Shown here in pieces: positions 1 to 33,466 of a DNA stretch of 33,466 nucleotides. The stretch is from Planctomycetaceae bacterium (GTDB lineage Bacteria; Planctomycetota; Planctomycetia; Pirellulales; Pirellulaceae), in NCBI GenBank assembly GCA_002862205.1, contig PKCN01000041.1, forward strand, positions 1 through 33,466, written 5' to 3'. How positions within the stretch are numbered: position 1 is the stretch's first letter; every line of letters starts with the position of its first letter. Below the pieces are notes generated by a model. That model worked only from the letters and a program-made list of their open reading frames with translations. It ran no database searches and was not told where the DNA came from. The translations under genes were made by a program, and so were the position numbers.

Positions 1-45
1 CTTCTCAGAACAATGCTTCTCAGAACAATGCTTCTCAGAACAATG
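1..45 (+). repeat. 15-bp tandem repeat, three perfect copies, inside the dnaX linker
   Basis: Three identical 15-bp units (1-15, 16-30, 31-45) sit head to tail and may continue upstream of the window. The period is a multiple of three and encodes the pentapeptide SQNNA three times in the dnaX frame. The repeat therefore lengthens a hydrophilic Asn/Gln/Ser linker without breaking the frame. Confidence 0.95.
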
Positions 46-491
46 CTTCGAATGATCAAGCCTCCTCTCACAAGCATGTGAGTTCGACCAGCCAATGGAA
101 TCAGCCAGAAGCCCAGAAGGTCTGGCAGGCAGCTCTTGGCGACCTTGAATCGATGACCGAAGCTTTTGCCCGCATGGTCAGTAAAGTCTTCGCAGTCGGG
201 ACTCATCAACTACGACTGGAATTCCCTGCCAATGGAAACTTGGCGATGAAACGTTGCGAATTGCCGGAGCACCGCAACACGATCACAACAGCGGTATCAC
301 ATCATGCCGGACGCGAGATCATCCTGGACTACTTCCTTGCCGAACCGGTTGCGGACCCCAAGAAAGCCGAGACCCCTGGAAACAAGCCATCCCGTGTCCA
401 GCGGATGCGGGAAATCGAAACAAACGAATTTGTCAAATCCTGCATTGAGCTTTTCAACGCAGAGATTGTTCGCATCGACAGAGTCAACTGA
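1..491 (+). CDS. dnaX: DNA polymerase III subunit gamma/tau, C-terminal part (partial at window start)
   Basis: The reading frame is open from base 3 to the TGA at 489-491, so this is the 3' end of a gene that begins outside the window. A GTG at 78 is inside the frame and is unlikely to be the true start. The visible protein begins with a low-complexity SQNNA-rich linker and continues into a globular tail of about 130 residues (VWQAALGDLESMTEAFARMVSK...). This tail resembles the C-terminal region of planctomycete clamp-loader gamma/tau subunits. The ATPase domains would lie upstream and are not visible. The identification rests mainly on context: dnaX-ybaB-recR is a widely conserved gene order, and ybaB follows after 41 bp. 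Expected role is ATP-driven loading of the sliding clamp and organisation of the replicative polymerase. A different protein sharing this slot is possible but less likely. Confidence 0.75.
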   Translation, partial: SQNNASQNNASQNNASNDQASSHKHVSSTSQWNQPEAQKVWQAALGDLESMTEAFARMVSKVFAVGTHQLRLEFPANGNLAMKRCELPEHRNTITTAVSHHAGREIILDYFLAEPVADPKKAETPGNKPSRVQRMREIETNEFVKSCIELFNAEIVRIDRVN

Positions 492-532
492 ATCAAAACA
501 ACAACCCATTCCAACCTCAGAAGGAATCAAGA

Positions 533-889
533 ATGTTTAAAGGACTGGGAAACCTCGGCAACATTGCATCGATGGTGGGAGCTCTTCAACAACTTCCAGA
601 GAAGATGCAGGAACTCAATGAACAGATGAAGTCTGAACGGGTCAGTGCGAGTTCACAGTGCGGGAATGTCCACATTTCCATGAACGGTGTCGGACACGTC
701 GAGGAAGTAAAGATCGAAGGCGACCTGACGGGCTCCAACCTCGAGGATGCGATTCGTGATGCCACCAATGCCGCCGGCGCCGCAGCAAAGAAGCTTTATG
801 CCGAAGCGATGAGTCAGATGGCTCGCGATATGGATCTGAACCTGCCGGGAATCGACAACCTGCTAGCCAATCTGACAGGAGGCGGTTGA
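533..889 (+). CDS. ybaB: YbaB/EbfC family nucleoid-associated protein
   Basis: This 118-residue protein has the size and pattern of the YbaB/EbfC family of small dimeric DNA-binding proteins. The N-terminal helix carries 'LPEKMQELNEQM', followed by a central beta-rich segment with 'VHISMNGVGHVEEVKIEG', then a long C-terminal helix 'AAGAAAKKLYAEAMSQMARD'. Members bind DNA with little sequence specificity and are nearly always encoded between dnaX and recR, as here. The ATG at 533 follows an AAGGAA-like ribosome site about 8 bases upstream. The stop is only 4 bp before the recR start, so the two are almost certainly co-transcribed and probably translationally coupled. The C-terminal glycines are typical. 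Confidence 0.93.
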   Translation: MFKGLGNLGNIASMVGALQQLPEKMQELNEQMKSERVSASSQCGNVHISMNGVGHVEEVKIEGDLTGSNLEDAIRDATNAAGAAAKKLYAEAMSQMARDMDLNLPGIDNLLANLTGGG

Positions 890-893
890 GAGG

Positions 894-1493
894 ATGAGTG
901 ATCATGGTGGCGCGGTTTCCGAGCTGGTCGACCAACTCGGGCGATTACCCGGAATTGGCCGTAAAAGCGCCGAGCGTTTGGCGTTTCATTTACTGAGAGT
1001 CAGCGAGACCGAGGCGCTTGCTCTGGCAGAGTCCATCCGTCGTGTCCGGCAGGATGTGCGTTACTGTGCTCAATGCTTCAACTTGTCTGAGAATGAGTTA
1101 TGCGTGATCTGCGGCGATCATAATCGCGATAGCACACGGCTCTGTGTAGTTGAGCAACCCCGTGATTTGATGAGTCTCGAGCAGGCAGGGATTTTCAAAG
1201 GTGTTTATCACGTGCTGCTGGGCCGTATCGCCCCCCTGGATGGCATAGGCCCGGACCAGCTGACCATCGACTCACTTGTCGAGAGAGTCCGAAAGGGAAA
1301 TTTTGTAGAAATTATAATGGCCACAAATCCAACCGTGGAAGGCGATGGGACCTCGCTGTACGTCAGCAACCTTTTGAGCGAATTTCCTGTAGAAATCACC
1401 CGTTTAGCCCGTGGCATCACAGCCGGAAGCGTGTTGGAATATGCCAATCGCGAGATGATTGCCGACGCTTTATCGGGAAGACAAAAGCTATAA
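894..1493 (+). CDS. recR: Recombination mediator protein RecR
   Basis: The 199-residue product is full length for RecR, which with RecO (and RecF) helps load RecA onto SSB-coated single-stranded gaps. An N-terminal helix-hairpin-helix is visible at about residues 10-35 (LGRLPGIGRKSAERLAFHLL). A C4 zinc finger follows with Cys58, Cys61, Cys70 and Cys73, then a Toprim domain from about residue 82 (LCVVEQPRDLMSLE) to about 175, including 'ATNPTVEGDGTSLY'. The C-terminal region 'TRLARGITAGSVLEYANREMIADAL' is the usual RecR tail. It starts 4 bp after ybaB with GAGAGG immediately upstream. No key residue is missing. Confidence 0.97.
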   Translation: MSDHGGAVSELVDQLGRLPGIGRKSAERLAFHLLRVSETEALALAESIRRVRQDVRYCAQCFNLSENELCVICGDHNRDSTRLCVVEQPRDLMSLEQAGIFKGVYHVLLGRIAPLDGIGPDQLTIDSLVERVRKGNFVEIIMATNPTVEGDGTSLYVSNLLSEFPVEITRLARGITAGSVLEYANREMIADALSGRQKL

Positions 1494-1588
1494 TTGGAAC
1501 GGGACTTGCATCGGTGTAGGGGCAGGCAGCTATGATGGTGCATATGCCACCGTGGCAATCATGGATTTCCCTGTCGAGAGAACCTGTC

Positions 1589-3085
1589 ATGCGGATGTCG
1601 ATGGGCCTTCAGGCCCGACAATTGCAAACCCAAAAGCTGGCCCCCCGGATGATCCAGTCGATGGAGATTCTGCAGCTGCACGCGCTGGCTTTACAGGAAC
1701 GCATCGAACAGGAGATGAATGAGAATCCGCTGCTTGAACAGCAGGAGGTCGATCCGTTAGTACCGGAGGAGGCCAATGTTGAAGTCCCCACCAAAGACAC
1801 TCGCAGTGAGAACGAGAAAGAGCTTGTCGTTGATAATGATCACGACAACAAGGAAGACTTCGAACGTTTACAGAACATGGTGTCGGAGCTTCCCAACACC
1901 TTCGACGAGTCCTTCCGACGTTCTGCGAACCGGGTGCAGGAGGATGCGGATCGACGACATGACCTGATGGCGAATGCTGTTTCACGCCCCGAATCCCTGA
2001 ATGACTTCCTGCTGCACCAATTGTCCGAGATGGACATTGATGATCGAATCGAGCAGATTGCCGAGCGGATCATCAGCACTCTCGACGCGCGTGATGGTGG
2101 ATACTTGCGGACACCGCTCGCTGACCTCTTGCCTGCCGGACACACCGAAGAAGACTTGGAATTGGCCAAACAGGCACTGGCGGTCGTGCAGTCCCTCGAG
2201 CCTGCCGGAATTGCAGCACGCAACTTGAGCGAATGCCTTCTCAAGCAGATCAAAGGCTCCTTTTCGCATCACGATGAGATGCGCACCTTAATCGAGTCTC
2301 ATCTGGAAGATCTAGCGGAAAACCGATTGCCACAAATCGCCAAGAAAACCGGCTATAGCATCGATCTGATTCAGACCGTGCGTGACGAATTGCACGTTCT
2401 GAATCCAAAGCCAGGTGCGATGTTCATGGAAACCTACGTCCCGAACGTGACTCCTGACATCATTCTCGAACAGGACGACAATGGAAACTATTGTGTAAAA
2501 CTGGACGACGACCGAGTGCCAACGCTGTTCATCAGCGAGTACTACCGCAAGCGACTGCAGGATCCCTCAAGCACCCCTGCGGAGCGTGAGTTCATCAAAG
2601 GCAAAATCAACAGCGCCCAGTGGTTGATCGATTCAATCGAGCAAAGACGCAGCACCCTCACCAAAGTCGCCCAAGCGATTGTGGAACACCAAAAACGTTT
2701 CCTTGATGAAGGCCCCGAAGTCATTGAACCGCTAAAAATGCAGCAAATCGCTGACAAAGTTGGCGTCCACGTGACAACCGTCAGTCGTGCAGTGGACGAC
2801 AAATGGATTCAGACCCCACGAGGAATCCTACCTCTGAAACGGTTCTTTGTAGGTGGAACCCAAACCGATGACGGCGAAGACGTTGCTTGGGACACCATCC
2901 GCTTGAAACTGCAGGAATTGATCGACAAGGAAGATAAAAGCGATCCCTACAGCGACGAAAAGCTTGTCGAAGAGCTCAAGAAAACCGGTATGGCAGTGGC
3001 CCGACGCACGGTTACCAAATACCGCAAACGAATGGGGATCCCCAGCAGTCGACAGCGACGTGACTGGTCGCTGTCAAAGAAATAG
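1589..3085 (+). CDS. rpoN: RNA polymerase sigma-54 factor
   Basis: This is the alternative sigma factor that directs RNA polymerase to -24/-12 promoters and needs AAA+ activators. Region I is recognisable near the N-terminus as 'KLAPRMIQSMEILQLHALAL', followed by an acidic region II, the core-binding domain, a helix-turn-helix (DKVGVHVTTVSRAVDDKW) and the RpoN box (ARRTVTKYRKRMGIPSSRQRR) close to the end. The frame is open upstream to an ATG at 1532. I prefer the ATG at 1589 because homologues begin a few residues before region I and GAGAGA lies at a usable distance; starts at 1532, 1595 and 1601 remain possible. From 1589 the protein is 498 residues, normal for the family. It lies 3' of recR on the same strand, so it may extend the dnaX-ybaB-recR transcript. 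No activator is visible in the window. Confidence 0.96.
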   Translation: MRMSMGLQARQLQTQKLAPRMIQSMEILQLHALALQERIEQEMNENPLLEQQEVDPLVPEEANVEVPTKDTRSENEKELVVDNDHDNKEDFERLQNMVSELPNTFDESFRRSANRVQEDADRRHDLMANAVSRPESLNDFLLHQLSEMDIDDRIEQIAERIISTLDARDGGYLRTPLADLLPAGHTEEDLELAKQALAVVQSLEPAGIAARNLSECLLKQIKGSFSHHDEMRTLIESHLEDLAENRLPQIAKKTGYSIDLIQTVRDELHVLNPKPGAMFMETYVPNVTPDIILEQDDNGNYCVKLDDDRVPTLFISEYYRKRLQDPSSTPAEREFIKGKINSAQWLIDSIEQRRSTLTKVAQAIVEHQKRFLDEGPEVIEPLKMQQIADKVGVHVTTVSRAVDDKWIQTPRGILPLKRFFVGGTQTDDGEDVAWDTIRLKLQELIDKEDKSDPYSDEKLVEELKKTGMAVARRTVTKYRKRMGIPSSRQRRDWSLSKK

Positions 3086-3089
3086 CGGG

Positions 3090-3180
3090 TTCTGAGAACA
3101 GAACACCGCGAACCAGTCGTTTCTGAGAACAGAACACCGCGAACCAGTCGTTTCTGAGAACAGAACACCGCGAACCAGTC
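3090..3180. repeat. 31-bp tandem repeat, nearly three copies, after rpoN
   Basis: Two perfect 31-bp copies (3090-3120, 3121-3151) are followed by a third that matches for 29 bases (3152-3180). The array starts 4 bases after the rpoN stop codon. Each unit begins TTCTGAGAACAGAA, which can itself pair (TTCTG/CAGAA). The end of the last copy forms the left arm of the hairpin at 3172-3209. Confidence 0.95.
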
Positions 3181-3209
3181 TGCAGCTAACCTGCTCTGCA
3201 GACTGGTTC
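3172..3209. terminator. 14-bp perfect inverted repeat between convergent rpoN and ECF sigma genes
   Basis: GAACCAGTCTGCAG (3172-3185) is the exact reverse complement of 3196-3209, leaving a 10-base loop. It lies between the ends of two convergent genes, which suits a transcription-ending or RNA-stabilising hairpin for both strands. There is no clear T-run on either side, so classical intrinsic termination is uncertain. Confidence 0.6.
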
Positions 3210-3266
3210 CGTTGAATACTGATGGATCGTGAACACGAAAACATCCTTCATTCCTACACCCGGTTT

Positions 3267-3848
3267 CTATACCGCCTGCATCACATCCATTTCTTTGGCA
3301 AGACGCTTACGTGCGACGTGAAGTCGACGCTTGATGGTTCCCACAGGAGCCTCGAACTGATCACTCATTTCGATCAACGACTTGCTTTGAAGGTAAAACG
3401 CCGTAAGCGTTTGTTGATCAAGTGCACCGAGTCGATCAATGCTATTCCTGATCACAGCCGCCTGCTCACGCCCTTGGGCAATATCATCAGGCGAACCAAC
3501 CGCCAAGCAGGTTGCTTCGAGGGTTTCAGGATCACAAGCGAGCGCCGCGCGACAACGAGTCAGGCGATTGATTGCCATGCGGTGAACAATTCTCCGCAAC
3601 CAGCCACCAAATGCCTCCGGCACTCGAAGTTGTTGCAGTTTTTGCATCGCTTGAACGAACACATCCTGCGCCAACTCTTCCGCCTCATCAGCGTTATGAA
3701 CTCGACGCATTGCCAACGCGACAATCGCTGGTCGGTACCTTTCAAACAATTCACCGAATGCTTCCCGATCACCAGCCTGCGCAGCCAGCACTAGTTCGGC
3801 TACCGTCTTTTCCCGTACGTTGCTTAAAGTCTCTTCTACCAATTTCAT
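3267..3848 (-). CDS. ECF-family RNA polymerase sigma factor
   Basis: This 193-residue protein has sigma-70 region 2 at about residues 34-100 (LFERYRPAIVALAMRRVHNADEAEELAQDVF..., with 'GGWLRRIVHRMAINRLTR') and sigma-70 region 4 at about 139-187 (ALDQQTLTAFYLQ..., 'APVGTIKRRLHVARKRLAKEM'). There is no region 1 or 3, as expected for the ECF class. The frame is open upstream to 4061, but the ATG at 3848 is clearly the start: it has a GGAGG (3858-3862) 9 bases upstream and the family homology begins just after it. No anti-sigma factor or sensor gene is adjacent, so its signal is unknown. It converges on rpoN. Two palindromes upstream (3950-3967, 4064-4078) are candidate control sites. Confidence 0.93.
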   Translation of the reverse strand: MKLVEETLSNVREKTVAELVLAAQAGDREAFGELFERYRPAIVALAMRRVHNADEAEELAQDVFVQAMQKLQQLRVPEAFGGWLRRIVHRMAINRLTRCRAALACDPETLEATCLAVGSPDDIAQGREQAAVIRNSIDRLGALDQQTLTAFYLQSKSLIEMSDQFEAPVGTIKRRLHVARKRLAKEMDVMQAV

Positions 3849-3949
3849 CTTTCGGTTCCTCCGATACCAGCGCACTTCGAAGCATTGCTGCAACAAAGAT
3901 TGACGCCGGATGTCCGCTCCTGAGCCAGAAGCGTTCAATATGGCTGTTG

Positions 3950-3967
3950 CACGTATTGCAATACGTG
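3950..3967. promoter_or_regulatory. 18-bp perfect palindrome upstream of the ECF sigma gene
   Basis: CACGTATTGCAATACGTG equals its own reverse complement over all 18 bases. Its near edge is about 100 bp upstream of the ECF sigma ATG, a plausible place for a dimeric regulator to bind. The regulator is unknown, and no helix-turn-helix repressor is encoded next to it. Confidence 0.5.
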
Positions 3968-4063
3968 GTTTTTCTGTCTCTTGGAATTTGCCGTTCACGA
4001 TGCCGGAGTCTTTGACATCCGACTGATGCAAACTGACAAATGGATGACAACCGCGATCCAAAG

Positions 4064-4078
4064 CATCGATAATCGATG
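4064..4078. promoter_or_regulatory. 15-base palindrome CATCGAT-A-ATCGATG
   Basis: Two 7-base arms (4064-4070 and 4072-4078) are exact reverse complements around a single A. It lies about 216 bp upstream of the ECF sigma start. It could be a second operator or chance; no function can be assigned from sequence. Confidence 0.3.
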
Positions 4079-4138
4079 TTGCGAATCATGAGGCCGCCGG
4101 AGTTGGGAACACCTGTATCGCAACCGGTCCGAGACTCA

Positions 4139-4166
4139 AGTCTCGATGTCGTTTGACATCAGGACT
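4139..4166. repeat. Imperfect inverted repeat (hairpin) in the ECF/comF gap
   Basis: The arms AGTCtcGATGTC and GACATCagGACT pair over 10 of 12 positions around a GTTT loop. It is not close to a gene end, so it does not look like an ordinary terminator. Confidence 0.45.
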
Positions 4167-4334
4167 TCAATCCTGTTTCGGCTGGCCCACGGGCACCAAC
4201 AACGAGCGTGAGAACAGGGGACCGCCCAATCAGGCGTTTCTGGTTCCCACCGAACAGTTCGCGTCGGCCCTGAGGGGCTGAAGACACAAACTGCCGCGTT
4301 GACTGCCTATGTATCCCGCATATTGCCTGCCCGT

Positions 4335-4350
4335 GTCGCCCACGGGCGAC
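4335..4350. repeat. 7-bp perfect inverted repeat GTCGCCC-AC-GGGCGAC
   Basis: The arms at 4335-4341 and 4344-4350 are exact reverse complements. A related GCCCACGGGC core occurs once more at about 4186-4195, suggesting a small repeated motif in this gap. Confidence 0.4.
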
Positions 4351-4757
4351 ATAAACAGGGCACCGAAATAGTCAGGCACACCCAGAGAATTCCGCTGTGG
4401 ACATAAATGGAGCCTCATATCGTTGACGAACGACATAACGGCCTCGATTTCACGGACTGTGGTTACAACCACGGGGCGTGTTACGGCAGTAATGACTTGT
4501 TCGAAACGCATTTGAACCTCCAAGGGCACCTTCTACGGTGCGAGAGCGGAGTACAGAAAATTAGTGAATTCGATGTTGAATCAAAAGATTCAGACATCCC
4601 CTTCCGACCTCAAGGGTATACCAGAGAGGTCGCCAAGGCCAGTGAAACCACGACCAAACGCGGGATCAAAGCCGATTGAAGGCATCGGTTCAATAGACGC
4701 TTCAGGCAAACCTAGGTTCGTTGAAAAAGCCAAAAAATTTTAAACCAGGAGATTGCA

Positions 4758-5726
4758 ATGGTCCAAAATGGAAAATTAATGGACCTGCAACAGCGGGTTT
4801 CTGTCGGAATCACCTCCGTCACGGATCTGATTTGGCCGCCGTCATGCCCACTCTGCAACGATTCGCCGCCAGCAGTCACAGGGAATTCAACCGAATTCTG
4901 CAGCTGCTGTGCAGCAGCTCTGTCCGAAAGTGAAGCATTGGCTCGATTGGCATGCCGACGTTGCGGCGTGCCCCCACCCCAGGCCTCAACCAGCCCTGAG
5001 AACTCCGATTCACTTGCTTACGTCGAAACTCTGGAATCAAAAAAGGAAGCTCATTCCCGCACCCCACACGTCAAAATCAGATCTGCGTCTGCGGCAAATG
5101 GGTCCGAATCGAGCGTACACGCCAGAACCGGCAAGCACCCGAACCAATCTTTTTGGGCCCCCCCCGCCAAGTGTCTTCATTGCCACAACCAGAACTTTAC
5201 ATTCAAGACCATTTTACCTCTATGGCTTTATCGAGACCGGGTCCGAGCGGCTGTGCTGGCGGCCAAACACGCGCATCAAACGGCCCTAGGGGCGGCTCTG
5301 GGCCGTCGTTTGGGAACAAGGGTGCTGGAAGTGCAGGGCCGATCATGTGAGTTTGACCTCGTGACCTTCGTTCCATCGCATTTCACCCGACAATTCGCGA
5401 GGGGGGGAAATGGAAATCAAGTCATTGCCGAAGAAGTGGGCAGGACTCTTGGGGTGGAGTGCCGCAAACCACTCAAAATCACAAGAAGAATCCGCAAACA
5501 GGCTTGGCTGGGTGACCAGGCACGGATTGGGAATGTCAGCGGTGCGTTTTCCTTAAAAAAAAGCTATGCTTGGGGTAGAGTGTCAAGGCTGACAGGAAAA
5601 CGCATTCTGTTGATCGATGACGTGATGACGACCGGAGCGACGGCAAACGAGATTTCTCGCGTTCTGTTGGCAGCAGGCGCCCACGATGTCTGTTTAGCGG
5701 TAGTTGCCCGAGCCATACGGTCCTGA
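4758..5726 (+). CDS. comF: ComF family protein (zinc-ribbon phosphoribosyltransferase-like)
   Basis: The C-terminal half is a phosphoribosyltransferase-type domain with the PRPP-binding loop 'ILLIDDVMTTGAT' at residues 283-295 and the ComF-typical 'KITRRIRKQAWLGDQARIGNVSGAF' region at about 240-264. The N-terminus has Cys pairs for zinc binding: Cys30/Cys33, Cys48/Cys50/Cys51, Cys66/Cys69 and Cys139/Cys142. ComF proteins are linked to DNA uptake and DNA handling after uptake; the exact activity is not settled. The ATG at 4758 has AGGAG 7 bases upstream. At 322 residues it is longer than the usual ~230, because a hydrophilic stretch of about 65 residues (roughly 73-137) separates the third and fourth Cys pairs. 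The gene carries runs of C8 (5158-5165), G7 (5401-5407) and A8 (5555-5562), all in frame here. Confidence 0.9.
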   Translation: MVQNGKLMDLQQRVSVGITSVTDLIWPPSCPLCNDSPPAVTGNSTEFCSCCAAALSESEALARLACRRCGVPPPQASTSPENSDSLAYVETLESKKEAHSRTPHVKIRSASAANGSESSVHARTGKHPNQSFWAPPAKCLHCHNQNFTFKTILPLWLYRDRVRAAVLAAKHAHQTALGAALGRRLGTRVLEVQGRSCEFDLVTFVPSHFTRQFARGGNGNQVIAEEVGRTLGVECRKPLKITRRIRKQAWLGDQARIGNVSGAFSLKKSYAWGRVSRLTGKRILLIDDVMTTGATANEISRVLLAAGAHDVCLAVVARAIRS

Positions 5727-5846
5727 AAACCAGTTACCCAAAGTTCCGTGATCTAATCAAGCCAGCCATGGCAAGGCGAAAGCAGACCACAGTACCAACT
5801 CAAATTTTGCTCCAGTCCAGATCCTACATCCAGTTCAACCGAGTTC

Positions 5847-5914
5847 ATTGACCTGACAAATAAACTGACCTGACCAGTCAACTGACCCGACAAATCAACT
5901 GACCCGATAACCGC
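5847..5914. repeat. 17-bp tandem repeat, four degenerate copies, after comF
   Basis: Four 17-bp units of the form actgaccYgacaaatca occupy 5847-5863, 5864-5880, 5881-5897 and 5898-5914. Similarity is best among the middle copies. The array lies 120 bp after comF and 101 bp before the DUF502 gene. There is no gene in the 289-bp gap. Confidence 0.85.
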
Positions 5915-6015
5915 AATGAGTCGCATCGCTCAGGCAGAGACAAACTGACCGGTTGACTTGATTTCAACGGAACAAAACAAGACCGGGAAAGCAAAATACC
6001 GCGCACGAAAGCACC

Positions 6016-7017
6016 ATGGATTCGAAAAGCAAAAAGGCGAAGAGCACCCCACCACGAAGCGGTAGTTCGCGACGAGCGATCCTGCGTGGTTTGGGGATTG
6101 TCCTGCCACCCCTGCTGACGATCGTTGTTCTGATCTGGGCTTGGAACACAATCGAAACCTATGTGCTTCGACCGATCGAATCAGGCGTGCAGCATGCGAT
6201 TGTGTGGAGCATTCCGGACAAGACATTCAGCGATCTGCCCAAGGGTGCAATCGCGAACAGCGTTGGCAAAACCGATGGATTTCTCTACAACGGCACCGAG
6301 TACATCCCCGGGCCGACGGGCCGTCGCTACTTGCCTGACTATGTCAAGAAACTAGTCGATGACCAGAGCGACTATTTCGGGGCTTACTCCCCACCGCCAA
6401 CCAGTGCCAATGCTTATTGGCATCGCTACGTCCAACTCAGATACATGCCTCGGTGGCAAGTTGTTCCAATCTTCGTTTGTGTATTCACAATCGTACTCTA
6501 CTTCCTGGGACGTCTGTTCACGCTTGGAATGGGACGCTGGTTTGTCAAAGGCTTTGACCATGCCATTTTGAGCATTCCCGTGGTCAACAAGGTGTACGGA
6601 AGTGTCAAACAAGTGACTGACTTTGCGTTCAGTGAGCGAGATATCGAATTCAATCGTGTTGTTGCCATCCAGTACCCAAGAGAAGGAATTTGGTCACTTG
6701 GCTTTGTCACAGGAGACAGCATGCGGGAAATCGCGGAGGCAACGGGCGAGCAGATGCTGAGCGTTCTGATGCCTACCAGTCCGATGCCAATGACAGGCTT
6801 CACTGTCACAGTCAAGAAAAGTGAAGCCATTGATTTGAACCTGACCGTGGATGAGGCGATTCAATTCGTTGTCAGTTGTGGCGTGGTCGTTCCCAACCAA
6901 CAGCGGGTCGACACTCTGGTCGCGAACCACAAATCTGACACCACAGCACCTGCAGCGATCCTTCCGCCGAACATCAACGATGACTTCTCGGAGCCGACCT
7001 CCCAGCCACAATCGTGA
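6016..7017 (+). CDS. DUF502 family integral membrane protein
   Basis: The 333-residue protein has two strong membrane segments, at about residues 22-46 (GLGIVLPPLLTIVVLIWAW) and 149-170 (VVPIFVCVFTIVLYFLGRLF). A conserved soluble part typical of DUF502 (COG2928) follows: 'IPVVNKVYGSVKQVTDF', 'VVAIQYPREGIWSLGFVTGD' and 'VLMPTSPMPMTGFTVTV'. The function of the family is unknown. The region between the two membrane segments is longer than in most bacterial members, about 100 residues, and includes Tyr/Pro-rich sequence. The ATG at 6016 begins a clean hydrophilic, positively charged N-terminus; its ribosome site is weak. The C-terminal 40 residues are low complexity. Confidence 0.9.
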   Translation: MDSKSKKAKSTPPRSGSSRRAILRGLGIVLPPLLTIVVLIWAWNTIETYVLRPIESGVQHAIVWSIPDKTFSDLPKGAIANSVGKTDGFLYNGTEYIPGPTGRRYLPDYVKKLVDDQSDYFGAYSPPPTSANAYWHRYVQLRYMPRWQVVPIFVCVFTIVLYFLGRLFTLGMGRWFVKGFDHAILSIPVVNKVYGSVKQVTDFAFSERDIEFNRVVAIQYPREGIWSLGFVTGDSMREIAEATGEQMLSVLMPTSPMPMTGFTVTVKKSEAIDLNLTVDEAIQFVVSCGVVVPNQQRVDTLVANHKSDTTAPAAILPPNINDDFSEPTSQPQS

Positions 7018-7246
7018 GTACTCCTGGCGGCAGAGTAGAACAGCTGGAAGGCAGAATCGCCCAAACACAGGTGTGAAATCGGGGCCATCTGGCCGGCCGC
7101 GGTCTCGGCCCCAGTTCTGGGAACTTCGGCAGGGCTAGTTCGAGAGCCCACCCATGCCTCTCTAAATGACCCAGATTCCCGATCTCCGGCCCCGCAACCG
7201 AGAACAAGCCTACCCGAATAGCCATCTCTGCGGGTATCCTATCGAT

Positions 7247-7447
7247 ATGGCGGTAGACTTTAGCGAATCGATTCTCTCCCCCACCTTGCTGCTCTGGCTC
7301 GGTGGCGTGTTAATCGCTGCAGTTCTGATGTTGAGCTTGATGAATCGACGCCGTACGAACCTCACTGACAGCCTGCGTGAGTTCGTTGACAAGAACAACC
7401 CGGTGGCAGGCGATTCGCCGCCCTCTGATGACGACACATCAGATTGA
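7247..7447 (+). CDS. Small single-pass membrane protein of unknown function
   Basis: The 66-residue product has one hydrophobic helix at about residues 10-32 (LSPTLLLWLGGVLIAAVLMLSL), then an Arg-rich stop-transfer (NRRR), then an acidic, Ser/Pro/Asp-rich tail. The frame is open upstream to 7166. I chose the ATG at 7247 because it begins just before the membrane helix; its ribosome site is poor, and a 93-residue form from 7166 is possible. It ends 76 bp before miaB on the same strand and could share its transcript. I do not recognise the family. Confidence 0.55.
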   Translation: MAVDFSESILSPTLLLWLGGVLIAAVLMLSLMNRRRTNLTDSLREFVDKNNPVAGDSPPSDDDTSD

Positions 7448-7523
7448 CCGGGACGTGCTCTGCAGCACCTGAGACTTGTTCAGCATACAGCTGAACAAGC
7501 GAGACCCTAGATTGCTTGTGAAC

Positions 7524-8948
7524 ATGGAACAGATGAACAAACGCGTTTACATAAAGACTGTCGGCTGCCAGATGAATGTTCTGGACAGCGAGATGGTCAT
7601 CGCTGACTTGAAACGCCATGGCTACACCGTGGTCGATACGCCCAAGGAAGCCGACTGCGTTCTTTACAACACATGCAGCGTGCGTGAGCACGCCGAGGAA
7701 AAAATTTACAGCGCACTCGGAAAAATTCGACAGACAAAAGAGCAGCAACCAGACAAGCTGATCGGTGTGATGGGGTGCATGGCACAGAAAGATCAGGAAA
7801 TCGTCTTCAAGCGTGCTCCTTACGTCGACATGGTCATTGGCCCAGGTCAACTGCACCGAGTACCAGACCTGATCGAGAAAGTCCGCTCAGGCGAAGGCCG
7901 GCAAATGGCTGTCTCGCTAAAACGCAACGAAGGTTCTCAGGCTGTCATCGCCCGGAGTCACGAAACGTTTGATCCCCTACGTGATCCCTCGATGCGTCCC
8001 ACTCCTTTTCAGGCCTACCTGCGAATTCAGATTGGCTGTGACAAATTCTGCACTTATTGCGTTGTCCCAAACACTCGAGGTCCAGAACAGGGACGGTCAC
8101 CTCAACAAATCGTCTCAGAAGCTCGGATTCTGGCAGAACAGGGATGTCGTGAGATCACACTCCTGGGCCAGACAGTCAACAGCTACAAGTTCAAAAATGA
8201 AGATGGTTCGACCACTGACATGGCCAATCTACTTGAGCAACTGCAACCCATCGAAGGGCTCGAACGCATCAAGTTCGTAACGAACTACCCGAAGGACATG
8301 ACCGAACGCCTGCTATGCACGATACGGGACCTGCCAAAAGTCTCCCCCTATCTTCATGTTCCCGCACAGAGTGGTTCGGACATCGTTCTGAAACGAATGA
8401 AACGCGGGTACACAGTTGCCGACTACATGGAGATGTTTGAACGCATTGAGCGAATTCTTCCCGAAGCAGCCATCAGCAGTGACTTCATCGTTGGCTTCAG
8501 TGGCGAAACAGAAGAAGACTTTCAAAAGACGATAAAACTGGTCGAGAGATGCCGGTTCAAGAACAGCTTCATTTTTCAATATAGCGTCCGTCCCGGCACG
8601 AAAGCGGCAGAACGCCTGCCCGACGACATCCCCAGAGAGGTCAAGGTTCGACGCAACAATGAGTTGCTGGCCGTTCAGGATCGCGTCGCGAAAGAAGACA
8701 ATCAAAAACTGATCGGACAGACAGTGAATGTTCTCGTGGAAGGTCCAAGCAAGAAAGGCTTGAAATCTCTGGAAGGTGCCGTTGTTCAAATGACCGGCCG
8801 CACCCATTGTGACCGCATCGTTGTTTTTGATGGCAATCGTCGTCAGGCTGGGCAGTTCATGAAGATCCACATTGATGATTGCAGTAGCCACACGCTGGTC
8901 GGACGTGTGGAAACGGTTGATGTTGTCACCATTGGCGGGCTGTCATAA
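7524..8948 (+). CDS. miaB: tRNA-2-methylthio-N6-dimethylallyladenosine synthase MiaB
   Basis: This radical-SAM methylthiotransferase adds a methylthio group to i6A37 in tRNAs that read UNN codons. The N-terminal UPF0004 domain carries the auxiliary cluster cysteines Cys15, Cys51 and Cys85. The radical-SAM motif is at Cys172-x3-Cys176-x2-Cys179 (GCDKFCTYC), and a TRAM domain occupies about the last 65 residues. Features such as 'YNTCSVREHAEEKIYSALG' favour MiaB over its relatives RimO and MtaB. The frame is open to a TTG at 7476, but homologues begin a few residues before 'RVYIKTVGCQMN', so ATG 7524 (474 residues) or ATG 7533 is the better start. Neither has a strong ribosome site. Confidence 0.93.
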   Translation: MEQMNKRVYIKTVGCQMNVLDSEMVIADLKRHGYTVVDTPKEADCVLYNTCSVREHAEEKIYSALGKIRQTKEQQPDKLIGVMGCMAQKDQEIVFKRAPYVDMVIGPGQLHRVPDLIEKVRSGEGRQMAVSLKRNEGSQAVIARSHETFDPLRDPSMRPTPFQAYLRIQIGCDKFCTYCVVPNTRGPEQGRSPQQIVSEARILAEQGCREITLLGQTVNSYKFKNEDGSTTDMANLLEQLQPIEGLERIKFVTNYPKDMTERLLCTIRDLPKVSPYLHVPAQSGSDIVLKRMKRGYTVADYMEMFERIERILPEAAISSDFIVGFSGETEEDFQKTIKLVERCRFKNSFIFQYSVRPGTKAAERLPDDIPREVKVRRNNELLAVQDRVAKEDNQKLIGQTVNVLVEGPSKKGLKSLEGAVVQMTGRTHCDRIVVFDGNRRQAGQFMKIHIDDCSSHTLVGRVETVDVVTIGGLS

Positions 8949-9029
8949 GTAGAAAGCTCCACGTTTACTGCCGGCTGATTGCCCGACTTTCTATCATTCA
9001 CTAACACGCGACTTTGATTCACACCGAGA

Positions 9030-10313
9030 GTGGAGCCTGCTCTGAATACCACAACCACTGCTTCCCCCATCGAGTGCCAGACACTCTCCAATGGATTGAC
9101 CGTTCTGGTTCAATCCATGCCATGGCTGCGAACGGCGGCGCTTTCCTTGAATCTACACGCCGGCGTGCACCGGGAACCCGCTAGTCTTGGTGGTCTCAGC
9201 GGGATGGTGTGCGAGATGATTCAGCGAGGTGCAGGTCAATACGGCAGTCGCGATCTCGTAGCTGCTCAGGACAACCTGGGTATTGACCGCAACTCTGGCG
9301 TAAGCACAGCATTTGTCTCGTTCGGCGCCGCGATGCCAAGCGAGTCGCTGAAAGCAGCAATTTCGTTATATGCCGACATTGCACGCAAACCGCATCTTCC
9401 ACAGGACCAGTTGGAGGATGCCCGCATGATGGCGGTGCAGGAGTTACGTGCAATGCAGGATGAACCGACGCACCGGGTGATGCGTCGCCTGCGTGAACTG
9501 CACTACGGAGAAATTTTGGGACGTTCGAATTATGGGACGGAAGACGGGATTCAAAACATCACACAGGAAGACATCCGCGATTTTTACCAGACCAACTATC
9601 ACGCGACAGGCGGTATTCTCTCGATCGCGGGCAAGGTAGACGCGGCCGAGGTGATCGACTGGGCCGAAGCAGCCTTTGGCGACTGGAAAACCGGTGAACT
9701 CCACGAACTTCCCTCACCGCAAGGAACCGCCAGTTACGAACATTTTGAATCAGCATCCAGTCAAACTCACATCGGTTTCGCATTTGACGCAGTCCCCTAC
9801 AGCCACCCGGATTACTTCAAACTCCGCGCGGGCATGGGTATCCTGAGTGACGGCATGAGCAGCCGACTTTTTGATCGCGTTCGCGAAAAACGGGGTCTTT
9901 GCTACACCGTCACCGCCAGCTGTCATTCCCTGAAAAATGGCGGAGGCGTCTTTGGCTACGCTGGAACCACACCAGAGCGTGCCCAGGAAACACTTGATGT
10001 CACAATCCGCGAAATCGAAAATCTGCTTGCGGATCTTGAAATCAGTGAACTCCAGCGTTGGAAAGTCCGCATTGAAAGTGGCTTGATCATGGAGCAGGAG
10101 TCAAGTGCTTCGCGAGCCTCCTCCATGGCTTCCGACTTCTACCAACTGGGTCGCCCTATGACGACAGTTGAACTGGAAACCCTCATTGAGTCACTCCAAC
10201 TGGACGACATCCGCAACTACTGGTCGGCCAACCCACCCCAAGATTATCGAATTGTAACTCTTGGTCCAAATCCGTTGACGATTCCCGAATCCCCCGAATC
10301 CACTGCAGTCTAA
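9030..10313 (+). CDS. M16 family peptidase-like protein, non-catalytic subunit
   Basis: The 427-residue protein has the two-domain insulinase/MPP (M16) fold pattern. The zinc motif HxxEH is absent: at the corresponding place the sequence reads GMVCE at residues 58-62. The C-terminal domain keeps the family's substrate-binding Arg/Tyr signature, 'GMSSRLFDRVREKRGLCYTV' at about 275-294. This matches the inactive partner of heterodimeric M16B peptidases, like the alpha subunit of mitochondrial processing peptidase. The start is a GTG at 9030 with GAGA just before it; upstream of this the frame gives no better homology. The stop lies 2 bp before the next gene's ATG, so the pair is translationally coupled. 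No signal peptide is apparent. Confidence 0.9.
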   Translation: MEPALNTTTTASPIECQTLSNGLTVLVQSMPWLRTAALSLNLHAGVHREPASLGGLSGMVCEMIQRGAGQYGSRDLVAAQDNLGIDRNSGVSTAFVSFGAAMPSESLKAAISLYADIARKPHLPQDQLEDARMMAVQELRAMQDEPTHRVMRRLRELHYGEILGRSNYGTEDGIQNITQEDIRDFYQTNYHATGGILSIAGKVDAAEVIDWAEAAFGDWKTGELHELPSPQGTASYEHFESASSQTHIGFAFDAVPYSHPDYFKLRAGMGILSDGMSSRLFDRVREKRGLCYTVTASCHSLKNGGGVFGYAGTTPERAQETLDVTIREIENLLADLEISELQRWKVRIESGLIMEQESSASRASSMASDFYQLGRPMTTVELETLIESLQLDDIRNYWSANPPQDYRIVTLGPNPLTIPESPESTAV

Positions 10314-10315
10314 AG

Positions 10316-11572
10316 ATGCCCGAGTTTCGCGAAACTACTCTCTCGAATGGACTGCGTGTCGCAGCAGAAATTGATGGACGCGGGTACTCCGCAGCTTTTG
10401 GGTACTTTGTCCGCGCAGGCTCTCGCGATGAAGTTGATCGAGAGTCAGGACTCAGCCACTTTCTTGAACATATGATGTTCAAAGGAACACAACTTCGATC
10501 AGCAGCAGATGTCAATCGTGAACTCGACGAACTGGGGGGGCAGAGCAATGCCTACACCAGCGAGGAACAGACGGTTTACTATGCGACGGTGCTGCCAAAG
10601 TTCCAAGACCGCCTGATCAATCTGCTGACCGACATGCTCAGCCCAACCTTGGACGAAAATGAATTCACAACCGAAAGACAGGTGATTCTCGAGGAAATTG
10701 CAAAATACGAAGATCAGCCGCCTTTCGGTGCCTTTGAAAGAGCGATGGAAGTCCATTTCGGCCCTCGTGGCCTGGGACGTCGCATTCTTGGGACAACCGA
10801 GTCGATCAAGACAATGGAAGTGGGAACCATGCGTGACTACTTCAACAGACGCTACCGCCCCGAAAACATTGTCCTTGCTGCAACCGGCAACATCGACTTT
10901 GACGCCTTGGTCGCACAAGTTGACCAACTCACACAAGGCTGGTCACAGCGACCTGAATCTGCAACGCCAACAAGTGATCCAGATGGTTCCGTCCCCTCTG
11001 GAATTTCGCTGGAACCACGGATCGTGACCTCCGACGCCCAACAGGCTTATCTGGTTGGCATTTCCCCAGGACCAAGCAGCACCAGCGATGATCGTTACGC
11101 AACCAGGGCACTGGGCTCAATCATGGGTGACGAGGGTGGCAGTCGTCTGTTTTGGGAATTGATCGATTCTGGTCGAGCAGAAGTTGCCACTCTATGGCCA
11201 CATGAATTCATGAATGAGGGTGCGTGGTTCACCTATATGATTTGCGCACCAGAAGATGCAAAGTCAAATCGACGCCTGATGCAAGAGATCATCCAAAACA
11301 CAATCGACAACGGCATCAAAGCAGAGGAATTGAAACAGACACTCAGCAAGGCGACCGCCGGAGCTATCATGCAATCAGAACGCCCGAGCAATCGTCTGTT
11401 TGGGATCGGAAGCCGCTGGCTTACATGCAGAGAATACCTGAGCACAGATGATGCGCTGGATTGTTTACGGAGCATCACGATCGAAGATGTCGAAAAGGCA
11501 GCGAAGAAATACCTGACGACCGATGCAACAGAAATCATTGCCGCCGCCGAGGATGCGCCAGCAATCCACTGA
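10316..11572 (+). CDS. M16 family zinc peptidase, catalytic subunit
   Basis: The 418-residue protein carries the inverted zinc motif His48-Phe-Leu-Glu51-His52 (GLSHFLEHMMFKGT), with the distal glutamate in 'RQVILEEIAKYEDQP' (Glu126/127), as in M16B peptidases. The C-terminal domain lacks the Arg/Tyr signature seen in its neighbour: the matching segment reads 'GSRLFWELIDSGRAEVATLW'. The two proteins therefore have complementary sites, and an active enzyme probably requires both. Likely role is degradation or processing of peptides; location is uncertain because no clear signal peptide is present. It starts 2 bp after the preceding gene and converges on the DUF1552 gene, separated by short tandem repeats. 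Confidence 0.93.
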   Translation: MPEFRETTLSNGLRVAAEIDGRGYSAAFGYFVRAGSRDEVDRESGLSHFLEHMMFKGTQLRSAADVNRELDELGGQSNAYTSEEQTVYYATVLPKFQDRLINLLTDMLSPTLDENEFTTERQVILEEIAKYEDQPPFGAFERAMEVHFGPRGLGRRILGTTESIKTMEVGTMRDYFNRRYRPENIVLAATGNIDFDALVAQVDQLTQGWSQRPESATPTSDPDGSVPSGISLEPRIVTSDAQQAYLVGISPGPSSTSDDRYATRALGSIMGDEGGSRLFWELIDSGRAEVATLWPHEFMNEGAWFTYMICAPEDAKSNRRLMQEIIQNTIDNGIKAEELKQTLSKATAGAIMQSERPSNRLFGIGSRWLTCREYLSTDDALDCLRSITIEDVEKAAKKYLTTDATEIIAAAEDAPAIH

Positions 11573-11598
11573 ACCCGGTGGCCAATGAAATTCTGGGC

Positions 11599-11643
11599 CA
11601 CTGCCCGGTAATTCACTGCCCGGTAATCCACTGCCCGGTAAGC
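11599..11643. repeat. 15-bp tandem repeat, three copies, after the M16 pair
   Basis: Three units of CACTGCCCGGTAAtt occur at 11599-11613, 11614-11628 and 11629-11643, differing only in the last two bases. They lie in the 98-bp gap between the convergent M16 and DUF1552 genes. Confidence 0.93.
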
Positions 11644-11678
11644 CAGAAACACTCAACAATCCAGAAACACTCAACCCA
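11643..11678. repeat. 18-bp direct repeat, two copies, running into the DUF1552 3' end
   Basis: CCAGAAACACTCAACaat at 11643-11660 is repeated with three end changes at 11661-11678. The second copy overlaps the last codons and stop of the DUF1552 gene, so a 3'-flank repeat contributes to coding sequence. Confidence 0.8.
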
Positions 11679-13029
11679 GATTGTGCAGCAGACCAGTACT
11701 GTCACCAAAACGGCGTTCTTTCACTCCCATCTGCTTCATCATCCATAGATAAAGGTTACAAAGGGGCGTTCCATTCTTGTAACGGATGTGGCGTCCTGTC
11801 CTGATACGCCCACCAGCTTTGCCAGCCAAGATAATTGGTAGATCGTCATGGTTGTGCCGATCACCGTCACTGATACCACTACCATAAACAAGCATGGAAT
11901 TGTCCAACAAGGTCTTACCGTTATCTTCCAAAATTGAATCCAGTCGTTTCAGCAAATAGCTGAACCGGTCAATCTGAAAGCGATTGATCTTCGCAATATT
12001 GGCCTGCTTTTCTTTACTCTTCCCGTGGTGTGAGAGCGAATGGTGCCCCTGAGAGACCTCGATTTCCGGGTAGCTACGATTCGATCCTGCATTGGTGAAC
12101 ATGAACGACAGGATTCTGGTACTGTCGGTCTGCATCGCCAAAGCAACCATGTCCAACATCAGTTCAGCATGCTGACCGAGTTCCCTTGGGACACCACTGG
12201 GGCGAGGATAATCAGGCACACCATCCTCAGAGAGTCTCAGGCGATCGGCACCTGCGAGTCGTTTCTCGACATCACGGACCGAATAGAGATACTCATCCAA
12301 TTTCCGCTGATCAACAGCCGGCAATTTTCGATGCAGGTCCTTCGCATCTTCCAACACAAAATCCAACACACTCTTGCGATATTTCTCACGAACGCTTCTT
12401 GCCCGTCGCGTTGATTTTTCAGTCTGACCTCCAAACAACCGGTCAAATACAGCAGCAGGGTCGATCTCCTTTGCGACCGGATTGGTCGCTCCACGCCAAG
12501 ACATATTCGATGCATAAGCACAACTGTATCCACTATCGCAGTTCCCGGCTTGGGCGCTTGCTTCCAATCCCAACTCCAGTGAAGCAAAGCGAGTCGCATC
12601 CCCCACCTGCTCCGCGGTTGCCTGATCCACCGAGACTCCATTCTGGATATCGGCGCCATTGGTCTTGCGTGGATGAGCTCCTGTCAGAAATGACGCAACA
12701 CTGCGGGCATGATCACCACCGCCATCACCATGGGCTTTCGCGCCATCGAGTGCCAATCCGGAAAGAACATTCAATGATTTACGGTGTTCGGCAAGCCTTG
12801 CCAGCGTTGGTGGCAACTCAAAGCGAGTACCATCTTTGGTCGGCGTCCAGTCCGGCATATGCATTCCATTGGGCACATAAAAAAAACCCATTCGGAGCGG
12901 CATTTCATTTTCCCGCCCCGCTGCTGACAGCAACCGGGTTTCTGACATGGCAGCCAGCACCGGAAGTGCAACGGTTGTTCCCAACCCTCGCAAGACAGTT
13001 CGCCGCGAAAGCGTGTTAGGCATCTTCAT
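11671..13029 (-). CDS. Tat-exported DUF1552 (HXXSHH motif) protein
   Basis: This 452-residue protein begins with a twin-arginine signal (LSRRTVLRGLG, Arg9-Arg10, then a hydrophobic stretch), so it should be exported folded. It shows the DUF1552 pattern (PF07586) including the defining motif His330-Ser-Leu-Ser-His334-His335. The family has been placed near the alkaline phosphatase/sulfatase superfamily and has no proven reaction. Its start overlaps the stop of the upstream DUF1592-type gene by ATGA, showing translational coupling. The pairing of these two families is a standard planctomycete module, so they probably act together outside the cytoplasm. All expected parts are present. Confidence 0.93.
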   Translation of the reverse strand: MKMPNTLSRRTVLRGLGTTVALPVLAAMSETRLLSAAGRENEMPLRMGFFYVPNGMHMPDWTPTKDGTRFELPPTLARLAEHRKSLNVLSGLALDGAKAHGDGGGDHARSVASFLTGAHPRKTNGADIQNGVSVDQATAEQVGDATRFASLELGLEASAQAGNCDSGYSCAYASNMSWRGATNPVAKEIDPAAVFDRLFGGQTEKSTRRARSVREKYRKSVLDFVLEDAKDLHRKLPAVDQRKLDEYLYSVRDVEKRLAGADRLRLSEDGVPDYPRPSGVPRELGQHAELMLDMVALAMQTDSTRILSFMFTNAGSNRSYPEIEVSQGHHSLSHHGKSKEKQANIAKINRFQIDRFSYLLKRLDSILEDNGKTLLDNSMLVYGSGISDGDRHNHDDLPIILAGKAGGRIRTGRHIRYKNGTPLCNLYLWMMKQMGVKERRFGDSTGLLHNLG

Positions 13030-15341
13030 TCCCGGTACCCCTGTTTTTGAAAAGGATCACTGTTGATAATCCCGGCAATCAAATAGGCAAATTTATAATC
13101 ATGCTGCTGGGCTTCCAAAACAATCTGGTCCACAGCGCATTTGTCGTAATACTCTGTGCCACGGCCAATCGCATAGATCAATAGTTTCTCCGCCAAACAC
13201 CTGGTGAATTGATCTTTTCGTTCCGTGACCAGCATCTCTCGCAGCTCTCCAACTCCCCGGAACTTCGTGCCGTCAGGGAGTTTACCCGAGGCATCAATTT
13301 CCTCGCCACCCTCACGATCACGCCACAATCCAACGGCATCGTAATTCTCCAGTGCAAAGCCGAGAGGATCCATCATATTGTGACAGGCTGCACAAGCGGG
13401 ATTCGCTCGATGCTGTTCCATTCTCTCTCGAAGCGTGCCAGTGAGTCTTGCTTTTTCCAGCTCAGGAACATTCGGCGGCGCGGGTGGGGGTGGCGTGTTG
13501 AGCAGGTTTTCGAGAATCCACTTGCCACGTTTCACAGGACTGGTCCGGGTGGGGTCGCTGGTCACCGTGAGAATGCTTGCCTGAGTGAGCAATCCACCGC
13601 GCGGCGTTCCTTCCAGCGAAACTCTGCGAAACGCTGGACCTTGGACTCCGGCGACGCCGTAAAACTTTGCCAGTTGCTCGTTGAGATAGGTAAATTGCCC
13701 ATCCAACAAAGTCGTCACGGGCAAATTACCTCGCATGACTCCGGCAAAAAAAGTCAACGTTTCACGACGCATCAACTCTCTAATCTCATCGTTAAACACG
13801 TCAAATTTTCTGGCGTCAGGCCGGACCTGATCCAAATTGCGCAACTGGAGCCATTGACCCGCAAAATTTTTGACAAAACGATTCGCCCTTGGATCCCGCA
13901 ACATGCGAGCGATTTTATCAAGCAACCGCGCGGGCTCACGGAGTTGCCCACGATGGGCCAACAACAACAATTCATCATCTGGCATGCTGCTCCACAGGAA
14001 ATATGAAATCCGTGTTGCAAGTTCATATTGCGTGACGAGGGGCATCTTTCCCTGTGCATCCACCGCCTTCGGTGTTTCAACCTTGAACAGAAAATGTGGT
14101 GACACCAGGACTGCCTGAATCGCAACCTGGATGCCCTCCTCGAATCGACCTGAGTCAGCGCGTACTTGAGCCGCCAGTTCCACCAATCGCTCGACTTCCT
14201 GCGACGACGCCGGACGTCGGAAAGCACGACTGGCAAAACGTCCAAGGATTTCCGCGCTGGCTTGGTCTGGCGAAACCTTACCTCCCGGTGTCACAAAGAT
14301 CAACTTTTGATGACTGGCCGGAATTTTGGCGTCCGCTGTGATGAGCGCTCGTTTTTCCACCCCGCGTAGGTTCACGTGATGGAGATGGAGATTCCTATCC
14401 GCCTTTTTGGGGACGTAATAATCATTAATGAAACTGATCTCGACTCTGCGGGTTCCACGAACCAACCGTAGACGCAACTCAAAATCTTCTACCGTCTCCT
14501 TGGGTACCTCAATCACCTTGCGAAGCCTACCGCTATCGACCCTCATTTTGACAGGTTCATCACCACCCTGATCGCCGCTTGCGGCAATCGTCACGGTATA
14601 GGTCGCCGTGAAAGGCACATCACACTCCAATGCCACCGTGCCATGACTGGACAGCGTCACTCGCCCGCTTCCGGCTCCATATTTACTTGCACCAATCAAT
14701 TTCGAAGGATCCTGATCCACTTCGAAAACACGCGACGGCGGAGGCGTATAAATCGCTTCCCCCGTAATCACCTCGGCTGCATCAAGATACTTTTCAATCA
14801 ACAATGGAGGCATTGAAAGAACGTCTCCGATGTTGTCAAAACCATACCCCACATCATCTCCCGGAAAACCTTCAGATGCTTCGTAGTCGACACCTGTCAG
14901 ATCACGAACCGTGTTGCGATATTCCGCACGGTTCAAACGGCGTAGTGCAACCTTACCGGCATTTGGATTACTGACACAATCCACGGAGTTGACCAAACCG
15001 TCCAACAGAGTCAGCAACTGGTTTCGTGTTTCTGCGGCAAGAGTCTCACCGTCCTCGGGAGGCATCGTCCCCAAACGCACCTGAGCCATGGCCCGTACCC
15101 AGACACCTCGATCCTTTTTTATCTCTGCTGCCGTTCGGTACTTTTCCAATTCAACCTCGCTGCCTGGTCCATGGCAGTCGTAACAGTAAGTACGCAGAAG
15201 CGGTGCCAACTGAGCACGAAAAGCAGCGGCATCCTTGGCATCATCAGCGCGCACGACACCGCATGCTGCGACCACAAAGGCGGCACAGCTCAGCTTCAAA
15301 CCGACTGACTTTCTGAAATACATGAATGAATTGGGAATCAT
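13026..15341 (-). CDS. Planctomycete cytochrome c-domain protein (DUF1587-DUF1595-DUF1592-DUF1588-DUF1585)
   Basis: The protein of about 771 residues has a signal peptide (hydrophobic SCAAFVVAACGVV at about 18-30, cleavage near RADD). An N-terminal haem-binding motif follows at Cys53-Tyr-Asp-Cys56-His57 in 'YCYDCHGPG'. Then come DUF1587 ('LRRLNRAEYRNTVRDLTGVDY'), a beta-rich segment, DUF1595, DUF1592 ('TRISYFLWSSMPDDELL'), a second haem motif at Cys650-Ala-Ala-Cys653-His654 (DUF1588), and C-terminal DUF1585. The catalytic role is unknown; two c-type haem sites suggest electron transfer outside the cytoplasm. The frame is open to a TTG at 15362; I chose the ATG at 15341, and the ATG at 15323 is also possible. 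It is coupled to DUF1552 by ATGA. Confidence 0.92.
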   Translation of the reverse strand: MIPNSFMYFRKSVGLKLSCAAFVVAACGVVRADDAKDAAAFRAQLAPLLRTYCYDCHGPGSEVELEKYRTAAEIKKDRGVWVRAMAQVRLGTMPPEDGETLAAETRNQLLTLLDGLVNSVDCVSNPNAGKVALRRLNRAEYRNTVRDLTGVDYEASEGFPGDDVGYGFDNIGDVLSMPPLLIEKYLDAAEVITGEAIYTPPPSRVFEVDQDPSKLIGASKYGAGSGRVTLSSHGTVALECDVPFTATYTVTIAASGDQGGDEPVKMRVDSGRLRKVIEVPKETVEDFELRLRLVRGTRRVEISFINDYYVPKKADRNLHLHHVNLRGVEKRALITADAKIPASHQKLIFVTPGGKVSPDQASAEILGRFASRAFRRPASSQEVERLVELAAQVRADSGRFEEGIQVAIQAVLVSPHFLFKVETPKAVDAQGKMPLVTQYELATRISYFLWSSMPDDELLLLAHRGQLREPARLLDKIARMLRDPRANRFVKNFAGQWLQLRNLDQVRPDARKFDVFNDEIRELMRRETLTFFAGVMRGNLPVTTLLDGQFTYLNEQLAKFYGVAGVQGPAFRRVSLEGTPRGGLLTQASILTVTSDPTRTSPVKRGKWILENLLNTPPPPAPPNVPELEKARLTGTLRERMEQHRANPACAACHNMMDPLGFALENYDAVGLWRDREGGEEIDASGKLPDGTKFRGVGELREMLVTERKDQFTRCLAEKLLIYAIGRGTEYYDKCAVDQIVLEAQQHDYKFAYLIAGIINSDPFQKQGYRE

Positions 15342-15739
15342 ACTCTGGTGTTTGAAAAACAAACCAAACCGGTCTTAAGCTGACACTCAGCTCACCATCA
15401 ACATCACCCCCCAGCGACTGAGCACCAGTTGCCAACGGGGTCCTACGGCATAACCCATTCTACTCATGGCAACCCCAAGGAGAACTGTCAGCGAAACACC
15501 GAACTGCGGAAATTTGAAAAACGTGGCACCTTCATCCTGCTGATCCCCCTTTTGACTGATGTCATCCGGAGAACCCCTCAGGAAATTGGCATATCACAGC
15601 CAATCCCAGCCAACATTTGATTGATCGGAAACGGGTTCCTTTGCTCGACGAGTTCAAAACGCTCACGATCCTGAATCTCATGATCCTGAAAGCGCACCCA
15701 TCAACACGCAGCTAGTCGACAGATCGTGTACGCGAAGGG
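15342..15739. other. Divergent intergenic region between the two cytochrome modules
   Basis: About 400 bp separate the minus-strand DUF1592-type gene from the plus-strand PSCyt1 pseudogene. It must hold the promoter of the minus-strand operon and that of the DUF1501/pseudogene unit. I see no coding sequence, strong promoter match or repeat array here. Confidence 0.6.
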
Positions 15740-18575
15740 TTGCCTACCTTTTCGCCGTCGAATCCCCGTCTTCGATCCCACCATGCTTACTTTTCGGCCC
15801 CCCCCCTCCGCAATGTCGGCGTTGTTTTTGCAGCATGTCTGGTCGCCTTTTCAATCAGCCACGCACACGGCGATTTGGTTGACTATCAAAAACAGATTCA
15901 GCCCCTCCTGCAACAACATTGCTATAAGTGCCACGGCCTGGAGACACAGGAATCTGGAATTCGCTTTGACCGCCGTAGTGCGCTGCTGCGTGGGGGCGAC
16001 ACCGGTCAGCCTGCCATCGTCGCCGGTGATCCGACAAAAAGCCACCTGCTCGCTGTTCTGTCTCCGGAATCTGAAGCTCGGATGCCACCCGATGGCCCCT
16101 ACCTGACTCTGGCTGACATCAGGATGCTGAAACGATGGATCAGTGAAGGTGCGAACTGGCCGGATCAGATGCACCTGAAAGCAAGTGATGTCACTTCCGA
16201 CCATTGGTCCTTGCAGCAAATCAAACGCAAGATTCCCCCCGCGGGAACAACCGTCAACCCGATTGATACCTTTATCGATGCACAACTAGAAACTGCAGGC
16301 CTCCAACGATCCGACCGTGCTGATCCCATCACCCAATTACGCCGCCTGCATCTGGTACTTACAGGGCTCCCTCCAACTCCGCAGGACCTACAGAGATTCC
16401 AGGACAATCCCGGGAAAATCGATGCAGCCTATGCTGCAGCAGTTGAGCGTTTGCTCGACTCGCCACACTATGGTGAACGCTAGGCCCAACACTGGCTGGA
16501 TGTCATTCGATGGGCAGAAACGGTCGGCTTTGAAACGAACCTTGAGCATCCCAATGCGTGGCCGTACCGTGACTGGGTCATCAACGCACTCAACGCAGAC
16601 AAACCATACAACCAATTCATTTTTGAACAAATCGCTGGTGACACTGTCGGCCAAGACGCCGCGTTGGGTTTTCTCGTCGCTGGCCCTGCCAACCTGCCAG
16701 GACAAGTAGGCCGCGATGAAACGCAATGAGGCAGGCGTGTCAGGATGAATTGGATGAGGTTATCCGTACGGTATCTCAGCGTGTGCTTGGACTGACCATC
16801 GGATGCGCGCGTTGCCACAACCACAAATTTGATCGGATTTTGCAACGTGATTACTACGCCATGCAAGCCATTTTCGCGGGACTCGCTTATGGAGAGCGAC
16901 GCCAACGGGGCCCTAAAAATGATGCATGGCAGGCGCAGTTACCAGAATCGCAGGAAAAGCTGAATCAACTTCTGCAAGAGCGCAAAAACTTACAAACCAA
17001 ACTTGGCTTGGATGCATCTGTCAACAATGTACAGACAGAGAGATTCGTTGCTGTAGACGCTCAAGCAGTGCGAATGACAATCTTGGCAACCCAGAATGGC
17101 AGCCCCTCATCACTATATGAATTCGAGGCATGGTCAACGGCCAGCGAGAACCGTGCACCAGTGAATGTGGCCTTGGCAAAAGAAGGCTCTACGCCCAGTG
17201 CCTCCAGCTTTGCATTGGCAACCAGACGCGACACTTTGACAACCTGACAGACGGAACGATTGGTCGGCGACAAGCCTTCCGATGGGTTGCAGCGGAGCAG
17301 GGTCCAGCGTGGATCATCATTGAATTTCCCCAACGGACAGAGATTGATCGGATCGTCTTCCGTCGTGGCAACAGCATCCCGGTCAACTACAAACTTGAAT
17401 ATCGCACCTCTCGCGATGCATCATGGATCCTGCTTTCAGACACCACTGGCAGATTGCCGCGGGAAGACGATATCCGGAAAGCTGAGGAACTCCGTCTGGC
17501 AGAAGTCAGCGTGGCGGAGGCTCAGAAGATTTCAAAAAATTCAGCATTGATCCGAGCGGCACGATCAGCAGTCGGCCGACTTGCATCGGGTCCCCGCGTC
17601 TTTGCGGCAAGCTTTGACAAGAAACCCGACTCAACATGGCAACTGAGCCGTGGTGATCCGATGCAGCGTATGCAACAAATCGAGCCGGGAATTCCGCGAG
17701 TAATGGGAGACCTGAAGCTTGACATGGCTCATCCGGAAATTGAACGCCGCACCGCACTGGCGAAGCACCTGACCGAGCCTGATCACCCACTCACCGCTCG
17801 CGTGATTGTCAATCGCGTTTGACAACATCATTTTGGTCAGGGACTCACAGACACGCCATCGGATCTAGGCGTCATGGGTTCCACGCCGACCCACCCTGAC
17901 TTGCTGGACTGGCTAGCGGACACCTTCCTGCAAGACGACTGGTCGCTTAAACGGTTGCACCGTCGCATCGTCATGTCTGAGACATTCCGTCAGAACAACC
18001 GCCCTAACGACAAGGCAATCGCATTTGATGCTGACGCTCGTCTGCTTTGGCGATTCCCCCCACGAAGAATGGAAGCAGAGGCAATCCGTGATTCCATCCT
18101 GCAAACGAGCGGAAAACTGAATCTGACCAGTGGTGGCCGAGGCTTCAGCCTCTTCAAGCAGCGTGGCGGTCTTTCTGGCTACGAACCCATTGAAACATTT
18201 GACGAATCGGGATGGCGTCGAATGATCTATACCCACAAAATCCGAATGCAATCAGTCGATATTTTCGGGTCCTTTGACTGCCCAGATGCCGGCCAAATGA
18301 GACCAAAACGCACACAATCAATTACTCCGATGCAAGCTCTGAATCTTTTCAACAGCACGTTCATGACACGCCAGGCACAGTTCTTCACCGAGCGGATTCA
18401 AAACATGCCTGAGAATACAACGGCATCGCAAACCCGAAATGCTTTTCTAATCGCCCTGTCGCGCCCTCCCACAGCCAACGAGCAGATCGCGATGGAAGAA
18501 CTGGCAAAAGAGCAGGGACTCATGCAGTTGTGCCGAATTCTGATGAACACAAGCGAGTTTCTTTACATCCCATGA
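15740..18575 (+). pseudogene. Broken PSCyt1-DUF1549-DUF1553 cytochrome c-domain gene
   Basis: Joined across three frames the region encodes a normal planctomycete PSCyt1 ('HCYKCHGLETQESGIRFDRRS'), DUF1549 and DUF1553 protein ending at 18575. Its continuity is destroyed by at least four lesions. A TAG at 16481-16483 sits where the family has Trp in 'GERWAQHW'. A frameshift at 16721-16727 falls between 'GQVGRDET' and 'MRQACQDEL'. A second frameshift lies at about 17212-17225, before '[13 protein letters not shown]'. A TGA at 17820-17822 replaces Trp in 'VNRVWQHHFGQGL'. Both stops are one G-to-A change from TGG. The 5' end is also doubtful: ATG 15783 is out of frame with the signal peptide, with a run of nine Cs (15798-15806) between. 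The haem motifs CYKCH and CARCH survive. Sequencing error is the alternative, but neighbours are clean. Confidence 0.9.
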
Positions 18576-20065
18576 CGAAAAATCCACAGCCGCTTACCGC
18601 CCCATCGATGAATCGTCGCCGAGTGCTATCTGGCGTTTCCGGTGGTTTAGCCAGCATTGCGCTCCACTCGCTACTTAGCAAATCAAGTGCAGCCGATGAC
18701 AGAAATGCCTCGCCAGAAAAGAGCACTGCAGGTCGCCTTACCATTGCCCCGGCTAAACCTTACGAACCACGTGCACCGCATTTTGCAGCAAAGGCTAAAA
18801 ATGTAATCTTTGTATTCTGCAGTGGGGCCATTAGCCATGTCGATACATTCGATTTCAAGCCGCAACTCATCAAACACGATGGCAAACCACTGCCTGGTAA
18901 TGAAAAACTGGTTTCGTTTCAGGGACCCAATGGCAACCTGACAAAACCGTTGTGGAAGTTTCGCCCACGAGGTGAATCAGGCAAGATGATCTCTGATCTG
19001 ATCCCGCACATTGGCGGCATGGCGGATGACATTTGCTTCCTGCACTCACTCACCAATAAATCAAACACCCATGGTCCAGCAGGAAATGTCATTAACACGG
19101 GATTCACGTTTGACGGTTTCCCAAGCATGGGTGCATGGATCAATTGCGCACTGGGGACCGAAAATCGGAATCTACCGGCATTTATTGCAATCGAAGACCC
19201 AAGAGGGATGCCTCAATCTGGCCCCAACAATTGGGCCGGAGGATTCCTGCCTGCCGCTTTTCAAGGCACGCCTCTGAGCACGACCCAACTGATCCGATAC
19301 CTCAACCGCCCTTCTGGGATCAGCGCCGAGCGAGACTCGGAGGCCCGTAAAGCATGGCGTTTCCTCGAAAAACAACGCCAACAGATATTCAAAGGCGACC
19401 AACAACTTGCAGCACGAATGGCAAGCTACGAACTGGCAGCACGAATACAACTGCACGTACCGGAGGTCATGCAGGTTGCAGACGAACCGGAATACATCCG
19501 CAAGCTTTACGGTGCAGACAGTGACAACAGCACCAAGGCTGCGTTCGCCAACAACTGCATCCTTGCCAGGCGTCTCGTTGAAAGTGGCGTCCGCTTCGTG
19601 CAACTGTTCAACGGCGCCTATGCATCTGGGGGACGCCTGAATTGGGATGCTCACAGCAATATCAAATCACAATACGACATCCACGGCGACATCCTTGACC
19701 AACCAGTCGCAGGGCTGCTTCAGGACCTGAAACAACGTGGACTTCTGGACTCGACTCTGGTCATCTTTGCGACCGAATTTGGCCGCATGCCAATGTTTCA
19801 AGCAGGCACGTTTGGCCGCGACCACAACCCACTTGGATTCACATGCTGGCTTGCAGGTGCGGGTGTCAAAAAAGGTTTCAACCATGGAACCACCGACGAA
19901 TTTGGATTCCGTGCGCAGGAAAACGTTCTGACGGCACACGATCTCCACGCTACAATTCTGCACTTATTGGGCCTACGTCACAAAGAGCTAAACGTGTACC
20001 ACAATGGGATCCAACGCAGACTTACTGATGTGCACGGAAAAGTGATTCATCAAGTTCTTGCCTGA
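18572..20065 (+). CDS. Tat-exported DUF1501 protein
   Basis: This 497-residue protein has a twin-arginine signal (MNRRRVLSGVSGGLASIALHSLL, about residues 13-35) and then a full DUF1501 domain (COG4102, alkaline phosphatase-like superfamily). Recognisable parts are 'AKNVIFVFCSGAISHVDTFDFKP', 'RESGKMISDLIPHIGGMADDICFLHS', 'GFPSMGAWINCALG' and the C-terminal 'ATEFGRMPMFQ...GRDHNPLGFTCWLAGAGVKKG'. The family normally pairs with a PSCyt1-DUF1549-DUF1553 protein; its reaction is unknown. The frame is open to a GTG at 18530, but the ATG at 18572 overlaps the upstream stop as ATGA, the standard coupling in this pair. Its partner is a pseudogene, so expression that relied on coupling may be reduced. 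No lesion is seen in the gene itself. Confidence 0.93.
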   Translation: MTKNPQPLTAPSMNRRRVLSGVSGGLASIALHSLLSKSSAADDRNASPEKSTAGRLTIAPAKPYEPRAPHFAAKAKNVIFVFCSGAISHVDTFDFKPQLIKHDGKPLPGNEKLVSFQGPNGNLTKPLWKFRPRGESGKMISDLIPHIGGMADDICFLHSLTNKSNTHGPAGNVINTGFTFDGFPSMGAWINCALGTENRNLPAFIAIEDPRGMPQSGPNNWAGGFLPAAFQGTPLSTTQLIRYLNRPSGISAERDSEARKAWRFLEKQRQQIFKGDQQLAARMASYELAARIQLHVPEVMQVADEPEYIRKLYGADSDNSTKAAFANNCILARRLVESGVRFVQLFNGAYASGGRLNWDAHSNIKSQYDIHGDILDQPVAGLLQDLKQRGLLDSTLVIFATEFGRMPMFQAGTFGRDHNPLGFTCWLAGAGVKKGFNHGTTDEFGFRAQENVLTAHDLHATILHLLGLRHKELNVYHNGIQRRLTDVHGKVIHQVLA

Positions 20066-20090
20066 TGATCTGACATCAGCACCACACTAC

Positions 20091-20121
20091 AAAAAAAGCC
20101 GCTGCGAACGCAGCGGCTTTT
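20091..20121. terminator. Strong bidirectional intrinsic terminator
   Basis: GCCGCTGC-GAAC-GCAGCGGC (20098-20117) is a perfect 8-bp GC-rich stem with a GAAC tetraloop. It is flanked by seven As on the left and four Ts on the right. It therefore has a U-run in both directions and lies between the convergent DUF1501 gene (+) and aldose epimerase gene (-), ending transcription of both, including the sulfatase cluster. Confidence 0.93.
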
Positions 20122-20151
20122 ACTCTCAAGATTTATCATGCAGCTACACGA

Positions 20152-21252
20152 TCATTTTGCTGAGAACTTGAACACCGTAGTAGTGCGATACTCCTCACCC
20201 GGCTTTAAGATGGTTGAAGGAAAATTCTCCTGATTCGGGCTATCGGGATAATGCTGTGTTTCAAGGCAGAACCCGCCCCGGTGCACGTACGGTTTCCCTG
20301 ACTTGCCCTTCAAGCGACCGTCAAGAAAATTCCCGCAGTAAAACTGGATTCCTGGTTCAGTTGTCATAATCTCCATGACTCGCCCGGTGGTGGGTTCGTG
20401 AACAGAGGCTGCCATGGAGAGCCCATCACCTTCACGGTTGAGTACAAAGTTATGGTCAAATCCAAGACCAAACTCCAACTGCTCGTCCTTCTTGCCAATG
20501 TCACGTCCAATTGACTTTGCTGCAGTAAAGTCAAATGGCGTACCCGTCACAGAGGTCATTTCACCGGTAGGAATCGAGGTAGAATCCACAGGTGTGTATT
20601 TGGATGCATTGATCATCAGTTCGTGGTCAAGGATATTTCCTTCGCCCTCACCCTTGAGATTGAAGTAGGAGTGTTGGGTCAAATTGACTGGCGTCGCTTT
20701 GTCTGTGGTTGCCAGATAATCGACGATCAATTCGTTCGCATCGGTGAGTTTATAGGTCACTTTGATCGAAAGATTTCCTGGGTAACCTTCCTCTTTGTCC
20801 TTGGCGAGATAGCTCAGTTCCAAACCAGACCAGCCCTTCCCACCAACCAACTCAGCATCCCAAACCACCTTGTCGAATCCGATGACTCCGCCATGCAAAT
20901 GGTTTGGGCCGTTGTTCGTCGCCAGAGAATAGGTTTCGCCGTCGATCGTGAACTCGCCGTTTGCAATCCGGTTGCCATAACGACCAACGATTGCTCCAAA
21001 ATAGGGCTTGTCCACAGCATTGATGTAATCTTCAACACGATCATAACCAAGGGTAATATCGCCAAGTTTTCCATTTCGGTCTGGCACAAGAATGGCGGTC
21101 ACGATCGCGCCATAATTCGTGACTTTGACTTGCATGCCAGATTTGTTTGTAAACGTGTACAGTTTGATCGCGTCAAAATCTGTAACCCGTTGAGCCTGAG
21201 CAGCGCTGGCGAGAACAGCGAAGCAGACAAGAACAGCGAGCAGTTTCTTCAT
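20152..21252 (-). CDS. galM: Secreted aldose 1-epimerase (mutarotase)
   Basis: The 366-residue protein starts with a signal peptide (MKKLLAVLVCFAVLASAAQA, cleavage about residue 20) and then a complete galactose mutarotase fold. Active-site signatures are 'NNGPNHLHGG' (His118/His120), 'NLTQHSYFNL' (catalytic acid His194) and 'GGFCLETQHYPDSPN' (catalytic base Glu331). It interconverts alpha and beta anomers of aldoses such as galactose or glucose. Export places the reaction outside the cytoplasm, fitting a role on sugars released from a polysaccharide. It is the last gene of the minus-strand sulfatase cluster and runs into the terminator at 20091-20121. A gap of 227 bp from the preceding sulfatase leaves room for its own promoter. 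No strong ribosome site is seen. Confidence 0.94.
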   Translation of the reverse strand: MKKLLAVLVCFAVLASAAQAQRVTDFDAIKLYTFTNKSGMQVKVTNYGAIVTAILVPDRNGKLGDITLGYDRVEDYINAVDKPYFGAIVGRYGNRIANGEFTIDGETYSLATNNGPNHLHGGVIGFDKVVWDAELVGGKGWSGLELSYLAKDKEEGYPGNLSIKVTYKLTDANELIVDYLATTDKATPVNLTQHSYFNLKGEGEGNILDHELMINASKYTPVDSTSIPTGEMTSVTGTPFDFTAAKSIGRDIGKKDEQLEFGLGFDHNFVLNREGDGLSMAASVHEPTTGRVMEIMTTEPGIQFYCGNFLDGRLKGKSGKPYVHRGGFCLETQHYPDSPNQENFPSTILKPGEEYRTTTVFKFSAK

Positions 21253-21479
21253 GGTGCTATTTCAAAGTAGGAGTGAAATCGGGGAGGCGGACGTCAGGCA
21301 AGGGCACACAAGCCCGCCCCGACCAGACCGTTCGTGAATGGGTAGCGCCATAGTGTCGACTACAGACCGCCCAGAATCAATGCGCTGCGGGATGGCAAAC
21401 GCAGAAAGTTTACAAAGCCAATGTGACCCAAAAACCGCTCAAAACGAGCATCAAACGTGCCCGGCCAGCAGACTCAGAT

Positions 21480-23237
21480 TCAGTCGACGCGGGACAAAAT
21501 CACCTGATAAGGATCACCTTTACGTCCCTTAATCGAAGAACGAACGCGGACCTCCGCGTCGCCTTGAGCTACAGACACCCCCGGAATCACTAACCTGGTT
21601 TGACCGGCTTTGAGTGTGCCGCTGCGTGTCACAGGTCCGATTGACAAGCTAATCTCCATCGGGCCCACCGGTTGACTGAACACCACCTCAGCATTGAAAG
21701 TTGCAGGGCGTTCCACGTTTACCAGCCAAACTCCTGAAACCCCCCACCCCTCTGCGTTGCTGACCCGCCAATCCTGCAACGTCAACGAACTGACCAATTC
21801 CTTGTCAGAACCGATGACCATCCGCGGTGGCGCGTAGTTGTCGCTTCGGGTCGTGGATACATCATCGAACCATGCATCGTAAGCTTTGACCATCGCTGCG
21901 AGTTTTTCAGGCTTGGTCTCAGCCAGGTTAATCTTTTCTCCCTGATCATCCGACATGTCGTAAAGCTCAAAAGGAACACCTTCTGGCATTTCTTCTTTAC
22001 CGAATCCACTTGGGTGCACCAGTTTCCAACGCTGATTTCGAACTGCCATGTGGTGGTAGCGAACAGGTTGATCGCCACGATGCACCTGCAAAACCAGATG
22101 ACGGTCTGGCCATTCAGGACTTTTCCCTTCCAACAACGGCAGCAAACTTCGACCATCCAAAGTCACATCGTCAGGTAACTCAGCGCCCGCGGCATCAGCG
22201 ATGGTGGGCAACAGGTCAATGTGTGCCGCAATACGATCACTCACGGTTCCTGGATCAAGGCGAGCAGGCCACCGAACAAAAAACGGACTTCGAATCCCCC
22301 CCTCATGCACCATCGCCTTCATGCCTCGAAAAGGTCCGACAAAACGTAGTGAATTTGGTCCGTTGTCGACCAGAAAGATAACCATCGTATTATCGAATAG
22401 GCCCTGCTGTTTCAAATGCTGATCCAGCTTCCCAATGTTCTGATCAACGTTTTCGATCATTGCCGCAATTCTGGCTAATTGATCAACGTTTCCACGCTTC
22501 CCGACCATGATGGATTTCAGGTCAACCGTTTGGTAATACTCGTACAACTCCTGCGGGACATCGTGATAGGGTCCATGCGGTGCATTGGTAGGCAGGTAGA
22601 CAAAAAATGGCTTTTCCTCCTGCTTGCAACGATCGATGAATCGCATGGCCGCATCGAAGTACAGATCAGTACAGTAACCCTCTGTTTCGATTTGCTCTCC
22701 ATTTTCAACCAGAATCGGGTTGGTATATCGCTTCTGGTTTTCGATTGGCTCGGATGGTTGAGCCAATCCACCACCGCGATGAATGTAAGACTCATCAAAA
22801 CCCTGATCATTGGGACGCAACGGATAGTTGTCACCCAGATGCCACTTGCCGAAGATTCCTGTGGCATATCCAGCTTCCTGAAGGACTTCCGCGACCGTTA
22901 CCTCATTGGGCTCCATCATCGATCGTCCCTTGAACGTATCAACCACTCGCGTTCGATAGTGGTACCTACCCGTCATTAACGAAGCACGAGTCGGTGAACA
23001 AACCGGACACACATAAAAGTCGGACATGGAGGCACTGTTTTTGGCCAGCGCATCAATGTTTGGTGTGCGGATCACAGAATTCCCGGTCACACCATGGTCA
23101 CCATACCCCTGATCGTCGGGCATGATCACCACAATATTCGGACGGTCAGTATCAGCCGCTTCCAGCACATGACCGAACATCGCATCTGCGGTGAAAAAGA
23201 TTCCCACCAGGACCAAGGGCAGCGAACGTAATTGCAT
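21480..23237 (-). CDS. Secreted arylsulfatase with C-terminal beta-rich extension
   Basis: This type I (formylglycine) sulfatase is 585 residues from the ATG at 23237. The frame is open to 23369 and overlaps the neighbouring gene there, but the signal peptide (MQLRSLPLVLVGIFFTADAMFG) starts at 23237. The metal site begins with Asp41-Asp42. The residue to be converted to formylglycine is Cys80 in Cys80-Ser-Pro-Thr-Arg84, and 'GIFGKWHLGDN' supplies the sulfate-binding Lys and His. 'VDNGPNSLRF' gives the later metal ligands. After the usual sulfatase fold about 85 extra residues form a beta-rich tail ('GVSGVWLVNVERPATFNAEVVFSQPVG...'), possibly a carbohydrate-contact domain. It lies 49 bp after the next sulfatase in the same transcript. 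The substrate is unknown. Confidence 0.94.
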   Translation of the reverse strand: MQLRSLPLVLVGIFFTADAMFGHVLEAADTDRPNIVVIMPDDQGYGDHGVTGNSVIRTPNIDALAKNSASMSDFYVCPVCSPTRASLMTGRYHYRTRVVDTFKGRSMMEPNEVTVAEVLQEAGYATGIFGKWHLGDNYPLRPNDQGFDESYIHRGGGLAQPSEPIENQKRYTNPILVENGEQIETEGYCTDLYFDAAMRFIDRCKQEEKPFFVYLPTNAPHGPYHDVPQELYEYYQTVDLKSIMVGKRGNVDQLARIAAMIENVDQNIGKLDQHLKQQGLFDNTMVIFLVDNGPNSLRFVGPFRGMKAMVHEGGIRSPFFVRWPARLDPGTVSDRIAAHIDLLPTIADAAGAELPDDVTLDGRSLLPLLEGKSPEWPDRHLVLQVHRGDQPVRYHHMAVRNQRWKLVHPSGFGKEEMPEGVPFELYDMSDDQGEKINLAETKPEKLAAMVKAYDAWFDDVSTTRSDNYAPPRMVIGSDKELVSSLTLQDWRVSNAEGWGVSGVWLVNVERPATFNAEVVFSQPVGPMEISLSIGPVTRSGTLKAGQTRLVIPGVSVAQGDAEVRVRSSIKGRKGDPYQVILSRVD

Positions 23238-23286
23238 GGGAACATCAGTTTCAAATTGGAACAAAGAAATAACACACGGCAAGATC

Positions 23287-24690
23287 TTACTTTTTCTTAT
23301 TCTTTTTTCGCCGCACTGCGCGTTTGGTTTTTGCTGGAAAGTAGGACGACTCTGTTCTCGCAGAATCAAGAAAAGCCTCTAGTTTGTGCACCGTTTCAGG
23401 ATTCGCCTTGGCGACATTGTCCTGTTCACCCGGATCAGTTTTGAGGTCATACAATTCCAACGGTTCTTCAGTGCCAAAACGAATCCCTTTCCAGTCGCCG
23501 AACCGCACGGCTTGTTGAAACGGAGAATGAATCTCCCAATAGTGCATTTGCCTGGACTGCTGCTTCTTTCCTGTCAGTGTTGGAAGGACGGACATACCAT
23601 CAAGATGCGATGGAGACTCGACACCGGCCAAATCACACAAGGTTGGAAAGACATCCCGCATGTCCCACACAAAATCACTTTCTTTTCCTGCGGGAACGTG
23701 CCCAGGCCATCTCACACCCATCGCCGCACGAATCCCTCCCTCGTAAAGCATCCGCTTCACACCGCGCAACCCTCCAGAGCTCTCGATCGCCTTGGCAAAG
23801 AGTGGGTTGGGTCCATTGTCAGAGGTGTAAAAAACGATTGTATCCTCATCAATTTCCAACTCTTTCAAAAGATCCATCACCTTGCCGATGGTCTGATCGG
23901 TACGTGTCACCATCGCCGCATAATGCTGCACCTGAGCGCCCCCCGGAATTCCGTCATACATTGCAAAAGCGGGATCGCTTGTGGGAATGATGTAGGCACC
24001 ATGTGGCGGCGTGACTGCAAGGTAAAGGAAAAACGGTTTCTCGTGATGCTCACGGATCAGTTGCAGGGCTTTTTCTTCCTGTTGATAGGGAATATAGATC
24101 TCTTTTTTTCCACTCTGGTTACCGGGCAGCGAGATCATTTCTCCACCATCCCAAATCTCGTCGGGAAAATGGTCATGAGCATGCACCTGATCCAGATATC
24201 CGTACCAATAATCAAAGCCCTGTTTCTCGGGGACTCCGCTCGACCCGGGATTCCCCAACCCCCACTTGCCAACGCCGGCTGTGAAGTAACCGGCTTTCTT
24301 CAGCGTCTCAGCGACCGTCACATCATCGTCTTCAAGGAACACTAACGGCCGCCCGTTTTTCTCGCTGAGTTCCTGAACCCGCGCTTTGGCCGTATTGTCT
24401 CGCCGTCGACAGTGACCCGTGTGTAATCCTGTCATCAAAACACATCGTGTTGGCGCACAAACAGCCGATCCCGAATAGTGATCCGTGAACCTCATGCCCT
24501 CAGCACAGAGGCGATCAAAGTTCGGTGTTTTGATGTGCGGCGAACCAAAGGCACTGAAATCGCCATACCCGGCATCATCAAGCATCACGTAAATGATATT
24601 CGGTTTTCCGTCACTGGCCTCAGCCGTAATAGCACTGAATGCTATGGAGAATCCCAACACGAAGATCATCGCCAAAAAAACTGACTTCAT
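23287..24690 (-). CDS. Secreted sulfatase with polycationic C-terminus
   Basis: The 467-residue protein begins at ATG 24690 with a signal peptide (MKSVFLAMIFVLGFSIAFSA); an upstream ATG at 24717 is less likely. It is a formylglycine sulfatase with Asp38-Asp39 and Cys78-Ala-Pro-Thr-Arg82. The usual GKWHLG motif reads GKWGLG, as it does in the sulfatase at 25394-26833. The two also share 'GYL(D/N)QVHAH' and are paralogues. This branch is often labelled arylsulfatase or N-acetylgalactosamine-6-sulfatase; substrate cannot be assigned. The last residues, KTKRAVRRKKNKKK, are almost all basic, which could hold the enzyme to acidic polysaccharide or the cell surface. It sits in the middle of the co-directional cluster. 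Confidence 0.94.
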   Translation of the reverse strand: MKSVFLAMIFVLGFSIAFSAITAEASDGKPNIIYVMLDDAGYGDFSAFGSPHIKTPNFDRLCAEGMRFTDHYSGSAVCAPTRCVLMTGLHTGHCRRRDNTAKARVQELSEKNGRPLVFLEDDDVTVAETLKKAGYFTAGVGKWGLGNPGSSGVPEKQGFDYWYGYLDQVHAHDHFPDEIWDGGEMISLPGNQSGKKEIYIPYQQEEKALQLIREHHEKPFFLYLAVTPPHGAYIIPTSDPAFAMYDGIPGGAQVQHYAAMVTRTDQTIGKVMDLLKELEIDEDTIVFYTSDNGPNPLFAKAIESSGGLRGVKRMLYEGGIRAAMGVRWPGHVPAGKESDFVWDMRDVFPTLCDLAGVESPSHLDGMSVLPTLTGKKQQSRQMHYWEIHSPFQQAVRFGDWKGIRFGTEEPLELYDLKTDPGEQDNVAKANPETVHKLEAFLDSARTESSYFPAKTKRAVRRKKNKKK

Positions 24691-24754
24691 TTTTTCTCTT
24701 TTCACATCCAGGTGCATTTTTCATGGATACAAGACAACGAACGCATTGAACAAA

Positions 24755-25231
24755 TCAGGCATTGGGAGTCTCAGCGATCACGATTGATACAGGAATGTTT
24801 GTCATCCATTCTGCCAGCCGCTTGCGAAAATCCGCTTCCTGCCCCCCAACAATTTTCCAGCCTTCCAGACGAGCCTCAAGAGCAACTCGAATCCGAGCCA
24901 AACTGGAATCAAGCAATCCCATGATCACGGCTTCAACATCAGCAAGAATGTCCTGCGGTTCAAAGCCGACACGATCACGCTGCTTGTTCCTTGCCAACTC
25001 ACACAGTCTACCCTGAATCGCCGCATAACGCTTGCCTTGATGAAACACTCGCCGCAACTCCAAAGTTGCGTTGAACTGGAATACTGGATCTGCCCCGAAA
25101 TAGAAACTGGCTTGCCCCTGCGATCGGAAACCGATCACAACGACAACATCGTCAATCAGAACTTCAGCTCGTAGTGCCATCTGCTTTCCATCTCTCAGCA
25201 GATCTTCCCGATCCTGTTCCTGTTTCGCCAT
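24755..25231 (-). CDS. Uncharacterised planctomycete protein within the sulfatase cluster
   Basis: The product of 158 residues has no signal peptide and no membrane segment, unlike every other protein in this cluster. It begins 'MAKQEQDREDLLRDGKQMALRAEV' and contains 'VVVVIGFRSQGQASFYFGADPVFQFN'. Its second half is helical and charged ('RIRVALEARLEGWKIVGG'). I believe similar short proteins occur in other planctomycetes but know of no function. The frame opens at a GTG at 25243 and passes an ATG at 25240; I chose the ATG at 25231 because GGAG lies 11 bases upstream and the conserved sequence starts there. It lies 64 bp before the next sulfatase, so is probably co-transcribed. Confidence 0.8.
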   Translation of the reverse strand: MAKQEQDREDLLRDGKQMALRAEVLIDDVVVVIGFRSQGQASFYFGADPVFQFNATLELRRVFHQGKRYAAIQGRLCELARNKQRDRVGFEPQDILADVEAVIMGLLDSSLARIRVALEARLEGWKIVGGQEADFRKRLAEWMTNIPVSIVIAETPNA

Positions 25232-25253
25232 CGCGCGCATCACTCCAAAGCAA

Positions 25254-25319
25254 ACCGTACCTACACAAAAAGCGAACCGTACTTACACAAATAGCGAACC
25301 GCACTTGCACGAAAAGTGA
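25254..25319. repeat. 22-bp tandem repeat, three copies, inside the sulfatase cluster
   Basis: Three 22-bp units (25254-25275, 25276-25297, 25298-25319) of the form ACCGtaCttaCACaaa.aGcGA occur in tandem, the first two most alike. They fill much of the 162-bp gap between the end of one sulfatase and the start of the uncharacterised gene. They could affect RNA processing or termination here. Confidence 0.9.
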
Positions 25320-25393
25320 ACCGGCACGGCCAGCGCTCTCAAATGACGCTTCAACTGCCCACGTTCTATTGTTGGTGCCGCCCCAATGCAGGC

Positions 25394-26833
25394 TCAACGC
25401 CTAAATGCCCTGCCACGGATTTTCCAACTGGGGTGGGGAACATGCGCTTCGTCCATCATTCTGGCAGCAGCATCGACGAGAGCGGGTTTTTCTTCCGCCA
25501 CATTATCTTTTTCTCCAATATCATTTTTCAGATCGTACAGTTCGATGGTTCCCGTCAACATTGGCTGACGGATCGCCTTCCAGTCACCAAAACGCACAGC
25601 CTGTCGGCTCCCCTGTTCGTAAAACTCCCAATACAGGTAGTTGTGTTGTTTCTGCCGCTGTGACTCTCCTTTGAGTGTCGGCACGAAACTGATGCTATCG
25701 ACACTCGGGGGCAGTTTCGCGCCCGCCAATTCTGCGGCGGTCGCCATCCAGTCACCGAAGTACCCTACATAGTCTGTGCTGGTTCCAGCGGGAACGGTGC
25801 CGGGCCACCAAGCAATCGTCGGCACTCGAATGCCTCCTTCATACAACGCCCGTTTTGTACCTCTGAGTGGCCCGGATGGATTGAATCGTTTCAGATCATG
25901 TCCAGCCTCGTCATGAGGTCCGTTATCGCTCGTGAAGAACACCAACGTGTCGCCATCAATCCCCAAAGCTTTCAGGTGATCAAGAATTCGGCCAACATCA
26001 CGATCCATCCGCGTGATCATCGCAGCTTGCCCCTTATCTGCATCGGGCCAATTTTCAGTTGCATAAATACCATAGTCGGGAACTTCCGCCCCGTTGCCAG
26101 TCATCCGCGTGCCTTCATTGTTGGCATGCGGGATTGTCAAAGGTAGGTAGAGAAAGAAGGGGGCCTCGCTGTTAGTCTCGATAAACTTAATTGCCTCTTC
26201 GACAAACAAATCATGTGAATAGTCAATTCGCTTGGTTGCTGCACCACCTCGAAACCCTCCGTAAGATCCCCCCGCCTGCTCAACCACATTTGCCAGAATC
26301 TTCTTATCTGCATTATCCCAGACGAATTCAGGGTAATAGTTGTGGGCATGAACCTGGTTCAGATAACCAAAGAAGCGATCAAAACCCTTCCGCAGTGGAA
26401 ACCCGGGCTGTTGAACCTCGCCCAAACCCCATTTTCCAACAAGGCCGTTGGTATAACCCGCTGACTTCAAAACCTCTGCCACAGTCGCATCCTGGGCACG
26501 CAGAGACTGCTCTAGCATCGTGCCACTGTTTGCATTCCCTCGCACATGCGTGTGCCCCATGTGTCGCCCTGTCATCAACACACTCCGACTCGGAGCGCAT
26601 ACCGTATTGCCGGCATAGAATTGAGTGAACTTCATTCCCTCCAGAGCCATCTGGTCGAGCCTCGGCGTAGCGATCACCTTCTGACCAAAACAACCAACAT
26701 CTCCGTAGCCCAGATCATCCGCCATGATAAAGATCATGTTGGGCTGTTCACCATCAATGGATGGTTCATCCGCACAGCAGAATCCGAAACTCAATGCAAC
26801 GATGATTGCACTGGCAAACGCTGAAACCTTCAT
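25394..26833 (-). CDS. Secreted sulfatase, paralogue of the sulfatase at 23287-24690
   Basis: The 479-residue protein starts at ATG 26833, where AAGGAAAG lies 6 bases upstream; the ATG at 26851 encodes six extra residues before the signal peptide and is less likely. The signal peptide ([20 protein letters not shown]) is followed by Asp39-Asp40 and the formylglycine motif Cys79-Ala-Pro-Ser-Arg83. '[16 protein letters not shown]' and '[19 protein letters not shown]' tie it closely to the sulfatase two genes downstream, with which it probably arose by duplication. '[15 protein letters not shown]' carries late metal ligands. The substrate is a sulfated glycan by context only. Confidence 0.95.
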
Positions 26834-26909
26834 AAAAAACTTTCCTTTCATTGAACATGTATCTCATTGAACATGCACCGCGAGACAGACTCTGAATAGC
26901 CCAAGGCGA

Positions 26910-28409
26910 TTAATTTTGCGGTTGATCCCACAATCGGTAGGGATCATCAAGTCGTCGCTGCTCAGACAGCAACAACGCTTCCATTTCTTTTCTCTTCGCT
27001 GAATACTTTGGATCATCTGCAAGATTCAACTGATGACTTCCAGGGACACTGCCAGTCAACGAATTGACAACGGGAGCGTGATGCTGCGAAAGAAACTCGT
27101 GTGGATTTTCTCGCAAATTGAACAATTGTGTTTTCTGAACGGCACCGTCCATCACATCGTACTTGATCAACTTCCAATCACCCTTCTTGACACAGCGTAT
27201 TCCGGGCTTTGTCCCGCCACAATAAACACCGTAAAGTACTTCACGAATCGCGTCACGCTCACCCTCAAGAACAGGCTCAAAGCTGTGCCCCTCATTGGTG
27301 ACGGGTGGTTCAATGCCCGCCAAATCGCAGAGTGTGCTCAGAACATCCAGCAGATAAACGTTTCCCGTCGCACGACTACCGGATGAAATCCCCGGACCTT
27401 TTACAATCAAAGGCACTCGCCAAGTATGCTGATAAAGATTCTGCTTGCCCTGCAAACCATGTCGACCAATCGCCATGCCGTGGTCAGCGGTATAGATCAC
27501 ATAAGTGTTATCAAGCTCTCCCAGTGAATCCAAACGCTTCAGCACTCGCCCGATTTGTCGATCAATATTTTCATCACACGCAAATTCACGCCCCAATTCA
27601 TTTCGAATGGTCTGGGGATCCCGTCGCTCCCAAACCCCACTCACACTGACTTCATCACGAAGACCGGGATGCCCATGATGAAAAGGGTGTGCGGGCAAGT
27701 AGTTGACAGGTAATTCGGGTTGCCTGGCGTTTTCAGGCGGCAAGGTCTTTCGATCCTTATGATTCACCGCTCCATACTTTGCCAACAAATCCTCTGTTCC
27801 ATCGCGCGTATCGTGCGGATGGGAAAAGCCAAGGTAGATCAGAAAAGGATCATCACCTTGTCGATCGTTCAAGTAATCCAAAACCTGGTCAGCATGCCAT
27901 GCACTCCCTGTCTCCCTCGTACCACCTCGCTTAGTCGCGGTACGACTGACTTGGAATTTCGCGTTCGCTGCCGCATAACTGTTGCCATTTTTACAAGTCC
28001 GCATCGTGTCGTATCCTGCACGATTAAACACGGCAGCCATCGTATTTTCCGGAAGATCGGCAGGTGCAAACGAAGGTTTGGCATCCGCGCCCCGTTTTCT
28101 GGAACCACGTCGTGGCAGATGCCATACCGTACGTCCCGACATGATCATGTGCCGCGATGGAGTACAGACAGCACCTGCCCATGACCCCATGTGATAGGCC
28201 CCATCAAACACCATTCCCTCGGCTGCCAACTGATCAATTACCGGCGAATCAAGTTTTGAGCGGGAGTTGTAAACTTTGAGATCAAAAGGCGACTGATCGT
28301 CCACAAGCACAAACAGAAAATTGGGACGTTTCACTTCCTCGGCAAAGGAGGCCACACTCAACATCAAGCATGAAGCGATAACGAGGAAACGGCGATCAGC
28401 AAGTGACAT
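26910..28409 (-). CDS. Secreted sulfatase of a distinct subfamily
   Basis: The 499-residue protein begins at ATG 28409, with GGAAA 8 bases upstream and a signal peptide directly after it (RRFLVIASCLMLSVASFA). The frame is open further to 28493, but that extension shows no export signal. The metal site begins Asp37-Asp38 and the formylglycine motif is Cys82-Thr-Pro-Ser-Arg86 in 'HMGSWAGAVCTPSR'. The loop expected to hold GKWHxG instead reads 'GYDTMRTCKNGNSYAAAN', so it belongs to a different branch from the three downstream sulfatases and should have a different substrate. 'YTADHGMAIGRHGLQGKQN' supplies a later metal site with His rather than Asn. It lies 76 bp before the next sulfatase. Confidence 0.94.
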   Translation of the reverse strand: MSLADRRFLVIASCLMLSVASFAEEVKRPNFLFVLVDDQSPFDLKVYNSRSKLDSPVIDQLAAEGMVFDGAYHMGSWAGAVCTPSRHMIMSGRTVWHLPRRGSRKRGADAKPSFAPADLPENTMAAVFNRAGYDTMRTCKNGNSYAAANAKFQVSRTATKRGGTRETGSAWHADQVLDYLNDRQGDDPFLIYLGFSHPHDTRDGTEDLLAKYGAVNHKDRKTLPPENARQPELPVNYLPAHPFHHGHPGLRDEVSVSGVWERRDPQTIRNELGREFACDENIDRQIGRVLKRLDSLGELDNTYVIYTADHGMAIGRHGLQGKQNLYQHTWRVPLIVKGPGISSGSRATGNVYLLDVLSTLCDLAGIEPPVTNEGHSFEPVLEGERDAIREVLYGVYCGGTKPGIRCVKKGDWKLIKYDVMDGAVQKTQLFNLRENPHEFLSQHHAPVVNSLTGSVPGSHQLNLADDPKYSAKRKEMEALLLSEQRRLDDPYRLWDQPQN

Positions 28410-28634
28410 CAATTGATTTCCATGAATAGGTAAGTAACAGAAACGGCGAGCGGGGAACCGAGCCCCAACCGGGCGAACCGGATCGAGTGCCAACGAGCCC
28501 CCAAGCCCATGATAACCGACTCAATCGGTGCAAGCTTTTGAACTTTGGACACTGAGACAAAGGATCCGCATCTCAACGACTGCCCCAGTTGCAACACGTC
28601 GGCCGCACACAACAACGGGCGTTACGTCAAAGGC

Positions 28635-31337
28635 TCAGGGCAAGGGATTCTCGAACCAGACGACATTCTTACTGGCGTGCCCTGCAATCAACAAATCAAG
28701 GTCATAATCCCCATCCATATCAACTGCACGGATATCGTAGGCTCCCTGATTGCTACCGACCTCGCGACGAACAAAGTTTCCATCGCCATCGTTCGCATAC
28801 CAAACCGCCATGCCATCAGCTTCTTTACCACATGTTGCGATATCCAGATCACCATCCTCATCCAGATCAACGGTTACCAAGCAGTGTGGCCCGACGATTT
28901 CGGGATCGATTTCGATGCGACTGAATTCTGGGGCACGGAACCACAGCACCCCCCGGCCATGTCCCCGAGTTGCAACAAAATCCATCTTGCCATCCTGATT
29001 CAGATCACGCGGCTGAATATTCGTTGCCCCGGGCTGCCTCGAAGCCAACAGATGCTTTTTCCATGGCTCAGTCTGATTGGGTAACTGTTCCCACCAGGCA
29101 AACCATTCCCCTCCTTCAAAACCGGGGCCACCTTTTGCTGCACAGGAAATATCCGGCAAACCATCACCATTGACATCTGCGATCCCGGTGTAGTGGTTAC
29201 CGCCAGGTGCGTCACGGTCAGCGAACACATGCCGCTTCCAAGGCTCAGAGTTCCTGGGATTCTCCGGCACCTCAAGCCAGGTCAATGAATTCGGGATACT
29301 GGTTTGGGCTGGCCCACGTCCTGAGTTTGCGATCAAGTCGAGACGTCCATCCCGATTGACGTCGCCGGTAATCAAACAATGAGTACCAAGGATCTCATCA
29401 TCGATGGTTCGGTAGGTCCACGCGTCGCCAGAGAACGGATCATCGGGACACTCAAGCCAGAACACGGTGTTGCTGGATCCACAAAAATCCAGATCGCCGT
29501 CATGATCAACATCGAGCAGGCAGCTGTGAATGCAATCAGGCCGTGGCTTGTTGCGAGAGTTGTCTCGACTGAAGGCATGCAGTTGATACGCATCCCAATT
29601 CGGCCCTCGATGCAACACCACTTTGCCATCATAGGATGAGAGCACATCCACATGCCCATCATCATCAAAATCAGCTGACACAGCGGAGTTCACGTTACCT
29701 TTTGCGTGCGCGACCACATGCTTGCGCCACGGTTCAGACTTGCCTGAAAGCGGCACGAACGCTGGCTGATTTGCAACTGCGGGCAGGTCATCGACAAATC
29801 CGGCGTCCGTCCTGCGGAGTTCCTCAACCGCTTGACGTCGCATCGTCCTCAGCCTGGCCTGATGCGTGGACTCCGCTGCTAGATTGACCAGTTCACCAGG
29901 GTCACGGGAAATATCGTAGAGTTCTTCAGTCTCACCAGAAACGAGTGTCCTGACATATTTGTAGTGACCTTGCGCTAACATCACGTACCAGGGGATACCT
30001 GGACCGTGATACAAGGCTGCCTCGTCTTTCCCGGGAATCTGATTGGTCGCGGAGCCATACCGTTTTCCTGTATGCACAAGCATCGCAGGATGTGGCCAGT
30101 TCTTTTTCTCGTCCGTCAACAGTGGACTCAGATCACGTCCATGCATTTTCCACGGAAGCTTGACCCCAGCCTGAGCAAAAAAGGTAGGAGGCAGATCCAC
30201 GCCGCTCACCGGTGCATCGACAACGACACCACGACCTCGCTTTGATGACGCCGGTCCCGCGGGGCGGATGATCAACGGTGCTGCAACAGCAGCATCATGA
30301 GGAGCGACCTTACTTTTCATTCCGTGCTGGCCCCAGGCGAATCCTTGATCGGAGGTAAAAACGACAAGCGTATTTTCAAGCTGCCCGGTTTTGCGAAGCG
30401 AATCCATCAATCGCCCTACATTTTCATCAATGGCCAAAACGCCTTGATGGTATTGACGTACCCAATCGGAAAGGGGACGTCCTGGTCGATCCTTCATTCC
30501 AACTGGACTTGACTCGCGAACCTTCCGTTCAACCGGCTCACCGTTCTTACCGGGCTCCCAAAACTCCATTTTTTGAACATAGGCTGGCTTGCCGGGGCGG
30601 GGCGGGTACACATCAACTGGAACGGGGACCTCGATTCCTGCATAATCCTGCTGATGTCGCAAAGCGGGTGTGAAAGGCCCATGCACAGCACCGTAACACA
30701 GCCACAAATACCACGGCTTGTCCTGTCCGCGTGCCTCACTCTGAATGAAATCCATTGCCCAATCGGTGTAGTTGTCAGTGGTGTAACCATCGACCATCAC
30801 CGGCTCACCACCATCGGTAGAGATCAACTGTTTGTCATAATAATTCGGGGCGTTGTCCGGATGACGCGGTCGATTCCAGACCTTCTGGTGGTCCCAATCC
30901 CTTCCGAAGCCAGCATCAACACCGGTATGCCACTTGCCAATGTGCGCAGTGACGTAACCTTGCTGCCTGAGCACGGACGGCCAGAAACGGCACTGTTCCG
31001 GATCATAAGCACTGCCAGGATAAGGTCCCTCCATTCGCATCGACTCGATTCCATGCTGATGGTGCCCTGTCAACAAAGTCGCACGGGACGGCATGCACCA
31101 AGACCCGATGTAGGCACGCCGAAAACGCACCCCCTCGCGAGCCAACTGGTCGATATTTGGCGTCTGAACCCAGTCAAACGCATCGTCGTAACAGCTGACG
31201 GTGCGATGTGATTGATCGTCGGTATAGATGAACAAAATGTTTGGCCGCTTGGCCGTGGCAGGCTCAATGTGAGCCAACTGAACGCTCAGCAGGACTGCAA
31301 CAAACTGAAGCAAATGCAATCTTCGCCAGAAGGACAT
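28635..31337 (-). CDS. Secreted sulfatase fused to a seven-repeat FG-GAP/VCBS-type beta-propeller
   Basis: This 900-residue protein starts at ATG 31337, with AGGCGG about 7 bases upstream, and a signal peptide (LLQFVAVLLSVQLAHIEPATA). Residues about 30-510 form a formylglycine sulfatase: Asp40-Asp41, Cys81-Met-Pro-Ser-Arg85, 'AHIGKWHTG' (Lys135, His137), His219 and 'FTSDQGFAWGQHG' (Asp330). Residues about 530-900 hold seven calcium-loop motifs of DxDxDGxxD type starting at Asp556, 609, 659, 721, 778, 824 and 873, spaced about 46-62 residues. Inter-motif segments repeat 'EPWKRHVF'-like sequence and 'VLWFRAP/VVWFENP' strands. Seven units fit a seven-bladed propeller, likely for glycan binding or surface contact. 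It is first in the cluster. Confidence 0.95.
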   Translation of the reverse strand: MSFWRRLHLLQFVAVLLSVQLAHIEPATAKRPNILFIYTDDQSHRTVSCYDDAFDWVQTPNIDQLAREGVRFRRAYIGSWCMPSRATLLTGHHQHGIESMRMEGPYPGSAYDPEQCRFWPSVLRQQGYVTAHIGKWHTGVDAGFGRDWDHQKVWNRPRHPDNAPNYYDKQLISTDGGEPVMVDGYTTDNYTDWAMDFIQSEARGQDKPWYLWLCYGAVHGPFTPALRHQQDYAGIEVPVPVDVYPPRPGKPAYVQKMEFWEPGKNGEPVERKVRESSPVGMKDRPGRPLSDWVRQYHQGVLAIDENVGRLMDSLRKTGQLENTLVVFTSDQGFAWGQHGMKSKVAPHDAAVAAPLIIRPAGPASSKRGRGVVVDAPVSGVDLPPTFFAQAGVKLPWKMHGRDLSPLLTDEKKNWPHPAMLVHTGKRYGSATNQIPGKDEAALYHGPGIPWYVMLAQGHYKYVRTLVSGETEELYDISRDPGELVNLAAESTHQARLRTMRRQAVEELRRTDAGFVDDLPAVANQPAFVPLSGKSEPWRKHVVAHAKGNVNSAVSADFDDDGHVDVLSSYDGKVVLHRGPNWDAYQLHAFSRDNSRNKPRPDCIHSCLLDVDHDGDLDFCGSSNTVFWLECPDDPFSGDAWTYRTIDDEILGTHCLITGDVNRDGRLDLIANSGRGPAQTSIPNSLTWLEVPENPRNSEPWKRHVFADRDAPGGNHYTGIADVNGDGLPDISCAAKGGPGFEGGEWFAWWEQLPNQTEPWKKHLLASRQPGATNIQPRDLNQDGKMDFVATRGHGRGVLWFRAPEFSRIEIDPEIVGPHCLVTVDLDEDGDLDIATCGKEADGMAVWYANDGDGNFVRREVGSNQGAYDIRAVDMDGDYDLDLLIAGHASKNVVWFENPLP

Positions 31338-31605
31338 CAGTGAACCGCCTGAAGGGTAGGGGACAACAAACAGAATAATAATACCTTGAGAATAACACGT
31401 TGCCGTAGCTCAGTCCCCTGTTGTAACCCACCTGATGCCATCCATTTCCCCGATCGCTAAGCCTGATTGACCGTTGAAGCAAGGAGCAAAAGGTGGATTC
31501 GTTGAAATTAGGCAACCGGATGAAATAAGCCAGAATCGCCGCCAACCCGGCACCCAGATCAGACGAAAGACCTGAGAGATGTCCTGCTCAACGAAAGACC
31601 TCCCC

Positions 31606-31642
31606 GCCAACAAGCGATCAGCCAACAAGCGATCAGCCAACA
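31606..31642. repeat. 15-bp tandem repeat, 2.5 copies
   Basis: GCCAACAAGCGATCA at 31606-31620 is repeated exactly at 31621-31635, then GCCAACA begins a third, partial unit. A separate ACGAAAGACCT motif appears twice just to the left (about 31563-31573 and 31591-31601). Confidence 0.9.
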
Positions 31643-32010
31643 GAAACAGAAACCGTTGCTGGTCCGACGAAAAAAGCAAACTCCAAGACTGAACCCGCTT
31701 CGACAAACTGCTGTATTTCTTAACGATACGCGGTTGCCCTTCTCCCGCAATTGGAAACAATGCAGAATAATGACGTGGCTTCAACACGATGGCAGTCCGA
31801 ATCATCCACCATCACAAGTCGCTATACTGTTTCGGTCAGCTTGCCGTTTCGGTCCCAAGACGAGACAGTGCAAGTCAAGAAGTTCATTCGAAAAAACAGA
31901 ACGATCAAGACCGTGCAATGCCCGAATGACAAGACCCGAAGTTTGAACAACGCAAAGTCAATACACGAACTTCAATGCAGAACGAGAGTCAGTGAAATCA
32001 CGGTTTCTCC

Positions 32011-32050
32011 TTTCCCATAGGGATACTTTCTTTCCCACAGGGATACCTTC
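32011..32050. repeat. 20-bp direct repeat, two copies, upstream of the cyclophilin gene
   Basis: TTTCCCATAGGGATACTTTC (32011-32030) is followed directly by a copy differing at two positions (32031-32050). Each copy contains the near-palindromic core TCCCatAGGGA. It lies about 105-145 bp before the cyclophilin start. Confidence 0.88.
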
Positions 32051-32155
32051 TTCACGATAACATTGACACTCTGAAAGACGCTCTTACAACCATTCGTCTG
32101 CTTGCAATTCCAATACACACATTCGATTCCCAATAGATACCGGAGCCATCCTCGT

Positions 32156-32821
32156 ATGCCACTGTCCAGTCCCCACAGCAACAACTTGAGTGCCATAGCT
32201 AACTTTCGCGTCTTCGCTGCCATAATCTGCGTCACGGCAACCATGACCGCAGTGACATGCTGTCAGCTCGCCGCTCAAGACTCTGCCCCTGCCCCTGCCC
32301 AAAAGAAATCACCGGAAGTTGAGCTCGACACCACAGCTGGCAAGATCATCATTGCACTGGATGCAGAGAAGGCCCCTAAGACGGTTGCCAACTTCCTCGA
32401 TTATGTGAAGAGTGGACATTACAACGGCACGATTTTCCATCGCGTGATCCCCGACTTCATGATTCAGGGCGGCGGACTTGATGCTGCAATGAAAGAGAAA
32501 GCAACCAAGCCTCCGATTGTCAACGAAGGCGATAATGGCCTGAAGAATGTCAAGTACAGCGTAGCGATGGCCCGCACGAACGACCCCAATAGTGCGACCA
32601 GTCAATTTTTCATCAACACCAAAGACAATGTTTTCCTGAATCGAAGCCCGAGGAATCCCGGCTACGCCGTCTTCGGACGTGTTGTCAAAGGGCTTGGAGT
32701 CATTGATACGATTTCAAAAGTACAGACAACCACCAAAGAGAGTGGAAGCATTCCGGGTGCAAGAATGCAGGACGTTCCTATCAAGGAAGTCACGATCAAA
32801 TCCGCAAAAGTGATCAAATAG
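32156..32821 (+). CDS. Exported cyclophilin-type peptidyl-prolyl cis-trans isomerase
   Basis: The 221-residue protein has an N-terminal export segment at about residues 17-40 (FRVFAAIICVTATMTAVTCCQLAAQ), a short Ala/Pro linker, then one cyclophilin domain from about residue 54 to the end. Active-site features are 'GTIFHRVIPDFMIQGG' (Phe94, His95, Arg96, Gln104) and 'SATSQFFIN' (about 146-154), with 'GYAVFGRVVKGLGVID' later. It should catalyse proline isomerisation during folding of exported proteins. The frame opens at a TTG at 32102, but ATG 32156 has GGAG about 10 bases upstream and precedes the hydrophobic segment closely. A Cys pair in the signal leaves lipoprotein processing possible. 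It appears to be a single-gene unit. Confidence 0.94.
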   Translation: MPLSSPHSNNLSAIANFRVFAAIICVTATMTAVTCCQLAAQDSAPAPAQKKSPEVELDTTAGKIIIALDAEKAPKTVANFLDYVKSGHYNGTIFHRVIPDFMIQGGGLDAAMKEKATKPPIVNEGDNGLKNVKYSVAMARTNDPNSATSQFFINTKDNVFLNRSPRNPGYAVFGRVVKGLGVIDTISKVQTTTKESGSIPGARMQDVPIKEVTIKSAKVIK

Positions 32822-33230
32822 ACTGCCATCGCTGCCAGCCTTGAGGACGCCCCCCCCGAGGGTGGGTCGGCCGAGTTTCATTCGGTGAAGTCAACAGTAG
32901 CAGGCAGCAATTGGGACAATTGGACGGTCTGACAGGAGTGGTGCAATCGAGGCACTGAGAGCGGCTAAATCGCCGCTCAAATGACTTTCCAGAGATTTTA
33001 TTGCGGAAGATTCCACCAAATCAAGCTTCTTCGGCAACAGCCTCTTGACGATATTTGCCAATTTAGCGTATTTTTTCGGGCGGTTTCGCAATTTTGGCAC
33101 GGTGGTTGAGAGGCTCGCAGGAACGAGTCGAGTTCCTGAGGCAGTACAAAAGCTGCTTTTGTCAGGGATCAATGAGAAATGTCTCATCCAGACGCATGTT
33201 CCGATCGACTCACGTATCACCAGATCAAAG
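32822..33230. other. Non-coding region between the cyclophilin gene and tRNA-Thr
   Basis: I see no gene in these 409 bp. It contains a C8 run (32850-32857), a possible promoter (33045-33074) and two inverted repeats: CAGGAAC-(7)-GTTCCTG at 33118-33138 and ACAAAAG-CTG-CTTTTGT at 33146-33162. If the promoter is real, these would form hairpins in the 5' leader of the tRNA precursor. Confidence 0.5.
33045..33074 (+). promoter_or_regulatory. Possible sigma-70-type promoter upstream of tRNA-Thr
   Basis: TTGACG at 33045-33050 and TATTTT at 33069-33074 are separated by 18 bases. The -35 box is close to consensus and the -10 box is partial. The predicted start is about 150 bases before the tRNA, giving a long leader; a nearer promoter may exist. 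Confidence 0.3.
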
Positions 33231-33304
33231 GCCAGCGTAGCTTCAATTGGCAGAGCATCGCATTCGTAATGCGGAGGTTGTGGGTTCAAATCCCACCGCT
33301 GGCT
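33231..33304 (+). tRNA. tRNA-Thr (anticodon CGT)
   Basis: The sequence folds as a complete tRNA. The 7-bp acceptor stem GCCAGCG/CGCTGGC (33231-33237 with 33297-33303) is perfect. The D arm is GCTT...AGAGC, the anticodon stem TCGCA/TGCGG carries the loop TTCGTAA, and the T arm is GTGGG-TTCAAAT-CCCAC. The anticodon CGT reads the Thr codon ACG. CCA is not encoded; the base after the acceptor stem is T. A TTTT run follows at 33306-33309. Confidence 0.95.
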
Positions 33305-33421
33305 CTTTTCGTGCTAGGTATTCTGACAGAGAATGAATCACCGTTTGCGAATGTCGTTTGAAGTCGCAGCGATTCAATCCCACAAACGCTTGATAGCCCC
33401 TTGGGCAGGAGACTCGTCTCT

Positions 33422-33466
33422 ATGAGTGAAGTCGAACTTGAAGTTATCGACTTGAAGGAAGTGGTC
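33422..33466 (+). CDS. Start of an unidentified gene (partial, runs off the window)
   Basis: An ATG at 33422 opens a frame of 15 codons (MSEVELEVIDLKEVV) to the window edge. AGGAG lies about 10 bases upstream, with an intervening GAGAC-TC-GTCTC inverted repeat at 33411-33422. The composition and ribosome site look like a real gene start. The beginning could fit an ABC transporter ATPase, but 15 residues are too few to name it. Confidence 0.5.
   Translation, partial: MSEVELEVIDLKEVV

Follow-up and report, generated by a model that had tools for sequence, protein, structure and literature searches.

The window, by which we mean the whole stretch of 33,466 nucleotides analysed here from a Planctomycetaceae bacterium (contig PKCN01000041.1), contains an array of sulfatase genes headed by a fusion gene and followed by an aldose 1-epimerase (Table 1). 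The fusion protein has a two-domain architecture, a sulfatase followed by a propeller, and Pfam finds only sulfatase-type and FG-GAP matches along its entire length. By the look of its N-terminus, it is probably secreted. The earlier note supposed that this gene, as the first of the cluster, might nucleate the system, a claim that remains unsupported because another genome (G012) has a cluster with orthologues of S1, S3, S4 and S5 in which the first sulfatase (L072) carries no propeller. Among the 20 ORFs of the window that were scanned, no sugar oxidoreductase was recognised. The genome to which the window belongs has at least 150 sulfatase matches.

Table 1 Features of the fusion gene and of the array around it, in window positions (residue numbers of the fusion protein; propeller numbering in brackets)
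Feature	Position	Strand	Basis
Fusion protein, S1 sulfatase + seven-bladed propeller, 900 aa	28635..31337	-	ORF with ATG start; Pfam; present in 7 genomes of the genus including the window's
Signal-peptide-like N-terminus, aa 1-29	31251..31337	-	Judged by eye: basic start followed by a hydrophobic stretch; A-T-A precedes K30
S1 sulfatase domain, aa 28-527	29757..31256	-	PF00884; best solved relative 5g2v
Formylglycine motif CMPSR, aa 81-85	31083..31097	-	Sequence motif
Propeller domain, AUDH-type, aa 528-900	28638..29756	-	AlphaFold2 model, Foldseek, HMM comparisons
Metal loop, blade 1, DFDDDGHVD	29646..29672	-	Motif scan
Metal loop, blade 2, DVDHDGDLD	29487..29513	-	Motif scan
Metal loop, blade 3, DVNRDGRLD	29337..29363	-	Motif scan
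Metal loop, blade 4, DVNGDGLPD	29151..29177	-	Motif scan
Metal loop, blade 5, DLNQDGKMD	28980..29006	-	Motif scan
Metal loop, blade 6, DLDEDGDLD	28842..28868	-	Motif scan
Metal loop, blade 7, DMDGDYDLD, Y for usual G	28695..28721	-	Motif scan
H604 (H77)	29526..29528	-	55/56 in family; Cys in bridging family
H653 (H126) = AUDH H155	29379..29381	-	56/56; joint and direct alignments
H715 (H188) = AUDH H215 in joint alignment	29193..29195	-	56/56; other alignments 2-3 or more residues off
K735 (K208)	29133..29135	-	56/56
H793 (H266) = AUDH H295	28959..28961	-	56/56; 1/3 direct AUDH additions
H818 (H291) = AUDH H337	28884..28886	-	56/56; 0/3 direct AUDH additions
Y867 (Y340)	28737..28739	-	56/56
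Second sulfatase of array	26910..28493	-	PF00884; orthologue adjoins fusion in five loci compared, L073-L077
Third sulfatase	25394..26851	-	PF00884
Small ORF without Pfam match	24755..25243	-	54-66% identical in four relatives' loci
Fourth sulfatase	23287..24717	-	PF00884
Fifth sulfatase, start codon uncertain, overlaps preceding gene	21480..23369	-	PF00884
Aldose 1-epimerase after sulfatases	20152..21252	-	PF01263, E 3.3e-92

The N-terminal half is an S1 sulfatase. PF00884 matches residues 32-392 with 139.4 bits (cut-off 25; E 2.1e-40), and two motifs expected of this family, the C-x-P/A-x-R formylglycine motif and SDxG, occur as CMPSR at 81-85 and SDQG at 329 (within SDQGF), together with TDDQ at 39, GKWH at 134 and VHGPF at 218. 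The cysteine of CMPSR is the predicted formylglycine site. The nearest solved relative is the N-acetylglucosamine-6-sulfatase 5g2v (E 5.5e-53), other close ones being the mucin-desulfating sulfatase 7p24 and the exo-L-galactose-6-sulfatase 7lha, so that the nearest solved sulfatases carry the names of enzymes acting on 6-O-sulfated hexoses. They have the sulfatase domain, the formylglycine motif and the SDQG motif in common with the window protein; unlike it, their chains (518-534 residues) are too short for a propeller.

The earlier note had described a complete sulfatase whose C-terminal continuation has seven DxDxDG-type loops and was predicted to form a seven-bladed FG-GAP/VCBS propeller, and both observations are borne out. 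The 900-residue frame with its PF00884 domain and CMPSR motif contains seven copies of D-x-[DNS]-x-D-x-x-x-D in the 373 C-terminal residues (starting at 29, 82, 132, 194, 251, 297 and 346 in propeller numbering) and zero in the first 527; when the C-terminal part was shuffled 20,000 times, it had 0.13 copies on average and never more than 5. FG-GAP_3 (PF13517) matches in four separate stretches with 89.8 bits (cut-off 26.9; E 1.7e-25). The propeller alone is modelled by AlphaFold2 as a closed seven-bladed ring of 28 strands (7 x 4; pLDDT 92.3, pTM 0.91) in which all seven blades carry the loop and the first strand (11-17), judging by strand order, closes the last blade. The C-terminal domain is thus predicted to adopt a closed seven-bladed fold and, with PF13517 above its cut-off, belongs with the FG-GAP/VCBS propellers, even if phmmer, run with this sequence alone and no profile against the PDB, returned no propeller at E up to 10. 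A predicted structure of the full-length fusion has a mean pLDDT of 72.9 and a pTM of 0.48, with the sulfatase rows badly aligned; two further alignments were worse and were left unused.

The fusion occurs as 8 genes in 7 of the 22 genomes of the genus examined. An assembly or frame error can be ruled out because six other genomes together contain 7 more full-length copies of it, which are 81-87% identical to that of the window and have zero internal stops. It is young, a single recent event in the trees. The search for this architecture elsewhere that the earlier note suggested succeeded within the genus, in these 7 genomes; when 199 genomes of the family were searched, with four candidates per genome scored, the full-length matches among those listed all came from this genus, which rules out the fusion as a family-wide trait.

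The propeller family has a set of invariant residues. In an alignment of 56 family members, chosen at >40% identity and 330 aligned residues, H126, H188, H266, H291, K208 and Y340 (propeller numbering) are present in all 56. They lie in strand A, immediately ahead of it or in the BC loops, by topology on the side of the propeller away from the AB metal loops, and make up one asymmetric centre (four His, Lys and Tyr) with no repeated inter-blade sites. All four histidines are also kept in five additional family members, of which three are fusions with hydrolases or esterases. Among 7 distant propellers (about 25% identity), four have H188, H266 and H291 with Glu at H126, one has H126, H266 and H291, and two have none, so part of the set may be a structural feature of ancient origin.

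Among enzymes, the closest match found is a fungal one, the aldos-2-ulose dehydratase (AUDH) from Phanerochaete chrysosporium (Pfam PF22301; PDB 4a7k, 4a7y and 4a7z). The AUDH propeller acts on aldos-2-uloses by dehydration or elimination; Claesson et al. are said to have described in 2012 its catalytic metal as bound by H155, H215 and H337, and the titles of the PDB entries read 'active site metal depleted' and 'complex ... ascopyrone M'. In Foldseek, 4a7y, 4a7k and 4a7z rank 2, 4 and 19 at 16% identity to the window propeller, with the highest TM-scores over the query among the best 50 rows (0.74-0.75; next 0.69). Propellers without catalytic function (KICSTOR, CRTAC1, integrin) reach E-values like those of AUDH in the same fold comparison. 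Against PDB chains, a profile of 12 propellers places AUDH first (whole-sequence E 2.5e-6) and a 20-row profile second, behind CRTAC1 (E 1.1e-12). The Pfam family of the AUDH propeller, PF22301, has zero matches in the window propeller even at E 10; up to that value it is matched by 3 of the 12 family members scanned, and two relatives pass its cut-off of 27 (L067 with 33.7 bits, L068 with 27.5).

Adding AUDH directly to the family with MAFFT placed H155 on H126 in all three modes, H295 on H266 in one, and H215 on H188 or H337 on H291 in none; register was lost further on in two of these modes, and a global HHalign alignment was shifted by two blades. Because of this loss of register we brought in a bridging family of bacterial AUDH-type propellers, composed of L228 from the window's own genome and 19 relatives, which HHalign joins to AUDH 78-389 (E 2.2e-18) and, across 338 columns, to the window's propeller family (E 1.7e-28). 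The joint alignment comprises the 56 family propellers, the 20 bridging propellers and an AUDH fragment without blade 1 and most of blade 7, the columns of which fall outside the comparison. Nine of its columns are common at 95% or more in both families and to AUDH; four of the nine are histidines, with H155, H215, H295 and H337 matched in 56/56 family and 20/20 bridging sequences. The AUDH-type four-His set is common to both families, and none of 16 other FG-GAP proteins of the window's genome (the distinct proteins among its 30 best-scoring loci) has more than one of the four. As aligned, the correspondence with AUDH depends on the bridging family, and HHalign to that family displaces H188 by two residues.

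The window family thus has in common with AUDH a seven-bladed FG-GAP/VCBS propeller with four histidines in equivalent columns of the joint alignment, two of which direct alignment leaves unplaced. The two differ in that AUDH carries cupin and C-terminal lectin domains, of which Pfam finds no match in the window protein, and lacks a sulfatase. K208 and H77 are missing from the AUDH fragment and the bridge, and Y340 from the bridge; these three residues not being common to the bridge, the reaction may differ.

Both halves of the fusion have also found other partners. In sulfatases of the same kin as the window's (50-53% identity), the C-terminus likewise carries an additional domain, and each kind has its own: L257 has a 3-keto-disaccharide hydrolase, L258 a SASA esterase, and L078 and L254 a metallo-beta-lactamase fold. 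Conversely, in relatives of the propeller the N-terminal part is an alpha/beta hydrolase (G004, G006, G015, L251) or SASA (L252, L253). These partners come from those frames longer than the match that were fetched, to which several other long ones, G453, G556 and G595 among them, do not belong.

We lean, at somewhat better than even chances, towards a secreted enzyme with two sites, a sulfatase and a second, metal-dependent sugar-modifying site in the propeller, for which we infer secretion, metal, catalysis, substrate and the order of steps. The N-terminal S1 sulfatase would strip a sulfate ester from a sugar. Structural ions of calcium type would occupy the AB loop of each propeller blade and, on the opposite face, the four invariant histidines around the central channel would hold a catalytic divalent metal. 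Our best guess is that the propeller would act on an oxidised (keto) sugar by a lyase-type reaction, an elimination or dehydration assisted by the metal; the sulfatase might have unmasked this sugar beforehand or might still have to unmask it afterwards. In a broader and more tentative proposal, the propeller family may consist of metal-dependent sugar lyases or dehydratases of bacteria, a class not yet characterised, with the four-His centre of AUDH as its basis. Planctomycetes may join one sulfatase lineage to this propeller or, in its place, to 3-keto-disaccharide hydrolases or carbohydrate esterases, making two-step enzymes that couple removal of sulfate (or acetyl) to the eliminative breakdown of an oxidised sulfated sugar.

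As the main alternative, the propeller could be a docking or lectin module whose loops bind a glycan or a surface partner and hold the sulfatase on its substrate, the four histidines being a structural metal site. Glycan binding, surface docking or tethering were the roles that the earlier note proposed, and we now consider this reading less likely. The fold is compatible with it: according to PMC8023676, VCBS propellers include lectins such as that of Psathyrella velutina (PVL) and integrins, often with interaction domains, and PVL and integrin-alpha propellers have seven blades and DxDxDG metal loops as the window propeller does. The Foldseek list is full of binding propellers, integrins and the Agrocybe aegerita lectin among them, three of the four histidines are found as well in distant propellers with no assigned role, and partner swapping is also a route by which binding modules spread. 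Nevertheless, the GW motif in the DA' loops that, according to the same paper, forms the sugar pockets of PVL/tachylectin-type lectins is absent from the 373 propeller residues, and where those lectins have repeated sites the window propeller has a single asymmetric centre, with the same four histidines as an enzyme. Most relatives of the propeller, among those listed, have open frames of about 370-520 residues, too short to include an added enzyme to dock, and others, like relatives of the sulfatase, are fused to catalytic domains.

It is more doubtful that the two halves are mere pathway neighbours fused within a sulfatase-rich locus, a matter of co-expression only, with a propeller activity unrelated to the sulfatase's own step. 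Genus g350 lends this idea some substance, since in the five loci fetched the orthologous sulfatase (58-60% identity) and propeller (57-59%) are separate, divergent genes about 4 kb apart. So does the wider clade of the fused propeller: among 12 loci there that lack the sulfatase fusion, 10 have a sulfatase of some kind within 5 kb, and L082 alone of these sulfatases is orthologous to the fused one. The corresponding count in a second clade is 3/20 (Fisher p 2e-4; with near copies removed, 8/10 in the first clade and p 1e-3), in a comparison that was chosen after seeing the tree, has unequal flanks and a miss (L065) on a 4.9-kb contig, and leaves out 8 of 28 second-clade rows, L193 of the first clade and a small third group (two of six loci looked at; L057 not). 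Retention of the fusion without stops in all 8 genes at the identities given above argues against mere neighbourhood, as does the existence of fusions with other enzyme domains. Finally, a degenerate or purely structural propeller that stabilises a secreted protein with calcium would agree with the conservation of the metal-type ligands of the seven loops across the family and is nonetheless very improbable, given that polar residues on the opposite face are invariant and that homologues without a sulfatase persist.

The use of so many sulfatases by planctomycetes is a long-standing puzzle. One sulfatase lineage welded to varied candidate second enzymes, as the two-site reading would have it, offers testable hints of the fate of the sugar after sulfate loss. 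Neither the sulfatase and FG-GAP propeller architecture nor a bacterial AUDH-type propeller was found described in the open-licence literature, including the available parts of the AUDH papers PMC4425051, PMC11650716 and PMC4795551, and literature searches yielded no characterised bacterial member of the four-His propeller family. Our finding points to such a family in bacteria: four-His propellers occur in Planctomycetota and, by record titles, also in Verrucomicrobiota and one Acidobacteria bin.

Our analyses suggest that the sulfatase-propeller fusion is best read as a secreted two-site enzyme, in which a sulfatase site would act on a sugar sulfate and a putative metal-dependent lyase or dehydratase site would lie in the propeller. 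The 900-residue product bears out the earlier note's claim of a sulfatase fused to a domain with seven DxDxDG-type loops: residues 32-392 match PF00884 (Pfam, E 2.1e-40), the formylglycine motif CMPSR occupies residues 81-85, SDQG and GKWH motifs are also present, and the C-terminal part has a match to FG-GAP_3 (PF13517). The seven loops lie in the C-terminal 373 residues; in 20,000 shuffled sequences the pattern averaged 0.13 occurrences, with a maximum of 5. As had been supposed, the AlphaFold2 model of this part (20 alignment rows, pLDDT 92.3, pTM 0.91) is a closed seven-bladed ring of 28 strands, in which strand order has the first strand completing the last blade. Because the nearest solved relative of the sulfatase half is the N-acetylglucosamine-6-sulfatase 5g2v (E 5.5e-53), a reasonable guess at its substrate is a 6-O-sulfated hexose.

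Foldseek ranks KICSTOR first for the propeller model, followed by the fungal aldos-2-ulose dehydratase (AUDH), CRTAC1 and integrins; taken over the query, the TM-score of AUDH (0.74-0.75) is the highest among the 50 matches listed. In the part of their VCBS survey considered here, Pereira and Lupas describe DxDxDG and GW motifs and place AUDH, PVL, TcB and integrins in one supercluster; no sulfatase fusion is seen in that part (PMC8023676), and we found no description of a sulfatase-propeller architecture in the open-licence literature. AUDH is also found by a profile of 12 propellers (E 2.5e-6), and two relatives' propellers pass the cut-off of its Pfam propeller family, PF22301 (AUDH_beta_propeller). 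The window's own propeller has no PF22301 match in the Pfam scan and, as a single-sequence query, did not find AUDH. A bridge family, formed by a second, clearer and stand-alone AUDH-type propeller of the same genome (L228, which also matches the lambda-carrageenase propeller PF25292 at 34 bits) and 19 relatives, aligns with AUDH 78-389 (HHalign E 2.2e-18) and with the family of 56 propellers akin to the window's (E 1.7e-28).

In the joint alignment, where the AUDH fragment stops short of blade 1 and most of blade 7, nine columns (three Trp, one Asp, one Gly and four His) carry AUDH's residue in at least 95% of both families. The four histidines, H126, H188, H266 and H291 of the propeller (H653, H715, H793 and H818 of the fusion), are each present in 56/56 members of the propeller family and 20/20 of the bridge family. 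Without the bridge, MAFFT sets AUDH H155 on H126 in all three modes, H295 on H266 in one of three, and H215 and H337 on the family's histidines in none of the three; HHalign to the bridge sets H126, H266 and H291 exactly on bridge histidines and H188 two residues off. More than one of the four was found in 0/16 other FG-GAP proteins of the genome, a control set of distinct proteins from the 30 best FG-GAP loci, each represented by one MAFFT-placed 420-residue stretch. The set is not private to close relatives: of seven distant propellers, four retain H188, H266 and H291 but have Glu at position 126, one retains H126, H266 and H291, and two have none of the four. Those with Glu (L094, L098, L101 and L110, about 25% identical) hint that propellers with a metal centre may form a broader family. 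DSSP locates the four histidines just before strand A or in a BC loop, a face that propeller topology puts on the other side from the AB metal loops. As Claesson et al. reportedly found in 2012, the AUDH propeller holds a catalytic metal with H155, H215 and H337 as ligands.

The main rival to a second active site is that the propeller is a docking module for the sulfatase, as the earlier note proposed. Both halves occur with other partners (see table), which sit at the C-terminal end of the sulfatases and the N-terminal end of the propellers, the same-lineage sulfatases being 50-53% identical to the fusion's, and every partner recognised by Pfam belongs to an enzyme superfamily, in a set selected from frames longer than the match rather than evenly surveyed. 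Eight places were examined (L251-L258), of which the sulfatases L255 and L256 proved unfused; extra residues before the propeller, about 150 in L209 and about 120 in L227, gave no match. SASA is fused both to a same-lineage sulfatase and to the propeller, and therefore links to both halves.

Coordinates of the fusion gene, of fusions of either half with other partners, and of further features
Feature	Locus	Position	Strand	Genome	Remark
Sulfatase + propeller	window	28635-31337	-		
Sulfatase + metallo-beta-lactamase-fold domain	L078	2029-4674	-	G048	
Sulfatase + metallo-beta-lactamase-fold domain	L254	1972-4566	+	G557	
Sulfatase + 3-keto-disaccharide hydrolase domain	L257	1482-3725	-	G559	E 4e-44
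Sulfatase + SASA carbohydrate esterase	L258	319-2631	+	G030	E 4.4e-67
Alpha/beta hydrolase + propeller	L061, L062, L063, L251				hydrolase at N-terminal end
SASA carbohydrate esterase + propeller	L252	2124-4220	+	G566	
SASA carbohydrate esterase + propeller	L253	1969-4044	+	G598	
Stand-alone AUDH-type propeller	L228 (contig C20)	1060-2343	+	same as window	PF22301, 63.9 bits
Small ORF, third/fourth sulfatase interval	window	24755-25243	-		no Pfam match; 54-66% conserved in four relatives' loci
PSD-type planctomycete protein	window	13026-15362	-		CBM60 xylan-binding module inside
DUF1552 gene	window	11671-13029	-		adjoins PSD-type gene
tRNA-Thr (CGT)	window	33231-33305	+		

For the two-site enzyme, analogy suggests that the common substrate may be an oxidised sugar, since a 3-keto-disaccharide hydrolase domain is joined to a sister sulfatase and AUDH acts on keto-sugars. 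Genes for Gfo/Idh-type oxidoreductases lie near some relatives (L065, L066, L068, L088) and for 3-keto-disaccharide hydrolases near two (L068, L083); these neighbours are only a hint, because both families are common in planctomycetes. Of the 20 window ORFs scanned, none was recognised as a Gfo/Idh-type oxidoreductase.

The propeller family occurs in 20 of the 22 genomes compared from the genus. Eight genes of seven genomes have it fused to this sulfatase, and three genomes have it fused to an alpha/beta hydrolase. In the propeller tree the eight sulfatase-fused rows form one clade (100/100), nested in 12 rows that include the three hydrolase-fused ones and the propeller L064. The seven fused rows of the 22-row sulfatase tree, from which the second G005 copy was left out, also form one clade, with lower support (93/93), adjoining L072, an unfused sulfatase from the same type of cluster. 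In genome G005 the fusion gene occurs twice, on contigs C41 and C140 (L076 and L077); the copies are nearly identical and reflect either duplication or assembly redundancy. In the phylum sample, where at most five candidates per genome were scored, 17 of the 392 genomes, the window's among them, have the propeller family (E <= 1e-60), and among the matches listed no frame but the window's exceeds 523 aa.

In a post hoc comparison, 10 of 12 loci in the clade that includes the fused propellers, sulfatase-fused ones excluded, have a sulfatase within 5 kb; in the large sister clade this holds for 3 of 20. Only at L082 is that neighbour orthologous to the fusion's sulfatase. L082 is most likely the same record as L262, one of five loci (L259-L263, one containing a masked stretch) of another genus, g350, where orthologous sulfatase (58-60% identical, with a CAASR motif) and propeller (57-59%) are separate divergent genes about 4 kb apart. 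A DUF1552-type and a PSD-type gene, the type of pair also present in the window, occupy the interval, and an alpha/beta hydrolase lies on the far side, Pfam assignments resting on L082, plus L259 for the hydrolase. This BD-FAE enzyme is not the hydrolase fused to the propeller elsewhere (short alignments, 24-38%). Seven g350 genomes were listed with a match: besides the five loci compared, G571 has the two genes on different contigs and G578 has no listed position.

The fusion gene is indeed the first of a co-directional array, as the earlier note had it, followed by four further sulfatase genes, a short conserved ORF and a gene for an aldose 1-epimerase. The genome holds at least 150 sulfatase matches (best 150 of 281 candidates scored) and at least 117 FG-GAP_3 matches (best 150 of 221); by eye, no second gene with both in one frame was seen among the matches listed, the window's own sulfatase scoring just under the 150 sulfatases listed. 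Relatives share this array around the fusion (L073-L077), to the limit of the contigs or stretches compared.
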